A DNA stretch of 64,000 nucleotides from Bradyrhizobium vignae (GTDB taxonomy: Bacteria; Pseudomonadota; Alphaproteobacteria; Rhizobiales; Xanthobacteraceae), in contig NZ_RDQF01000001.1 of NCBI RefSeq assembly GCF_004114425.1, forward strand, positions 124,001 through 188,000, read 5' to 3'. The position numbers and the translations under genes were made by a program. Positions 1 through 64,000 of this stretch are shown here, piece after piece. How positions within the stretch are numbered: the stretch's first letter is position 1; each line of letters begins with the position of its first letter. The notes beneath the pieces are model-generated. The model was given only the letters and a program-made list of their open reading frames with translations. It did no database searches and was not told where the DNA came from.

Positions 1-30
1 CGTTGTTGATTGGGAGGCATCGTAACAATG

Positions 31-110
31 TAGGGCGGGTTAGCGAAGCGTAACCCGCCACTTCGCGCGCGCAAAAAATAAGGCGGGTTACGCTACGCTA
101 ACCCGCCCTA
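31..110. repeat. Palindromic intergenic repeat (family C, GTAGGG type)
   Basis: The arms TAGGGCGGGTTAGCG (31-45) and CGCTAACCCGCCCTA (96-110) are exact inverted repeats. Each arm is also part of a smaller hairpin (GGCGGGTTA paired with TAACCCGCC). The element lies just downstream of the ispG stop codon on the minus strand, so it can fold at the end of that transcript. Relatives lie at 14864-14942 and 24801-24860. I see no coding capacity in it. Confidence 0.8.
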
Positions 111-131
111 CGCTTCGATATCGAAAGACAC

Positions 132-1424
132 CTACTCCGCCGCCGTCACCGGCACCTTGGCGCCCTGGCCGTAGCGCTGGTCGATATAGTCGATCACCAG
201 CGCCTTGAAGTCGGCGGAGATGGTCGGCCCGCGCAGCGTGCGGAACTTCTTGCCGTCGACGAAGACGGGCGCGGCCGGGGCTTCGCCGGTGCCGGGCAGC
301 GAGATGCCGATATTGGCATGCTTGGATTCGCCGGGGCCGTTGACGATGCAGCCCATCACCGCGACGTTGAGCTCTTCCACGCCAGGATATTTCGTCTTCC
401 AGGTCGGCATCTCGTCGCGGATGAAATCCTGGATCGAGCGCGCCAGCTCCTGGAACGTGGTCGAGGTGGTGCGGCCGCAGCCGGGGCAGGCTGCAACCAG
501 CGGCACGAAGGTGCGGAAGCCCATGGTCTGCAACAGCTCCTGGGCGACCTGCACCTCGCGGGTACGGTCGCCGCCGGGCTCGGGCGTCAGCGAGATGCGG
601 ATGGTGTCGCCGATGCCCTGCTGCAAGAGGATGCCGAGCGCGGCCGAAGACGCCACGATGCCCTTCGAGCCCATGCCGGCTTCGGTGAGACCGAGATGGA
701 TGGCGTAGTCCGAACGCGCCGCAAGATCCTGGTAGACCGCGATCAGATCCTGCACCGCCGAGACTTTTGCCGAGAGGATGATGCGGTCCTTGGGCATGCC
801 GAGCTCTTCGGCGCGCGCGGCCGACAGCAGCGCCGACTGAACCATGGCCTCGCGCGTCACCGCGCGGACGTCGCGCGGATTGGGTGATGCTGCGTTCTCG
901 TCCATCAGCTTGGTCAAAAGCTCCTGGTCGAGCGAGCCCCAATTGGCGCCGATCCGCACCGGCTTGTTGTTCTTGTTCGCGATCTCGATGATGTCGGCGA
1001 ACTGGGTGTCGCGCTTGTCCTTGAAGCCGACATTGCCGGGATTGATGCGGTATTTGGCCAGCGCCTCGGCGCAGGCCGGATAGGCCGCAAGCAGCTTGTG
1101 GCCGATATAATGGAAGTCGCCGATCAGCGGCGTCGTGATGCCGCGCTTGGCGAGGCCGTCACGGATGTGCGGAACGGCCGCCGCGGCTTCCTCGCGGTCC
1201 ACGGTGATGCGGACCATTTCGGAGCCGGCGCGCGCGAGCGCTGCGACCTGGGCGATGGTGCTGTCGACATCGGCGGTGTCGGTGTTGGTCATCGACTGCA
1301 CGACGATCGGCGCGCCGCCGCCCACGGCGACGTTACCCACCTTCACCTGGGTGGTCTTGTGCCGGGGCGCGGGGCCCGCGATGTCGGAATCGAGAGAGTT
1401 TTCGAGCTTGTTCATGAGGTCCAA
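132..1424 (-). CDS. ispG: 4-hydroxy-3-methylbut-2-en-1-yl diphosphate synthase (flavodoxin), IspG/GcpE
   Basis: This cytosolic iron-sulfur enzyme of the MEP isoprenoid pathway converts methylerythritol cyclodiphosphate to HMBPP. The 430-residue product has the N-terminal TIM-barrel half with [10 protein letters not shown]. The C-terminal half carries the [4Fe-4S] cysteines in ACPGCGRT and [12 protein letters not shown]. The length is normal for the alphaproteobacterial single-insert-free type. The gene starts with ATG and stands 3 bases downstream of the DMT transporter gene on the same strand, so the two are probably co-transcribed. A palindromic repeat follows the stop codon. Confidence 0.97.
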
Positions 1425-1427
1425 ATA

Positions 1428-2381
1428 TCAGGTTTTGGTGACGTTCAGCAATGCATCACGCGGCGTCGCAGCCGTTTGGCTCGGACGGTTAACCAGAAAA
1501 AGCCCTGCAATTACAAGGACCGCGGCGGCCCCGAATGTCAGGCTCAGGGTGTCGTGCATGATGAAATAGCTACCCACCACGCCAAACAAGGGGGTGATGA
1601 AGGTAAAAGCGGACAATTTGCTGGCCGAATAGGCCTTCACCAGCGCGAACCAAAGCGTGAACGTGGTTCCCACCACCCAGATTGCCTGGAACGCCATCAG
1701 GCCGAGCGACAACGGCGCCGGCATGTGCGTGATGGATTCGCCGAACAGCCAGGCCGCCATCCCCAGAATCGGGATCGAGGTGGCGACCTGATAGCCCAGC
1801 GCCTTCTCGGGCGCGGCGAAGCGCAGCCGCGTGCCCTTGGCAACCAGCGTCGTCGCCGCCCACAGCGCGGCGCCGCCGACGACCATGAGATCGCCGAGCA
1901 GAACATGCGAATCGACATTGGGCTGCGGCACGCCGATCGCCAGCGCCACGCCGGCAAAGCTGATGGCCAAGCCCAGCCATTGCGAGCCGCCGAGCCGCTC
2001 TCCGAGCACCTGGTACGAGCCGAGCGCGACGAAGAACGGCGCCGTATAGAGGAACACCACTGCACGCGAAGCAGAGGTGAGACGCAGTCCCTGGAAGATC
2101 AGCACGAATTCGATGCCGAACATCAGCCCGGCGATCAGGCCGGCCCTCCACGTCCCGTCACGCTCGAAGAATTTCACGCCGCGCAGCGTGCCGATGATGA
2201 ACAGCACCGGCAGCGCGCCCATCGAGCGGATGGTGGCCTGGAGCATCGGCGGAATGTCGGGCAGCACCAGCTTCACCGCGATCTGGTTGAACCCCCAGGT
2301 CAGGCACAGCATGAGCATCAGGGCGATGGCGCCGGCACTGAGAGGACGGCCGGCAGGCGGTATGGCTTGAGGTGCGGACAT
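1428..2381 (-). CDS. EamA/DMT-family transporter
   Basis: This 317-residue inner-membrane protein has about ten hydrophobic segments arranged as two EamA repeats. Features include the early LTWGFNQIAVKL segment, typical of the drug/metabolite transporter superfamily, and a terminal VLVIAGLFLVNRP helix. Members export amino acids, metabolites or drugs, and the substrate cannot be read from the sequence. The gene is the first of a probable two-gene unit with ispG. A family A palindromic repeat lies upstream. Confidence 0.88.
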   Translation of the reverse strand: MSAPQAIPPAGRPLSAGAIALMLMLCLTWGFNQIAVKLVLPDIPPMLQATIRSMGALPVLFIIGTLRGVKFFERDGTWRAGLIAGLMFGIEFVLIFQGLRLTSASRAVVFLYTAPFFVALGSYQVLGERLGGSQWLGLAISFAGVALAIGVPQPNVDSHVLLGDLMVVGGAALWAATTLVAKGTRLRFAAPEKALGYQVATSIPILGMAAWLFGESITHMPAPLSLGLMAFQAIWVVGTTFTLWFALVKAYSASKLSAFTFITPLFGVVGSYFIMHDTLSLTFGAAAVLVIAGLFLVNRPSQTAATPRDALLNVTKT

Positions 2382-2441
2382 TTCTTCCTGAGATCCGGCT
2401 TTGCGCCGTTGTTGCTAAATTCGATAGGCCGCGGGCTCTTT

Positions 2442-2562
2442 ACCTCTCCCCGTCGGGGAGAGGTCGATTTGCGAAGCAAATCGGGTGAGGGGGCGCCGGC
2501 CCCATGAGAGAGCGAAGCCCCTCACCCGCGCCTTCGGCGCGACCTCTCCCTTTGGGAGAGGT
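2442..2562. repeat. Palindromic intergenic repeat (family A, CTCTCCC type)
   Basis: ACCTCTCCC at one end and GGGAGAGGT at the other form the outer arms. Inside are GGGGAGAGGTCGATTTGC, AAATCGGGTGAGGG and CCCTCACCCGCGCC, the same building blocks found at 15792-15944 and 57139-57285. It fills the gap between two minus-strand genes and has no credible reading frame. Confidence 0.8.
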
Positions 2563-2599
2563 GGGCACCGCCGCTTTGGCTCGACCTGATTCCATCTTT

Positions 2600-3094
2600 C
2601 TAAGAGACTTTCTGACAATGCGTGCAGATGCCCGTGATCTCCACCACAGACAGCTTTGGTACGAAGCCTGAGCTGCGCGCGGCCGCATTGAGGTCCTTGG
2701 CGAACGACGCCGAGGGGATCTCGCCGACCAGGCCGCAGCGCTCACAGATCAGGAACGCCACCGCCGAGGTCGCGTCATGATCATGGGCGGCACAGGCCAG
2801 ATAGGCATTGCGACTCTCGATGCGGTGCACGAGGCCGTTGGCCATCAGGAAATCGAGTGCACGATAGACCGTGATCGGCGCCGGCCGCGGCATCGACTTG
2901 GCGAGTTCGTCGATCACCTCATAGGCGCCGAGCGGACGGTGGCTGGAGAGCAGCGCCCTCAGCACTTGGCGGCGGATTGGCGTGAATTTCTGCGCACGCT
3001 GCGCGCAAACCTCCTCGGCATGCGCCAACGCGTCCGCCGTACAGCGGCCGTGATCGTGGTCGGGCGCGGGAAAGGCCAGCTTCGCGAGGGTCAT
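2600..3094 (-). CDS. zur: Fur-family zinc-type regulator (Zur-like)
   Basis: This is a 164-residue DNA-binding repressor of the Fur superfamily. The winged helix includes FTPIRRQVLRALLSSHRPLGAYEVID and PAPITVYRALDFLMANGLVHRIES. Histidines that could bind metal occur in CAAHDHDATS, and the two CxxC pairs CERC and CTHC form the structural zinc site. The N-terminal histidine/aspartate stretch PDHDHGR and the overall layout favour Zur over Fur or Irr. No zinc transporter gene is adjacent. The gene is divergent from the marR-emrAB operon, and the two share a 156-base control region. Confidence 0.82.
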   Translation of the reverse strand: MTLAKLAFPAPDHDHGRCTADALAHAEEVCAQRAQKFTPIRRQVLRALLSSHRPLGAYEVIDELAKSMPRPAPITVYRALDFLMANGLVHRIESRNAYLACAAHDHDATSAVAFLICERCGLVGEIPSASFAKDLNAAARSSGFVPKLSVVEITGICTHCQKVS

Positions 3095-3207
3095 CTGGCC
3101 TACCTTCTAGCATTTCGGCGGTGGAACCCAAAGCGCGACCGACCCAGCGGCTGTCAGCCATGCTTATCCCGCGGGACAGCGTCTCGCTAACCCGCCATGA
3201 AATAATC

Positions 3208-3236
3208 ATAAGCTTGCTTATTATATACAAGCTTAT
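3208..3236. promoter_or_regulatory. Probable MarR operator
   Basis: ATAAGCTTG (3208-3216) and CAAGCTTAT (3228-3236) form an exact 9-bp inverted repeat around an 11-base AT-rich centre, standing out in a GC-rich genome. A third AAGCTT copy lies at 3245-3250, touching the marR start codon. MarR proteins usually bind such dyads in their own promoter, so autorepression of marR-emrAB is the natural inference. Confidence 0.72.
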
Positions 3237-3250
3237 TGGAGGCCAAGCTT

Positions 3251-3733
3251 ATGAGCCGCGGGTCCGTGGACCAGAACTTCCTGTTTACGCTCGCCGAGCT
3301 TTACCGCCTGCTGCGCGTCTATGCCGACAAGGAGGCCTCGCGCTTCGGCATCACCCGCGCGCAATGGGCGGTGCTGGCCAAGGTCGAGCGCAGCGAGGGC
3401 ATGAAGCAATCGGAACTCGCCGAGTTGCTCGAGGTGCAGCCGATCACGCTGACACGCCTGATCGACAAGCTCTGCGACAGCGACTGGATCGAGCGCCGCA
3501 GCGACGCCTCGGACCGCCGCGTCAAACGTCTCTACCTGAAGAAGGCCGGGCGGCAGCTGCTCGGCAGGATGAGCGGCCTGAAATCGGAGCTGACCGCGAA
3601 CGCGCTTGACGGCATCAACCCGGCGGACGCTCACCGCCTTCTCGTCCAACTCGAAACGATCAAGGAAAACGTGCGAAACGCGATCCAGGCCTCTGGGGCG
3701 GAACAAGCGCGTAAGGAGCAGCGCTATGGCTGA
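3251..3733 (+). CDS. MarR-family transcriptional regulator of the adjacent efflux pump
   Basis: This is a winged-helix repressor of about 160 residues. The helix-turn-helix is in MKQSELAELLEVQPITLTRLIDKLCD and the wing in DWIERRSDASDRRVKRLYL. I place the start at ATG 3251 because GGAGG lies at 3238-3242 with 8-base spacing; an in-frame TTG at 3236 sits inside the operator and has no ribosome-binding site. The stop overlaps the start of the emrA-like gene by 8 bases, giving tight translational coupling. Its role is inferred to be sensing of toxic lipophiles and derepression of the pump. Confidence 0.9.
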   Translation: MSRGSVDQNFLFTLAELYRLLRVYADKEASRFGITRAQWAVLAKVERSEGMKQSELAELLEVQPITLTRLIDKLCDSDWIERRSDASDRRVKRLYLKKAGRQLLGRMSGLKSELTANALDGINPADAHRLLVQLETIKENVRNAIQASGAEQARKEQRYG

Positions 3734-4889
3734 TCAGGTCCTCAAATTCCAGCCCGAGCAGAAGGCTGACAGCGGCAAGCCGACCAAGAAGGCCGGCACC
3801 GATCCGCGCCGCCGCTTGGTGGCGGGCCTGCGCCGCTATCGTCGTTTCCTGCTTCTGGTCGTGCTGCCTCTCATCGCCGCCATCGGCGGCCTCACTTTCT
3901 ATCTGCATGGCGGCCGCTATGTCGGGACTGACGATGCCTATGTCGGCGCCCAGAAGGTGCTGGTAACCCCCGATATTTCCGGCAAGATCCTGAAAGTCGT
4001 CGTGAAGGAAGGTCAGGCCGTCAAGCAGGGCGACGAGCTGTTCGAGATCGATCCCGTGCCGTTCCGCCTCGCGGTGGACGAGGCCAAGGCGCAGCTCGCC
4101 CAGGCCCGCACGACCTATGACAACCTCGTCGCCAACATCAAGATCTACGGTGACATGCTCGACCTCGCCCAGCAGGGCGTCGACCTGAAGCAGCGCGACG
4201 TCGAGCGCAAGCAGGCGCTGGTGAAGAACAATTACGGCTCGCAGCTCGACCTCGACAACGCGTCCAACGCGCTGGTCACCGCGGGCGCGCAGGCGCAGTT
4301 CATCAAGCAGCAGCTCTCTAACGCCAAGACGCAATTGCTCGGCGATCCCAAGCTGCCCCTGGAGCAATTCCCGCCTTACGTCCAGGCCAAGGCCAAGCTC
4401 GAAGATGCCCAGCGCAATCTCGAACACACCGTGCTGCGCGCGGCGATGGATGGCGTGGCGACGCAGGTGGAACAGATCCAGCTCGGCCGTTTCGTCGCCG
4501 CCGGCACGCCGGTGTTCTCCATCATCGACGTCGCCCATCCCTGGGTCGACGCCAATCCGAAGGAGAGTGACCTTACCTATGTCACCGAAGGCCAGCCCGT
4601 CACGCTCGAGGTCGATGCGTTCCCGAACCACGTCTTCAAGGGCAAGATCGGCTCGCTTTCGCCCGGCACCGGCGCGCAATTCGCGATCCTGCCGCCGCAA
4701 AATGCCACCGGCAATTTCGTCAAGGTGGTGCAGCGCGTCCCGATCCGCATCTATTTCGACGAGACCGACAAATATGTGCGGAAGCTGAAAGCCGGCATGA
4801 GCGTCTACGCCACCATCGACACCGGCCATCGGCGCTCGCTCGCCGGCCTGCTCGGCCTGTCGGCGACAGCGGGCCAGGACAAAGACTAA
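3726..4889 (+). CDS. emrA: HlyD/EmrA-family membrane fusion protein
   Basis: This is the periplasmic adaptor subunit of a tripartite drug efflux pump, 387 residues long. It has a charged cytosolic N-terminus, one membrane anchor at about residues 41-60, then the barrel entry GTDDAYVGA. Lipoyl-like halves follow (VTPDISGKILKVVVKEGQAV and LEHTVLRAAMDGVATQVE) around an alpha-helical hairpin. It sits between its regulator and the EmrB-like permease, which starts 12 bases downstream. An outer-membrane TolC partner must be encoded elsewhere. Confidence 0.92.
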   Translation: MADQVLKFQPEQKADSGKPTKKAGTDPRRRLVAGLRRYRRFLLLVVLPLIAAIGGLTFYLHGGRYVGTDDAYVGAQKVLVTPDISGKILKVVVKEGQAVKQGDELFEIDPVPFRLAVDEAKAQLAQARTTYDNLVANIKIYGDMLDLAQQGVDLKQRDVERKQALVKNNYGSQLDLDNASNALVTAGAQAQFIKQQLSNAKTQLLGDPKLPLEQFPPYVQAKAKLEDAQRNLEHTVLRAAMDGVATQVEQIQLGRFVAAGTPVFSIIDVAHPWVDANPKESDLTYVTEGQPVTLEVDAFPNHVFKGKIGSLSPGTGAQFAILPPQNATGNFVKVVQRVPIRIYFDETDKYVRKLKAGMSVYATIDTGHRRSLAGLLGLSATAGQDKD

Positions 4890-4901
4890 GGATCCGCCAC
4901 G

Positions 4902-6458
4902 ATGTCCGGCCCCAACGCCAACCTGATGGTCCCCGGCCTGCGCCGGAACATGGTGACGATCTGCGCCATGACCGCGACCATCATGCAGGCGCTGGACACC
5001 ACCATCGCCAACGTCGCGCTGCCCTACATGCAGGGCACCCTCTCGGCCTCGCAGGATCAGATCAATTGGGTGCTGACCTCCTACATCGTCGCCGCGGCGA
5101 TCATGACGGCGCCGGTGGGCTGGATCGCCAACCGCTTCGGCCGCAAGCGCATCTTCATCATCTGCTCGGCCGGCTTCACCATGGCATCGGTGCTGTGCGG
5201 TCTGGCGCAAGACATCAACCAGATGGTGCTGTTCCGCCTGCTGCAAGGCGTGTTCGGCGCCGCCCTGGTGCCGCTGTCGCAGTCGGTCATGCTCGATTAT
5301 TACACGCTCCAGGAACGTGCCAAGGCGATGTCGATCTGGGGCATGGGCGTGATGATGGGCCCGATCATGGGCCCCTCCCTCGGCGCCTGGCTCACCGAGA
5401 CCTATTCCTGGCACTGGGTGTTCTTCGTCAACCTGCCGTTCGGCGCCATCACCGTGCTTGGTCTGATCGTCTTCATGGACGAGACCCGGAAAGATCTCAG
5501 CCTCAAATTCGACTGGTTCGGCTTCGCCGCATTGGCGATCGCGATCGGCGCGCTGCAGCTCGCGCTGGATCGCGGCGAGCAGCTGGGGTGGCTCGAATCG
5601 AACGAGATCGTCGCGGAATTCATCGTCGCGGCCGTCGCCTTCTATTTCTTCCTCGCCCACTCCTTCACGACCTCGACGCCGTTCATCCGCTTTGCGCTGT
5701 TTCGGGATCGCAACTTCGTCACCGGCTGCGTGTTCATGATCGTGATGGGCCTCGTGCTGTTCTCGACCATGGCGCTGGCCTCGCCCTACATGCAGAACGT
5801 GATCGGCTATCCCATCATCACCGCCGGCCTGCTGCTGGCGAGCCGCGGTTTCGGCACCTTCTTCGCCATGATGCTGGTCGGCCGGATGATGCGCTATTTC
5901 GAAGCGCGCACATTGATCATCACCGGCCTGACGCTGACCGCGGGCTCGCTGTACCAGATGACCGGCTGGACCGATCTGACCCAGGTGCCGGAGATCGTCA
6001 CGGTCAGCGTCATCCAGGGTTTTGGCTTCGGCCTCGTCTTCGTGCCGCTCTCGACCGTAGCGTTCCTGACCTTATCGAACGAGCTGCGCACCGACGGCAC
6101 CGCCATGCTGACCCTGATGCGCAACGTCGCAAGTTCGGTCGGCATTTCCGTCGTCATCGCCGAGCTGACGCAGGGGACGCGGCGGAGCTATGCGATCCTC
6201 TCCGAGCACGTCAACCCGTTCAACCACGCGCTGCAGATGCCCAGCGTCAGCGGCCTGATCAATCTGTCCACCGACGCCGGCCGCGCCCTGGCGGACCGGA
6301 TGGTCAGCGTGCAGGCGCAGATCATCGCCTTCTCGCACGACTACCAGCTCGTGATGGTCTTCATCCTCTGCACCATCCCGCTCGCTCTACTGATCGGCTC
6401 CACCAAGGCCACGCTGCGCAAGCAGGCGGCGGGGCCGGAACACGCGGTAATGGAGTAG
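4902..6458 (+). CDS. emrB: DHA2-family (EmrB/QacA) MFS drug transporter
   Basis: This 518-residue proton-coupled inner-membrane exporter has about 14 membrane segments. Visible family motifs are LDTTIANVALPYMQGTLSAS in helix 1, GWIANRFGRKRIF (motif A) and the helix-5 antiporter region GMGVMMGPIMGPSLGAWLTE. It is the third gene of the marR-emrA-emrB operon, and the order and spacing match known EmrAB-type pumps. A family D repeat follows immediately and may mark the operon end. Confidence 0.93.
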   Translation: MSGPNANLMVPGLRRNMVTICAMTATIMQALDTTIANVALPYMQGTLSASQDQINWVLTSYIVAAAIMTAPVGWIANRFGRKRIFIICSAGFTMASVLCGLAQDINQMVLFRLLQGVFGAALVPLSQSVMLDYYTLQERAKAMSIWGMGVMMGPIMGPSLGAWLTETYSWHWVFFVNLPFGAITVLGLIVFMDETRKDLSLKFDWFGFAALAIAIGALQLALDRGEQLGWLESNEIVAEFIVAAVAFYFFLAHSFTTSTPFIRFALFRDRNFVTGCVFMIVMGLVLFSTMALASPYMQNVIGYPIITAGLLLASRGFGTFFAMMLVGRMMRYFEARTLIITGLTLTAGSLYQMTGWTDLTQVPEIVTVSVIQGFGFGLVFVPLSTVAFLTLSNELRTDGTAMLTLMRNVASSVGISVVIAELTQGTRRSYAILSEHVNPFNHALQMPSVSGLINLSTDAGRALADRMVSVQAQIIAFSHDYQLVMVFILCTIPLALLIGSTKATLRKQAAGPEHAVME

Positions 6459-6466
6459 CAACAGGT

Positions 6467-6569
6467 GTCATGCCCCGGCTTGATCGGGGCATCCAGTACG
6501 CCGCGGCTTCTCCGTATCACAGGAACGTCTCTGGAATACTGGGTCGCCCCGTCAAGCCGGGCGACGACG
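6467..6569. repeat. Palindromic intergenic repeat (family D)
   Basis: It starts GTCATGCCCCGG and ends with a matching GGGCGACGAC arm, and internally carries ATCCAGTACGCCGCGGC and CTGGAATACTGG. The internal words recur at 29336-29437, which defines a family. It lies between convergent genes (emrB and the kinase gene). Confidence 0.7.
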
Positions 6570-6587
6570 TCGAGCTTGTGGCGCCGC

Positions 6588-7652
6588 CTACCCCAACAAC
6601 TCCTCACACCCCAAATCCTCCACCGCCATCATCACCCGCTCCAGATTGTTCCACCAGATCACCGGCGGGATGTTGATGCTCCACTGCCAGATTGGCTTCG
6701 TGATTTGCCAGAGCACCGCCCAGCGGTAGTCGCGATCGAGCGCGCCGCGCGTGTAGCCGCTGATGCCGCTTTCCATCAACGTGTCGTGGTAGAGATTGAG
6801 CAGCGGGCGTTCGAGCGCCTGCCGGCGTTCCGGATACCAATGCACGGCCATCATATGGGCGAGGTCGTGGGTCGGAACGTTGATGCTCCAAAGATCGAAA
6901 TCGAAGATGCGCACGGTATCGGCGACGCCCGCGCGCGGCAGCAGGAAATTCCAGGTGTGGGCGTCGCCATGCGTGATGCTGACGTGTCGGCGTGAATGGT
7001 AACGCTGGGACAGCCGGTCCGACTGATCGATCAGGCGACGGTAGAGGATCCGCCGCTCCTCGCTGAGGCGATCACCAAGAAGATCGGCAAAACGGTCATA
7101 ATGGCCCGCAAACGTCTCCATGCGCTGCGCGCTGTCCTCCGTGCTCGCCCAGGTACCCACAGCACCGCCGAGGCTCGGATGGTCCCACCAGGCTGCATGC
7201 CAGCGCGCGAGCGTGGTGACGATGGCGAACGTCTGCTCGCGCGATGGCGGCACCGGCCAAGCCATTGCGATGGCGTGGCTGTCGGTGAGGTCCTCGAGCA
7301 GAAGATGCCAAGTGAGACTGTCTTCGTCGAAATGTCCGTCGAAGCAGCGGGGCACCAGTCCCGGCGGCATGCTTGGCGTCAGTTGCGTGTAGTATTCCAC
7401 CTCCCGCCGGCCGCCATTGGCAAGCTTCTCGGCGAACGCTGCATTTGCGGTCTTCAGAATCAGCGACTGCGGGGCGCCGGCGGATTCGCCGACATAGCGC
7501 AAGCCGAGACGGATGATATGCGACACGACGGTGTCGTGCTGATGCAACACCTTCACTTCGCGGACCGCGCCGGCGTCCAGCACGCCGGCCCTGCGCAGCG
7601 CGGCCGTCAGTCGGGCGGGCTCAACGACCGCCGGCAATTGTGGAGATGTCAT
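6588..7652 (-). CDS. Phosphotransferase (APH/choline-kinase fold) of unknown substrate
   Basis: This protein of about 354 residues has the phosphotransferase signature ITHGDAHTWNFLLPR (the HGDxHxxN catalytic loop) followed by IFDFDLWSINVPTHDLAHMM (the metal-binding D). The N-terminal lobe includes VVSHIIRLGLRYVG and an ILKTANAAF lysine segment. I chose ATG 7652; the frame stays open to 7958 but the extra stretch is arginine/serine-rich and looks non-coding. The fold is shared by aminoglycoside, choline and ecdysteroid-type kinases. Nothing in the context identifies the substrate, and a resistance role should not be assumed. Confidence 0.75.
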   Translation of the reverse strand: MTSPQLPAVVEPARLTAALRRAGVLDAGAVREVKVLHQHDTVVSHIIRLGLRYVGESAGAPQSLILKTANAAFAEKLANGGRREVEYYTQLTPSMPPGLVPRCFDGHFDEDSLTWHLLLEDLTDSHAIAMAWPVPPSREQTFAIVTTLARWHAAWWDHPSLGGAVGTWASTEDSAQRMETFAGHYDRFADLLGDRLSEERRILYRRLIDQSDRLSQRYHSRRHVSITHGDAHTWNFLLPRAGVADTVRIFDFDLWSINVPTHDLAHMMAVHWYPERRQALERPLLNLYHDTLMESGISGYTRGALDRDYRWAVLWQITKPIWQWSINIPPVIWWNNLERVMMAVEDLGCEELLG

Positions 7653-7728
7653 GAACCACGATGCCCTTGTCCCGCGCCATACTGCACGATCACCCTCCTG
7701 GGCACCAGCGGCCGATTTGCCGCCGGGC

Positions 7729-7992
7729 TCAGGCTGCCGCGGCCGAGTCGCGCACGGTCCGCACGACGACCGACCGCAGCTGTTCGGTCGACTTCCAGAA
7801 TTTCTGCACCTCCGCATCGGACTTCGACACCAGCGCGGTCTTGAGATCGGCCGAGAGGCTGGAGGAGACCCAGAACGCCTTGCGCTCGTCGTAATCCTTG
7901 CGGAGCTGGGCCAGGCGTTCACCGTGGGCCGCCAGCTGGTCTGGTTCGCCGAATGCAATGATCGCCGAAGAAAGCGAAAGACGAATTTTCAT
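7729..7992 (-). CDS. Small protein of unknown function, 87 residues
   Basis: I do not recognise this family. The product is charged and mostly helical in character (LAQLRKDYDERKAFW, DAEVQKFWKSTEQL), with no signal peptide or membrane segment. It ends in an alanine tail. It lies 76 bases upstream of the kinase gene on the same strand and could be co-transcribed with it. No strong ribosome-binding site precedes the ATG, so the gene call is moderate. Confidence 0.5.
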   Translation of the reverse strand: MKIRLSLSSAIIAFGEPDQLAAHGERLAQLRKDYDERKAFWVSSSLSADLKTALVSKSDAEVQKFWKSTEQLRSVVVRTVRDSAAAA

Positions 7993-8210
7993 GGAACAAT
8001 CCGGTGACGCAGGTCGAGTACAAGCAGACCCTAAACGACTGCGGTAAACACAGGACGCTGCACGCGGAAATTGCGTGCCGGGAAATCCGGAGAGCTATGT
8101 GGCGAGACGACCGGATTTGAGTCGGCGAGAGTGACACACAGCACGAAGAAGGGCGTTTCGGCCTGATGCAAAGGCAGCAAGCAGCTCAATTGCGCTGGAT
8201 GAGGAGAGCA

Positions 8211-8234
8211 TGCCGGCTGCGGATACAGCCGGCA
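8211..8234. terminator. Hairpin downstream of pcaG
   Basis: TGCCGGCTG (8211-8219) and CAGCCGGCA (8226-8234) form an exact 9-bp stem with a 6-base loop, nine bases past the pcaG stop codon. No T-run follows on the minus strand, so it may be a processing or stabilising hairpin rather than a classical intrinsic terminator. Confidence 0.6.
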
Positions 8235-8242
8235 CGCATTCT

Positions 8243-8845
8243 TTACACGTCGAAGAACACCGTTTCGTCGTCGCCCTGAAGGTGCAGGTCGAGCCGGTAG
8301 ACCGGCTTGCCGGGCTCACGCACCGCGGTCAGCGTCGCGCGACGGTCGGCCGGAACCAGCGCCAGCACGGGATCGGCGGCGTTGCCGGCCTCGTCGCTGA
8401 AATAGATGCGGGTGTAGAGATGCCGCAGCATGCCGCGACCGAACACCGCAAGCAGAATGTGCGGCGCCTGCGGTTTGCCGTCGGGGTCCGGCACCGCGCC
8501 GGGCTTGATGGTCTCGAAGGAATAGTTGCCGTCCTTGTCGGTGCCGCAGCGGGCAAAGCCGCGGAAGCTCGCGTTCGGCAGCGCACGCTTGTCCTGCGGG
8601 TCGGAGAAGCGGCCTTGCGCGTCCGCCTGCCAGATTTCCAGCATGGCATCCGGCACGGCAACGCCATCGCCATCGAATACCCGACCCTCGATGCGGATGC
8701 GGTCGCCTGAGACGTCCGGGGTCAGCGTCGAGTTGGTGAATGCGTCGTTCCAGGCGTACTCGCCGTTCGGCGTCAGGCCGTATTTGAAGAACGGACCGAC
8801 CGTCTGCGATGGGGTGATCCCGTCGGATTTCACAGACTGTTGCAC
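8243..8845 (-). CDS. pcaG: Protocatechuate 3,4-dioxygenase, alpha subunit
   Basis: This 200-residue subunit belongs to the intradiol ring-cleavage enzyme that opens protocatechuate to 3-carboxy-cis,cis-muconate in the beta-ketoadipate pathway. It has the typical TPSQTVGPFFKYGLT N-terminus, the ILLAVFGRGMLRHLYTRIYF core and a YRLDLHLQGDDETVFFDV end. As in other alpha subunits, the iron ligands are in the partner PcaH. The start is a GTG placed directly after the pcaH stop codon (TAA-GTG), which implies translational coupling with pcaH. Confidence 0.95.
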   Translation of the reverse strand: MQQSVKSDGITPSQTVGPFFKYGLTPNGEYAWNDAFTNSTLTPDVSGDRIRIEGRVFDGDGVAVPDAMLEIWQADAQGRFSDPQDKRALPNASFRGFARCGTDKDGNYSFETIKPGAVPDPDGKPQAPHILLAVFGRGMLRHLYTRIYFSDEAGNAADPVLALVPADRRATLTAVREPGKPVYRLDLHLQGDDETVFFDV

Positions 8846-9547
8846 TTAGTGGTTCTCCATGGGGGTGGCGTTCTTGCCGCGCAGCACGATGTCAAAGCGG
8901 TAGCACAGCGCCCATTCGGGCTTCGTGTTCTCGAGATCGAAAGACGAGACCATCCGCGCCCGCGCCTTCTCGTCCGGCACCGAATTGAAGATCGGGTCGA
9001 ACGGGAACAAGGGATCGTTCGGGAAATACATCTGCGTCACGAGGCGCGTGACGAAGGAATAGCCGAACACCGAGAGATGGATATGCGCGGGCCGCCACGC
9101 ATTGTGGTGATTGCCCCAGGGATAGGCGCCGGGCTTGATGGTGACGAAGCGATAATAGCCTGAAGCATCGCTCACGGTGCGGCCCGCGCCGGTGAAATTC
9201 GGATCGAGCGGCGCGGGATGCTGATCGCGAACATGAATATAGCGGCCGCAGGAATTGGCTTGCCAGATCTCGATCAACGAGTTCGGCACGCCGCGGCCGT
9301 CCTCATCTCGCACGTGGCCATGCACGATGATGCGCTCGCCGATCGGCTCGCCACTGTGTTGGGTGGTAAGATCGTTGTCGCCCTCGCGCACGGTCTCGTG
9401 GCCGTAGACCGGGCCGGTCAGCTCCGACAACGTGTGGCGCATCGGGATCAAGGGCTTGTTCGGCGCCCGCTTGATCGAGCTCTTGTAGTCGGGCGACAGC
9501 GGCAGCGGATGCGCCTTGTTGCTGTCCGTGGGATAGACGAATGTCAT
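8846..9547 (-). CDS. pcaH: Protocatechuate 3,4-dioxygenase, beta subunit
   Basis: This is the iron-bearing subunit, about 233 residues. The non-haem Fe(III) site is visible as the tyrosine of IEIWQANSCGRYIH, the tyrosine of IKPGAYPWGN and the two histidines of WRPAHIHLSVFGYSF. I chose ATG 9547 because a GGAGGAG ribosome-binding site precedes it; the frame is open to 9604 without support. It is the first gene of a pcaHG pair. No pcaQ- or pcaR-like regulator gene is adjacent. Confidence 0.96.
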   Translation of the reverse strand: MTFVYPTDSNKAHPLPLSPDYKSSIKRAPNKPLIPMRHTLSELTGPVYGHETVREGDNDLTTQHSGEPIGERIIVHGHVRDEDGRGVPNSLIEIWQANSCGRYIHVRDQHPAPLDPNFTGAGRTVSDASGYYRFVTIKPGAYPWGNHHNAWRPAHIHLSVFGYSFVTRLVTQMYFPNDPLFPFDPIFNSVPDEKARARMVSSFDLENTKPEWALCYRFDIVLRGKNATPMENH

Positions 9548-9603
9548 TGGCGAACTCCTCCCCGGCCATTTTACGTCTGGCCGGTCAACGCTTCCGCCAA
9601 TCA

Positions 9604-9616
9604 TTATAGGATATAA
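9604..9616. promoter_or_regulatory. AT-rich palindrome upstream of pcaH
   Basis: TTATA-GGA-TATAA is an exact 5-bp inverted repeat 57-69 bases before the pcaH start codon, embedded in an unusually AT-rich stretch (about 9598-9621). It could be a regulator site, part of the promoter, or both. The binding protein is unknown. Confidence 0.4.
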
Positions 9617-9669
9617 CTAATTTGGGGAAGCCGGTTTGGCGGCGTTCCCGCGCCTGCAGCCGGCGGCTC

Positions 9670-10563
9670 TTACCTGATCGGCGCGCGCGGAAGCACGGCC
9701 TCCCCGGCCTCGAGCCGGTAGGTATGGTCGAGCGAATACCAGGGCACGGAGACGTCCTTCGCAGTCGGATGCGGCGTCGCGTGGCGCACGAATTTGCCGA
9801 TCAGCGCCTGTGTCACGCCGAATTGCACGTCGCTGTCGATATGGGGATCGGCAGGGTCGTAGACCTGCGAGACCAGCACCTTGAATCCTGGCTTGAAGAT
9901 CAGGGCGTGCAGATGGGCGGGACGATAGGGGTGGCGGCCCTGCGCCTCGAGCAGACGGCCGACCACGCCATCAGTCGGGATGGGATAGCCGACCATCATC
10001 ACCGAGCGGAAGGCGAAGCACCCGTCGGAATCAGTCGTGAACTTGCCGCGCAGGTTCATGTCGGCCTGCTCGGGGTCCTGGTTCTCGTAAAGGCCGACCG
10101 GCGAAGCATGCCAGACATCGACCTCGGCCCCGGCGACGGGCTCGCCGTCCCTGTCGACGACGCGCCCGCTGACGAACAGCGTGGCCCCCGGTGTCTCCGA
10201 GCGCACGATCGATCCGCCATTCTCGACCCGGGGCGAATTCAACCGCCAGAACGGCCCGAGCAATGATTGATCGGTCTCCGTATTGCCCTGATCGCCATTG
10301 TTGAGCAGGCACACCAGCGAGGAGACGCCGAGCGACCCCGCCATCAGCACGACTTCGTTGTGCGTGTCGGTGGTCAGCTTGCCGAGCTCGGCCACGATCG
10401 CCGTGGCATCGCGGAATTCCTTCTCGGTCAGGCGCACGTCGCGTACGAAGGCGTGCAAATGCTTGACCAGAGAGACCATGATCTGGCGCAGCCGCGGATC
10501 GGATGTCCGCTCCATCACCGCCAAGGCTGCGGCCGTGACGTCCTGCTCGCGCTCGATGATCAT
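9670..10563 (-). CDS. Intradiol dioxygenase, hydroxyquinol/catechol 1,2-dioxygenase type
   Basis: This 297-residue enzyme has an N-terminal helical dimerisation domain (TSDPRLRQIMVSLVKHLHAF) and the intradiol core. The core shows LLGPFWRLNSP, VDVWHASPVGLYEN, FRSVMMVGYPIP and HPYRPAHLHALIF, which together give the two tyrosine and two histidine iron ligands. LGPFWR and the overall layout look closer to hydroxyquinol 1,2-dioxygenases than to CatA, but this is judged by eye. It lies between pcaF and pcaH on the same strand and widens the cluster to a second ring-cleavage substrate. Confidence 0.85.
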   Translation of the reverse strand: MIIEREQDVTAAALAVMERTSDPRLRQIMVSLVKHLHAFVRDVRLTEKEFRDATAIVAELGKLTTDTHNEVVLMAGSLGVSSLVCLLNNGDQGNTETDQSLLGPFWRLNSPRVENGGSIVRSETPGATLFVSGRVVDRDGEPVAGAEVDVWHASPVGLYENQDPEQADMNLRGKFTTDSDGCFAFRSVMMVGYPIPTDGVVGRLLEAQGRHPYRPAHLHALIFKPGFKVLVSQVYDPADPHIDSDVQFGVTQALIGKFVRHATPHPTAKDVSVPWYSLDHTYRLEAGEAVLPRAPIR

Positions 10564-10593
10564 GGGACGGTCCTTGAAGCGACAAAAAACGCC

Positions 10594-10674
10594 GTCATTC
10601 CGGGGCGATGCGGAGCATCGAACCCGGAATCTCGAGATCCCGGGTTCGGTGCAAGTGCACCGCCCCGGGATGAC
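10594..10674. repeat. Palindromic intergenic repeat (family B, CCGGGA/ATTCCGG type)
   Basis: It begins GTCATTCCGGGGCGATG and ends CGCCCCGGGATGAC, so its ends are near-complementary, with GAACCCGGAATC and GATCCCGGGTTC as an inner palindrome. It separates pcaF from the downstream dioxygenase gene. Related elements occur at 22331, 36444, 38393, 41907 and 46474. Confidence 0.78.
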
Positions 10675-10692
10675 GGTCCACTGCGTGGACCG

Positions 10693-11901
<1,209 letters not shown>

Positions 11902-12116
11902 CGTTGTTCTCCCTGGCTGCCGCGGTCCGGCCAAATTCTTCAATGTCGACGGAGTTTTAGGAGGGCGCCCGCGGCAGGTCAATTGACGGTTTCGCGTGCG
12001 ATTTGCAGGGGGCTGCGGTCCGCAACGCATGCCGCGGTGCGGACAACGTGGAAAACCTCCCCTGCCCGGCCAAAGCGATAGGAGCAGGAGGCGAAATTTT
12101 GTAGGTTGCGCCGCCC

Positions 12117-14855
12117 ATGACGTTGCAACAGCCCATCTCCGCCCCAGAACCCGAACCCACGCCAGCGCCCCAGGCGGAAGCCGCCGCGCGCGTGACGCCG
12201 ATGATGGAACAGTATCTCGAGATCAAGGCGGCGCATCAGGGCCTCCTGCTGTTCTACCGGATGGGCGACTTTTACGAGCTGTTCTTCGAGGACGCCGAGA
12301 TCGCCTCCAGGACGCTCGGCATCGTGCTGACCAAGCGCGGCAAGCACCAGGGCGCTGACATCCCGATGTGTGGCGTCCCGGTGGAGCGCTCCGAGGATTA
12401 TCTGCATCGTCTCATCAGCGCCGGCCACCGCGTCGCGGTGTGCGAGCAGACCGAGGATCCCGCCGCAGCAAAAGCACGCGGCAACAAGAGCGTGGTGCGC
12501 CGCGGCGTGGTGCGGCTGGTCACGCCGGGCACGCTGACCGAGGACACGCTGCTGGATGCGCGCGCCAACAATTACCTGCTCGCGATCGCGCGCGCGCGTT
12601 CGTCCGCCGGTGGCGACCGCTTCGGCCTCGCCTGGATCGACATCTCGACCGCCGAATTCATGGTGACCGAGGTTTCAGGCGGAGAGCTCGCGGCGACGCT
12701 GGCGCGCATCAACCCCAACGAGGCGATCGTCACTGACGCACTCTATAATGACAGCGAGCTCGGCCAGACCTTGCGCGAGCTGCCGGCGGTGACGCCGCTG
12801 ACCCGCGACGTCTTCGACGGCGCCACCGCCGAAAAGCGGCTCTGCGACTACTTTGCGGTCGCGACCATGGATGGGCTGGCGCAGCTCACCCGCTTGGAGG
12901 CCACCGCCGCGGCCGCCGCCGTCACCTATGTCGACCGCACCCAGGTCGGCAAGCATCCGCCGCTGTCGCCGCCCGCGCGCGAGGCCTCGGACGCGACCAT
13001 GGCGATCGATCCGGCCACCCGCGCCAATCTCGAGCTGACGCGGACGCTCGCCGGCGAACGCCGCGGGTCACTGCTCGACGCCATCGACTGCACTGTCACC
13101 TCTGCGGGTTCGCGCCTGCTCGCGCAGCGGCTCGCGGCACCGCTGACGGATGCACCGGCGATCGCTCGCCGGCTCGATGCGGTCAGCGTCTTCGTTGCCG
13201 ATTCTGCGGCGCGCGAGGACATCCGCAGCATTTTGCGGGGCGCGCCCGACATGTCGCGCGCGCTTGCCCGACTCTCGGTCGGCCGCGGCGGACCGCGCGA
13301 CCTCGCCGGCATCCGCGACGGCATCTTGGCCGCCGACCAGGCGCTGGCGCGGCTCGCCGAACTGGATCAGCCACCGCAGGAGGTCGCAGCGGTGATGGCG
13401 GCGCTGAAGCGACCATCGCGCGCGCTGGCAGCCGAGTTCGCGGCAGCGCTCGATGAGCAGTTGCCGCTGATCAAGCGCGACGGCGGCTTCGTGCGCCAGG
13501 GCTATGAGCCCGCGCTCGACGAGGCGCGAAATCTGCGCGACGCCTCGCGCCTCGTCGTCGCCTCGATGCAGGCCCGCTACGCCGACGATACCGGCGTGAA
13601 GGGTCTCAAGATCCGTCACAACAACGTGCTCGGCTATTTCGTCGAGGTCACCGCACAGCACGGCGACAAGCTGATGTCAGCGCCGCTGAATGCGACCTTC
13701 ATCCACCGCCAGACGCTGGCAGGACAGGTGCGCTTCACCACCTCCGAGCTCGGCGAGATCGAAGCCAAGATCGCCAATGCCGGCGATCGCGCGCTCAACC
13801 TCGAGCTCGAGATCTTCGAAAGGCTCTGCGCGAAGGCCCTCGCGATCAGCGACGATCTGCGCGCGGCGGCGCAAGGTTTTGCGCTGCTCGACGTCGCGAC
13901 GTCGCTGGCCAAGCTGGCGGTCGACGAGAACTACGTCCGGCCCGAAGTCGACGGCTCCCTCGCCTTCGCGATCGAGGCCGGCCGCCATCCCGTGGTCGAG
14001 CAGGCCCTGAAGCGCAACGGCGAGCCGTTCATCGCCAATGCCTGCGACCTGTCGCCGGCGCCCGCACAACAATCCGGCCAGCTCTGGCTGCTCACCGGTC
14101 CCAACATGGCGGGTAAATCGACTTTCCTGCGCCAGAACGCGCTGATCGCCTTGATGGCTCAGATCGGCAGCTTCGTGCCGGCCACGCGTGCGCGGATCGG
14201 CATCGTCGACCGCCTGTTCTCGCGCGTCGGCGCCGCCGACGATCTTGCCCGTGGCCGCTCCACCTTCATGGTGGAGATGGTCGAGACCGCGGCGATCCTC
14301 AATCAGGCCGGCGAGCGCTCACTCGTCATCCTGGACGAGATCGGCCGCGGCACCGCGACCTTCGACGGCCTTTCGATCGCCTGGGCCGCGATCGAGCATC
14401 TGCATGAAAGCAACCGCTGCCGCACGTTGTTCGCAACGCACTATCACGAGCTCACCGCGCTCTCGGCCAAGCTGCCGCGCATGTTCAATGCGACGGTGCG
14501 CGTGAAGGAGTGGCAGGGCAATGTGGTGTTTCTGCACGAGGTGCTGCCGGGCTCGGCCGATCGCTCCTACGGCATCCAGGTGGCGAAACTCGCCGGCCTG
14601 CCACCCGCGGTGATCACGCGCGCCAAATCCGTTCTGTCCAAGTTGGAGGCGCAGGACCGCGGCCAGACCGCGCGAGCCCTCGTGGACGACCTGCCGCTGT
14701 TCGCGGTGCCCTCGCGCGCCGCCACCGAGGCCGCGCCGCCGAGCGAAACCGAGCTGCTGATGGAAGCCGTGAAGGCGCTGCACCCCGACGAGATGTCCCC
14801 GCGCGAGGCGCTCGACGCGCTTTATGCGCTGAAGGCGAAACTGCCGAAGCAGTGA
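12117..14855 (+). CDS. mutS: DNA mismatch repair protein MutS
   Basis: This 912-residue mismatch sensor recognises base mispairs and recruits MutL. It has the N-terminal mismatch-binding domain with [17 protein letters not shown] (the FYE-type wedge motif) and the connector, lever and clamp regions. The ATPase follows, with [18 protein letters not shown] (Walker A), [23 protein letters not shown] (Walker B/signature) and FATHYHEL. Its length is within the normal MutS range. It is divergent from pcaF with a 215-base gap, and a family C repeat follows the stop codon. Confidence 0.98.
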
Positions 14856-14863
14856 CGGTGCCA

Positions 14864-14942
14864 TAGGGTGGGCAAAAGCGAAGCGTGCCCACGCAAGAGA
14901 TGGTGGGCACGACGCGCCAAGAGCGCGCCTTTGCCCAACCTA
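14864..14942. repeat. Palindromic intergenic repeat (family C)
   Basis: TAGGGTGGGCAAA (14864-14876) and TTTGCCCAACCTA (14930-14942) are the outer arms, with GCGTGCCCAC and GTGGGCACG inside. It lies between convergent mutS and a membrane-protein gene. Its last bases supply the TAG stop codon of that minus-strand gene. Confidence 0.78.
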
Positions 14943-15746
14943 CGAAGTCGTCGCCGCCATCCGCTTCCTTCGCCCATTCCACCACAGCGTCAAATTCCAA
15001 ACGATGCAGGTGGCAAGCCCCAGGCTGAGGCCGATCGCGGAGCCGAAATTGGCCGCGCCGAGATGCAGCACCGCAACCGCCATGCCGAAGCCGAGCAGAC
15101 CCCAGGCGGAGTTGGCAAGCACTGCGGCGGTCGGCGGACCGCCGATGCGCGGATGCAGGATCAGCATGATGCTGGAGAACACTACCGGATACAGCGCGAT
15201 GATGCCGCTGATGCGTGGACCGACCCAGCCGGAGGTCGAGACCACGATCGCGACCAGGATCGCGACCAGCGCAGCCCGCATCGGGATATCGTACCAGCGG
15301 CGCGTCACCAGCGGCATCTTCGCATGGCGATAGCCTGCGAGCAGCGGAATGCAGAGGCCGAATGCGATCAGATTGGCGGCGAGGCCCGCAGTGAGCGACC
15401 AGTCGAACTGGCGAATGATCGAGGCAAGCACGATCCACACTGCGATGGCGCTTCCACAACTCACCACGAGATTGTGCCGCTGTGACAACACGACATAGGT
15501 GAGGCACATGAAGATCGTCGCCGCGTTGACCGGCAGGCTCGCCAGTGCACCCTGCGCGATGAAGGCGGCGTCATGGTCGATCGCAAGAAATACGTAGGAG
15601 GGACCCGCCGAAACCGGCAGGGTCGCGATCAGCGCACCGATCACCGGTCCCGAGCGCTCCGTGATAATCGACGCCGTCACGACGAACGCCGCCGCAATCG
15701 CCATGCGCAGGAGCAGGAAGAGGATGAAATGGAGGTCGAAGGACAT
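14940..15746 (-). CDS. Polytopic membrane protein of unknown function
   Basis: This 268-residue protein has about eight or more hydrophobic segments that cover nearly the whole chain. The basic C-terminus (WWNGRRKRMAATTS) is probably cytosolic. It contains ITERSGPVIGALIATLPVSAGPSYVFLA near the N-terminus and a partly repeated segment, VGPRISGIIALYPVVFSSIMLILHPRIGG, in the second half, which suggests an internal duplication. I cannot name its function. The stop codon lies within a palindromic repeat shared with the mutS 3' side. Confidence 0.8.
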   Translation of the reverse strand: MSFDLHFILFLLLRMAIAAAFVVTASIITERSGPVIGALIATLPVSAGPSYVFLAIDHDAAFIAQGALASLPVNAATIFMCLTYVVLSQRHNLVVSCGSAIAVWIVLASIIRQFDWSLTAGLAANLIAFGLCIPLLAGYRHAKMPLVTRRWYDIPMRAALVAILVAIVVSTSGWVGPRISGIIALYPVVFSSIMLILHPRIGGPPTAAVLANSAWGLLGFGMAVAVLHLGAANFGSAIGLSLGLATCIVWNLTLWWNGRRKRMAATTS

Positions 15747-15791
15747 TTAGCGCGGGATATTATTGTTGAGGAATTTTCCGCGGGCTCGGTT

Positions 15792-15944
15792 CACCTCTCC
15801 CGGAGGGAGAGGTCGATTTGCGCAGCAAATCGGGTGAGGGCCTCTGGTCCCACGAGGGAGCGCAGCCCCTCACCCGCGCCGGAGCCTGCCATCGGGCGCC
15901 TTCGGCGCGACCCGGTGGGCGCGACCTCTCCCTATGGGAGAGGT
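15792..15944. repeat. Palindromic intergenic repeat (family A)
   Basis: The arms ACCTCTCCC and GGGAGAGGT bracket the blocks GAGGTCGATTTGCGCAGC, AAATCGGGTGAGGG and CCCTCACCCGCGCCG. The internal words match 2442-2562 closely, with an extra insertion near GCCTTCGGCGCGACC. It occupies the gap between the membrane-protein gene and the OsmC gene. Confidence 0.8.
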
Positions 15945-15950
15945 GGGCAG

Positions 15951-16460
15951 TCACATCCGCTGCATCGAGACCGAGACCTTCGGGCCGTTCTTGATGGTCT
16001 GGTAGACCACGCAATAGCGCTCGGTGAGCTTGAGCAGGAGATCGAGCTTGTCCTGCGGCGCTGATGTGTCGACCTCGAAGCGGAGGCGGATCTCGGCGAA
16101 GCCGACCGGGGTCTCCTTGTCGACGCCGAGCGTGCCGCGGAAATCGAGATCGCCCTCGGCATAGACGTTACCTGTTTTGAGCGGCACCTCGACAGCCGTC
16201 GCGACCGACTTCAGCGTGACGCCGGCGCAGGCAACCAGCGCCTCCAGCAGCATGTCGCCGGAGCAGAGCTCGAGGCCGGAGCCGCCGGTGGCGGGGTGCA
16301 GGCCAGCCATCGCGATGGCGCGGCCGGTCTCGACCTTGCAGGCGATGCCTTCGCCATCGGTGGAACCCTTGGCCTTCAACGTGATCAGCGCGGCCTTCGG
16401 ATCGGCCTTGTAGCGCTCCTTGAGCGGAGCCTGCATCTGGCGCAGTTCGGCGGCGTCCAT
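15951..16460 (-). CDS. OsmC/Ohr-family protein
   Basis: This 169-residue protein has the OsmC fold. The two redox cysteines expected for thiol-dependent organic-peroxide reduction are visible in LEALVACAGVTLKSVA and TERYCVVYQTI. The central DLDFRGTLGVDKETPVGFAEIRLRF strand region also fits the family. It acts in the cytosol on hydroperoxides or related electrophiles; the exact substrate is unknown. An unusual N-terminal extension rich in MDAAELRQMQAPLKERYK is typical of a subfamily of OsmC proteins. Confidence 0.88.
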   Translation of the reverse strand: MDAAELRQMQAPLKERYKADPKAALITLKAKGSTDGEGIACKVETGRAIAMAGLHPATGGSGLELCSGDMLLEALVACAGVTLKSVATAVEVPLKTGNVYAEGDLDFRGTLGVDKETPVGFAEIRLRFEVDTSAPQDKLDLLLKLTERYCVVYQTIKNGPKVSVSMQRM

Positions 16461-16514
16461 TGTTGTTCTCTCCCGGAAAATCGCCTTTCGATGTACCGGC
16501 TCGGGGCGAGATTG

Positions 16515-17300
16515 TCACCACCACATGGCCTGACCGGGACCCTGGGTTGCGTCCCGGTCGGGCACGTTGCGGTCCAGCGAACGGTCGAGTGATGTCAGGA
16601 CGCTGCGCTTGAATTTCTCGAATAGCGGAGAATTGCGATCGCGTGGCCGGCCGAGACTGATCTCGATCTGATCGAACAGCCGGCCCGGCCGCGGCCGCAT
16701 CACCAGCACGCGATCGGCCAGCACCACGGCCTCGTCTACGTCATGGGTGACGAGGATGAGCGTCGGCCGCGTATCCGCCCAGAGGTCGAGCAAATGATCC
16801 TGGAGATCCCTGCGGGTGAAGGCATCGAGTGCGGAGAACGGCTCGTCGAGCAGCAGCACCTCCGGCTGCGGCACGAGCGCCCGCGCGATCGCAACCCGCT
16901 GCGCCTGACCGCCGGAGAGCTCGCGCGGCCAGGCCTGCGCCTTCTCGGTGAGCCCGACGCGCTCGAGGGCGCGCGCCACCTTCTCGCGCCGCTCGATCGC
17001 AGGCAGATCGGCAAGGCCGAAGCCGATATTGTCGCCGACGCTGAGCCAAGGCAGCAGACGCGGCTCCTGGAAGATGATGCCGATCTTGGCATGGGGCGAA
17101 CTGATCGCTTCGTCATCGAGCGTCACCCCGCCCGAGCTGGCACGATCGAGACCGGCGATGGCGCGCAGCAATGTCGACTTGCCGCAGCCGGAGCCGCCGA
17201 TGATGGCGATGATCTCGCCTAGCCTGATCTCGGCCGAGAAGCGCGCCAGCGCCTCAACACCGTTGGGATAGGTCTTGCTGACCCGGTCGAGCACGAGCAT
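16515..17300 (-). CDS. ABC transporter ATPase, SsuB/TauB/NrtD type
   Basis: This 261-residue nucleotide-binding subunit has GGSGCGKSTLLRAI (Walker A), ELSGGQAQRVAIARAL (signature), VLLLDEPFSALDAFTR (Walker B/D-loop) and LVTHDVDEAV (H-loop). I chose ATG 17300, which gives MLVLDRVSKTYPNG. The family drives uptake of sulfonates, taurine, nitrate or related anions. It starts 4 bases after the stop of the permease gene, which is itself frameshifted, so the transporter may not assemble even though this subunit is intact. Confidence 0.92.
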   Translation of the reverse strand: MLVLDRVSKTYPNGVEALARFSAEIRLGEIIAIIGGSGCGKSTLLRAIAGLDRASSGGVTLDDEAISSPHAKIGIIFQEPRLLPWLSVGDNIGFGLADLPAIERREKVARALERVGLTEKAQAWPRELSGGQAQRVAIARALVPQPEVLLLDEPFSALDAFTRRDLQDHLLDLWADTRPTLILVTHDVDEAVVLADRVLVMRPRPGRLFDQIEISLGRPRDRNSPLFEKFKRSVLTSLDRSLDRNVPDRDATQGPGQAMWW

Positions 17301-17304
17301 CGTC

Positions 17305-18149
17305 TCAAGCTCCCTTTGCCCGCCCGAAGGCGTCCTGCCAGCGCAGGAACGGCGCGGCGGCAAGCTCGATCAGCCAGTCGGTGAGCTTGCCGAGGATGGC
17401 GAAGATCACGATCGCGGCCAGGATCTGCGCGGGCTTGCCGAGCTGCTGGCCGTCGAGCAGGAGATAGCCGAGGCCTTCGGAGGCGCCGATCAATTCGGCC
17501 GCGACCACGAACATCCAGCCGAGGCCAAGACCGATGCGCAGCGAGACGACATAGGCTGGCAGCACCGCGGGCAACAGGCGCGGCGGATCATGGCGAACCC
17601 GGAGAGGCGAAAGACGCGTCCGACCTCGACGATCTTGCGATCGACCGAGAGGATGGCGCCCATCACGCCGAGATAGACCGGGAAGAACACGCCGATCGCG
17701 ATCAGCGCGACCTTCGAGGTCTCGAAGATACCGAGCCAGAGGATGAACAGCGGCACCCAGGCCAGCGACGGGATCGCGCGCAGCGCCTGCACGGTCGGAT
17801 CGAGCAGCCGCCGCGCCAGCGACCAATAGCCGGAGATGGCGCCCAGCAGCGTGCCCGCGACCACGCCGAAGGCGAAGCCGCGCGAGACGCGCCACAGCGT
17901 CGCGGCGATGTGGTGAACCAGCTCGCCGGAGCGGGCAAGCTCGGTGATGGTGGTGAAGATGCGAGAGGGCGGCGGCACCAGGCGCCCGTTCGACCAGCCG
18001 GACCAGACCACGAGCTCCCAGCCGAGCGCGAGCGTCAGCGGCAGCAGCACGCCCAGCATCGGCCGCGCACAACGCGACAGAAGCGACGGCGCGGCAGCAC
18101 TCGCGGCTCTATCAGAAGTTTGTTGCAGAACTGGCGCGTCGGAGATCAT
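17305..18149 (-). pseudogene. ABC transporter permease (SsuC/TauC type) interrupted by a frameshift
   Basis: The N-terminal part (18149 to about 17580) reads as a normal permease through GRVFRLSGFAMIRR. The family continuation LLPAVLPAYVVSLRIGLGLG, with GWMFVVAAELIGASEG after it, then appears in another frame down to 17305. In the first frame translation turns into cysteine-rich non-family sequence and stops at 17490. The break is at about 17574-17583, and adding one base between CGC and CTG restores RRVLLPAVLPAYV. The composite would be about 281 residues, normal for the family. The flanking binding-protein and ATPase genes are intact, so this is either a recent single-base deletion or a sequencing error. 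Confidence 0.85.
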
Positions 18150-18214
18150 GGCCGGTAGGAACCGCGTCTGGTCGGGGAATGCAACACTACTATTGCCGCG
18201 GCTACTGCTGCTCT

Positions 18215-18368
18215 CTTCCTTCTGTGGCCCCTTGTGGGGAAGGTGGCGCGACGCGCCGGATGAGGGGTTCTCTCCACTCGCAACACTGATCGTGAGGATA
18301 GATACCCCTCACCCGGCTTCGCTTTGCGAAGCCACCCTCCCCCCCAAGGGGCCCACAAGGGGGAGGGT
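18215..18368. repeat. Palindromic intergenic repeat (variant of family A)
   Basis: The left part CCCCTTGTGGGGAAGGTGGC pairs imperfectly with GCCACCCTCC and CCCACAAGGGGGAGGG at the right. GGATGAGGGGT and ACCCCTCACCC form the inner arms. It lies between the substrate-binding protein gene and the broken permease gene of one ABC operon. Confidence 0.65.
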
Positions 18369-18375
18369 TACGACA

Positions 18376-19347
18376 TCAATTCGTCGGCAGCGGGACCTGG
18401 TCGTCGATCAGGGCGTCCAGCGTCGCCTTCACGTCGAGCTTGGCATCGACGACACCGGCTTGCTGGAGAGCGAGGCCGGCGGCGAGAATCGATTCGCGTT
18501 GCGGCGCACCGATGCGGCTGTGGGTCAGCTCGGTGCGCTCCTTGAGCTGCTTGTCGACGACAGCCTCGGGCAGTTTCGTGACCGCGATGAAGATCTTCTT
18601 CAGCTCGTCGTAATTCGCCAGCGAATATTTGCGCGCCTCCTCGTAGACCGCGAGGACGCGGCGCGCAATGTCGGGATAGTCCTTCAAGAACTGCTCGCGC
18701 ACATTGAGGATGCCCCAGGTGTTGGCGTCGGCCTTGCGATAGAACAGTTTTGCGCCTTCCTCGACCTCCGCCTGCGCCATCATGGGATCGAGCCCGGCCC
18801 AGGCATCGACGTCGCCACGGATCAGCGCGGTCTTGCCGTCGGCATGCTGGAGCAGCACCGGGGTAATCTCCTTCTCAGTGAGGCCCGCTCCTAACAGCGC
18901 GCGCACCAGGAAGATGTGCGGATCGGTGCCGCGGGTCACGGCGACGCGCTTGCCCTTGAGGTCGGCGACGCCGGCGATCTTGGAGTCCTTGCCGGTCACC
19001 AACGCGGTCCACTCAGGGCGCGAGTAGACATAGATCGACTTGATCGGGTTGCCGTTGATGCGGGCGACCAGCGCCGCCGAGCCGGCGGTCGAGCCGAAGT
19101 CGATCGAGCCGGCGTTGAGGAACTCAAGCGCCTTGTTGGAGCCGGCCGACTGCACCCAGGTGACCGTGATACCGTCCTTGGCGAACTCTTTCTCCAGGAG
19201 CCCCTTCTGCTTCAGGACCAGCGACACCGGATTGTAGGTCGCCCAGTCGATGCGGATCTCCTTGATCGGGTCCGCCGCCTTGGCCGCGGGAGTCAATGCG
19301 AGCGCCACAGCTCCCGCCAGAAGAATACGTCGTGCAATCCCAGCCAT
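18376..19347 (-). CDS. ABC transporter substrate-binding protein, aliphatic sulfonate/taurine type
   Basis: This exported periplasmic protein of about 323 residues has a Sec signal peptide, MAGIARRILLAGAVALALTPAAKA. The SsuA/TauA-like body includes IDWATYNPVSLVLKQKGLLEKEF, WVQSAGSNKALEFLNAGSIDFGSTAG and LKGKRVAVTRGTDPHIFLVRAL. I chose ATG 19347 because AGGAGG stands just upstream; an ATG at 19371 lacks this. It is the first gene of the operon with the frameshifted permease and the ATPase. Confidence 0.9.
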   Translation of the reverse strand: MAGIARRILLAGAVALALTPAAKAADPIKEIRIDWATYNPVSLVLKQKGLLEKEFAKDGITVTWVQSAGSNKALEFLNAGSIDFGSTAGSAALVARINGNPIKSIYVYSRPEWTALVTGKDSKIAGVADLKGKRVAVTRGTDPHIFLVRALLGAGLTEKEITPVLLQHADGKTALIRGDVDAWAGLDPMMAQAEVEEGAKLFYRKADANTWGILNVREQFLKDYPDIARRVLAVYEEARKYSLANYDELKKIFIAVTKLPEAVVDKQLKERTELTHSRIGAPQRESILAAGLALQQAGVVDAKLDVKATLDALIDDQVPLPTN

Positions 19348-19441
19348 GCTCGGCCTCCTGAGAAACTTCATTGTTTTTCAATGAGTTATAGCTAGAGGTC
19401 AACGAGAAAATCCGCCCCTGCAAGCGCGCGGCCCGAGAACA

Positions 19442-19455
19442 GGTTTGCGCAAACC
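19442..19455. promoter_or_regulatory. Exact 14-bp palindrome upstream of glnD
   Basis: GGTTTGCGCAAACC is a perfect palindrome 79-92 bases before the glnD start, in the divergent gap shared with the sulfonate-type binding protein gene. It could be a regulator site for either gene. The factor is unknown. Confidence 0.35.
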
Positions 19456-19533
19456 CGCGGCTTTCCAGCATGGAACGCCTATGCCAGAGAATGGCGGGTG
19501 ACAGCGCCTCTCGCCTCTTATATCGGGTGAGAC

Positions 19534-22323
19534 ATGGACAGCGTCGCGATTGAAAAGAAGCCAGAGACGGATGACCGCTTCGACACCGCGCGGATCACCG
19601 CCGCGGTCGATGCGCTCGCCGAAAAACATGAGGGCCGCGAGGACGCGTTCCGCACGGCGATGGCGCAATTGCTCAAGGCCGAGCTGATTGCGGCGCGCGC
19701 CGCAGCCCAGGCGATCCTCTTGAAGGACCGTCACGGTCGCCGCTGCGCCGAACGGCTGTGCCACGTGCAGGACGAGATCATCCGCATCCTGTATTCGGCT
19801 GCGACCCGTCATCTCTACCGCTCGCCGATCCCGAGCGGCGCCGAGCGCATGGCGGTGGTGGCGACCGGCGGCTATGGCCGCGGCCTGATGGCGCCGGAAT
19901 CGGATATCGATCTGCTCTTCATCCTGCCCTACAAGCAGACCGCCTGGGGCGAGCAGGTCGCCGAAGCCATTCTCTATTGCCTCTGGGACATGGGGTTGAA
20001 GGTCGGTCACGCCACCCGTTCGGTCGACGAATCGATCCGGCAGGCGCGCGGCGACATGACGATCCGCACTGCGATCCTGGAGACGCGCTTCCTCACCGGC
20101 GACAAGCCGCTCTATGACGAGCTGGTCGAGCGCTTCGACAAGGAAGTGGTGCAGGGCACCGCGTCGGAATTCGTCACCGCAAAGCTTGCCGAGCGCGAGG
20201 AGCGGCACCGCCGCGGCGGCCAGTCGCGCTACCTGGTCGAGCCCAACGTCAAGGACGGCAAGGGGGCCTTGCGCGACCTGCACACGCTGTTCTGGATCGC
20301 CAAATACGTCTATCGCGTGCGCGATACCCACGAGCTGGTCGGGCGCGGCGTGTTCGACGCGCAGGAATATCGCAGCTTCCGCCGCTGCGCCGATTTCCTC
20401 TGGTCGGTCCGCTGCAATCTGCATTTCTACTGCAACCGCGCCGAAGAGCGCCTCTCCTTCGACCTCCAGCGAGAGATCGCGGTGCGGCTCGGCTACACCT
20501 CGCATCCCGGCATGCAGGACGTCGAGCGATTCATGAAGCACTACTTCCTGGTCGCCAAGGAAGTCGGCAATCTCACCGCCATCCTTTGCGCCAAGCTCGA
20601 GGACCAGCAGGCCAAGCCCGCCCCCGTGCTGAGCCGGATGATGGCGCGGTTGCGACCGACCGCGGTGAAGCGGCGTGTCCCTGACAGCGACGACTTCATC
20701 GTCGACAACAACCGCATCAACGTCGCCGCACCCGACGTCTTCAAGCACGATCCGGTCAATCTGATCCGCATCTTCCGCCTTGCGCAGAAGAACAACCTCG
20801 CCTTCCACCCGGATGCGATGCGCGACGTGACGCGCTCGCTCGGCCTGATCAACGCGGGCTTACGCGAAAATCCCGAGGCCAACCGGCTGTTCATGGAGAT
20901 ACTGACCTCCGAGAATGCGGAGATCGTGCTGCGGCGGATGAACGAGACCGGCGTGCTCGGGCATTTCATCCGCGCCTTCGGCAAGATCGTCTCGATGATG
21001 CAGTTCAACATGTATCATCACTACACCGTCGACGAGCACCTGATCCGCTGCATCGGCTTCCTGCAGGACATCGAGCGCGGCGGCATCGAGGAGTTCGCGC
21101 TCGCCAGCGACCTCATGCGCAAGACCCGGCCCGAGCACCGGCCCGTGATCTACATCGCAACGCTGCTGCACGACGTCGCCAAGGGCCGGCCGGAGGATCA
21201 CTCCATCGCCGGCGCCAAGGTGGCGCGGCGGCTCTGCCCGCGGCTCGGCTTCAGCCAAGCCGATACCGAGCTCGTGGCATGGCTGATCGAAGAGCATTTG
21301 ACGATGTCCACGGTCGCGCAGTCGCGCGACCTCTCCGACCGCAAGACGATCGAGAATTTCGCCGCCGTGGTGCAGTCGGTCGAACAGATGAAGCTGCTGA
21401 CCATCCTGACCACGGCCGACATCCGCGGCGTCGGTCCCGGCGTCTGGAACGGCTGGAAGGCGCAGCTGCTGCGCTCGCTCTATTATGAAACCGAGCCGGT
21501 GCTCACCGGCGGCTTCTCGGAGGTCGATCGCGGAAAGCGTCTCGCTGCCGCCTACGCCGAGTTCCGCATGGCCTTCGCCGAATGGCCCGCCGACGAGCTC
21601 GATGCCTATATCAGCCGGCACTATCCGGCCTACTGGCTCAAGGTCGAACTGCCGCGCAAGATACGCCATGCCCGGTTCGTCCGCTCCAGCGAGCAGGCCG
21701 GCCACAAGCTCGCGATCAACGTCGGCTTCGACGAGGTGCGCGGCGTCACCGAACTGACGATCTTCGCAGCCGACCATCCCTGGCTGCTGTCGATCATCGC
21801 GGGCGCCTGTGCCTCGGCCGGCGCCAACATCGTGGACGCCCAGATCTACACCACGACTGACGGCCGCGCGCTCGACACGATCTCGATCTCCAGGGAATAC
21901 GACCGCGACGAGGACGAGGGACGGCGCGCCACGCGCATCGGCGAGATGATCGAGGACGTGCTGGAAGGCAAGCTGCGCCTGCCCGAAGCCGTGGCGCGGC
22001 GCACCGTGCGCAGCAAGGCAAGGCCCTTCGTGATCGAGCCGGAAGTGACGATCAACAACCAATGGTCCGATCGCTACACCGTGATCGAGGTCTCCGGCCT
22101 CGACCGGCCCGGCCTGCTCTACGAGCTGACCACCGCGATCTCCAAGCTCAATCTCAACATCGCCTCAGCGCATGTCGCGACCTTCGGCGAGCGCGCCCGC
22201 GACGTGTTCTACGTCACGGACCTCCTGGGCGCGCAGATCAACGCGCCGACGCGGCAGGCTGCGATCAAGAGCGCGCTGACCCATGTGATGGCCGGCGACA
22301 AGGCGGTGCAGCCGGCGGCGTGA
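19534..22323 (+). CDS. glnD: Bifunctional [protein-PII] uridylyltransferase/uridylyl-removing enzyme
   Basis: This 929-residue nitrogen-status sensor uridylylates PII proteins when glutamine is low and removes UMP when it is high. The domains run as follows. The nucleotidyltransferase has ATGGYGRGLMAPESDIDLLF. The linker contains LVEPNVKDGKGALRDLHTLFWI. The HD hydrolase has YIATLLHDVAKGRPEDHS. Two C-terminal ACT domains follow (TIFAADHPWLLSIIAGACAS and EVSGLDRPGLLYELTTAI), where glutamine is sensed. All key motifs are intact and the length is typical of rhizobia. Confidence 0.97.
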   Translation: MDSVAIEKKPETDDRFDTARITAAVDALAEKHEGREDAFRTAMAQLLKAELIAARAAAQAILLKDRHGRRCAERLCHVQDEIIRILYSAATRHLYRSPIPSGAERMAVVATGGYGRGLMAPESDIDLLFILPYKQTAWGEQVAEAILYCLWDMGLKVGHATRSVDESIRQARGDMTIRTAILETRFLTGDKPLYDELVERFDKEVVQGTASEFVTAKLAEREERHRRGGQSRYLVEPNVKDGKGALRDLHTLFWIAKYVYRVRDTHELVGRGVFDAQEYRSFRRCADFLWSVRCNLHFYCNRAEERLSFDLQREIAVRLGYTSHPGMQDVERFMKHYFLVAKEVGNLTAILCAKLEDQQAKPAPVLSRMMARLRPTAVKRRVPDSDDFIVDNNRINVAAPDVFKHDPVNLIRIFRLAQKNNLAFHPDAMRDVTRSLGLINAGLRENPEANRLFMEILTSENAEIVLRRMNETGVLGHFIRAFGKIVSMMQFNMYHHYTVDEHLIRCIGFLQDIERGGIEEFALASDLMRKTRPEHRPVIYIATLLHDVAKGRPEDHSIAGAKVARRLCPRLGFSQADTELVAWLIEEHLTMSTVAQSRDLSDRKTIENFAAVVQSVEQMKLLTILTTADIRGVGPGVWNGWKAQLLRSLYYETEPVLTGGFSEVDRGKRLAAAYAEFRMAFAEWPADELDAYISRHYPAYWLKVELPRKIRHARFVRSSEQAGHKLAINVGFDEVRGVTELTIFAADHPWLLSIIAGACASAGANIVDAQIYTTTDGRALDTISISREYDRDEDEGRRATRIGEMIEDVLEGKLRLPEAVARRTVRSKARPFVIEPEVTINNQWSDRYTVIEVSGLDRPGLLYELTTAISKLNLNIASAHVATFGERARDVFYVTDLLGAQINAPTRQAAIKSALTHVMAGDKAVQPAA

Positions 22324-22330
22324 AGCGCTC

Positions 22331-22430
22331 GTCATTCCGGGGCGATGCCGAGCATCGAACTATGGTGCGCAATTGCGCACCTGAGAATCTCGAGGTTCCG
22401 GATTCGCCCCGGTGGGCGCTCCGGAACGAC
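22331..22430. repeat. Palindromic intergenic repeat (family B)
   Basis: It starts GTCATTCCGGGGCGATG and ends GGGCGCTCCGGAACGAC, and contains the small palindrome GGTGCGCAATTGCGCACC. It lies between convergent glnD and the methyltransferase gene and may serve as a bidirectional transcript end. Confidence 0.75.
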
Positions 22431-22436
22431 AGGGTC

Positions 22437-22967
22437 CTAAGCCTCCACCCCTTCATGCCGCAGCAGCCAGCGCTTGCGCGCCAGCCCGCCGCCATACTTC
22501 ACCAGCGAGCCATCTGCACCGATCAGGCGATGGCAGGGCAGCACCACGCTGATCGGATTGGAGCCGTTGGCATGGCCGACGGCACGAATCGCTTTGGGCG
22601 TGCCGATCTTTGCGGCGAGTGCACCGTAGCTCAGCGTTGTGCCAGCGGGGATTTGCGCGAGCGCGGTCCAGACCTTTTGCTGGAATGGCGTGCCGGCGGT
22701 GCGCCACGCGATCTTCGAGAGCTGACCGAGTTCGCCTTCGAAATATCCAGACAACGCCGTCCGCATACCCGCAGGCGCAGCATGATCACTCAGATCCACC
22801 GCGCCGTAATGCAGGCGCAACAGCCCGCGCATACGGTGCTCGTAATCCTCCCAGTCGAGCGCGCGCAAGACACCAGCAGCATCGGTGACGAGCAGCGCTA
22901 TCCCGATCGGCGTCGTCAAGCGGTCGAGACCGAAGCTTGCAGATGTCTTGGTTGGTCGAGCGGCCAT
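22437..22967 (-). CDS. ogt: Methylated-DNA--protein-cysteine methyltransferase (Ogt type)
   Basis: This suicide repair protein transfers alkyl groups from O6-alkylguanine to its own cysteine. The acceptor site ISVVLPCHRLIGADGSL and the DNA-recognition region TPFQQKVWTALAQIPAGTTLSYG are clear, along with the asparagine hinge GHANGSNPI. ATG 22967 gives about 176 residues, typical for the family. In-frame ATGs at 22997 and 23009 are alternatives, and none has a good ribosome-binding site. It is divergent from the DUF1304 gene. Confidence 0.9.
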   Translation of the reverse strand: MAARPTKTSASFGLDRLTTPIGIALLVTDAAGVLRALDWEDYEHRMRGLLRLHYGAVDLSDHAAPAGMRTALSGYFEGELGQLSKIAWRTAGTPFQQKVWTALAQIPAGTTLSYGALAAKIGTPKAIRAVGHANGSNPISVVLPCHRLIGADGSLVKYGGGLARKRWLLRHEGVEA

Positions 22968-23060
22968 TGCCACACCATTGCGTCGAAACACTTCCATCGC
23001 ACTTGCCATGCCGGCCGTGCTGACGTCCACCCGAAAGCTGATGCTTTGGGGAAGCTCACC

Positions 23061-23423
23061 TTGATCCTGATCGCCAATGTCCTGGTGGCGCTGGTCGCGG
23101 CGCTGCACGTCTTCTTCCTGGTCCTGGAGATGTTTCTCTGGGACAAGCCGCTGGGCCTGAAAGTGTTTCGCAATACGCCTGACAAGGCCGCGATCACGAA
23201 GGTGCTGGCCGCCAATCAGGGTCTCTATAACGGCTTCCTCACTGCCGGCCTGGTCTGGGGTCTGCTCCATGGCAACCCGGTCTTCGCGTTCCAGATCAAG
23301 GTATTCTTCCTGCTCTGCGTGATCGTGGCCGGCGCCTATGGCGCGGCGACCGTCAGCACGCGGATACTGATCGTTCAGGCGCTGCCGGCGGCGATCGCGC
23401 TGATTGCACTGTTTCTCGCCTGA
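23061..23423 (+). CDS. DUF1304-family small membrane protein
   Basis: This integral membrane protein of about 120 residues has four hydrophobic segments. Recognisable family sequence includes LHVFFLVLEMFLWDKPLGLKVF and ANQGLYNGFLTAGLVWGLL. The best start is TTG 23061, with GGGGA about ten bases upstream, giving MILIANVLVALVAALHV. No in-frame ATG is available nearby, and the open frame extends upstream only as antisense to the methyltransferase gene. The function of the family is not established. Confidence 0.8.
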   Translation: MILIANVLVALVAALHVFFLVLEMFLWDKPLGLKVFRNTPDKAAITKVLAANQGLYNGFLTAGLVWGLLHGNPVFAFQIKVFFLLCVIVAGAYGAATVSTRILIVQALPAAIALIALFLA

Positions 23424-23557
23424 GACGCTACGGCGCAGCGGCGCGATCCTTGCGCGGCGGCGAACCTTCCTCCACAATCTTCGGCAGCGATGGCGACCGT
23501 TGCGATCAACGGAGAAAGACCGTCGGCCGAAAATTCCGTCAGGAGGAACAACCCAAC

Positions 23558-24784
23558 ATGAACAATCGCAGAGCCTTCATAGCTGCCACTGCGGCGCTCG
23601 CCTTCGCGCTCTCGACCAGCCACGCCCTCGCCCAGAAGAAATACGACACCGGCGCAAGCGACACCGAGATCAAGATCGGCCAGACCGTGCCGTTCTCCGG
23701 CCCCTATTCCGTCTATGCCAATATCGGCAAGACCCAGGCCGCTTACTTCAAGATGATCAATGATCAGGGCGGCATCAACGGCCGCAAGATCAATTTGATC
23801 CAGTATGACGACGCCTATTCGCCGCCGAAGACGGTGGAGCAGGTGCGCAAGCTGGTCGAAGGCGACGAGGTGCTGTTCACGTTCCAGCTGATCGGCACTG
23901 CCGCGAACGCGGCCGTGCAGAAATATCTCAACGGCAAGAAGGTGCCGCAGCTCCTGGCCTCGACCGGCGCGGCGCGCTTCAACGATCCGCAGAATTATCC
24001 ATGGACCATCGCTTACAATCCGAACTACGTGTCCGAGGGACGCATCTACGCAAAATACATTCTCGCCAATCATCCCAACGCCAAGATCGGCGTGCTCTAC
24101 CAGAACGACGACATGGGCCGCGACTATCTGGCCGGTCTCAAGAGCGGCCTCGGCGACAAGGCCGCCAGCATGATCGTCGGCGAGGTCTCCTACGAGGTCA
24201 CCGACCCGACCGTCGACTCGCAGGTGGTCAAGCTGAGGTCGATGGGCGTCGACCTGTTCTATGATGCCTCGACGCCGAAATTCGCGGCGCAGGCGATCAA
24301 GAAACTCGCCGATCTCGGCTGGACACCCGTGCACATCCTCGACATCAACGCGAGCCCGGTGTCGGCGACGCTGAAGCCGGCCGGCCTCGACATTTCCAAG
24401 GGCATCATCTCGACGAACTACGGCAAGGATCCCGGCGATCCCCAGTGGAAGGACGATCCGGGCGTCAGGGCTTTCTTCGCCTTCATGGACAAGTATTTCC
24501 CGGAGGGTGACAAGCTCAACACCGTCAACACCTACGCCTATTCGGTCGCGGAGCTATTGGTGCAGGTCTTGAAGCAATGCGGCGACGATTTGACGCGCGA
24601 GAACGTCATGAAGCAGGCCGCCAACATCAAGGGCTTCGTACCGAGCCTGGCGCTGCCGGGCATCAAGATCACCACCGGGGCGAACGACTATCGCGTCAAC
24701 AAGCAGATGCAGATGATGAAGTTCAACGGCGAACGCTGGGAGCTGTTCGGGCCGATCATCGAGGACACGGGCCCGTCGGGTTAG
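23558..24784 (+). CDS. LivK-type ABC transporter substrate-binding protein (tandem copy 1)
   Basis: This 408-residue periplasmic binding protein has a signal peptide, MNNRRAFIAATAALAFALSTSHALA. The type I fold includes IKIGQTVPFSGPYSVYANIGKTQAAYF, IGVLYQNDDMGRDYLAGLK and the ending FNGERWELFGPIIED. AGGAGG lies at 23541-23546. The family binds branched-chain amino acids, amides or aromatic acids. No permease or ATPase gene follows; instead a near-twin gene of the same length does. It may therefore feed a transporter encoded elsewhere. Confidence 0.92.
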   Translation: MNNRRAFIAATAALAFALSTSHALAQKKYDTGASDTEIKIGQTVPFSGPYSVYANIGKTQAAYFKMINDQGGINGRKINLIQYDDAYSPPKTVEQVRKLVEGDEVLFTFQLIGTAANAAVQKYLNGKKVPQLLASTGAARFNDPQNYPWTIAYNPNYVSEGRIYAKYILANHPNAKIGVLYQNDDMGRDYLAGLKSGLGDKAASMIVGEVSYEVTDPTVDSQVVKLRSMGVDLFYDASTPKFAAQAIKKLADLGWTPVHILDINASPVSATLKPAGLDISKGIISTNYGKDPGDPQWKDDPGVRAFFAFMDKYFPEGDKLNTVNTYAYSVAELLVQVLKQCGDDLTRENVMKQAANIKGFVPSLALPGIKITTGANDYRVNKQMQMMKFNGERWELFGPIIEDTGPSG

Positions 24785-24800
24785 GCCGAGAACCGATCTC

Positions 24801-24860
24801 GTAGGGTGAGTTAGCCCGAGCAGATGCGCTCCGCGCATCCGCCCGTCCGACTCACCCTAC
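24801..24860. repeat. Palindromic intergenic repeat (family C)
   Basis: GTAGGGTGAGT (24801-24811) and ACTCACCCTAC (24850-24860) are exact inverted arms, with ATGCGCTCCGCGCAT as an inner hairpin. It lies between the two tandem binding-protein genes and could end transcription of the first. Confidence 0.8.
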
Positions 24861-24984
24861 AAAGGACGAGCGCACTCCGCCTTGCGTCGCAACAGCTCCT
24901 CCGCCACACTCGCGCTCAGCGATGGCACCGAAGGCGCAGTGCGCCCGCCAGACCATCTGCAATAACAAACGGAGGAAATTGCGA

Positions 24985-26211
24985 ATGAGGAATGGAATGC
25001 TGCATTTGGCCACGGCAACGGCGCTGACCCTGGCGCTGTCGATCTCTGCGGCCAATGCCCAGAAAAAATATGATCCAGGTGCCAGCGACACCGAGATCAA
25101 GGTCGGCCAGACCGTGCCGTTCTCGGGACCGGCATCGGCCTATGCGACGATCGGCAAAGCCCAGGCCGCGTATTTCAAGATGATCAACGATCAGGGCGGC
25201 ATCAACGGCCGCAAGATCAACCTGATCCAGTATGACGACGCCTATTCGCCGCCGAAAGCGGTCGAGCAGGTGCGCAAGCTCGTCGAGAGCGACGAGGTTC
25301 TCTTGACCTTCCAGATCATCGGCACGCCTTCGAACGCCGCCGTGCAGAAATATCTCAACGCTAAGAAGGTCCCGCAGCTGTTCGCGGCCACCGGTGCCTC
25401 GAAGTTCACCGATCCCAAGAACTTCCCGTGGACCATGGGCTACAATCCGAACTACTTCGTCGAGGGGCGCATCTACGGCCAGTACATTCTGAAGGAGCAT
25501 CCGAACGCCAAGATCGGCGTGCTCTATCAGAATGACGACCTCGGCAAGGACTATCTGAACGGCCTCAAGGCCGGCCTCGGCGACAAGGCCGCCAAGATGA
25601 TCGTGACCGAAGCCTCCTACGAAGTCTCCGACCCGACCGTCGATTCGCAGATCCTCAAGATCAAGGATGCCGGCGCCGACCTATTCTTCAGCGCGACCAC
25701 GCCGAAGCAAGCGGCGCAGGCGATCAAGAAGATCGCCGAGCTCGGCTGGCACCCGGTGCAGATCGTCGACATCAACGCCACCTCGGTTGGTGCGGTGATG
25801 AAGCCGGCGGGGCTCGACGCTGCCAAGGGCGTGATCAGCGTCAACTACGGCAAGGATCCGCTCGACCCGACCTGGAAGGACGATCCCGGCATGAAGAAAT
25901 ATTTCGACTTCATGGCGAAGTACTATCCGGACGGCGACAAGGATTCGAACTTCAACGTCTATGGCTACGGCACCGCCCAGCTGCTCGCCCATGTGCTGCA
26001 GCAGTGCGGCGACAACCTGACGCGCGAGAACGTCATGAAGCAGGCCGCCTCGCTGAAGGACGTGGCCGGCGACACCGCCCTGCCCGGCATCAAGGCCAAC
26101 ACTTCACCGACTGACTACCGCGTCAACAAGCAGCTTCAGATGATGAGGTTCAACGGCGAGCGCTGGGAGCTGTTCGGCCCGATTCTGGAGGATGCGGGCC
26201 CGGCGGGTTAG
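24985..26211 (+). CDS. LivK-type ABC transporter substrate-binding protein (tandem copy 2)
   Basis: At 408 residues it is exactly as long as copy 1 and largely the same in sequence; long shared stretches include AAYFKMINDQGGINGRKINL and NLIQYDDAYSPPK. The signal peptide is MRNGMLHLATATALTLALSISAANA, and GGAGG lies at 24971-24975. Differences cluster in ligand-facing parts such as LASTGAARF versus FAATGASKF and YDASTPKFA versus FSATTPKQA, so ligand preference may differ. A strong terminator follows, and no transporter subunits accompany it. Confidence 0.92.
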   Translation: MRNGMLHLATATALTLALSISAANAQKKYDPGASDTEIKVGQTVPFSGPASAYATIGKAQAAYFKMINDQGGINGRKINLIQYDDAYSPPKAVEQVRKLVESDEVLLTFQIIGTPSNAAVQKYLNAKKVPQLFAATGASKFTDPKNFPWTMGYNPNYFVEGRIYGQYILKEHPNAKIGVLYQNDDLGKDYLNGLKAGLGDKAAKMIVTEASYEVSDPTVDSQILKIKDAGADLFFSATTPKQAAQAIKKIAELGWHPVQIVDINATSVGAVMKPAGLDAAKGVISVNYGKDPLDPTWKDDPGMKKYFDFMAKYYPDGDKDSNFNVYGYGTAQLLAHVLQQCGDNLTRENVMKQAASLKDVAGDTALPGIKANTSPTDYRVNKQLQMMRFNGERWELFGPILEDAGPAG

Positions 26212-26234
26212 TAGGTGTTCAAACTCTGAACGGC

Positions 26235-26266
26235 AATCGGCGACCTTCTGGCCGCCGATTTTTTTT
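26235..26266 (+). terminator. Rho-independent terminator after the tandem binding-protein genes
   Basis: AATCGGCG (26235-26242) and CGCCGATT (26253-26260) form an 8-bp stem with a 10-base loop, followed at once by a run of eight T residues (26259-26266). It is the clearest intrinsic terminator in the window and ends the plus-strand transcript of copy 2. Confidence 0.9.
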
Positions 26267-26328
26267 GAAGGGCTTCGCCCAACCGCTCGCGCCTCGGGAT
26301 GACGGGGTGAGATGCGGCTTGCTGACGT

Positions 26329-26754
26329 CTACGTCGGTATCTCCCCAAAATTCTTCCCCACGGGCAGCACCGCGTGCCGGATCAGCCGTGAATCCTCCAC
26401 CGCGGCCTGGCGGTGCTTGACCGCCTCGCGATAGACGGGATCGCGGATCATCTCGACAAAGGCGGCGACGCTGGGATATTCGGCGATGAAGCAATGATCC
26501 CAGCGTTCCTCCTGCGGGCCGATCAGCATCAGCTCGAACTTGCCCTGCCAGACGATGCGGCCGCCGAGACGTTCGAACACCGGGCCGCTCTCGCGGCCAT
26601 AGGCCGCGTAGGCTTCCGCGCCGCTGGCCTTGCGGCCGTCAGTATAGGCCGCCTCCTTCCGCAAGCGCACCAAATTGAGCATGTGGATCGGGCCGGGGCG
26701 GTCGTTCTCCCGGAATTGCGCGAAGATCTCCTTGGTTGGATCGATGTGGCCCAT
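26329..26754 (-). CDS. DUF1330-family protein
   Basis: This 141-residue ferredoxin-like (dimeric alpha/beta barrel) protein carries the family pattern PIHMLNLVRLRKEA, then YAAYGRESGPVFERLGGRIVWQG, FIAEYPSVAAFVEMIRDPVYREAVKHR and a short tail. It is longer than the roughly 100-residue norm because of an N-terminal extension, MGHIDPTKEIFAQFREND. The family has no settled biochemical role. It stands alone between convergent and divergent neighbours. Confidence 0.8.
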   Translation of the reverse strand: MGHIDPTKEIFAQFRENDRPGPIHMLNLVRLRKEAAYTDGRKASGAEAYAAYGRESGPVFERLGGRIVWQGKFELMLIGPQEERWDHCFIAEYPSVAAFVEMIRDPVYREAVKHRQAAVEDSRLIRHAVLPVGKNFGEIPT

Positions 26755-26924
26755 GCGAGTTTCCCTCTTTGTTGACGCGTGCGATCCTAGCCCTGCGGCC
26801 CCGGAACCGGAACTGCGGCGGGCGAATGCCGCATCTCCTAATTGCGCGTTAACGCCGGGGTAACCCGGCCTTAAACAGCGGCCGCTAGCGTCTCGGCGGG
26901 GCGGGCTGACCGGGCGTATTGCGT

Positions 26925-29135
26925 ATGGCGTGGGGAAAGAAGAAGGGTGCGCGGAAGGAGCCGCTGTTCGGCTTGCCCGCGGCGCTCGCCGATCTGCGCC
27001 TCACCCCGGCGGACCGCATTCCCGGCGGGGACGACAAGCCGAAGAAATCCGCAAAATCATCCGCCAACCGCAAGAGCGAGGATGCCGGCGACGAGCCGCC
27101 GCGCGAGCGCAAGCCGCCAGCCAGCCGCAGCGGCGCCAAGCGGCGCCCAAGGTCACGCGGCGGCTTCAGCCTCGGCCGCCTGGTCTATTGGGGCGCAGTG
27201 CTGAGCCTATGGGCCGTCATCGCCATAATCGGCGTCGTGATCTATGTCGGCGCTCATCTGCCGCCGATCCAGTCGCTGGAAATTCCTAAGCGCCCGCCGA
27301 CGATCCAGATCGTCGGGATCGACGGCAGCATGCTGGCGCAGCGTGGCGAGATGGCCGGCGCCAATGTCGCACTGAAGGACTTGCCGCCGTATTTGCCCAA
27401 GGCGTTCATCGCCATCGAGGACCGCCGCTTCTATTCGCATTTCGGCATCGACCCCGTCGGCATCATGCGTGCCCTCGTGACCAACGTGCTCCATCGCGGC
27501 GTCTCGCAGGGTGGTTCGACGCTGACGCAGCAGCTCGCCAAAAACCTGTTCCTGACCCAGGAGCGCACCATGCAGCGCAAGCTGCAGGAGGCCGAGCTCG
27601 CGATCTGGCTGGAGCGCAAGCACTCCAAGGACGAGATCCTGGAGCTCTATCTCAACCGCGTCTATTTCGGCTCCGGCGCCTACGGCGTCGAAGCTGCCGC
27701 GCAGAAATATTTCGGCAAGTCGGCGAGGAGCGTCACCATCGCCGAGGCCGCGATGCTCGCCGGCCTCGTCAAATCGCCCTCGCGCCTTGCGCCGAACCGC
27801 AACCCCGAAGGCGCCGAAGCGCGCGCGCAAGTCGTGCTCACGGCGATGGCGGATGCGAAGTTCATCACCGAGGCGCAGGCGCAGGCCTCGATCGGCCATC
27901 CCTCCTACAATGTGAAGCCGGTCGGCGCCGGCACGATCAACTACGTCGCCGACTGGATCGGCGAAGTGCTGGACGATCTGGTCGGCCAGATCGACGAGAG
28001 CATCAAGGTCGAGACCACGATCGATCCGAAGCTGCAGAGCGTGGCGGAAGCCGCCATCATCGACGAGCTCGCCGCCAAGAGCGTGAAGTTCAATGTCAGC
28101 CAGGGCGCGCTGGTGGCGATGACGCCCGACGGCGCCGTCCGCGCCATGGTCGGCGGGCGGAACTATTCCGAGAGCCAGTACAACCGCGCGGTGACCGCCA
28201 AACGCCAGCCGGGCTCCTCGTTCAAGCCGTTCGTGTATCTCACCGCACTCGAACAGGGGCTGACGCCTGATACCGTGCGCCAGGACGCTCCGATCGAGGT
28301 CAAGGGCTGGAAACCCGAGAACTACACTCACGAATATTTCGGCGCGGTGACGCTGACGCAGGCGCTGGCGATGTCGCTCAACACGGTCGCCATCCGTCTC
28401 GGCCTCGAGGTCGGGCCAAAGAACGTGGTGCGCACCGCGCACCGGCTCGGCATCTCCTCCAAGCTCGAGCCCAATGCGTCGATCGCGCTCGGCACCTCCG
28501 AGGTCTCGGTGGTCGAGCTGGTCGGCGCCTACGCGCCGTTCGCCAATGGCGGCCTCGCGGTGACGCCGCACGTCGTCACGAGGATCAGGACGCTCAGCGG
28601 CAGGCTGCTCTACATGCGCCAGGCGGACGAGCGCAACCAGGTCATCGACCCCCGCTATGTCGGCATGATGAACACGATGATGCGGGAGACGCTGATATCG
28701 GGCACCGCCAAGAAGGCGGAGATCCCGGGTTGGCCGGCGGCCGGCAAGACCGGCACCAGCCAGGATTACCGCGACGCCTGGTTCATCGGCTACACCGCGA
28801 GCCTCGTCACCGGCGTCTGGCTCGGCAATGACGACAACTCGCCGACCAAGAAGGCGACGGGCGGCGGCCTGCCGGTCGAAGTCTGGACGCGTTTCATGAA
28901 GGCGGCGCACGAAGGCGTGCCGGTCGCGAGCTTGCCGAGCTCACCCGGCGGCTGGGGCCTGTCGAATCTCGCGCAGGCGGCCTCGCAGGTGTCGCCGCCC
29001 ACGCCGGCGGGACCGCCACTCGCGAACGCTGGCGGCTATCGCCCGCCGCCTCCCACGCGCGCCAATGTGCGGCCGGAAGCTGCGGCCGGGCTCGACGGCT
29101 GGCTGATGGACCGGCTGTTCGGCGGCAATCGATAG
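26925..29135 (+). CDS. Penicillin-binding protein 1A-type peptidoglycan synthase
   Basis: This bifunctional cell-wall enzyme has about 736 residues. It starts with a lysine/arginine-rich cytosolic tail and one membrane anchor (LVYWGAVLSLWAVIAIIGVV). The GT51 glycosyltransferase shows IAIEDRRFYSHFGIDPVGIMRA and GGSTLTQQLAKNLFL. The transpeptidase has the catalytic serine in RQPGSSFKPFVY, then SLNTVAIR (SxN) and GKTGTSQDYRDAWF (KTG). A proline-rich stretch closes the chain. I chose ATG 26925; a TTG two codons earlier is less likely. Confidence 0.93.
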   Translation: MAWGKKKGARKEPLFGLPAALADLRLTPADRIPGGDDKPKKSAKSSANRKSEDAGDEPPRERKPPASRSGAKRRPRSRGGFSLGRLVYWGAVLSLWAVIAIIGVVIYVGAHLPPIQSLEIPKRPPTIQIVGIDGSMLAQRGEMAGANVALKDLPPYLPKAFIAIEDRRFYSHFGIDPVGIMRALVTNVLHRGVSQGGSTLTQQLAKNLFLTQERTMQRKLQEAELAIWLERKHSKDEILELYLNRVYFGSGAYGVEAAAQKYFGKSARSVTIAEAAMLAGLVKSPSRLAPNRNPEGAEARAQVVLTAMADAKFITEAQAQASIGHPSYNVKPVGAGTINYVADWIGEVLDDLVGQIDESIKVETTIDPKLQSVAEAAIIDELAAKSVKFNVSQGALVAMTPDGAVRAMVGGRNYSESQYNRAVTAKRQPGSSFKPFVYLTALEQGLTPDTVRQDAPIEVKGWKPENYTHEYFGAVTLTQALAMSLNTVAIRLGLEVGPKNVVRTAHRLGISSKLEPNASIALGTSEVSVVELVGAYAPFANGGLAVTPHVVTRIRTLSGRLLYMRQADERNQVIDPRYVGMMNTMMRETLISGTAKKAEIPGWPAAGKTGTSQDYRDAWFIGYTASLVTGVWLGNDDNSPTKKATGGGLPVEVWTRFMKAAHEGVPVASLPSSPGGWGLSNLAQAASQVSPPTPAGPPLANAGGYRPPPPTRANVRPEAAAGLDGWLMDRLFGGNR

Positions 29136-29335
29136 GTTTTGCCTGAGGTCCCGGCGAGCTCAGAACAAAAACTGCGAAAACAACCCCATGCACAGTAGAA
29201 CGCGGCATCAGGCGTGACGCCGGGTGGATCGTGCGAAGCGTTTGACGCGACGGGGTTAATTGGACCGCGGCGCAATCGCCGCAAAGTGTGGCGAGAATCG
29301 AGCAAGACGACCTGGATGTTGCCTCACCCTCCGCT
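29136..29335. other. Gene-free spacer after the PBP gene
   Basis: Together with the repeats that follow (to 29502) this gives a 367-base gap between convergent genes. In these first 200 bases I see no credible reading frame, no tRNA-like fold and no strong terminator. An AC-rich patch (about 29164-29192) and a GGCGTGACGCC palindrome (29210-29222 region) are the only visible features. Confidence 0.6.
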
Positions 29336-29437
29336 GTCATTCCCCGCGAAGGCGGGGAATCCAGTACGCCGCGGCCTCTCGATTTGAATCACTGCGGCCT
29401 CTGGGATACTGGATCGCCCGCCTGCGCGGGCGATGAC
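29336..29437. repeat. Palindromic intergenic repeat (family D)
   Basis: It starts GTCATTCCCCGCGAAGG and ends CCTGCGCGGGCGATGAC. ATCCAGTACGCCGCGGC and CTCTGGGATACTGG are shared with 6467-6569. It sits between the convergent PBP and metallopeptidase genes. Confidence 0.78.
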
Positions 29438-29455
29438 ACCTCCCAAGATGCCAAC

Positions 29456-29502
29456 AGCATGATCTTTCCGGAAAACCGCTTCGCACTTTTCCGGATCATG
29501 CT
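29456..29502. repeat. Short palindromic repeat (AGCATGAT type)
   Basis: AGCATGAT (29456-29463) and ATCATGCT (29495-29502) are exact outer arms, with TTTCCGGAAAACCG and CTTTTCCGG as inner arms around GCTTCGC. Elements of this wording are, from memory, common in Bradyrhizobium and relatives. It abuts the stop codon of the metallopeptidase gene and can act as its transcript end. Confidence 0.75.
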
Positions 29503-30258
29503 TTAGTCCTCGATCCCATACCGGTGCAGATCGTTGCCGTACGTGTCGAGCCACTTCTTGGCGCGCTCCATCGACGGGCAGACCTTGCCGCATACGCGCC
29601 AGAACCGCGCCGAGTGGTTCATCTCGACGAGATGTGCGACCTCATGGGCGGCGAGATAGTCGAGCACGAAGGGTGGCGCGAGGATCAGGCGCCAGGAGAA
29701 CGACAGAGAGCCGGCAGAGGTGCAGGAACCCCAGCGGCTGGACTGGTCGCGGATCGAGAGCCGCTTGACCCTGACACCGAGCTCGGCGGCGTAGGCTTCC
29801 GCCGAGCGCTGCAAGTCGCGGCGCGCCTCGCGCTTGAGGAAGTCGCTGACGCGGCGGTCGACGTGTTCAAGGCCGCCGGCGACGCAGAGAATGCGCTCAC
29901 CGCTGTCGCGCATCTCGGTCCACACCGTGCCGCGCTGGCCGGCGCGATGAACGATGCGATGGGGCGTGCCGCGCAGCGGTATCACCGTGCCTGGCTGGAA
30001 GGGTGCGGCCTTCGGCAAGCGGCCAAGGCGCGCGGCGATCCACGCGCCGTGACGCTGCGCGAAATCCTTGGCTTCGGCGAGCGTGCCGCGCGGCGGCATG
30101 GTGAGGATGGCTTCGCGATCGCTCGGATGAATTCTGAGCGTGTAGCGGCGCGCGCGGCGGTGCCGGCGCAATCGGATGGCAAAAAATTGCGATCCGTGGG
30201 TGATGACGAGGGTCTTCGGTTCGTGGGGCCGACGATAGAGGAGTGCGCGAGTGGCCAT
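29503..30258 (-). CDS. YgjP/DUF45-type M48 metallopeptidase
   Basis: This protein of about 251 residues has the zinc motif HEVAHLVEMNHSARFW (HExxH followed by a downstream histidine). It is preceded by the family signature RDQSSRWGSCTSAGSLSFSWRLILAP and by RYTLRIHPSDREAILTMPP near the N-terminus. I chose ATG 30258; the open frame runs to 30342 but the extension is not conserved-looking. The cellular substrate of this family is unknown. It is preceded by a hairpin-rich gene-free spacer. Confidence 0.85.
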   Translation of the reverse strand: MATRALLYRRPHEPKTLVITHGSQFFAIRLRRHRRARRYTLRIHPSDREAILTMPPRGTLAEAKDFAQRHGAWIAARLGRLPKAAPFQPGTVIPLRGTPHRIVHRAGQRGTVWTEMRDSGERILCVAGGLEHVDRRVSDFLKREARRDLQRSAEAYAAELGVRVKRLSIRDQSSRWGSCTSAGSLSFSWRLILAPPFVLDYLAAHEVAHLVEMNHSARFWRVCGKVCPSMERAKKWLDTYGNDLHRYGIED

Positions 30259-30560
30259 GTCTGACAGTCCGGGGGGCAGGAGAGCGCCCGGATTCTGCCA
30301 TAACCGCCGCCAGGGAAAGCGCTCGGCGCAAAAACAAATCATTTGCCCAATATACAGCGGTCAGGCGTCCGGGAGGCCCTACAGACTGGGGTTGGAACCA
30401 TCAATTTTCGCCCCCGCTGGATGCATGCGACACCCCCAAGGGGTGAATAGAGACTCACTCCTACGAGGCTACCTAAATACCGCGAATCTGGAGGGAACTT
30501 GCCCCCGCTGGAAGCTCCGCCAGGGGCTGAGATTTCGACGGGAAAGCCGAAATCTGGAGG
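30259..30560. other. Gene-free spacer with hairpins and direct repeats, possible structured RNA
   Basis: This 302-base gap separates two minus-strand genes. GCCCCCGCTGGA occurs at 30410-30421 and again at 30501-30512, and AATCTGGAGG at 30485-30494 and 30551-30560. Hairpins are CACCCC-CAA-GGGGTG (30431-30445), a GCCCC..CTGG with CCAGGGGC fold (30501-30527) and AGATTTCG with CGAAATCT (30530-30555). None of the interspersed repeat families of this window is present. I cannot match it to a known RNA family. Confidence 0.45.
30530..30555 (-). terminator. Hairpin just past the PHB depolymerase stop codon
   Basis: AGATTTCG and CGAAATCT are exact 8-bp arms around a 10-base loop, five bases beyond the stop codon on the minus strand. 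No T-run follows, so factor-independent termination is uncertain; it may stabilise the mRNA end. Confidence 0.5.
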
Positions 30561-31889
30561 TTATTCGGCCGCAAGAGCCTGCAACGAGCTCGGATTCGAA
30601 GCCGAAACCATGAAATCGTGAATCCGCGGCACGATCTCCGACTTGAAACGCGATCCGTTGAACACGCCGTAATGTCCGACGCCCTTCTGGACGTAATGAA
30701 CGCGGCGATGATCGGGAATCGCGCTACACAATGTGTGCGTAGCTTCGGTCTGACCGAGACCGGAGATGTCGTCGTTCTCGCCTTCGACCGTCATCAACGC
30801 GACGCGCTTGATCTTGGAAGGATCGACGCGGGTTCCGCGATGGGTCATCTCGCCCTTCGGCAGCGAGTGCTTCACGAAGACGGTGTCGACCGTCTGCAGG
30901 TAATACTCGGCCGAGAGATCCATCACCGCGAGATATTCGTCATAGAAGTCGCGATGCTTGTCGACGAGGTCGCCATCGCCCTTCACCAGATTGGCGAACA
31001 GCTGCTTGTGGGCATCCATGTGCCGGTCGAGATTCATGCTGATGAAGCCGTTGAGCTGCAGGAATCCCGGATAGACGTCGCGCATCATGCCCGGATGCGG
31101 GAACGGCACCTTGGTGATGACGTGGTTGCGGAACCAGTCGATACCGCGCTCCTGGGCGAGGTTGTTCACCGCGGTCGGATTGCGGCGGGTGTCGATGGGT
31201 CCGCCCATCAGCGTCATCGAGGTCGGCACGAACGGATCGCGCCGTGCTTCCATGATCGAGACGGCCGCGACGACCGGCACGGAGGGCTGGCACACCGCCA
31301 TCACATGGGTGTTGCCGCCGAGAATGTGCAGCATCTCGATGACATAGTCGATGTAGTCGTCGAGATCGAAGCGGCCTTCGCTCAGCGGCACCATGCGGGC
31401 ATCGGCCCAGTCGGTGATGTAGACCTCATGCGCCGGCAGGAAGGCCTCGACCGTGCCGCGCAGAAGCGTCGCATAATGGCCGGACATCGGGGCCACGATC
31501 AGTACGCGCGGCTGAGGGCTGCGCAGCGGGCGGGCGAACTTGCGGTCGAAGTAGAGCAGCTTGCAGAACGGCTTTTCCCAGACCGAGCGGATTTCGACGG
31601 GGACGCGGATGCCGTTGACCTCGGTGTCGTCGATACCCCATTCCGGCTTGCCATAGCGGCGCGTGGTGCGCTCGAACAATTCGCAGGCCGCGGCGACCGA
31701 CTTGCCGACCTCGGTGCGAGCCCAGGGATTGAGGGGATTCTGAAACAGCAACTTGGTTGCGTCGGTGACCGCTCGTGCCGGATTGAGAGAGGCTTGAGCC
31801 ATCTCGTACATCCAGTACATCGGCGTCGTCAGGACCGGACTGCCTTCTGCAGCCAGGGGCGGCGCGCCGCCGAACTCACCAATGGGCAT
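30561..31889 (-). CDS. phaZ: Intracellular polyhydroxybutyrate depolymerase
   Basis: This 442-residue cytosolic enzyme hydrolyses stored PHB granules. The alpha/beta-hydrolase nucleophile is a cysteine in the family-specific HVMAVCQPSVPVVAA in place of the usual GxSxG serine. Other family blocks are QNPLNPWARTEVGKSVAAACELFERTTRRYGKPEWGI and the C-terminal KGVGHYGVFNGSRF, which carries the catalytic histidine. Its length and motifs match the PhaZ1/PhaZa type. It stands away from phaC and phasin genes and has its own promoter-like sequence upstream. Confidence 0.94.
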   Translation of the reverse strand: MPIGEFGGAPPLAAEGSPVLTTPMYWMYEMAQASLNPARAVTDATKLLFQNPLNPWARTEVGKSVAAACELFERTTRRYGKPEWGIDDTEVNGIRVPVEIRSVWEKPFCKLLYFDRKFARPLRSPQPRVLIVAPMSGHYATLLRGTVEAFLPAHEVYITDWADARMVPLSEGRFDLDDYIDYVIEMLHILGGNTHVMAVCQPSVPVVAAVSIMEARRDPFVPTSMTLMGGPIDTRRNPTAVNNLAQERGIDWFRNHVITKVPFPHPGMMRDVYPGFLQLNGFISMNLDRHMDAHKQLFANLVKGDGDLVDKHRDFYDEYLAVMDLSAEYYLQTVDTVFVKHSLPKGEMTHRGTRVDPSKIKRVALMTVEGENDDISGLGQTEATHTLCSAIPDHRRVHYVQKGVGHYGVFNGSRFKSEIVPRIHDFMVSASNPSSLQALAAE

Positions 31890-31915
31890 CGTTATATTCC
31901 TCTTCGCATCGCAAC

Positions 31916-31944
31916 ATACTGCCGGATGCGCAATATTGCGTCAA
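31916..31944 (-). promoter_or_regulatory. Candidate phaZ promoter with embedded palindrome
   Basis: On the minus strand TTGACG (31944-31939) and CAGTAT (31921-31916) are separated by 17 bases, a good -35/-10 spacing. The spacer contains the exact palindrome CGCAATATTGCG (31929-31940), overlapping the -35 edge. A repressor bound there would block the polymerase. The start codon is 27 bases downstream of the -10. Confidence 0.5.
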
Positions 31945-32010
31945 TGCGTGGTTCCGTACATCTACGTAGCCGAAACGAGTAAATCAGCCTGAATCCACGG
32001 GAAAGTGACG

Positions 32011-32829
32011 TTATTCGCCGCTCGAGAGCAGCGAGCCGTGCCTTCTGGCGCTGCGCAATAGGGCAAGGAATGCCCCAAAAGAAGCAACCAGCAGCACCGC
32101 GTTGATGGCCAACGCCTCCAGCATCAGATCGGTCCTAAAGGCGTGCTCGATCAGCAGCGCGCGCATTCCCTCGAAGGCGTAGGTCGGCGGCAACGCCCAG
32201 GCGACGTATTGCAGCCAGGCAGGGAGCACGCTGACGGGATAATAGACGCAGGCCAGCGGCAGGATGGCGAACATCAGGGTCCAGACGATGCTCTCGGCGC
32301 CGAGGCCGTTGCGCAGCACCAGGCCCGAGACGAAGATGCCGACCGACCAGCTCGTGAAGATCAGATTGCAGAAGAACGCGATCAGCGGCAGGCCGAGGGC
32401 ATAGACGTTGAAGTGAAACAGGACCAGCGCGAGCAGGGTCATGGGGATGATCCCGATCGCGAGCCGGATCAGGCTCATGACCATCAGCGACAGCAGAAAC
32501 TCGATCGGCTTCACCGGACTCATCATGAGGTTGCCGATGTTGCGCGCCCACATCTCCTCCAGGAACGAGATGGAGAAGCCGAGCTGGCCGCGGAACAGGA
32601 TGTCCCAGAGGATGACGGCGCCGATCAGCGTGCCGCCGGCGCGCGCGAAGAAATTGGCGTTCTCGGCGATGTAGAGCTGGAGGAAGCCCCAGGTGATGAC
32701 CTGCAGTGCCGGCCAGTACAACAGCTCGAGCAGCCGCGGCCAGGACGACATGAGGAGGTACCAATAGCGCAGGATCATCGCGCCGATGCGATGGACGGAT
32801 ATGCCGCGGTGGAGGGAGAGTTCGGTCAT
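32011..32829 (-). CDS. ABC-2 type transporter permease
   Basis: This 272-residue inner-membrane protein has about six hydrophobic segments: an N-terminal amphipathic start, FLQLYIAENANFFARAGGTLIGAVILWDI, MMSPVKPIEFLLSLMVMSLIRL and a C-terminal AWALPPTYAFEGMRALL. The last is typical of NodJ/DrrB-like ABC-2 permeases. It follows its ATPase gene by 52 bases on the same strand, making a two-gene exporter. Its substrate is unknown. Confidence 0.88.
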   Translation of the reverse strand: MTELSLHRGISVHRIGAMILRYWYLLMSSWPRLLELLYWPALQVITWGFLQLYIAENANFFARAGGTLIGAVILWDILFRGQLGFSISFLEEMWARNIGNLMMSPVKPIEFLLSLMVMSLIRLAIGIIPMTLLALVLFHFNVYALGLPLIAFFCNLIFTSWSVGIFVSGLVLRNGLGAESIVWTLMFAILPLACVYYPVSVLPAWLQYVAWALPPTYAFEGMRALLIEHAFRTDLMLEALAINAVLLVASFGAFLALLRSARRHGSLLSSGE

Positions 32830-32881
32830 GGGTGCACCGCGCAGCTCGGATGAGACCCGTTACCCCATCTACGATTGCAGC

Positions 32882-33685
32882 TCACCTCGCCGCCTCCTTT
32901 GCGCCGTTCACCCGGCCGCGCGCGACGTCCAGAAACACCTCCTCCAGCGTGGTGCGGTTGTAGCGGGCCATGATCGCCTCCGGTGCGTCGTCGTCCTCGA
33001 TCCGACCGCGTTTCATGATGATGACGCGGTCGCAGAGCCGCTCGACCTCGAGCATGTTGTGCGAGGCCAGCAGGATGGTGGCGTTTTTGTTCCGGCGGTA
33101 CCGCTCCAGATGCGCGCGCACCCAGTCGGCGGTATCAGGATCGAGCGAGGCGGTCGGCTCGTCCAGGAGCAGCAGCTCGGGCTGGTTGATCAGCGCTTTC
33201 GCCAGCGCAACGCGGGTCTTCTGCCCGGCGGAGAGCTTGCCGTTGGCGCGGTCAATGAAATCGCCGAGGTCGAGATCCTCGGCGAGCTCAGCGATGCGGT
33301 CGGCGAGATTCTTCACTGCATAGAGCTTGCCGAACACGGTGAGATTCTGCCGCACCGTGAGCCGCATCGGCATGTCGACGTAAGGGCTCTCGAAATTCAT
33401 CCGCCCCAGCACGGCTGCGCTGTCCTCGGGCATCCTGTGACCGAGCACCTGGACGCGGCCGGAGGTCGGCAGTACCAGACCCATGATCATCGCGATGGTC
33501 GTGGTCTTGCCGGCGCCGTTGCCGCCGAGGAGCCCGGTAATGCTGCCGCGCGCAAGCGAAAAGGAGATGTCGTCGACGGCGCGGGTCTGCTTGTAGACCT
33601 TGACGAGGTGATCGACCGCGATTGCCGCGGGCGAAATGCGATCCGCGACAGTCGGCCGACTTGAAGCCTTGTCATTCTCGGTCAT
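32882..33685 (-). CDS. ABC-2 type transporter ATPase
   Basis: This 267-residue exporter ATPase has LLGGNGAGKTTTIAMIMGL (Walker A), KLSAGQKTRVALAKAL (signature with SAGQ in place of SGGQ), LLLLDEPTASLDPDT (Walker B) and LLASHNMLEVERLCDRVI (H-loop). I chose ATG 33685. The same frame stays open upstream to 35188, but that part is antisense to regS and reads as low-complexity sequence. It is the first gene of the exporter pair and divergent from regS. Confidence 0.9.
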   Translation of the reverse strand: MTENDKASSRPTVADRISPAAIAVDHLVKVYKQTRAVDDISFSLARGSITGLLGGNGAGKTTTIAMIMGLVLPTSGRVQVLGHRMPEDSAAVLGRMNFESPYVDMPMRLTVRQNLTVFGKLYAVKNLADRIAELAEDLDLGDFIDRANGKLSAGQKTRVALAKALINQPELLLLDEPTASLDPDTADWVRAHLERYRRNKNATILLASHNMLEVERLCDRVIIMKRGRIEDDDAPEAIMARYNRTTLEEVFLDVARGRVNGAKEAAR

Positions 33686-33793
33686 GCTGGCCGTTCTTCT
33701 GCTATTGCAGCGAAGAGCGCAAGGCTTGTAATTCCTGGCAGGTTCCGTGAGCCGCGCGTTTGTGACTTGGAAGGCACCGCCACATTGGCCGAT

Positions 33794-35116
33794 ATGACCG
33801 AAATTGCCGATTCCGACTTCCGCCACGCGCAGCGGCATATCCGCCTCGACACCATCCTGCGGCTGCGTTGGCTGGCGGTGCTGGGCCAGCTCGCCGCGAT
33901 CTTCATCGTGGCCCAGGGGCTCGAGTTCAACGTCGAGATCGTCCCCTGTGTCAGCATCATTGCGCTGTCGGCGACGCTCAATCTGGCGCTCCAGACCGCG
34001 GCCAATCCGATGCGGCGGCTGGAGCCGATGCAGGCGGCTGGCCTCCTCGCGCTGAACATCGTGGAGCTGGCAGGTCTGCTGTTCTTCACCGGCGGACTGC
34101 AGAACCCGTTCTCGTTCCTGTTCCTCGCGCCCGTGCTGATCTCGGCGACCGCGCTGCCGGCCCGCTTCACCTTCGGCCTCGGCCTGCTCGCGGTTGCCTG
34201 CGCGTCGGCGCTGTTCTTCTTCCATTTTCCACTGCCGTGGGATTCCGAAGATCCGTTGGTGCTGCCGCCGATCTATCTCGTCGGCGTCTGGCTCTCGATC
34301 GCGCTCGCGATCGGCGTGACCAGCCTCTACTCCTTCCAGGTGACCGAGGAAGCGCGCAAGCTTGCCGACGCGTTGGCCGCGACCGAGCTGGTGCTGACGC
34401 GCGAGCAGCATCTGACCCAGCTCGATGGCCTTGCTGCCGCGGCCGCGCACGAGCTCGGCACGCCGCTCGCAACCATCTTCCTGATCTCGCGCGAATTGGA
34501 GAAGACGGTGAAGGACGCGAGCATCGCCGCCGACCTGAAGACCTTGCGCGAGCAGACCCAGCGCTGCCGCGACATCTTGAGCAAGATCACCCAGCTCTCC
34601 TCCACCGGAGCACCGTTCGACCGCATGAAACTGTCGGAGCTGATCGAGGAGGTGGTGGCGCCACACCGCGATTTCGGCGTCGAGATCAAGGTTCGGATCG
34701 CGGTGGCGGCGGCGTCCGAGCCGGTCGGCTCGCGCAATCCGGCAATCCTCTACGGTATCGGCAACATCGTCGAGAACGCAGTCGATTTCGCTCGCACCAC
34801 CGTCGAGGTGAACGCCTGGTGGAACAAGGACAATATCGAGCTCGTGATCTCCGACGATGGCCCCGGCATTCCGCCCGATATCCTCAATCGGATCGGCGAG
34901 CCCTATCTGTCGCGGCGGCGCACCCAGGATGACGGCGGCGGCGAACGGCGTGGCCTCGGCCTCGGCGTGTTCATCGCGCGAACCCTGCTCGAACGCACCG
35001 GAGCCAAGGTCTCGTTTACCAACCGGATCTTTCCGGAACACGGCGCCGTGGTTCAGATCACATGGCCGAGACAGCGTTTTGAGGCTATCGAGACGCTCGA
35101 ACAAACAATAGGATAG
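33794..35116 (+). CDS. regS: Redox-responsive sensor histidine kinase RegS (RegB/PrrB family)
   Basis: This 440-residue membrane kinase has about six N-terminal membrane helices with GGLQNPF at residues 100-106, the quinone/redox-sensing loop of the RegB family. The phospho-acceptor is H219 in AAAAHELGTPLATIF. C258 lies in EQTQRCRDIL, the conserved redox cysteine position. The ATPase has GIGNIVENAVDFA and DDGPGIP boxes. I chose ATG 33794. It is followed by its response regulator after 102 bases. In Bradyrhizobium this system links redox state to nitrogen fixation and respiration genes. Confidence 0.93.
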   Translation: MTEIADSDFRHAQRHIRLDTILRLRWLAVLGQLAAIFIVAQGLEFNVEIVPCVSIIALSATLNLALQTAANPMRRLEPMQAAGLLALNIVELAGLLFFTGGLQNPFSFLFLAPVLISATALPARFTFGLGLLAVACASALFFFHFPLPWDSEDPLVLPPIYLVGVWLSIALAIGVTSLYSFQVTEEARKLADALAATELVLTREQHLTQLDGLAAAAAHELGTPLATIFLISRELEKTVKDASIAADLKTLREQTQRCRDILSKITQLSSTGAPFDRMKLSELIEEVVAPHRDFGVEIKVRIAVAAASEPVGSRNPAILYGIGNIVENAVDFARTTVEVNAWWNKDNIELVISDDGPGIPPDILNRIGEPYLSRRRTQDDGGGERRGLGLGVFIARTLLERTGAKVSFTNRIFPEHGAVVQITWPRQRFEAIETLEQTIG

Positions 35117-35118
35117 CC

Positions 35119-35133
35119 GCGACCTTGCGTCGC
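35119..35133. promoter_or_regulatory. RegR-box-like site upstream of regR
   Basis: GCGACCTTGCGTCGC matches the RegR-box consensus as I recall it for B. japonicum (GNGRCRTTNNGNCGC) at every fixed position but one (C for R at position 6). It lies in the regS-regR gap, 86 bases before the regR start. Autoregulation is inferred. Confidence 0.45.
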
Positions 35134-35218
35134 ACAACGGGGCGGATCGACGATTTGCCGCCTTGGCACCGCGCGATTGCGACGCCATATGTCAATGCGC
35201 TGGAGAGAGGACACAACC

Positions 35219-35773
35219 TTGAACGCCATCGCCGAACTGAACGAACAGACCGACCGCTCGCTGCTCATCGTTGAGGACGACAAACCGTTCCTGGAGCGGC
35301 TGTCGCGCGCCATGGAGACACGGGGCTTTGCCGTGACATCATGCGACACTGTCTCCGACGGACTTGCGCAGATCGGCAAGTCGGCCCCGGCCTTCGCGGT
35401 GGTGGATTTGCGGCTCGGTGACGGCAATGGCCTCGACGTGGTCTCGGCGTTGAAGAAGAAGCGCCCGGACGCACGCGCGATCGTGCTGACCGGTTATGGC
35501 AACATCGCCACCGCCGTCACCGCGGTGAAGATGGGCGCGATTGATTATCTCTCCAAGCCCGCGGATGCCGACGACGTCGTCGCCGCACTGCTCTCGACCA
35601 ATGCGGAAAAGTCCGAGCTGCCGACGAATCCGATGTCGGCCGACCGCGTCCGCTGGGAGCACATTCAGCGCATTTACGAGATGTGCAACCGCAACGTCTC
35701 GGAAACGGCGCGCCGGCTGAACATGCACCGGCGCACGTTGCAGCGGATTCTGGCGAAGCGCGCGCCGCGGTGA
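35219..35773 (+). CDS. regR: Response regulator RegR (RegA/PrrA family)
   Basis: This 184-residue regulator pairs with RegS. The receiver has the acidic pocket LLIVEDD, phospho-acceptor D63 in FAVVDLRLGDGNG, the threonine in VLTGYG and the lysine in LSKPAD. A proline-containing linker leads to a Fis-type helix-turn-helix, NVSETARRLNMHRRTLQRILAKR. I chose TTG 35219 because GGAGAGAGG precedes it with 8-base spacing; this gives exactly the family length and places the phospho-acceptor at residue 63. An upstream ATG at 35177 has no such site. Confidence 0.92.
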   Translation: MNAIAELNEQTDRSLLIVEDDKPFLERLSRAMETRGFAVTSCDTVSDGLAQIGKSAPAFAVVDLRLGDGNGLDVVSALKKKRPDARAIVLTGYGNIATAVTAVKMGAIDYLSKPADADDVVAALLSTNAEKSELPTNPMSADRVRWEHIQRIYEMCNRNVSETARRLNMHRRTLQRILAKRAPR

Positions 35774-35790
35774 GTTTCAGCCGTACTCGT

Positions 35791-35889
35791 GCCCGGGACG
35801 CAGCGCAGCGCGAAGTGATGCGCTGCTGAGCCGGGGCCCATGCCTCGGCTTGAACCACTGTCTGCTGGGTCCCGGCTCTGCGCAGCAAT
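35791..35889. repeat. Palindromic intergenic repeat (family B, divergent copy)
   Basis: It contains GAGCCGGG (35828-35835) and CCCGGCTC (35871-35878) as exact arms, with GCGCAGCGCGAAGTGATGCGCTG as a second fold. It fills most of the gap between convergent regR and mmcB. Confidence 0.6.
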
Positions 35890-35903
35890 GCACCGGAACC
35901 ATC

Positions 35904-36392
35904 CTACTCCCAAAAGTCGACGTGACCCTGAGGATCGACCAGGCGGTTGATCCGAAGCGCTGCTGCCATTCCAAATCGCACCGTCATCTGCTTGCGCGTG
36001 GCGGCAGCCAGCTTGTGCTCGGGCGCCTCGCAATGCAGGTGCGCGCCATAGGCGTCGGCGATGATCAGGCCGGTGTCTTCAGGAAAGATCTCGCAGGGCA
36101 GATCCTGCGTGAAGGCGAAGAACAGCCGGTCGCAATGGGCGCGGTATTCGTGCCATTTCTGGTCGGCGCGCAGATCCTCCACCGACGACTTGATCTCGAC
36201 GATCCAGATCTCGCCGCGCTCGTTCAGCGCCACGAGATCGGCGCGCCGGCCCGACGGCAGCGGCAATTCGCTGATGCAGGAGAAGCCGAGCGAGCGCAAA
36301 AGCCGCGCCGTGCCGCGCGCGATGGCGAGCGCCGTCTCCGACTGGCGGCGATCGGGCGGCGGCACGAGGGCGATGCGGGCGGTGTTGTCCAT
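35904..36392 (-). CDS. mmcB: MmcB-family DNA repair protein
   Basis: This protein of about 162 residues has a PD-(D/E)xK nuclease-like core, RRADLVALNERGEIWIVEIKSS (D...ExK), preceded by RGTARLLRSLGFSCISELPLPSG. The conserved tail is HLHCEAPEHKLAAATRKQMTVRFGMAAALRINRL. In Caulobacter the family was found among SOS/mutagenesis genes. I chose ATG 36392; the frame is open to 36602 over a palindromic repeat, which is not coding. Confidence 0.82.
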   Translation of the reverse strand: MDNTARIALVPPPDRRQSETALAIARGTARLLRSLGFSCISELPLPSGRRADLVALNERGEIWIVEIKSSVEDLRADQKWHEYRAHCDRLFFAFTQDLPCEIFPEDTGLIIADAYGAHLHCEAPEHKLAAATRKQMTVRFGMAAALRINRLVDPQGHVDFWE

Positions 36393-36443
36393 GGGGGCAA
36401 GATAGCCGATTCCATGAAGCGCGGACACTGTCTCCCCCCACCC

Positions 36444-36583
36444 GTCATTCCGGGGCGCGCACAGCGCGAGCCCGGAATCCATAACCACAGGGAGACGTGT
36501 CGGGCAAAGCAGGTAACTCCGACTCTTCGCAAAACTGCTGCCTGTGGTTATGGGTCCCGGGCTCGCGCTGCGCGCGCCCCGAC
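36444..36583. repeat. Palindromic intergenic repeat (family B with CCATAACCAC core)
   Basis: GTCATTCCGGGGCGCGC opens and GCGCGCGCCCCGAC closes it. GAGCCCGGAATCCATAACCAC pairs with GTGGTTATGGGTCCCGGGCTC (in pieces) as a long inner stem. It lies between divergent mmcB and the first GH13 gene. Confidence 0.8.
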
Positions 36584-36662
36584 GGCGAGTGCGGAACCGC
36601 ACTCGCCCTTAACACTTATTACGCAGCCGCCGCACCCGGGCGGAACCACCCAGGCTGCGCGC

Positions 36663-38363
36663 ATGATCGACGATCTCTGGTACAAGAATGGCGTGATCTA
36701 TTGCCTCTCCGTCGGCTCCTATATGGACGCCAATGGCGACGGTGTCGGCGACTTCAAGGGCCTGCTCCGCCGGCTCGATTATCTGCACGGGCTCGGCATC
36801 ACCGCGATCTGGCTGATGCCGTTCCAGACCTCGCCCGGCCGCGACGACGGCTACGACATCGCCGATTATTACAGCGTCGACGCCCGTTACGGCACGCTGG
36901 GCGACTTCGTCGAGTTCGCCCATGGCTGCAAGCAGCGCGGCATCCGCGTCATCATCGACCTCGTCGTCAATCACACCTCGGACCAGCACCACTGGTTCAA
37001 GGAGGCGCGGCGCGACAAGAGCTCGCCCTATCGTGACTGGTACGTGTGGTCCGACAAGAAGCCCGGCAATGCCAACGAGGGCATGGTGTTTCCCGGCGTG
37101 CAGAAATCAACCTGGACGCACGACAAGGAGGCTGGCGCCTGGTACTTCCACCGCTTCTACAATTTCCAGCCCGATCTCAACACCTCGAATCCGCACGTGC
37201 AGGCTGAGATCCTCAAGATCATGGGCTTCTGGATCCAGCTCGGCGTCTCCGGCTTCCGCATGGACGCCGTGCCCTTCGTGATCGCGACCAAGGGTGCGAA
37301 GGTGAAGAAGCCGGTCGAGCAGTATGACATGCTGCGCGCGTTCCGCGAATTCCTGCAATGGCGCCAGGGCGACGCCATCATCCTCGCCGAAGCCAATGTG
37401 CTGCCGAAGACCGACATCGAATATTTCGGCCGCGATGCCGACCGCATGCACATGATGTTCAACTTCCATGTCAACCAGCATCTGTTCTACGCGCTGGCCT
37501 CAGCCGACTCGCGCCCTCTGGCCAAGGCGCTGAAGGCGACCAAGCCGCGGCCGGCGACGGCGCAATGGGGCCTGTTCCTGCGCAATCACGACGAGCTCGA
37601 TCTCGGACGATTGACCAAGACGCAGCGCGAGGTCGTGTTCAAATGCTTCGGCCCCGACAAGGACATGCAGCTGTACGACCGCGGCATCCGCCGCCGCCTC
37701 GCGCCGATGCTGGGCGGCGACCGCCGGCGGCTCGAGCTCGCCTACAGCCTGATGTGCACGCTGCCGGGGACGCCGGTGATCCGCTATGGCGACGAGATCG
37801 CGATGGGCGACGATCTCTCGTTGCCCGAACGCAATTGCTCGCGCACGCCGATGCAATGGTCGACCGAGCCGCATGGCGGCTTCACCAAGAGCGACAAGCC
37901 GGCCTGCCCCGTCATCGACAAGGGGCCTTATGGCTTTCCGCACGTCAACGTCGCAAAACAGCGGCGCGATCCCAACTCCATGCTGAACTGGACCGAGCGC
38001 ATCGTCCGCATGCGCAAGGAGGTGCCGGAAGTCGGCTGGGGCGATTTTGCGGTCATTCCCGTGCGCGATCCCGCCGTGTTCATCATGCGCTATGATTGGC
38101 GCAACAATTCGGTGCTGTTCGTGCACAATCTCGATGAGAAACCGCGCGAGATCGCGTTCTCGGCCGGATTGCCCGGCGAGACTGGCGCGCACCTGATCAA
38201 CCTGCTTGCGGAGGACCACAGCCACGCCGACAAGCGCGGCCAGCACCGCGTCGTGCTGGAGCCATACGGCTACCGCTGGTACCGCGTCGGCGGGCTGGAC
38301 TATCTGTTGAAGCGGAGCGACATCGACGAAGCTACGGTGCGGGATAAGAAGCATCGGGGGTGA
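36663..38363 (+). CDS. GH13 alpha-amylase-family enzyme, trehalose synthase-like
   Basis: This 566-residue TIM-barrel glycosidase has the family regions VIIDLVVNHTSDQHHWF, GFRMDAVPFVI (nucleophile D), ILAEANVLPKTDIEYFG (acid/base E) and LFLRNHDELDLGRLT (stabilising D). The arrangement resembles trehalose synthase (maltose-trehalose interconversion) without the maltokinase extension. A GH13 hydrolase such as oligo-glucosidase remains possible. It is convergent with a second GH13 gene, with a MITE-like repeat between them. Confidence 0.82.
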   Translation: MIDDLWYKNGVIYCLSVGSYMDANGDGVGDFKGLLRRLDYLHGLGITAIWLMPFQTSPGRDDGYDIADYYSVDARYGTLGDFVEFAHGCKQRGIRVIIDLVVNHTSDQHHWFKEARRDKSSPYRDWYVWSDKKPGNANEGMVFPGVQKSTWTHDKEAGAWYFHRFYNFQPDLNTSNPHVQAEILKIMGFWIQLGVSGFRMDAVPFVIATKGAKVKKPVEQYDMLRAFREFLQWRQGDAIILAEANVLPKTDIEYFGRDADRMHMMFNFHVNQHLFYALASADSRPLAKALKATKPRPATAQWGLFLRNHDELDLGRLTKTQREVVFKCFGPDKDMQLYDRGIRRRLAPMLGGDRRRLELAYSLMCTLPGTPVIRYGDEIAMGDDLSLPERNCSRTPMQWSTEPHGGFTKSDKPACPVIDKGPYGFPHVNVAKQRRDPNSMLNWTERIVRMRKEVPEVGWGDFAVIPVRDPAVFIMRYDWRNNSVLFVHNLDEKPREIAFSAGLPGETGAHLINLLAEDHSHADKRGQHRVVLEPYGYRWYRVGGLDYLLKRSDIDEATVRDKKHRG

Positions 38364-38392
38364 TGTGGTCTCTTCGCTGTCCCCACGCTCAC

Positions 38393-38581
38393 AGCTGTCG
38401 TCCCGGACAAGCGCGCCTCGAGCGCGCGTAGATCCGGGACCCATAACCGCAGAATGAAGAGTGGAGCGACCCGGCAACTCCGAATCGTCGCAAAACAGCT
38501 CCCTGTGGCTATGGTGATCGTCGCTCCGCCCTCCACAACGCTTGGCGTTGCCAAGAGCTGCGCCCATCCGGGACGACAGCT
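38393..38581. repeat. MITE-like element with 14-bp terminal inverted repeats (family B)
   Basis: The ends AGCTGTCGTCCCGG (38393-38406) and CCGGGACGACAGCT (38568-38581) are exact complements. Inside are GGGACCCATAACCGCAGA and CTGTGGCTATGG, the diverged core seen at 36444 and 41907, and CTTGGCGTTGCCAAG, a hairpin. The element is 189 bases long, has no reading frame and lies between convergent GH13 genes. Confidence 0.8.
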
Positions 38582-40178
38582 AGGGTGGAGCGACGATGAC
38601 CCCCTCGTTGCCGCGCAAATCCAGCACGCCTTCGATCCCATCACCTTCGCGATCCAGAAACGTCGAGAGCAATATCCTGCTGTCGAAACCGATCGCGCTG
38701 GTGGTCACCGCGATCGGATCGGGACCGAGATTGAGTGCCACAATCACCGTCCTGCCGCCGGCCTCGCGGCGGTACATCAGGAGATCGCCTTGCGCCGCGA
38801 CCGGATGATAATCGCCTACGACCAACGGGGGACAGCCCCTCCGCACGGCGATCAGGCGCTTGTAGAGATTGAGGATCGAGCGCGAATCGGCTTCGAGATT
38901 GGCGACATTCTCGTGGATATGGTCCTCCGGCAGCGGCAGCCACGGCCTCACCTCCGAAAAGCCGGCGAAGTTCGACGAATCCCATTGCATCGGCGTGCGG
39001 CAGCCGTCGCGGCCGACACCGATGCCGGGCACGTTCTTCTCGAAGGGATCGCGCACATCCTCCGGCGCGATCGCGAGCTGGTGCATGCCGATCTCGTCGC
39101 CGTAGTAAAGCGTCGGCGTGCCGCGCAGCGTCAGCAGCAGCATGGCCGCGACGCGGGCCTGCTCCGGCCCGACCCGGCTCGCCACGCGCGGGCGATCATG
39201 ATTGCCGAGCACCCAGTTCGGCCAGGCGCCGCGCGGCAGCGACCTCTCGTAATCCTCTATGATCTTCTCGATCGAGCGCGCGCTCCAGAAGGTCGAGAGC
39301 AGCGCGAAATTGAACGGCATCTGCGCGCCGGTCAGATCGTTGCCGTAATAGGCCATCAGGCGGTGCAGCGGCAGATAGATCTCGCCGATCAGGACGCGCG
39401 CGCCATAGGAATCGGTGACACGCCGCATCTCGGCGATGACGTCATGCACTTCCGGCTGGTCGGTCGAGTATTGCGTCAGGATTCTTTCGTTCGGCGGCCG
39501 ACCCTCGACATAATGCGGGTTCGGCGGGTTGTCGCGGAATTCGGCGTCCTTGATCAGGTGCCAGATCACGTCGACGCGAAAACCATCGACGCCCCTGTCC
39601 AGCCAGAATCGCATCACGTCATAGATCGCGGCGCGAACCTCCGGATTGCGCCAGTTGAGATCCGGCTGCTGGGCGAGGAAGGCGTGATAGTAATATTGGC
39701 CCGTCGTCTCGTCGAATTGCCACGCGCTGCCGCCGAACTCGGACAGCCAGTTGTTCGGCGCGCCGCCGCCGGGTGCCGGATCGCGCCAGATGTACCAGTC
39801 GCGCTTGGGATTGTCGCGCGAGGCGCGGCTCTCGATGAACCAGGGATGCTGGTCGGAGGTGTGGTTCGGCACGAGGTCGAGGATCAGCTTGAGGCCATTG
39901 TCGTGGGCGGCCGCGAGCAGCGCATCGAAATCCGCCATCGTGCCGAACAGCGGCTCGATGCCGACATAATCGGAGATGTCGTAGCCGAAATCGGCCATCG
40001 GCGAGGGAAAGATCGGCGACAGCCAGATCGCGTCGACACCGAGCGATTTGACGTAAGGCAGCCGCCGCAGGATGCCGGCGAGATCGCCGACACCGTCACC
40101 GTTGGAGTCCTGAAACGAGCGCGGATAGATCTGATAGAAGATGCCGTCGCGCCACCAATTCTCGTTGCCGTGAGCCAT
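38580..40178 (-). CDS. GH13 alpha-glucosidase/oligo-1,6-glucosidase family
   Basis: This 532-residue enzyme has WWRDGIFYQIYPRSFQDSNG at the start, LILDLVPNHTSDQHPWF, GVDGFRVDVIWHLIKD (nucleophile D), VLIGEIYLP (acid/base E) and VLGNHDRPRVASR (stabilising D). These fit the GH13 alpha-glucosidase subfamilies acting on short malto- or isomalto-oligosaccharides or sucrose. The stop codon lies at the edge of the preceding repeat. It has no signal peptide and is therefore cytosolic. The partner GH13 gene converges on it. Confidence 0.9.
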   Translation of the reverse strand: MAHGNENWWRDGIFYQIYPRSFQDSNGDGVGDLAGILRRLPYVKSLGVDAIWLSPIFPSPMADFGYDISDYVGIEPLFGTMADFDALLAAAHDNGLKLILDLVPNHTSDQHPWFIESRASRDNPKRDWYIWRDPAPGGGAPNNWLSEFGGSAWQFDETTGQYYYHAFLAQQPDLNWRNPEVRAAIYDVMRFWLDRGVDGFRVDVIWHLIKDAEFRDNPPNPHYVEGRPPNERILTQYSTDQPEVHDVIAEMRRVTDSYGARVLIGEIYLPLHRLMAYYGNDLTGAQMPFNFALLSTFWSARSIEKIIEDYERSLPRGAWPNWVLGNHDRPRVASRVGPEQARVAAMLLLTLRGTPTLYYGDEIGMHQLAIAPEDVRDPFEKNVPGIGVGRDGCRTPMQWDSSNFAGFSEVRPWLPLPEDHIHENVANLEADSRSILNLYKRLIAVRRGCPPLVVGDYHPVAAQGDLLMYRREAGGRTVIVALNLGPDPIAVTTSAIGFDSRILLSTFLDREGDGIEGVLDLRGNEGVIVAPP

Positions 40179-40339
40179 GCCGGAAGATCACCCGAATCTG
40201 CGCCTTGCGCGGGAGAACGCGACAGCAACGCCCCGGTTCAAATTGGCAGGCCAATTGGAACGGCCGTGTGACGGGTGTTCCCGGGAGGCGGCCCGAATCT
40301 TTTGCTTGGCGGCTCGGCAAAAATCGGCATTGTGAGGTC

Positions 40340-41008
40340 ATGACCGAGCAAAACGACACCAAAGCCAAGGCGGGCGCGATCATCGTTCCCGTGACGCTGT
40401 TCGAGCAGAACTGCACCATCATCTGGGATGAGCCTTCCAAGAAGGCCGTGGTGATCGATCCCGGCGGCGACGTGCCGAAGATCCTGGAAGCGATCAAGCA
40501 GACGGGCGTCACCGTCGAGAAAATCTGGCTGACCCATGGCCATATCGATCATGTCGGCGGCGCGGCCGAGCTGCGCGATGCGCTGAGGGTGCCGATCGAG
40601 GGTCCGCATGTCGCGGACAAGTTCCTGCTCGACAATGTCGTCGCAAGCGGCGCGCGCTTCGGCATGACCGGAGGTCGCGACTTCACGCCTGACCGCTGGC
40701 TCGACGAAGGCGACAGCGTGTCGATTGGAAGCCTGCAATTCGACATCCTGCACTGCCCCGGCCATTCGCCCGGCAGCGTGGTGTTCTTCAACAAGGACTT
40801 GCGTTTCGCCCATGTCGGCGACGTCTTGTTCGCTGGCTCGGTCGGGCGCACCGACCTGCCCGGCGGCAGTCACGCCACGCTGATCAATTCAATCAAGACG
40901 AAGTTGCTGCCGCTCGGCGACGATGTCGGCTTCATCTGCGGCCATGGCGCCGGCTCGAGCATCGGCCAGGAGCGGATGACCAATCCGTTCATCACCGGCG
41001 AGATGTAG
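40340..41008 (+). CDS. MBL-fold metallo-hydrolase (glyoxalase II-like, YcbL type)
   Basis: This 222-residue hydrolase has the metal-binding motif LTHGHIDHVGGAAEL (HxHxDH), a later histidine in HCPGHSPGSVVFF and an aspartate in FAHVGDVLFAGSVGRTD. The C-terminal FICGHGAGSS histidine completes the dinuclear site. The compact form lacks the HAGH C-terminal substrate domain, so the YcbL-like group is the best match. ATG 40340 is preceded by a TGAGG ribosome-binding site. The substrate is not known. Confidence 0.88.
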   Translation: MTEQNDTKAKAGAIIVPVTLFEQNCTIIWDEPSKKAVVIDPGGDVPKILEAIKQTGVTVEKIWLTHGHIDHVGGAAELRDALRVPIEGPHVADKFLLDNVVASGARFGMTGGRDFTPDRWLDEGDSVSIGSLQFDILHCPGHSPGSVVFFNKDLRFAHVGDVLFAGSVGRTDLPGGSHATLINSIKTKLLPLGDDVGFICGHGAGSSIGQERMTNPFITGEM

Positions 41009-41010
41009 GA

Positions 41011-41382
41011 CTACTCCGCCGCCTCGGCGAGCACGGGCTCGCCGAGATGGCGCTCGCCCCATTCGCGAATGGCGGCGACGACGGGCACGAAACTCTTGCC
41101 CTTGCGCGTGAGGCGATATTCCACCTTCGGCGGCACCTCGCCGAAATCCTTGCGGTCGATCAGGCCGCTCTCGGTCAGCGCCTTCAATTCGCGGCTGAGC
41201 ACGCGCGGCGTGATCGCGGCGCTGCCCTCGGTGCCGCGCAGCAGACCGCTTCTGATCTCGCCATAGCGGCGCGGGCCATCCTTGAGATCCCAGACGATGC
41301 GCAGCTTGTACTTGCCGCTGATCATCTTCTGAAACGCCGCAACCGGACAGGCGCGCAGCGGGATCGCTCTTGCCTTCGCCAT
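41011..41382 (-). CDS. HxlR-family transcriptional regulator
   Basis: This winged-helix regulator of 123 residues has the family pattern CPVAAFQKMISGKYKLRIVWDLKDGPRRYGEIR with an effector-side cysteine, then ITPRVLSRELKALTESGLIDRK (recognition helix) and a basic wing VEYRLTRKGKSF. I chose ATG 41382; the frame is open to 41643. It is divergent from a small gene at 41564, and a pair of direct repeats in the shared gap is its likely binding site. Confidence 0.9.
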   Translation of the reverse strand: MAKARAIPLRACPVAAFQKMISGKYKLRIVWDLKDGPRRYGEIRSGLLRGTEGSAAITPRVLSRELKALTESGLIDRKDFGEVPPKVEYRLTRKGKSFVPVVAAIREWGERHLGEPVLAEAAE

Positions 41383-41478
41383 GTCGTCTCCTCCATGCGC
41401 AGCCAGTTTTCTTACGCGAACCGGCATCCACTTCGCTCGAAAACGCCACGCGGCAAGAATAGGAGCGGCGGCGAAAAA

Positions 41479-41505
41479 GTCCATACTATCAATTTTGTCC
41501 ATACT
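41479..41505. promoter_or_regulatory. Probable HxlR operator (direct repeats)
   Basis: GTCCATACT occurs at 41479-41487 and again at 41497-41505, an exact 9-bp direct repeat with an 18-bp period, so both copies lie on nearly the same helix face. ATCAATTTT lies between them. The site is in the divergent hxlR gap, 59-85 bases before the small gene. Confidence 0.6.
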
Positions 41506-41563
41506 TGCAGGACCGCGCGCAAGGCGCAGATGATGACGCACAAGACGAACCAAGGAGCGTCGC

Positions 41564-41878
41564 ATGAAGCACTTCATGATCAGATACCAGTTCAAGAACG
41601 GCACGACGGAAGAATGGCACCGGGAGATCGCCCGCTTCATCAAGGCGATCGACGGCGATCCGGAGCTGAAAGGACGTATCTTCTATCGCGTCCTGAAGGC
41701 GCGCGACGAGGGCAGCTATTTCCACCTCGCCAGCGCCAGCGATGAGGGCGCGCAAAAAGCTCTGCAATCGCGCGACTTCTTCAGGGCTTATCAGGAGATG
41801 ACGCGGAAGATTGCGGGCGGCGAGGTGACGGTGACGCCGATCGAGGTGATCGATCAGACGATAGCTTCGGCGGGCTGA
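41564..41878 (+). CDS. Small protein controlled by the divergent HxlR regulator (possible ABM-fold)
   Basis: I do not recognise this 104-residue product with certainty. The pattern MIRYQFKNGTTEEWHREIARFIKAI, GRIFYRVLKARDEGSYFHLASASDE and FRAYQEMTRKIAGGE suggests a dimeric alpha/beta barrel of the antibiotic-biosynthesis-monooxygenase/quinol-monooxygenase kind. AAGGAG precedes the ATG. HxlR regulators often control divergent enzymes that deal with electrophiles, which fits but is inference. Confidence 0.72.
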   Translation: MKHFMIRYQFKNGTTEEWHREIARFIKAIDGDPELKGRIFYRVLKARDEGSYFHLASASDEGAQKALQSRDFFRAYQEMTRKIAGGEVTVTPIEVIDQTIASAG

Positions 41879-41906
41879 GTCGACGGCGCCGCCACAAGCT
41901 CCGCCG

Positions 41907-42042
41907 TCGTCCCGGACAAGCGGGATCCATAACCACAGGGAGAAGTTTGACGCGGCCTGAACTCCGGGTCCCCGCAACCACATCCGCGTGTGGTTATGGG
42001 TACCGGATCGGCGCGCGCTTCGGGCGCGCTTGTCCGGGACGA
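41907..42042. repeat. MITE-like element with 16-bp terminal inverted repeats (family B)
   Basis: TCGTCCCGGACAAGCG (41907-41922) and CGCTTGTCCGGGACGA (42027-42042) are exact complements. The inner CCATAACCAC and GTGGTTATGG pair forms a second stem. The element is 136 bases long, is non-coding and lies between the convergent small gene and the esterase gene. Confidence 0.82.
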
Positions 42043-42052
42043 CAGCGGCGAG

Positions 42053-43339
42053 CTATTTCATCAGCCCCGCGGCGGTCAGCGCGCGCGTGATGATCTGGCC
42101 GAGATCGAAGCCGTAAGACTTTTCTCGCTTCGGCTCGGCCGGCTCTGCGACCGCAGAGCGGATCGAGCGGGCGAGATGTGGTGCGGGCGTCAGAGCCGGC
42201 TTTGCCTCCACCTTCTTCTTCGCTTCCGCGATCCAGCCGGTCAGGCCGAAGAACTTTGCGATGTGATAGGACGAGGAGATGCCGGCCTCGATCAGGAACG
42301 CGCCTTCCATGCCGTAGCGCTGGTCGTTGTCGGCTAGCCCAAGCGGCGTGCCATGCGCCATGTCGGTGATGGCGTAGGACTCGACCAGCGTCTCGCCGTC
42401 GTTGTTCCACCAGGTTTGACGCGGATAGCCGTCGACATTGGTCTCCGCCATCGGCACTTCGGGCAGTTCGTGCAAGTCGAGCCACTGCTTGACGATCTCG
42501 TTGGCATTGCCGGGATTGACAGTGCGGTCGGCACTGCCATGCCACACCGAGATCTTCGGCCAGGGCCCGCGATGATCAGAGGCGCTGCGTACGAGATCGC
42601 CGAGCTCGCGCGCAGGACGCGCCGGGGAATGAAACATGCCGTCCAGCGCCTCGCGCAGATTCGAGGCGATGCCATAGGGCAATCCGGCGATAACAGCGCC
42701 GGCCGCGAAGACCTCCGGATAGGTCGCGAGCATCACCGACGTCATGCCGCCGCCGGCGGAAAGGCCGGTGATGAAGATGCGCCTGGAATCGATGCGGTGC
42801 GCGTCCGCCATATGCGCGATCATCTCGCGGATCGAATGCGCTTCGCCGCTGCCGCGCATCGTGTCCTCCGGATTGAACCAGTTGAAGCAGGTGTTGGCAT
42901 TGTTGATGCGCTGCTGCTCGGGCATCAACAGCGCGAAGCCGTAATGCTGCGCCAGCGTCGACCATCCGGCGCCGAGATCGTAAGCGGCCGCGGTCTGGCC
43001 GCAGCCATGCAGCACGACGACGAGCGCGCGCGGCTTCTGCAGCTGCGCCGGCACGAAGGCGAACATGCGCAAGGCCCCCGGATTGTCACCGAAGCCCGTG
43101 ACCTCTCGCAGCGGGCTGGATGAATCCGCGGTGCGGCCGAGCTCGGCAAAGCGCAGACCGTCCAGCTTGGGCAGACGTCTCAACAGATCGACATTTCGGG
43201 CTAACGACACGGCAGCTTCCTGGTGGGCGACATTCCAACGTCCAGCCCAACCAGATAGTTGCTGCGTTGCAAAATAAAAAGACCGTGCGCTGTCAATCCC
43301 AGCGAAAATCGCGGGAAATCCGCTGGAATCCGCATGCAT
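42053..43339 (-). CDS. PHB depolymerase-family esterase
   Basis: This alpha/beta-hydrolase has about 428 residues. The oxyanion region is VVLHGCGQTAAAYDLGAGW, the nucleophile serine is in IFITGLSAGGGMTSVML (GxSxG), the acid in KISVWHGSADRTVN and the histidine in YAITDMAHGTPLG. These are features of the Esterase_phd (LpqC-like) group, which includes short-chain polyester and feruloyl esterases. It is longer than usual at both ends, with a lysine/alanine-rich C-terminal tail. It starts 25 bases after the MFS gene on the same strand, so the two may be co-transcribed. Confidence 0.85.
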   Translation of the reverse strand: MHADSSGFPAIFAGIDSARSFYFATQQLSGWAGRWNVAHQEAAVSLARNVDLLRRLPKLDGLRFAELGRTADSSSPLREVTGFGDNPGALRMFAFVPAQLQKPRALVVVLHGCGQTAAAYDLGAGWSTLAQHYGFALLMPEQQRINNANTCFNWFNPEDTMRGSGEAHSIREMIAHMADAHRIDSRRIFITGLSAGGGMTSVMLATYPEVFAAGAVIAGLPYGIASNLREALDGMFHSPARPARELGDLVRSASDHRGPWPKISVWHGSADRTVNPGNANEIVKQWLDLHELPEVPMAETNVDGYPRQTWWNNDGETLVESYAITDMAHGTPLGLADNDQRYGMEGAFLIEAGISSSYHIAKFFGLTGWIAEAKKKVEAKPALTPAPHLARSIRSAVAEPAEPKREKSYGFDLGQIITRALTAAGLMK

Positions 43340-43364
43340 TAACCGTCGCGCCTCAACTTCGTGC

Positions 43365-44765
43365 CTATACACGGCGCATCCGCGCCAGAAATGCGGCACA
43401 GATCATGATGAATGTCACAAACAGCACGAGCGACACGAGGAATCCTGCGCGCGCTGATTGCAATGATTCGATCGCGAAGAACACCGCGCCGATTGCGGCC
43501 ACTCCGGCCGCATTTCCGATCTGCGCCATCGTACCGTATATGCCGGATGCGGAGCCTGCGGCGGCGGGCTTCACCGTCGAGAGCACCGCGCCCGAGAGCG
43601 GTGCCATCACCAGTCCCTGACCGTAGCCGAAGATGATCATGGTCAGCGCGAGCTGGAGCGGCGACGGAGCATCGACACGGCCCGCAACAAGCGCAAGCGC
43701 CGCAAGACCTGCGATCTGCAACATGCAGCCTTCAGTCAACACCTTGGTGCCGCGATGCCGTACCCGCACACCGCTGTGGCGCGAGGCCACGACGAAGGCG
43801 AGCGCCAGCGGAATGAAGGCCATGCCGGCCGCGAGCGGTGTGATATTCAGGCCGCGCTGCATGAACAGCGTCATCACCAGATAGAACGAGAGATTGGCAA
43901 GGAAGAAAAAGAAGACGGCGCCGAGGCCGCGCAGGAAGGCGGCGTCCGCCAGCAGCGTGAGATCGACCAACGGCATGCCGCCGGCGGCTGCGACCGCTTG
44001 CTCCAGCCTCAGGAACGCGGTGAGGATCACGCCGCCGACTGCCATCACCGCCCACAGCCACGGCGCCCAGCCGAGATCGTGACCGAACAGCAGCGGGCCG
44101 ATCAGGCACAATAACCCCGCGAACAGCACCACGCTGCCCCTGATGTCGAGCCTTGTACCCGCCCGTCGCCGCACCGACGGCATGATGCGCCAGGCCGCAG
44201 TCGCGATGACAAGGCCAAACGGCACATTGACGAAGAACACCGAGCGCCAACCGGTGCCCGCGAGATCGATTGTGACGAGAAAACCGCCGAGCAGGAAGCC
44301 CGCGGCGCCCGCAAGCCCGAGCACGATGCCGTAAATGGCGAAGGCGCGGTTGCGCTCGTCGTCGGTGAACAAAAGATGCAGCGTCGCCAGCACCTGCGGC
44401 ACCATCAACGCCGCGGTCGCGCCCTGCGCCAGCCGCGCGACGATCAGCTCGACGCCGGATTGTGCGAGTCCGCACCACAGCGAGGTCGCCGTGAAGCCGA
44501 GCACGCCGGCCAGGAAGACATCCTTTGTGCCGTGGATGTCGCCGAGCCGGCCGCCGGTCACGACCAGCGTGGCATAGGCGATGAGGTAGATCGCGATGAC
44601 GGATTCGATCTCGGCCGGCGAGGCTTTCAGCTCGACGGCGATGGTGGGAATCGCGACATTGACCACGAAGGCGTCGACGCCGAACATGAACTGGGCGGCC
44701 ACGACGATGGCCAGCACCCACCAGCGGCGGGTCGAATCGAGCGGCTTTGTGACGATCTGATGCAT
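43365..44765 (-). CDS. DHA2-family MFS transporter
   Basis: This 466-residue inner-membrane transporter has about 14 hydrophobic segments. The family start is FMFGVDAFVVNVAIPTIAVELKASPAEIE, the motif A region VTGGRLGDIHGTKDVF and the helix-5 region GIVLGLAGAAGFLLGGFLV. It is likely a drug or metabolite proton antiporter of unknown substrate. Upstream it is divergent from an LLM flavoprotein gene; downstream it probably shares a transcript with the esterase gene. Confidence 0.9.
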   Translation of the reverse strand: MHQIVTKPLDSTRRWWVLAIVVAAQFMFGVDAFVVNVAIPTIAVELKASPAEIESVIAIYLIAYATLVVTGGRLGDIHGTKDVFLAGVLGFTATSLWCGLAQSGVELIVARLAQGATAALMVPQVLATLHLLFTDDERNRAFAIYGIVLGLAGAAGFLLGGFLVTIDLAGTGWRSVFFVNVPFGLVIATAAWRIMPSVRRRAGTRLDIRGSVVLFAGLLCLIGPLLFGHDLGWAPWLWAVMAVGGVILTAFLRLEQAVAAAGGMPLVDLTLLADAAFLRGLGAVFFFFLANLSFYLVMTLFMQRGLNITPLAAGMAFIPLALAFVVASRHSGVRVRHRGTKVLTEGCMLQIAGLAALALVAGRVDAPSPLQLALTMIIFGYGQGLVMAPLSGAVLSTVKPAAAGSASGIYGTMAQIGNAAGVAAIGAVFFAIESLQSARAGFLVSLVLFVTFIMICAAFLARMRRV

Positions 44766-45003
44766 TGGGGCACGACTTTGGACTATGGTTGCCCCGATGA
44801 TTTCAGATCGCGAGTGGCACCGCGATTACCTCACAGGTAGGCTTCGCGCGTTTCTCTTCGCCTCTCCCCGCAAGCGGGGACAGGAGGAAGATTCAACGCA
44901 TGTCTGCATTCCGTCATGCGGGACATCGTGCGATTGCGTTCGCTTCCGCGAGCACGTAGCCTCGCCGCTTCAACAAGCAGAAAATCCAGCCGGAGAGAAC
45001 GCC

Positions 45004-46239
45004 ATGGCGCGCCTGAAATTCGGAGCCTTCCTTGCCCCGCATCACCCGATCGGCGAGCATCCGATGCTGCAGTTCCGGCGCGATCTCGACCTGGTCGAGC
45101 AGCTGGATGCGCTCGGCTATGACGAGTTCTGGTGCGGCGAGCATCATTCCTCCGGCTGGGAGATGATCGCATCGCCCGAGATGTTCCTGGCCGCCGCCGG
45201 CGAGCGCACGAAGCGGATCAAGCTCGGCACCGGCGTGGTGTCGCTGCCCTATCACCATCCCTTCAACGTCGCCCAGCGCATGGTGCAGCTCGACCACATG
45301 ACCGGCGGCCGCGCCATCTTCGGCTCCGGTCCGGGCGCGCTGGCCTCCGATGCGCACACGCTCGGCATCGATCCGATGACCCAGCGCGACCGTCAGGACG
45401 AGGCGATCGGCATCATCCGCCGCCTCTTCAACGGCGAGCGCGTCACCGCCAAGAGCGACTGGTTCACGATGAACGATGCCGCGCTGCAGATCCTGCCCTT
45501 GCAGGAGGAGATGCCGTTCGTGGTGGCCTCGCAGATCTCGCCCTCCGGCATGACGCTGGCCGGCAAATACGGCATCGGCATCATCTCGCTGGGATCGATG
45601 ACCACACAAGGCCTGATGTCGCTGCAGCAGCAGTGGCAGTTCGCCGAAGATGCCGCCAAGAAGCATGGCACAAAGGTCGACCGCGCCGACTGGCGCGTGC
45701 TGCTGACCTGGCATATCGCCGAAACGCGTGAACAAGCCCGCCGTGAGGCCGGCGCCGGCCTGATGCGCTGGCACAACGAATATAATGTCGGCACGCTGCA
45801 GCGGCCGGGGCTCACCGCGTTCTCTTCGCCCGATGAAGCCGTGGACAAGACCGCGTTCGTCGAGGGCGCCGCGTCCACGATCGGCACGCCCGACGATCTC
45901 GTCAAAACCATCAAGAACGTGATGCAGGTCTCCGGCGGCGTCGGCGCCATCATCGGCTTCGTGCATGACTGGGCCAATCCGGAAGCCACGCGCCGCAGCT
46001 GGGACATGGTGGCGCGCTACGTCGTGCCAGAGATCAACGGCTATATCGACGGTCTTCGCAAGTCGCAGAAATTCGTGATCGAGAACCGCGCGATCTTCGA
46101 GCGTGCGGGTCAGGCGGTGATGGCCAAGATCATGGAGAACGAGAAGGCCGCCGAGGCGCTGAAGGTGACCGGCCCCGGCCGCGTCGCCATTCCCGCCGTC
46201 AACGCCCCGGATCTGCAGAAGGAAGCGGCAAAGCGGTAG
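45004..46239 (+). CDS. LLM-class flavin-dependent monooxygenase (limonene monooxygenase-like)
   Basis: This 411-residue TIM-barrel flavoprotein of the bacterial luciferase superfamily uses reduced flavin and oxygen. Visible parts are KFGAFLAPHHPIGEHPMLQ, YDEFWCGEHHSSGWEMIASPEMFLAAAGERTKRIKLGTGV and MTGGRAIFGSGPGALASDAHTLGID. A regulatory-type insertion is absent. The closest recollected relatives are LimB-like oxygenases, but the substrate is unknown. I chose ATG 45004; the preceding open stretch from 44785 carries a partial CTCTCCCC repeat. Confidence 0.87.
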   Translation: MARLKFGAFLAPHHPIGEHPMLQFRRDLDLVEQLDALGYDEFWCGEHHSSGWEMIASPEMFLAAAGERTKRIKLGTGVVSLPYHHPFNVAQRMVQLDHMTGGRAIFGSGPGALASDAHTLGIDPMTQRDRQDEAIGIIRRLFNGERVTAKSDWFTMNDAALQILPLQEEMPFVVASQISPSGMTLAGKYGIGIISLGSMTTQGLMSLQQQWQFAEDAAKKHGTKVDRADWRVLLTWHIAETREQARREAGAGLMRWHNEYNVGTLQRPGLTAFSSPDEAVDKTAFVEGAASTIGTPDDLVKTIKNVMQVSGGVGAIIGFVHDWANPEATRRSWDMVARYVVPEINGYIDGLRKSQKFVIENRAIFERAGQAVMAKIMENEKAAEALKVTGPGRVAIPAVNAPDLQKEAAKR

Positions 46240-46269
46240 GCAGCATGGCCGCCGGTTCGACAGAACGTC

Positions 46270-46467
46270 TTGGCGGCGTCTGAGCGAGCGCCTCGTCCTT
46301 CGAGACGACCGCTTCCAGCGGTCTCCTCTATGCAGGCGAAATGCTTCGCACGGCATTTCCTGGAGAATATCGAGGTGTCGCTCGCACCCGGCTACAAGCC
46401 GGACTGGCAGATGTGGCCGATCCCGAACCCGCGGGATGGGTTGCGGGTGACGGTGAGGGCGGTGTGA
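46270..46467 (+). pseudogene. Possible 3' remnant of a lost gene (cytochrome P450-like tail)
   Basis: The frame ends RHFLENIEVSLAPGYKP and then DWQMWPIPNPRDGLRVTVRAV, protein-like sequence in an otherwise non-coding 391-base gap. PRDGLRV-type endings are seen at the C-terminus of many cytochromes P450, but this identification is tentative. The preceding bases (about 46290-46330, CTTCGAGACGACCGCTTCCAGCGG) look like an interspersed repeat joined to the remnant. No body of the gene is present. Confidence 0.35.
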
Positions 46468-46473
46468 GCTTGC

Positions 46474-46619
46474 GTGTCCCGGACGCGCAAAGCGCGAGCC
46501 GGGACCCAGAATCTTGCGACAGGTTCGGCCTGGAGAGATGGGCCCCGGCTCTGCAGCGCATCGCTGAACTGGACGATGCTTCGCATCGCCAGGACAGCGC
46601 TGCGCCGCGTCCGGGGCAC
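46474..46619. repeat. Palindromic intergenic repeat (family B)
   Basis: It opens GTGTCCCGGACGCG and closes GCGTCCGGGGCAC, with GCGCGAGCCGGGACCCAG inside and a CTTCGCATCGCCAGG stretch near the right end. It follows the possible gene remnant and precedes the SDR gene. Together they fill the whole 46240-46630 gap. Confidence 0.68.
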
Positions 46620-46630
46620 GAGAGCGCCCC

Positions 46631-47470
46631 CTACGCCTCCTGATCGAACGCCTTGCGCAGCGCCACATAGCCCTGCTGCTGCTGGCTCCAGTTGCGGCCG
46701 CCGGTCATGGCGCCGTCGACGACGAGGTCGTGGCCGTTGACGAAACTGGATTCGTCGCTGGCCAGGAACACCGCGGCATGGGCGATGTCATCGGGAAGGC
46801 CGGCGCGCGGGATCGGCTGCGCGGTCTTGTAGACCTCGCGCATCACTGCCGGCGTCTTCTCCGCGGCGTCGGTCGAGAGCCCCAGCGCCTTGCCGAAGAT
46901 GCCGGTTGCGATCGCGCCGGGCGAGATCGAGTTGACGCGGACATTCGATTCACCGAGCTCCATCGCCACGCATTTGGTGAGATGGATCACCGCCGCCTTG
47001 GCCGCACTATAGACCATCGAGGACGAGAAGCCGGCGAGGCGGCCGGCGATGCTGCCATTGTTGATGATGCTGCCTGCCCCCTGCTTCCTCATGTAGGGAG
47101 CGGCGTGCTTCATGCCGAGCATGACGCTGCGCACCAGGGTCGCCATGGCCGCATCGAACCGCTCGACCTCAAGGCCCTCGATGCCGCCGGTCTGTGCCGG
47201 GCCGCCGGCATTGTTGAACAGGCAATCAATCCTGCCGAATTTCTCGACCGCGAGCGCGATCAGCGCCTGCATCTGCGCTTCGACCGTGACGTCGGTCTGG
47301 CGGAAGATGCAATTGGCCCCGAGCTGCTCCGCTAGCGCTTCGCCTTCCGGTACGCGCCGACCCGCGATCACAATTTTGGCACCTTCGGCAACGAAGACTT
47401 CCGCAGTGCGCAATCCGATCCCGCTCGTCGCCCCCGTAATCACCGCAACCTTGCCGTCCAGCCTGCCCAT
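46631..47470 (-). CDS. Short-chain dehydrogenase/reductase (SDR)
   Basis: This 279-residue NAD(P)-dependent oxidoreductase has the cofactor motif VITGATSGIGLRTAEVF (TGxxxGIG), the NNAG-type motif CLFNNAGG, the catalytic serine in NNGSIAGR, and Y and K in SMVYSAAKAAV. It ends VNGHDLVVDGAMTGGRNWS. An acidic or arginine residue after strand 2 (IAGRRVPEG) suggests NADP use. The substrate is not predictable. It is divergent from the HWE kinase gene. Confidence 0.9.
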   Translation of the reverse strand: MGRLDGKVAVITGATSGIGLRTAEVFVAEGAKIVIAGRRVPEGEALAEQLGANCIFRQTDVTVEAQMQALIALAVEKFGRIDCLFNNAGGPAQTGGIEGLEVERFDAAMATLVRSVMLGMKHAAPYMRKQGAGSIINNGSIAGRLAGFSSSMVYSAAKAAVIHLTKCVAMELGESNVRVNSISPGAIATGIFGKALGLSTDAAEKTPAVMREVYKTAQPIPRAGLPDDIAHAAVFLASDESSFVNGHDLVVDGAMTGGRNWSQQQQGYVALRKAFDQEA

Positions 47471-47625
47471 GGAATGTTCCTTTTTTCGAGCGATTTGATG
47501 CCAAATGGCGAATGTCGGCCGCCGCCCTCACCGCAGCGGCCACTATCCCTGCCCGCTTCCGCCAAGGCAAGCTATGCTCCTGCGGGCGGCATGCGTAACA
47601 TCCTCACCGGCCGCTCGCTTTTCGA

Positions 47626-48615
47626 ATGCCTACCACAACCGGGCTGCGTATGAGGAAGCTGATCGACGAGTTCCGCAAGGCCTGGCAGGGCGCCGCGCCG
47701 CCCTCGCTCGGCCTGAGCATCTCGTTTGCGGTGATCTGCCTGCTGGGCGCGACCCTCATCCGCTGGGGTCTCGCTCAGATTCGCCCCGACATCTACTTCA
47801 CGCCGTACTTCCCCGCCGTGTTCTTTGCCGCTGCCCTGGGCGGATTTCGGATCGGCATCGTGACGGCGTTGGTCGGCGGCGTGCTCGGCGTCGTCCTGAA
47901 TTTCGGCGACGCTATTGCCGATCGCGCGCGATTTGCGCTGCTGGCGCTTTACTGGGTCGTCTGCGCGATCACCATCTGGGGTGTCGAGCACTATCGCATC
48001 ATGCTGGCGGACCAGCGCCGGATCTCCAAGCGCCTGATCGAGGAAGAAGATTATCGCAAGCTGCTGGTCGACGAGCTCCAGCACCGGCTGAAGAACAAGC
48101 TGTCGACAGTGCATGCCGTGTTGCACCAGGTGCTGCACGACCAGCCGCAGGTGTGGACCCGGATTGATCCCCGGCTGCGCTCGCTGGCCGCGACCGACGA
48201 TCTGATCTCGCGGATCGACAAGGGGGGCTGCGATATCCGCGACCTCTTGATCTCCGAGCTCGGGCCCTATGGCCATGTCCGATTCACTCTCAATGGTGAG
48301 CGGCTGTTCCTGCCGCCGAAGCTCGCGGTCACGCTGTCATTGATGTTTCACGAGCTCGCGACCAATGCAGGCAAGTACGGCGCATTCTCCGCACCGCGCG
48401 GTCTGCTGCAGGTGTCTTGGACCATCAACGACGACCGCCTCACCATCACCTGGGACGAAACCGAGGGGCCGAGCGTGGACAAGGTGTCCGAGCCCGGCTT
48501 CGGCACCAAGCTGCTGAAATCGGCACTGTCGGCCTTCGATGGCAGGACCGAGATCTCGTATCTCAAGTCGGGGCTGCATTGCATCATGCAATGCCGCATC
48601 CCCAAGAGCGGCTAG
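47626..48615 (+). CDS. HWE-family sensor histidine kinase, membrane-bound
   Basis: This 329-residue protein has three or four N-terminal membrane helices (about residues 25-125: FAVICLLGATLIRWGL, FFAAALGGFRIGIVTAL, LALYWVVCAITIWGV). The HWE phospho-acceptor box is LVDELQHRLKNKLSTVHAVLHQ, and the ATPase N-box FHELATNAGKYGAFS and GFGTKLL are diagnostic for the family. The signal is unknown and no response-regulator gene is adjacent. An in-frame ATG at residue 9 is an alternative start. Confidence 0.88.
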   Translation: MPTTTGLRMRKLIDEFRKAWQGAAPPSLGLSISFAVICLLGATLIRWGLAQIRPDIYFTPYFPAVFFAAALGGFRIGIVTALVGGVLGVVLNFGDAIADRARFALLALYWVVCAITIWGVEHYRIMLADQRRISKRLIEEEDYRKLLVDELQHRLKNKLSTVHAVLHQVLHDQPQVWTRIDPRLRSLAATDDLISRIDKGGCDIRDLLISELGPYGHVRFTLNGERLFLPPKLAVTLSLMFHELATNAGKYGAFSAPRGLLQVSWTINDDRLTITWDETEGPSVDKVSEPGFGTKLLKSALSAFDGRTEISYLKSGLHCIMQCRIPKSG

Positions 48616-48638
48616 CCGACAGCAAGACTCGGTCGGAT

Positions 48639-48663
48639 CACCTCTCGCCGGCGGGGAGAGGTG
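48639..48663. repeat. Truncated family A repeat
   Basis: CACCTCTCGCC and GGCGGGGAGAGGTG form one short hairpin, the outer arm of family A without its inner blocks. The rest of the 297-base gap (48616-48912) holds no gene that I can see. The TTGACC at about 48759 and the AT-rich TTAACCAAACTTAAG at about 48843 are promoter-like for the next gene. Confidence 0.5.
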
Positions 48664-48912
48664 ACCCTCCGGCGCGCGCATCGATTCAAACAAGGCTGAT
48701 CGCGCATCCAAAGCGAAAGCGAGCCCGCGCACTGCGCGCGCGGTTTCGCATGCGTCGTTGACCCTCTGTTAATGACGATCGTCGGCGCGCGTCGCATCGT
48801 CGCAAGTTTTCTCCAAAACACCCCCGTATTTCTCCCGACCCCTTAACCAAACTTAAGAGGGAACCGCGCAAGATCGCGGCCATTGCAAAGGCGCGCTGAA
48901 ACAACAAGATTC

Positions 48913-50658
48913 ATGACTTCTATGAACGACAATAGATATTCCGGCGCGACTGAAGCCGAGCTCGGTTTTCTCAAGGAAATCGTTAGAATGCTGCCGGCCG
49001 GCCTCACCGTGCAGGACGCGCATGGCGAGCTTCTGCTGGTCAACGACGCAGCTGCTGCCCAGCTCGGCATGGACGGCAGCCGTCCCTCACCCGATCTGGC
49101 GCCGCGCCGCGAAGCCTGCCGCAAGGCGCTCAGCGCCGGCCAGCCGGTCGTCACCGAGGAAGCGCTTCACGACGGCGCGGCGCGCCAGGTGCTGCTCACG
49201 ATCCATCGTCCCGTTCGGCTCGCCGGACGCGAGCTCCTGATCTCGGCGTCGTCCGACATCACCGAGCAGAAGAATTTCGAGGACCAGCTGTTCCGCTCCG
49301 CCTATTTCGACGAGCTGACCGGCCTGCCCTCGCGGCGCGTGATCGAGCATCGCGCCAACAGCCTGCTCGCGCGCGATCGCGGCGACGAGCGCTTTGCACT
49401 GGCCTTTCTCGACGTCGACAATTTCAAGCACATCAACGACTATTACGGTCACGCCGTGGGCGACGCGCTGCTGGTCGAGCTGTCGAAGCGGCTCGGGCGC
49501 GACCTGCGCGATTCGGACATGCTGTCGCGCATCTCCGGCGACGAATTCCTGCTGCTGCTCTCGCCGATCCAGAGCCAGGAGGAAGTCGCCGAATTCATGC
49601 AATCGACGCTGAAGCGGCTGACCGCGCCGTTCTTCATCGATCATTCGGAAGTCTTCGCCTCGACCTCGGTCGGCATCAGCCTCTATCCCGAGCATGGACG
49701 AAGCTTCGAGACGCTGCGGCAGAACGCCGACATCGCGATGTACCGCATCAAGAACAACGGCAAGGGACTGGCCGCCTTCTTCGACGCCAGCATGGAACGC
49801 GAGGCGCAGGCGCGGATGAAGGTCGAGCAGTCGCTGCGGCTCGCCATCCTGGAAAAGCGCTTCTGCTGCGCCTTCCAGTCCAAGGTCGACATCCGCACAC
49901 AGGCCGTGAAGGGCATCGAGGCACTGGTACGCCTGCGCGACGACGAAGGCGTGATCCAGGCGCCGGGCTCGTTCATCAGCCTCGCCGGCGAGCTCGGCCT
50001 CATCGACGAGCTGACCCATCTCGTGCTCGCCGAGATCGTCAAATCGATCGACCTGATCAACGACACGTTCGGCGCGGAAGCGACCATCAGCATCAACGTC
50101 GCCGCCGAGCAGGCCGGCAATCCCGAGTTCATGCGCAGCTTTGCGCAGGCGCTGGACGACACCGGCTTTCCCCATCGCTTCATGATCGAGGTGACGGAAA
50201 ATGCCTTCGTCGCCAAGAATCATTTTCAGGCCGAGATCCTGCCGATGTTCCGCAAACTCGGTGTCGGCATCTCCATCGACGATTTCGGCACCGGCTATTC
50301 CTCGCTTTCGGCGCTGGCCGACATCACGGCCGACGAGATCAAGATCGACCGCTCCTTCATCACCGACATCCATAAGCGCCCGCGCAGCCAGGGCATTCTG
50401 CGCGCGATCGAATCCTTGAGCGAAGCGCTCGGCATGACGGTGATCGCCGAAGGCCTCGAATCCTACGAGGAGCTGGCTTATCTGCAGGCCGCGACCAACA
50501 TCCGCTTCGCGCAGGGCTATTACTTCTCGCGGCCGATCTTTCTGGAGGAGCTGAAGCTGGCAACGACCGTCTCCAGTGAGGCGCGGATCAGCGTGGCGAG
50601 CCGGCCGATGCAACAGAATCGCCAGGGCTATTCGCGGGCGAGCGGGTATCGGCGGTAG
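48913..50658 (+). CDS. PAS-GGDEF-EAL cyclic-di-GMP turnover protein
   Basis: This soluble protein of 581 residues has no membrane segments. An N-terminal PAS sensor (FLKEIVRMLPAGLTVQDAHGELLLVN) leads into GGDEF with YFDELTGLPSRRVIEHR and the active-site variant SGDEF at about residue 208. The EAL domain has EAL at about 336 (KGIEALVRLRDDEG) plus the DDFGTGYSSLSALADI and EGLES motifs. SGDEF variants can still make c-di-GMP, and the EAL signature looks complete, so it may act both ways. ATG 48922 is an alternative start. Confidence 0.9.
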   Translation: MTSMNDNRYSGATEAELGFLKEIVRMLPAGLTVQDAHGELLLVNDAAAAQLGMDGSRPSPDLAPRREACRKALSAGQPVVTEEALHDGAARQVLLTIHRPVRLAGRELLISASSDITEQKNFEDQLFRSAYFDELTGLPSRRVIEHRANSLLARDRGDERFALAFLDVDNFKHINDYYGHAVGDALLVELSKRLGRDLRDSDMLSRISGDEFLLLLSPIQSQEEVAEFMQSTLKRLTAPFFIDHSEVFASTSVGISLYPEHGRSFETLRQNADIAMYRIKNNGKGLAAFFDASMEREAQARMKVEQSLRLAILEKRFCCAFQSKVDIRTQAVKGIEALVRLRDDEGVIQAPGSFISLAGELGLIDELTHLVLAEIVKSIDLINDTFGAEATISINVAAEQAGNPEFMRSFAQALDDTGFPHRFMIEVTENAFVAKNHFQAEILPMFRKLGVGISIDDFGTGYSSLSALADITADEIKIDRSFITDIHKRPRSQGILRAIESLSEALGMTVIAEGLESYEELAYLQAATNIRFAQGYYFSRPIFLEELKLATTVSSEARISVASRPMQQNRQGYSRASGYRR

Positions 50659-50752
50659 GGGCAGTGGCGGCGGCCCGAATTCTCCAATCAAATCCCCTTT
50701 GAAATTGCTGGTCTTTTGCTAATAAGCAGCCAGGCTTCCCGCGAGGTACGTC

Positions 50753-52189
<1,437 letters not shown>

Positions 52190-52205
52190 ATTTCGAGACT
52201 GGGCA

Positions 52206-52230
52206 TGTCCGGAGTCTCGGATTCCTGACA
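52206..52230. promoter_or_regulatory. Candidate upstream activator site (dyad)
   Basis: TGTCCGGA (52206-52213) and TCCTGACA (52223-52230) form an 8-bp inverted repeat with a single mismatch and a 9-base centre. It ends 77 bases before the -24 element, a normal distance for an enhancer-binding protein. The neighbouring activator's Fis HTH dimer is the likely ligand. Confidence 0.5.
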
Positions 52231-52307
52231 CGCGGCCTGGCCGCGCTTTCCTGATGCCTTCGCTGAATCTGCTGGGTTTTCAGCCATCTGCGCAAGCCTG
52301 CGGCAAC

Positions 52308-52322
52308 TGGCGCGGAGCTTGC
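52308..52322 (+). promoter_or_regulatory. Sigma-54 (-24/-12) promoter of the transporter gene
   Basis: TGGCGCGGAGCTTGC fits the TGGCACG-N4-TTGC consensus, with GG and GC exactly ten bases apart. It lies about 65 bases before the start codon of the MHS transporter gene and just downstream of the sigma-54 activator gene. Confidence 0.65.
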
Positions 52323-52386
52323 TCTTCGCTTTTGCACAATGACGCATGCTGCACATGCGCATTCGAAAACCAAGGGAGGACGCAAG

Positions 52387-53697
52387 ATGAGCGAAGCGAT
52401 CTCGGTCCATCAGCTTCAGGCGAAAAACCCGTCGCACGTCACGGTCGCCACCGCGAGCCTGATCGGCACGGCCATCGAGTGGTACGACTTTTTCCTCTAC
52501 GGCACCGCCGCCGCGTTGATCTTCAACAAGCTGTTCTTTCCGACCTTCGACCCGATGATGGGAACCCTGCTGGCCTTCGCGACCTACGCGCTCGGCTTCG
52601 TCGCGCGCCCGCTCGGCGGCGTCGTGTTCGGGCACTACGGCGACAAGATCGGCCGCAAGACCATGCTCTATCTGACGCTGCTGATCATGGGCGCGGCGAC
52701 CGCGGCGATCGGCTTTCTGCCGACCTACGAGACCGCCGGCATCTGGGCCGCGATCCTGCTGGTGACGTGCCGGCTGATCCAAGGCTTCGGCCTTGGCGGC
52801 GAATGGGGCGGCGCGGTGCTGATGGCGGTCGAGCATGCACCCTCAGACAAGAAAGGTTTCTACGGCAGCTGGCCGCAACTCGGGGCGCCGCTCGGCCTCG
52901 TGCTCGGCACGCTGGTGTTCTCCGTGGTATCGGCGATGCTGACTGACGCCCAGCTCTATGCCTGGGGCTGGCGTATCCCGTTTCTGTTCTCGATCGCGCT
53001 GGTGCTAGTCGGCCTGTGGATCCGCTTCACCATCGCGGAGTCGCCGGAGTTCCAGAAGGTCAAGGACACCAAGCAGGAAGTGAAGATGCCGATCCTCGAG
53101 GCGATCAGGATGTATCCCAAGAACATCCTGCTCGCGATGGGCGCGCGCTTCGCCGAGAACGGCTTCTTCTACATCTACGCGACATTCGTGCTCGCCTATG
53201 CCACGCAATCGCTCGGCATGAACAAGCAGGACATGCTCAACGGCGTGCTGATCGGCGCGGCGATCGAGACCGTCACCATCCCCGCCTTCGGCGCGCTCTC
53301 CGACCGGCTCGGGCGGCGGCCGATCTACATCTTCGGCGCGGTGTTCTCGGCGCTGATGTCGTTCCCGCTGTTCATGCTGCTCGCGACCAGGAACCCGCAA
53401 TACGCCTGGATCGCGATCGTGCTGGGCCTTGCCGTCGGTCATGCCGCGATGTACGGGCCGCAAGCGAGCTTCCTGTCGGAGCTGTTCGGCACCAAGGTGC
53501 GCTATAGCGGCGTCTCGCTCGGCTACAACCTCGCCTCGATCTTCGCCGGCGCGCTGTCGCCGCTGATCGCGACGGGATTGATGACGGCCTATGCGCCGGC
53601 GACCTGGCCGATCTCGCTCTACATGATCGCGCTGGCGCTGATCACCGTGGTCTCGGTCTATTTCGCCACCGAAACGCGCAAGATAGCGCAGTCCTGA
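52387..53697 (+). CDS. MFS transporter, metabolite:H+ symporter (MHS) family
   Basis: This 436-residue inner-membrane symporter has 12 predicted helices. Family features are [48 protein letters not shown] (motif A) and [18 protein letters not shown]. These match ShiA/ProP/KgtP-like carriers of organic acids. AGGGAGG precedes ATG 52387. The sigma-54 promoter and activator upstream and the CoA-transferase downstream suggest uptake of a small carboxylate. Confidence 0.92.
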
Positions 53698-53807
53698 ATG
53701 TCTTCATGTTGCCTCTTGTGTCGCGAGGAGCAACCTGTTCCGGGGCTGCTCTTCGCGATAAGATCAAGCATAACAAGGCATACGGTCCAGGGAGCGGGAG
53801 GAACGCC

Positions 53808-55841
53808 GTGAGCCACCATCCAGCCCTGCCTTATTTGCGCAATTCCGAGAAGGGCAAGGTCGTCTCGGCGACCGAAGCCGTCATGCTGATCCGCGACGGC
53901 GACACGGTGGCGACCGGCGGCTTCGTCGGCATCGGCTTTGCCGAGGAGCTCGCGATCGCGCTGGAGGAGCTCTATCTGTCGCAGGAGGGCGATGCGCCCT
54001 ATACGCAGGGCAAACCGCGCAATCTGACGCTGGTCTATGCGGCCGGACAAGGCGACGGCAAGCAGCGCGGCCTCAACCATTTCGCGCATGAAGGGCTGGT
54101 CCGGCGCGTGATCGGCGGGCATTGGGGCCTTGCGCCGAAATTGCAGCAGCTCGCGATCGCGAACCAGATCGAGGCCTATAACCTGCCGCAGGGCGTGATC
54201 ACGCATCTGTTCCGCGACATCGCCGCGCACCGGCCCGGCCACATCACCCGCGTTGGCATGGGCACCTTCGTCGATCCCCGGCACGGCGGCGGCAAGCTGA
54301 ACGCGCGCACCACCGAGGACATGGTGGAGCTGATCACGCTGCGCGGCGAGGAGTGCCTGCTCTACAAGACGTTTCCGATTCAGGTCGGGATCATTCGCGC
54401 CACCACGGGCGATCCCGACGGCAATCTCACCATGGAGAAGGAGGCGCTGACGCTGGAAGCGCTCGCCATCGCCATGGCGGCGCACAATTCCGGCGGCATT
54501 GTCATCGCCCAGGTCGAGCGCGTCGCCGAGAGCGGCAGCCTCAATCCGCGCCAGGTCAAGATTCCCGGCATTCTCGTCGACTGCGTCGTGGTGGCGAAGC
54601 CCGAGAACCATTGGCAGACCTTCGGCACCCAATATAACCCGGCGTATTCGAGCGAGATCCGCGTCCGCGCCGCCTCTCTGCCGGTGATGCCGGTCAGCGA
54701 GCGCAAGATCATCGCCCGCCGCGCCGCCCTCGAGCTCAAGGCCAACAGCGTCGTCAATCTCGGCATCGGCATGCCCGAGGGCATCGCTTCGGTCGCCAAT
54801 GAAGAGCGGATCATCGACCTCATCACGCTGACGGCGGAGCCGGGCGTGATCGGCGGCATCCCGGCGAGCGGCATCGATTTCGGCGCCGCGATCAACACGC
54901 AGGCGGTGATCGACCAGCCCTATCAGTTCGACTTCTATGACGGCGGCGGTCTGGATGCCGCTTTCCTCGGTCTTGCCCAGGTCGACCGCGCCGGCAATCT
55001 CAACGTCAGCAAGTTCGGACCGAAGCTCGCAGGTGCCGGCGGCTTCATCAACATCAGCCAGAACGCCAAGGAGGTCGTCTTCGTCGGCACGTTCGGTGCG
55101 GGCAAGCAGCGCATTGCGGTGAACGACGGCAAGCTCGTCATCCTCGACGAAGCCAAGTCGCGCAAGTTCGTGGACAGCGTCGAGCACGTCACCTTCAGCG
55201 GCCCGTTCGCCGCGGCGCGCAAGCAACGCACGCTGTACGTCACCGAGCGCTGCGTGTTCGAACTGCGGCCCGACGGGCTAGAGCTCACCGAAATCGCGCC
55301 CGGCATCGACATCGAGCGCGACATCCTGCGCCTGATGGATTTCAAGCCGCTGATCCCACGCGACCCGGCGCTGATGGACGCGCGCATCTTCGGCGAGGGT
55401 CTCATGGAGCTGCGCGAACGCCTGCTCACCATCCCGCTCGACCAGCGCTTCACACTGGACGAGCAGCAGGACCTGTTCTTCGTCAACCTCGAACGCTATC
55501 CGCTACGCAGCAAGGCCGAGATCGACACCATCGCCGCCATCGTCGAGGCCCGCCTGGCGCCGCTCGGGCGCCGCGTCTATGCCATCGTCAATTATGACAA
55601 CTTCTCGATCCTGCCGGAGCTGATGGACGATTATTCGGCCATGGTCCGCAGCCTCGTCGACCGCTTCTATTCCGGCGTGTCGCGCTACACCACGTCGGGC
55701 TTCCTGCGCATCAAGCTTGGCGAAGCCCTGGAGAGGCGCGGCGTCGCGCCGCATATCTTCGAGAGCGCGGAGGAGGCGCAGTCGGACTGGCGCCAAGTCG
55801 AGGCCGGCGATTCGGGGACAGCGGGCCAAGCCCAAAAATGA
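53808..55841 (+). CDS. Fused type I acyl-CoA:carboxylate CoA-transferase with C-terminal extension
   Basis: This 677-residue protein has fused alpha- and beta-like halves as in YdiF/propionate CoA-transferase. The first half includes [21 protein letters not shown]. The second half has the catalytic glutamate in [14 protein letters not shown] (ExGxxGG) and [16 protein letters not shown]. It moves CoA between short-chain acids. About 130 residues beyond the usual end ([39 protein letters not shown]) form an extra domain, perhaps STAS-like. I chose GTG 53808 with GGGAGG just upstream. It follows the MHS transporter gene by 110 bases. Confidence 0.88.
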
Positions 55842-55946
55842 TGCATGCTCACGCGCCGGCGCGCTTCGCCGGAAGGTTTAATTGCAATGTTCGTAACGTT
55901 GTGCAAATCGCTGTTGCCGAGAAACTTTGAATCAGGAGGGACCATC

Positions 55947-57131
55947 GTGCGTCGATCACTCATCATAACAACAACCATTCTCGCGCTCGCCGCGGGCACT
56001 TCCGCACGGGCCGACGATCTCAAGATCGCGCTGATCTACGGCAAGACCGGTCCGCTCGAGGCTTACGCCAAGCAGACCGAGACCGGCCTGAAGATGGGAT
56101 TTGAATACGCCACCAAGGGCACCATGACGCTCGACGGCCGCAAGATCGTCGTCATCACCAAGGACGATCAGGGCAAGCCGGACCTCGCCAAGGCCGCGCT
56201 CGCGGAGGCCTATCAGGACGACAAGGCCGACATCGCGATCGGCACGACCTCGTCGGCTGCGGCACTCGCCATTCTCCCCGTCGCTGAGGAAAACAAGAAG
56301 ATCCTGATCGTCGAGCCCGCAGTCGCGGACCAGATTACTGGCGAGAAGTGGAATCGCTACATCTTCCGCACCGCACGCAATTCGTCACAGGACGCGATCT
56401 CGAACGCGGTCGCGATCGGCAAGCAGGGCGTCACCGTCGCGACGCTGGCGCAGGACTACGCCTTCGGCCGCGACGGCGTCGCCGCCTTCAAGGAGGCGCT
56501 GGCCAAGACCGGCGCGACGCTCGCCGCCGAGGAATATGCCCCGACCTCGACCACCGACTTCACCGCGGTCGGCCAGCGCCTGTTCGATGCGCTGAAGGAC
56601 AAGCCGGGCCGCAAGGTGATCTGGGTGATCTGGGCCGGCGCCGGCAATCCGCTGGCAAAACTCCAGGACATGGACCCGAAGCGCTACGGCATCGAGCTCT
56701 CCACCGGCGGCAACATCCTGCCGGCGCTCGCCGCCTATAAGGGCCTGCCCGGCATGGAAGGCGCGACCTACTACTTCTATGAGATCCCGAAGAACCCGGT
56801 GAACGACTGGCTGGTCGCCGAGCACCAGAAGCGCTTCAACGCGCCGCCGGACTTCTTCACCGCCGGCGGTTTCGCCGCCGCGATGTCCGTCGTCGCCGCC
56901 GTCACCAAGGCAAAGTCGACCGACACCGAGAAGCTGATCACGGCGATGGAAGGCATGGAGTTCGACACGCCGAAAGGCAAGATGGTGTTCCGGAAAGAAG
57001 ACCATCAGGCGCTGCAGAGCATGTATCACTTCAAGGTCAAGGTCGATCCGAACGTCGCCTGGGCCGTGCTCGAGCCGGTGCGCGAGCTGAAGATCGAGGA
57101 CATGGACGTTCCGGTCAAGAACAAGCGGTGA
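55947..57131 (+). CDS. LivK-type ABC transporter substrate-binding protein
   Basis: This 394-residue periplasmic protein has a short signal peptide (MRRSLIITTTILALAAGTSARA). The type I fold shows LKIALIYGKTGPLEAYAKQTETGLKMGF and IGTTSSAAALAILPVAEENKKILIVEP. The start is GTG 55947, preceded by AGGAGGG. It is distinct from the tandem pair at 23.5-26.2 kb. It heads a complete Liv transporter gene set and probably defines its ligand, an amino acid, amide or organic acid. Confidence 0.92.
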   Translation: MRRSLIITTTILALAAGTSARADDLKIALIYGKTGPLEAYAKQTETGLKMGFEYATKGTMTLDGRKIVVITKDDQGKPDLAKAALAEAYQDDKADIAIGTTSSAAALAILPVAEENKKILIVEPAVADQITGEKWNRYIFRTARNSSQDAISNAVAIGKQGVTVATLAQDYAFGRDGVAAFKEALAKTGATLAAEEYAPTSTTDFTAVGQRLFDALKDKPGRKVIWVIWAGAGNPLAKLQDMDPKRYGIELSTGGNILPALAAYKGLPGMEGATYYFYEIPKNPVNDWLVAEHQKRFNAPPDFFTAGGFAAAMSVVAAVTKAKSTDTEKLITAMEGMEFDTPKGKMVFRKEDHQALQSMYHFKVKVDPNVAWAVLEPVRELKIEDMDVPVKNKR

Positions 57132-57138
57132 CCGCTTC

Positions 57139-57285
57139 ACCTCTTCCATAGGGAGAGGTCGCACCGAAGGCGCGGGTGAGGGGTTCCGCTCTCTCGTGGG
57201 ACCCGAGCCCTCTCACCCGATTTGCACTGGACGATGCTGCGCATCGCCAGGAGCCAATCGACCTCTCCCCTTCCGGGGAGAGGTG
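57139..57285. repeat. Palindromic intergenic repeat (family A) inside the Liv operon
   Basis: It runs from ACCTCTTCCATAGGGAGAGGT to ACCTCTCCCCTTCCGGGGAG, with GGCGCGGGTGAGGGG and CCTCTCACCCGATTTGC as inner arms. It separates the binding-protein gene from the ATPase gene and may lower expression of the downstream genes relative to the binding protein. Confidence 0.78.
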
Positions 57286-57314
57286 TCACAACCAGCCCGA
57301 CACGCTTGAAACCC

Positions 57315-58079
57315 ATGCCCCTGACCCTCGAAACCCGCGATCTCACCATACGCTTCGGCGGCCATGTCGCGGTCAACAATGTCTCCTGCACGTTTCGCCC
57401 GGGCGAGCTCACCGCCATCGTCGGGCCGAACGGCGCCGGCAAGACCACTTATTTCAATTTGATCTCGGGCCAGCTGCGCGCTTCGCACGGCAGCATCCTG
57501 TTCGACGGCGCCGACATCACCCAGCATTCCGCGCCGATGCGCACGCGCGCAGGCCTCGGGCGCGCCTTCCAGCTCACCAACCTATTCCCGAACCTCACCG
57601 TGGAAGAGAACGTCCGCCTCGCGGTGCAGGCGGCGAACGGCACCCATTACGACATGCTGCGGCCCTGGATGGTGCGCCGCGACCTGATCGCGCGCGCCGA
57701 CGCCATCCTCGACCAGGTCGCCCTCGGCAATCGCTGCGGCGTCGCCGCGACCGCGCTGTCGCATGGCGACCAGCGCAAGCTGGAAGTGGCGTTGATGATC
57801 GCGCTGGAGCCAAAGGTCTTCATGTTCGACGAGCCGACCGCCGGCATGAGCATCGACGAGGTGCCTGTCGTCCTCAACCTCATCGCACAGCTCAAGCAGG
57901 ACAAGAGCAAGATCATCCTGCTGGTCGAGCACAAGATGGACGTGGTGCGTTCGCTCGCCGACCGCATCATCGTGCTGCATAACGGACAACTCGTTGCCGA
58001 CGGCCCGCCCGCCGAGGTGATCGCCTCGCCGATCGTGCAGGAAGCCTATCTGGGCGTTGCGCCAAAGAGTGCCGCATGA
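57315..58079 (+). CDS. livG: Liv-type ABC transporter ATPase (LivG)
   Basis: This 254-residue ATPase has IVGPNGAGKTTYFNLISG (Walker A), ALSHGDQRKLEVALMIAL (the signature in the SHGDQ form usual for LivG), VFMFDEPTAGMSIDE (Walker B) and ILLVEHKMDVV (H-loop). I chose ATG 57315. Its stop overlaps the livF start by four bases (ATGA). Confidence 0.94.
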   Translation: MPLTLETRDLTIRFGGHVAVNNVSCTFRPGELTAIVGPNGAGKTTYFNLISGQLRASHGSILFDGADITQHSAPMRTRAGLGRAFQLTNLFPNLTVEENVRLAVQAANGTHYDMLRPWMVRRDLIARADAILDQVALGNRCGVAATALSHGDQRKLEVALMIALEPKVFMFDEPTAGMSIDEVPVVLNLIAQLKQDKSKIILLVEHKMDVVRSLADRIIVLHNGQLVADGPPAEVIASPIVQEAYLGVAPKSAA

Positions 58080-58798
58080 CCGATCTCTTAAAACTCTCCG
58101 GCGTGCACACCCATATCGGGCGCTACCACATCCTTCAGGGCATCGATCTCGCCGTCCCGCAAGGGCAGGTCACGATGCTGCTCGGCCGCAACGGCGCGGG
58201 CAAGACCACGACGCTGCGCACCATCATGGGCCTGTGGCAGGCCTCGAAGGGCGAGATCACCCTCGCCGGGATGCGCATCGAGAGCCTTGCGACGCCCGAC
58301 ATCGCCCGGCTCGGCGTCGGCTACGTGCCCGAGAGCATGGCGGTGTTCTCCGATCTCACGGTCAAAGAAAACCTGGTGCTCGCGGCCCGCGACGGGCCCC
58401 TCGACGATGCCCAGCTCGACTGGATCTTCGGCTTCTTCCCCGCGCTGCGCCGGTTCTGGCTGTCACGGGCGGGAAGTCTCTCGGGCGGACAGAAGCAGAT
58501 GCTGTCGATCGCGCGCGCCATCATCGAGCCGCGCAAGCTGCTCTTGATCGACGAGCCGACCAAGGGCCTCGCGCCCGCCATCGTGATGGCGCTGATCGAG
58601 TGCCTGAAGGAGATCAAGCGCAAGGGCGCGACGATCCTGCTGGTCGAGCAGAACTTCTTTGCCGCCCGCGAGCTCGGCGACAGCGTGCTGGTCATGGACA
58701 ACGGCACCATCGTTCATCGCGGCGAGATGGCGGCGCTCGCCGCCGACGTGCCGCTGCAGGAGCGGCTGCTCGGCCTGAGCCTGGAGGCGCATCAGTGA
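58076..58798 (+). CDS. livF: Liv-type ABC transporter ATPase (LivF)
   Basis: This 240-residue ATPase has LLGRNGAGKTTTLRTIMGL (Walker A), SLSGGQKQMLSIARAI (signature), LLLIDEPTKGLAPAIV (Walker B) and ILLVEQNFFAA (H-loop). Both flanks overlap neighbouring genes by four bases (livG upstream and the GTG of livH downstream), so the set is translationally coupled. Confidence 0.95.
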   Translation: MTDLLKLSGVHTHIGRYHILQGIDLAVPQGQVTMLLGRNGAGKTTTLRTIMGLWQASKGEITLAGMRIESLATPDIARLGVGYVPESMAVFSDLTVKENLVLAARDGPLDDAQLDWIFGFFPALRRFWLSRAGSLSGGQKQMLSIARAIIEPRKLLLIDEPTKGLAPAIVMALIECLKEIKRKGATILLVEQNFFAARELGDSVLVMDNGTIVHRGEMAALAADVPLQERLLGLSLEAHQ

Positions 58799-59805
58799 CA
58801 GACCTTGCCGCAACCGATCCGCTGCCGAAGCCGAAGCGCGATCTCGCGCCGGTCCTGCTGCCGATCGCCCTCGCGCTGCTGATGATCCCGCTGATCGGAT
58901 CGACCAGCTCCTGGCTGACCTTGACCGCCGCGAGCCTTGCCATGGGCATGATGATCTTCATCATGGCTTCCGGCCTTACCCTCGTGTTCGGCCTGATGGA
59001 CGTGCTCAATTTCGGCCACGGCGCCTTCATCGCCGTCGGGGCCTATGTCGCAACGCTGGTGCTGGCGCCGTTTGCGGCGTCAATTCAGGCGGATTCGCTC
59101 TGGGTGAACCTCGCGGTGCTGGCGCCGGCCGCGCTGCTGTCGATGGCAGTCTCCGGCGCGCTTGGCCTGGTCGTCGAGCGCGTGCTGATCCTGCCGGTAT
59201 ATGGCCAGCACCTGAAGCAGATCCTGATGACGACCGGCGGCCTGATCGTCGCCGAGCAGACGCTCTATGCGCTGTGGGGCCCGCAGATCATCCCGATGCC
59301 GCTGCCGGTCTCACTGCGCGGCTCCTTCATCCTCGGCGACGTCGCGGTCGCCAAATACCGCGTACTGGCCATGCTGATCGGGCTCGCCGTCTTCATCGCG
59401 ATCCAGCTCGTGCTCAACCGCACCAAGCTCGGCCTCCTGATTCGTGCCGGTGTCGAGAACCGCGAGATGGTCGAGGCGCTCGGCTACCGCATCCGCCGGC
59501 TGTTCCTCGGCGTGTTCATGACGGGCTCGGCGCTGGCCGGCCTCGGGGGCGTGATGTGGGCGCTCTATCGCGAGCAGGTGCACGCCTCCATGAGCGACGA
59601 CCTCACCGTGTTGATTTTCATCGTCGTCATCATCGGCGGCCTGGGATCGATCGGCGGCTGCTTCATCGGCGCGATCCTGGTCGCCATGGTTGCCAATTAC
59701 GGCGGCTTCCTGGTGCCGAAACTCGCCCTCGTCTCCAACATCCTGCTGATGGTCGCCATTCTGATGTGGCGGCCGCGCGGCCTCTATGCGGTGACCAGCC
59801 GATGA
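58795..59805 (+). CDS. livH: Liv-type ABC transporter permease (LivH)
   Basis: This 336-residue inner-membrane permease has about eight to nine helices. Family blocks are MASGLTLVFGLMDVLNFGHGAFIAVGAYV, ILMTTGGLIVAEQTLYALWG and GLGSIGGCFIGAILVAMVANY. The start is GTG 58795, overlapping the livF stop. The N-terminal TDLAATDPLPKPKRD tail is longer than in E. coli LivH. The stop overlaps the livM start. Confidence 0.93.
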   Translation: MTDLAATDPLPKPKRDLAPVLLPIALALLMIPLIGSTSSWLTLTAASLAMGMMIFIMASGLTLVFGLMDVLNFGHGAFIAVGAYVATLVLAPFAASIQADSLWVNLAVLAPAALLSMAVSGALGLVVERVLILPVYGQHLKQILMTTGGLIVAEQTLYALWGPQIIPMPLPVSLRGSFILGDVAVAKYRVLAMLIGLAVFIAIQLVLNRTKLGLLIRAGVENREMVEALGYRIRRLFLGVFMTGSALAGLGGVMWALYREQVHASMSDDLTVLIFIVVIIGGLGSIGGCFIGAILVAMVANYGGFLVPKLALVSNILLMVAILMWRPRGLYAVTSR

Positions 59806-60887
59806 TGATTCTCTCAGGCGATCCGCCGCGCAGCCGCGTCCTCACGCTCCTTCTCGTCGTCATCATCCTGGCGCTGGCCGCGACGCCGTTCCTGTTTCCG
59901 GGCGCCAAGGCGCTGAACGTCGCGGCCAAGATCTGCGTCTTCGCCGCGCTGGTCGCCTCCTACGACCTGCTGCTCGGCTATACCGGCTCGGTGTCGTTCG
60001 CCCATACCATGTTCTACGGCATCGGCAGCTACGCCATTGCGATCGCCTTGTACGGAATGGGCCCGAACTGGGCCGCGGTCGCAACCGGAATCGTCACCGG
60101 CCTGCCGCTCGCAGCGCTGCTCGCGCTTGCCATCGGCCTGTTCTCGCTGCGGGTGGCCGCGATCTTCTTCGCCATGATCACGCTCGCGGTCGCCTCCGCC
60201 TTCCAGGTGCTGGCCTCGCAGCTGTCCTGGCTGACCGGCGGCGAGGACGGGCGCAGCTTTCAGCTGCCCGAATTGCTGCGCCCCGGCAGCGTGCTGATCT
60301 CGAAAAGCCTGTTCGGCTTCGAGATCAACGGCCGCATCCTGACCTACTACCTGGTGTTCGCGATCTCTGGCCTGATGATCCTCGCTTTGCTGCGCGTGGT
60401 GAACTCGCCGTTCGGGCGCGTGCTGCAGGCAATCCGCGAGAACCGGTTTCGCGCCGAGGCACTCGGCTTCCGCACCGTGTTCCACCTGACCTACGCCAAC
60501 TGCCTCGCTGCGCTCGTCGCCGCCAGCGCCGGCATCTTGAACGCGCTGTGGCTGCGCTATGCCGGTCCCGACACCTCGCTCAGCTTCTCGATCATGCTGG
60601 ACATCCTGCTGATGGTGGTGATCGGCGGCATGGGCACGATCTACGGCGCGATCATCGGCGCCACGATCTTCATCCTTGCCCAGAACTATCTGCAGTCGCT
60701 GATGGGTGTCGCCTCCAAGGCGGCGGGCGAAGCCGGCCTGCCGCTGCTGCCGGGGCTGTTGCATCCGGACCGCTGGCTGCTGTGGCTCGGGCTGCTGTTC
60801 ATCGCCAGCGTCTACTTCTTTCCGACCGGCGTGGTCGGACGGCTGCGCAAGGCCGGCGGCGGCAAGAGTGCAGGCGGCCCGCACTAA
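59802..60887 (+). CDS. livM: Liv-type ABC transporter permease (LivM)
   Basis: This 361-residue permease has about nine helices, including LVASYDLLLGYTGSVSFAHTMFYGIGSYA and the loop NSPFGRVLQAIRENRFRAEALGF, the ATPase-contact motif of the family. IGGMGTIYGAIIGATIFILAQNYL follows near the C-terminus. ATG 59802 overlaps the livH stop; the next codon but one at 59805 is also ATG. It is the last gene of the operon. Confidence 0.93.
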   Translation: MMILSGDPPRSRVLTLLLVVIILALAATPFLFPGAKALNVAAKICVFAALVASYDLLLGYTGSVSFAHTMFYGIGSYAIAIALYGMGPNWAAVATGIVTGLPLAALLALAIGLFSLRVAAIFFAMITLAVASAFQVLASQLSWLTGGEDGRSFQLPELLRPGSVLISKSLFGFEINGRILTYYLVFAISGLMILALLRVVNSPFGRVLQAIRENRFRAEALGFRTVFHLTYANCLAALVAASAGILNALWLRYAGPDTSLSFSIMLDILLMVVIGGMGTIYGAIIGATIFILAQNYLQSLMGVASKAAGEAGLPLLPGLLHPDRWLLWLGLLFIASVYFFPTGVVGRLRKAGGGKSAGGPH

Positions 60888-61058
60888 GCCGGCATCAATG
60901 ATGCAGAGCAGCGATTGCGCGCCGCGCAACCGCAACGAGAGATTCCCGCTTCGCGGCCTACGGACGCGACCACGCGGCCGAATTAATGCTTAGGTAACTG
61001 GTTTTCCTAAGGTTTGCGCCATTTCTGCAATGTATTCCTGTTCCAGCAGGGAGGGGGA

Positions 61059-64000
61059 ATGCGCCAGGTTTTTTCCAAGGTTGCAGCCGGAATATCTCTA
61101 GCCGCGAGGAACGGCTGGGTGGTCTTGGCGCGGCGTGGTCCTGTGCTGTGGCTGACCCTGTGCGGCGTGTTGCTGGTCGCGGGCATTTTCATCGTCACGG
61201 CCGTGGCCGTCGGCGAATTTCGCGAGCGGGCCCTCGCCAACCGCGAACGCGAGCTGGAAAACACGGTGCAGCTGATCGCGCGGCACTTCGATCAGCAATT
61301 CCAGGATTCCGACAGCGTCGCCGCCGATGTGATCGAGCAGATGAACCTGCCTGAGATCACCTCGCCCGCAATGTTCCGCGAGCGCATTTCCGGACCTGCG
61401 ACGAACCAGATGCTCCGCAGCAAGATCGGCTCCGTGTCCTATCTCGGTGACATCGCGATCTATGATGCCGACGGCGAACTGATCAACTGGTCGCGGATCC
61501 AGCCCCTGTCCAAGATCAACGTCTCCTCGCGCGCTTATTTCCAGACGTTCAAATCGGATCCAGCGGCCGAGCCGGTCATCCTGGAATCTGTCCGCAGCTT
61601 CATCATCGACCAATGGACCACGATCGTCGCGCGCCGGCTGACCGGCGCCGACGGCACCTTCCTCGGCGTGATGGTCCGGCGCATCGACCCGGACAGCTAC
61701 CGGCAGTATTTCGCATCGGTCGCGCTTGCCGAGGGCACGGCGATCTCGCTGTTCGATCGCGAAGGCAAGATGCTGGCGCGCTATCCGCACGTCGAAGAAT
61801 TGATCGGACGGAGCTTCAAGGACGCCCCGCTGATGCAGAGGGTGCTGACCAGGGGCGGTCAGCAGACGCTTCGCGTCAAGAGCCCGATCGACGGCGAGGA
61901 CCGGCTCGGCTCGGCCGCGTCCCTGAATCATTTTCCCCTGATCATCGTTGCGACCAATACGATGTCGGCTGCGCTCGCGGACTGGCGGCAGCAGACCGGC
62001 TTCCTGGTCGCAACGGCAGGCTTCTCGGCAGCCGTGATCGCGCTGATCCTCTATCTCATCATTCGGCAGATCAACCGGCAGAACCGCGAGGCCAAGGAGC
62101 GAATCGAATTGGAGCGGCAGCGGCTGGATACCGCCCTCAACAACATGTCGCAGGGGCTGATCCTGTACGATGCCGCCGGATATATCGTCATTTGCAATCG
62201 CCGCTACGCCGATATGTTCGGTCTGTCCCACGACGTCATCAAGCCCGGCTGTCACATTCGCGAGGTGATGTACCATCGCAAGGAGCGCGGCGCATTCGAC
62301 GGCAACGTCGCGGAATTTTGCGCGGACGTCATGCGGACCGTCGCCGAAGGTACCGTCTCCACGAGAACTCATCAGCTGGCCAATGGCCGCGCTTTCCACG
62401 TCATCAACACCCCTCTCGCGCAGGGCGGATGGGTCGCCACGATCGAAGACATCACCGAGCGCCGCGACCTGGAACAGGAGCGCGATCGCAACCACACCTT
62501 CCTGCGCGAGATCATCGATCACATTCCGTCGCAGATCACGGTAAAGGACGCTCAAACGCGGCAATATCTGCTGGTCAATCGCATCGCCGAGGAAGTCTTC
62601 AACGAAACGGGCGAGACGATCGTCGGCAAGACCGCCACCGATATTCTCCCGGCACCGGAGGCCGTCATCGTCAAGCGCGATGATGACGCCTTGCTGCAAT
62701 CGCCCGATCAGCTGTTGGTCAAGGAACAAAGTTGGCCGAGGCGGACGGGTGGCCAGCGACATACCATCTCGAAGCGTATCGGCATTCGCGACAAGGCGGG
62801 CAAGCCGCGTTACATCATCAACGTGATCGAAGACGTCACCGAACGGCGGCGCGATCACGAAAAGATCGCGCATATGGCGCATTACGATGCGCTGACCGAC
62901 CTGCCGAACCGGACCCTGTTCCGCGAGCAGATCGAACGCGAGCTGGCGAAAGTCGCCGATGGCTGCCAGTTCGCGCTACTCTACATCGACGTCGACGAAT
63001 TCAAGGGCATCAACGATTCGCTCGGCCATCATGTCGGCGACGAGCTGTTGAAAGCGATCGCGGGCCGTCTCCGCGGCTGCCTCAAGCAGGGCGACCTGAT
63101 CGCGCGGCTCGGCGGCGACGAGTTCGCGGTGATCCAGACCGGGATCGCATCGTCCGCCGACGTACTGTCCTTCGTGACGCGGATCTACCAGGCGATTCGG
63201 CAGCCCTATCATTGTCTCGGCCATCAGCTCTCGACCGACGCCAGCATCGGGATCGCGCTGGCGCCGCAGGACGGCGCCGATCTCGATCAGTTGATCAAGA
63301 ACGCCGATCTCGCGATGTACGGCGCCAAGGCCGAGGGACGCCGCACCCACCGCTTCTTCGAGCCGGCAATGGATGCGAGCGCCAAGGCGCGCCTGAGCAT
63401 GGAGCTGGATCTGCGGCAGGCTCTGGTGAATGGCGGCTTCGAGATTCACTATCAGCCGCTGGTCGACCTGCGCACCAATGAAGTGTCGGGCTGCGAGGCG
63501 CTGCTGCGCTGGCGGCATCCCGAGCGCGGCATGGTGTCGCCAGCGGAGTTCATTCCGATCGCCGAGGACACCGGCCTGATCACCGAGCTCGGCGACTGGG
63601 TGCTGCGCATGGCCTGCAACGAGGCCGCGACCTGGCCGGCGCATGTGCGTGTCGCGGTCAACGTGTCGCCGGTGCAGCTCAAATGCGACACGCTGGCACT
63701 GCGGATTGCGGGCGCGCTCGCCGCGTCCGGGCTGGACCCGCGCCGGCTCGAACTCGAGATCACCGAGGCGGTGCTGATCCGCGACGACGAGGCGGCGCTC
63801 TCGATCCTGCATCAGCTCCGCTCGATCGGCGTGCGCATCGCACTCGACGATTTCGGTACCGGCTATTCCTCGCTGAGCTATCTGAAGCGCTTCCCGTTCG
63901 ACAAGATCAAGATCGACCGCTGCTTCGTCGCCGACATCGCCGAGACGAGCGGCGCGCCCGTGATCGTGCAGGCGGTGGTGAACATCGCGGCCGTCAGCAA
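61059..64000 (+). CDS. Membrane-bound dCACHE-PAS-PAS-GGDEF-EAL protein, cut by the window end
   Basis: An open frame of 980 codons runs to the window edge without a stop. A helix at about residues 28-52 (VLWLTLCGVLLVAGIFIVTAV), a periplasmic CACHE-type sensor (about 55-300) and a second helix near 315-335 lead to two PAS domains. GGDEF follows, with HYDALTDLPNRT at 608 and GGDEF at 685, then EAL (EALLRWRHPERG at 813, DDFGTGYSSLSYL). Both catalytic motifs are intact. GAGGGGGA precedes the ATG. It probably senses a small molecule outside and changes c-di-GMP levels. Confidence 0.92.
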   Translation, partial: MRQVFSKVAAGISLAARNGWVVLARRGPVLWLTLCGVLLVAGIFIVTAVAVGEFRERALANRERELENTVQLIARHFDQQFQDSDSVAADVIEQMNLPEITSPAMFRERISGPATNQMLRSKIGSVSYLGDIAIYDADGELINWSRIQPLSKINVSSRAYFQTFKSDPAAEPVILESVRSFIIDQWTTIVARRLTGADGTFLGVMVRRIDPDSYRQYFASVALAEGTAISLFDREGKMLARYPHVEELIGRSFKDAPLMQRVLTRGGQQTLRVKSPIDGEDRLGSAASLNHFPLIIVATNTMSAALADWRQQTGFLVATAGFSAAVIALILYLIIRQINRQNREAKERIELERQRLDTALNNMSQGLILYDAAGYIVICNRRYADMFGLSHDVIKPGCHIREVMYHRKERGAFDGNVAEFCADVMRTVAEGTVSTRTHQLANGRAFHVINTPLAQGGWVATIEDITERRDLEQERDRNHTFLREIIDHIPSQITVKDAQTRQYLLVNRIAEEVFNETGETIVGKTATDILPAPEAVIVKRDDDALLQSPDQLLVKEQSWPRRTGGQRHTISKRIGIRDKAGKPRYIINVIEDVTERRRDHEKIAHMAHYDALTDLPNRTLFREQIERELAKVADGCQFALLYIDVDEFKGINDSLGHHVGDELLKAIAGRLRGCLKQGDLIARLGGDEFAVIQTGIASSADVLSFVTRIYQAIRQPYHCLGHQLSTDASIGIALAPQDGADLDQLIKNADLAMYGAKAEGRRTHRFFEPAMDASAKARLSMELDLRQALVNGGFEIHYQPLVDLRTNEVSGCEALLRWRHPERGMVSPAEFIPIAEDTGLITELGDWVLRMACNEAATWPAHVRVAVNVSPVQLKCDTLALRIAGALAASGLDPRRLELEITEAVLIRDDEAALSILHQLRSIGVRIALDDFGTGYSSLSYLKRFPFDKIKIDRCFVADIAETSGAPVIVQAVVNIAAVS

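Follow-up and report, generated by a model that had tools for sequence, protein, structure and literature searches.

The window, a stretch of 64,000 nucleotides from Bradyrhizobium vignae, holds a sigma-54-dependent activator gene followed on the same strand by genes for an MHS-family symporter, a fused CoA-transferase and a Liv-type ABC transporter with its periplasmic substrate-binding protein (SBP). Coordinates of these genes and of the control elements between them are given in Table 1. The original prediction placed an activator with GAYTGA and a Fis HTH directly upstream of the transporter unit, and this open reading frame is reproduced here; PF00158, PF02954, PF08448 and PF00989 all score above cut-off in its product. 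Further upstream, a gene with an EAL-like motif (48883-50658), presumably of EAL type, precedes the activator in 13 of 14 loci, and in the other the contig ends. A gene about 33% identical to it sits downstream of the Liv genes in most of the 14.

Table 1. Features of the activator locus, with positions in the window and the basis of each assignment
Feature	Position	Strand	Basis
Sigma-54-dependent activator gene, PAS - AAA+ with GAYTGA - Fis HTH, HbcR clade	50753..52189	+	Pfam, tree
Putative Site A, GTC-N10-GAC, across the activator's last codon and stop codon	52184..52199	+	98.8% mean identity, 37 loci; kept in L210
Putative extra half-site TGTCCGGA (left arm of the originally predicted dyad)	52206..52213	+	Conserved in Bradyrhizobium; in L210 broken except GTC
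Putative Site B, GTC-N10-GAC, holding most of the right arm of that dyad	52214..52229	+	Conservation; k = 10 is the peak spacing at clade activators
Conserved element, consensus roughly AAATTGCCGGGTTTTCAGCCATTTTGC, between sites and promoter	52266..52290	+	81.9% mean identity, 37 loci; 20/25 letters agree in L210
-24/-12 promoter element CTGGCGCGGAGCTTGCT	52307..52323	+	Extended-consensus match, conservation; rpoN gene in genome
MHS-family metabolite:H+ symporter gene	52387..53697	+	TIGR00883, 464.9 bits (cut-off 443.45)
Fused family I CoA-transferase gene, YdiF-like; start GTG 53808 or ATG 53706	53808..55841	+	PF01144 in 2 stretches; PDB 2ahu
Liv-type periplasmic SBP gene	55947..57131	+	PF13458; PDB 3n0x (E = 1.3e-228), 3nnd
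LivG-type ATPase gene; true start probably about 57315	57222..58079	+	Synteny in 14 loci; gene order and similarity
LivF-type ATPase gene	58076..58798	+	Synteny in 14 loci; gene order and similarity
LivH-type permease gene	58795..59805	+	Synteny in 14 loci; gene order and similarity
LivM-type permease gene	59802..60887	+	Synteny in 14 loci; gene order and similarity

Genes of the transporter unit

The first protein of the unit scores above the cut-off of MHS family TIGR00883, which names no substrate, and below that of the shikimate transporter equivalog (434.9 versus 538). The CoA-transferase is of YdiF type. Its single chain carries two CoA_trans stretches, and an alignment spanning 519 query residues joins it to E. 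coli YdiF (PDB 2ahu; E = 1.4e-135), where a Glu falls opposite Glu333, the catalytic Glu of YdiF. It has about 140 C-terminal residues more than YdiF, an extension that aligns in locus L254 and not in L253 or L255. According to excerpts of PMC11413402, lactate is another acid that YdiF and related enzymes are able to charge. The SBP matches PDB 3n0x over nearly its full length, and the PDB molecule names of 3n0x and 3nnd give no ligand. Against the branched-chain amino acid model NF011933 it scores 74.2 bits, far from the cut-off of 477, and the unit is not classed as a branched-chain amino acid LivKHMGF system. Both PDB entries presumably come from Rhodopseudomonas palustris.

No gene for 3-hydroxybutyrate (3HB) dehydrogenase (BDH, gene bdhA) lies in the unit, and the bdhA of the Pseudomonas HbcR arrangement described below is thus missing from it. 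Four 3HB-dehydrogenase genes over the family cut-off are found elsewhere in the genome, so the oxidation can come from outside the unit. The MHS-CoA-transferase and CoA-transferase-SBP gaps hold no terminator-like sites. Between the genes, sigma-70 promoters and terminators were dropped as candidates, at 1 versus 1.4 and 6 versus 5.5 in shuffles.

The constant target of the activator within the genus is the Liv set, not the MHS and CoA-transferase genes. SBP-Liv genes follow in all 22 Bradyrhizobium activator loci inspected (L031-L044, L087-L090, L210, L232, L233 and L235), in keeping with the suggestion that the unit might run through to them. They are preceded by MHS and CoA-transferase genes in 15 loci and by the CoA-transferase alone in three (L040, L210 and L233, MHS gene largely missing), and in the remaining four (L035, L041, L044 and L232) the SBP gene comes first after the promoter. 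L233 keeps recognisable first codons of the MHS gene, otherwise mostly gone, between the conserved promoter and the CoA-transferase (about 12380-12780). The leaders of the MHS gene (52338-52386) and the SBP gene (55860-55946) look conserved between species. Loci whose promoter faces SBP without an intervening gene retain the SBP leader, and TGCA dyads abound in that of MHS. Two Bradyrhizobium genomes, G364 (L234) and G445 (L211), keep the SBP-Liv set without an orthologous activator.

The activator clade and its gene neighbours

A Pseudomonas frederiksbergensis protein matches the activator at 48.8% identity over residues 5-472, nearly its full length. Its gene is followed by those of a 463-residue permease, a 3HB dehydrogenase (by similarity) and a 651-residue CoA-synthetase-like protein. 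We take the permease to be of GntP type, the 651-residue protein to be an acetoacetyl-CoA synthetase (AacS) and the order to be the HbcR arrangement of P. aeruginosa, PA2003-PA2005. The Pseudomonas locus L276 is called HbcR-type by its gene order, not by comparison with the PA2005 sequence. The label ScoA used below is likewise our assumption, made from gene order and similarity.

A tree of 50 activators places 21 rows in one clade (support 100/99), namely the window activator, five others from Bradyrhizobium, 12 from other alphaproteobacterial loci and three from Pseudomonas. L254 groups with Bradyrhizobium (99/100). L046, L262 and L263 form a group beside the clade, the last two having been labelled in-group before the tree, and homologues from Burkholderiales and other phyla branch at a greater distance. 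In one Bradyrhizobium genome a second activator, related at 41% (L046, 5576-7243), adjoins genes for an acyl-CoA ligase, a CaiB-type CoA-transferase, hydratases and an SBP.

Excerpts of PMC10482368 describe HbcR as activated by (R)-3HB, and these together with excerpts of PMC13390443 tie it to (R)-3HB and to RpoN/sigma-54. PMC8694187 names PA2005 as the (R)-3HB regulator, yet on the strength of conserved residues it ascribes autoinducer binding, not 3HB binding, to the PAS domain. Among the matches listed by a literature search over open-access papers, none dealt with an operator of HbcR, with this regulator in Bradyrhizobium or with what 3n0x/3nnd bind. The window activator shares the PAS - AAA+ - Fis architecture of HbcR (PA2005) and stands in one clade with the HbcR-type P. 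frederiksbergensis activator, to which it is 49% identical. We class it as an HbcR-clade variant and not as HbcR proper, because the unit lacks bdhA and the targets are different ones: HbcR serves a permease, bdhA and a CoA-synthetase, whereas the window unit encodes MHS, fused CoA-transferase and Liv ABC proteins. The device itself (a sigma-54 promoter, an adjacent activator and upstream sites) is ordinary; the target set is what differs.

Outside the genus, the gene order at clade activators is activator-BDH-SBP-Liv in L221, and activator-BDH-second ABC set-ScoA-ScoB-thiolase with SBP-Liv divergent in L045 and L225. It is activator-BDH-ABC-AacS in L252, activator-TRAP-CoA-transferase in L253, activator-permease-CoA-transferase in L254 (with a permease that shares 73% identity with that of Pseudomonas), activator-CoA-transferase-ABC in L255 and activator-permease-BDH-CoA-transferase in L331. 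BDH lies with ScoA/B, a permease or an ABC set nearby in L257, L258 and L259, and nine clade loci have only Liv genes (L256, L260, L261, L313, L317, L318, L319, L324 and L327). In L257 a gene for a methyl-accepting chemotaxis protein (11622-13079) adjoins the 3HB dehydrogenase behind a -24/-12 element with GTC-N10-GAC, hinting at chemotaxis to the same substrate as that of the clade cluster.

A test set of 23 loci, one per genus, was chosen, and the predictions were written, before inspection. BDH, CoA-transferase or SBP-Liv genes lie near the activator in 19 of the 23, counting L315, whose BDH reaches just 36%; L322 and L323 have the permease only, and L316 and L325 have no expected neighbour. 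Mutual exclusion of BDH and fused CoA-transferase had been predicted and failed, as L331, the sole test locus with the CoA-transferase, has both. Among 29 activators outside the clade, the stretches, which differ in length, contain no BDH above 40%, no such permease, no fused CoA-transferase, no AacS and no SBP of the window type; they do contain two BDH of 35-36% (L117 and L156), thiolases and one SBP of a second kind (L046).

These neighbours, together with membership in the HbcR clade, narrow the small acid of the original prediction: the ligand is probably 3HB or acetoacetate. The loci that would bridge the window to 3HB are L221, L254, L331 and L045. For the Liv set the tie would come from L221, L225/L045 and L328 and from the clade of the regulator. 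An alternative is that the regulatory device stayed the same and the ligand changed to another short or branched carboxylate when the lineage gained the MHS, CoA-transferase and Liv set. We regard this as rather unlikely. The missing bdhA and the MHS protein, with its score below the shikimate-transporter cut-off and its family without a named substrate, are in its favour, as are excerpts of PMC3223731 that give aromatic, fatty or dicarboxylic acids or other amino acids as ligands of Liv-class binding proteins from Rhodopseudomonas palustris. The Liv set also often occurs without the activator or a 3HB dehydrogenase. Of 397 genomes of the order, 55 contain the SBP at E ≤ 1e-90, and in 17 of 20 fetched SBP loci the stretch contains neither a clade activator nor a BDH above 40%, so in many genomes the Liv set works, or worked, without an HbcR-clade regulator. 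Against a changed ligand, L221, L225/L045 and L328 each combine the same SBP-Liv set with a clade activator and a 3HB dehydrogenase. The same kind of CoA-transferase also neighbours the Pseudomonas-type permease (L254) or permease plus BDH (L331).

Promoter and candidate operator

The -24/-12 element was predicted with exact GG-N10-GC spacing 65 bases before the MHS gene, and both features are reproduced: TGGCGCGGAGCTTGC occupies 52308-52322 (+) and the MHS ATG lies at 52387, 65 bases past its last base. The bare pattern TGGC-N7-TTGC is not rare, with seven exact matches within the 64-kb window. The extended sigma-54 consensus YTGGCRYRNNNNTTGCW has one match in 64 kb versus 0.08 expected from shuffles, and the GG-N10-GC lies inside this context, as in a sigma-54 promoter. 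The genome has one match for rpoN. Mean column identity of the promoter over 37 loci is 94.9%, and the promoter was not used for picking these loci. In all 32 dyad-matching loci the element follows the dyad by 79-81 bases; one copy ends in TTGT.

Upstream of the promoter, the original prediction described a dyad of TGTCCGGA (52206-52213) and TCCTGACA (52223-52230) ending 77 bases before TGGCGCGGAGCTTGC. The two arms are present at these positions, but their register is probably wrong and the stretch 52184-52199 was missed. The operator more probably consists of two GTC-N10-GAC sites and one half-site, to which the activator is predicted to bind, and the dyad would be half-site 52206-52213 joined to the right half of Site B, again probably. 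The midpoints of Sites A and B lie some 117 and 87 bases, respectively, before the -24 element.

Conservation of this region was followed through the genus, where named Bradyrhizobium records show an unchanged gene order and activators of 84-94% identity. Sixty relatives were searched for activator orthologues, which gave 13 genomes besides the window's own (87-93% identity), and the stretch from activator to next gene was aligned for these 14 loci. With up to three mismatches the dyad pattern occurs in 36 of 98 genus genomes, at a single place in each, and the reversed control occurs in none. Across the 36 genus genomes included in both searches, the activator and the dyad are found in the identical 14. 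Four further genus activators lie in L233 (G116), L232 (G347), L235 (G393) and L210 (G480); the first three keep the dyad within one mismatch or by regular expression, and L210, whose activator is 82% identical, does not. The search of orthologous loci proposed with the original prediction thus finds the dyad, at up to three mismatches, beside 17 of 18 genus activators. The dyad expression itself matches in 32 of 37 loci tested. The exceptions are L207, L211 and L234, where no activator was seen, L235, with one dyad letter changed and the promoter kept, and L210, with diverged arms and an intact promoter. Inside the window's own genome the relaxed dyad (up to two mismatches) is unexceptional, with 15 forward matches versus 14 for the reversed control and the window site as the sole one without mismatch, so that the weight of the dyad rests on conservation. 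A genome-wide regulon was dropped as a candidate because the relaxed dyad is no commoner than its control and because none of the genome's four 3HB-dehydrogenase loci pairs a GTC-N10-GAC with a promoter-like match.

Mean column identity over the 37 loci separates the elements. It is 98.8% at 52184-52199, which was not used for picking, 51.8% at 52200-52205, 95.7% at 52206-52230 (a figure inflated, as most loci were picked by the dyad) and 60% at 52231-52265. Of 38 loci matching the dyad expression, two of them identical, 37 show the exact skeleton GTC-N10-GAC-N(6-8)-GTC-N4-GTC-N10-GAC; the exception, L067, has one changed letter, as does L235. The conserved element at 52266-52290 is possibly a set of phased T-tracts that bend the DNA. 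An IHF site there was dropped, as the stretch does not fit the IHF consensus by eye.

The same spacing recurs at activators of the clade outside the genus. In 12 other alphaproteobacterial loci, two of them from one genome, GTC-Nk-GAC occurs 18 times at k = 10 and no more than seven times at each other k between 0 and 25, and 0 of 1000 shuffles reached 18 at any k. Typical copies read TGTCCGG-N4-CCGGACA, and L254, L256 and L261 also have a site at the activator 3' end. In Pseudomonas the activator is matched in 42 of 59 genomes, and the best 30 loci contain 38 sites at k = 10 and at most two at other k from 4 to 20, with a k = 10 site in 28 of the 30; these loci are interrelated and the counts are not independent events. 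The first copy, of GTCTC-N6-GAGAC type, lies at the activator 3' end in 19 of the 30 and overlaps the stop codon in L276. The HbcR-type locus of Pseudomonas resembles the window in the downstream -24/-12 element and in the GTC-N10-GAC sites, the first over the activator stop codon; in contrast to it, the window operator is compound, with an extra half-site. In the 23-locus test set the predicted peak at k = 10 is borne out in sum, with 23 sites versus at most 11 at any other k (0 of 500 shuffles). The exact GTC-N10-GAC occurs in only 11 of the 23 loci, and GTC-N8-GAC in 10. Three activators outside the clade have no k = 10 site but six at k = 9 and four at k = 11, which marks such small samples as noisy. 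GTC-N10-GAC alone is common (17 in the window versus 20.6 expected), so only adjacency, spacing and conservation carry weight.

The operator could instead be a single 25-base dyad, TGTCCGGA-N9-TCCTGACA, bound by one activator dimer, with the stretch upstream of it either coding or a site of another protein. Both arms, including half-site 52206-52213, are highly conserved in Bradyrhizobium, and L225/L045 have a TGTCCGG...CCGGACA pair whose spacer is two bases longer, as such a dyad would have it. L210, however, retains all five GTC/GAC triplets and their spacings although both arms are broken, and k = 10 is the spacing enriched across genera. In L039 an insertion of about 255 bases (about 3610-3870) lies between the activator stop codon and the operator, and Site A is still preserved on the far side, parted from the coding sequence. 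Site A is 6 to 8 bases away from the half-site that follows, depending on the locus, whereas N10 is constant. The single dyad is thus rather improbable. That another sigma-54 activator, NtrC or NifA, drives the promoter of a nitrogen-regulated transporter is very improbable: matches to the activator protein (E ≤ 0.001) lie at nine or more other places in the genome, with 26 scored out of 35 candidates, and Liv-type transporters often belong to nitrogen metabolism, but NifA control was rejected for want of its upstream activating sequence, TGT-N10-ACA, near the promoter (the window has two matches only, at 38378 and 62713), and the conserved site tracks activator presence genome by genome, once per genome.

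A predicted switch for 3-hydroxybutyrate and acetoacetate

Comparison between genomes supports a conserved promoter, conserved sites, gene linkage and clade membership. The promoter, adjacent activator, upstream sites and transporter/CoA-transferase unit of the original prediction stand in this comparison; the dyad register and the constant target are revised. We consider it fairly probable, from sequence comparison, that the locus is an HbcR-clade switch for the uptake and CoA activation of 3HB/acetoacetate. The stand-alone activator would bind the two GTC-N10-GAC sites and the half-site, the first across the end of its own gene, with its PAS domain occupied by 3HB or a close relative such as acetoacetate. 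The ligand-bound activator would then open the sigma-54 RNA polymerase promoter at the -24/-12 element, giving a transcript predicted to span the MHS importer, the fused CoA-transferase and the Liv-type ABC importer. The importers would take up 3HB/acetoacetate and the CoA-transferase would activate the ketoacid, with 3HB dehydrogenase supplied from elsewhere in the genome.

Acetoacetate as the acceptor of the CoA-transferase is favoured by the permease-BDH-CoA-transferase order of L331. On a more direct route, 3HB imported by Liv or MHS would be charged by the fused CoA-transferase to 3-hydroxybutyryl-CoA for PHB, bypassing free acetoacetate. The CoA-transferase loci of Bradyrhizobium, L253, L254 and L255 have no 3HB dehydrogenase in the stretch fetched, as this route would suggest; L331, the one CoA-transferase locus of the test set, has CoA-transferase and 3HB dehydrogenase together and speaks against it, and we think the direct route distinctly improbable.

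Several findings weigh against the switch for 3HB/acetoacetate. Beside the bdhA missing from the unit, none of the four 3HB-dehydrogenase loci elsewhere in the genome has GTC-N10-GAC and a promoter-like match together; two hold GTC-N10-GAC upstream on the gene strand and one a promoter-like match. The nine only-Liv clade loci, the absence of expected neighbours in L316 and L325, the exact site in just 11 of 23 test loci and the autoinducer assignment of the PA2005 PAS domain in PMC8694187 point the same way. SBP-Liv sets often stand without the activator, even inside the genus (L234), and our confidence in the 3HB/acetoacetate reading is lowered because of them.

The analysis predicts an operator grammar for the HbcR class in Alphaproteobacteria and Pseudomonas, namely GTC-N10-GAC with the first copy often at the end of the activator gene. 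It also offers a testable ligand, 3HB/acetoacetate, for a widespread Liv-type transporter that includes the solved binding protein of PDB 3n0x/3nnd. If the reading is true, PHB-storing rhizobia would own a dedicated scavenging system for the 3HB monomer.
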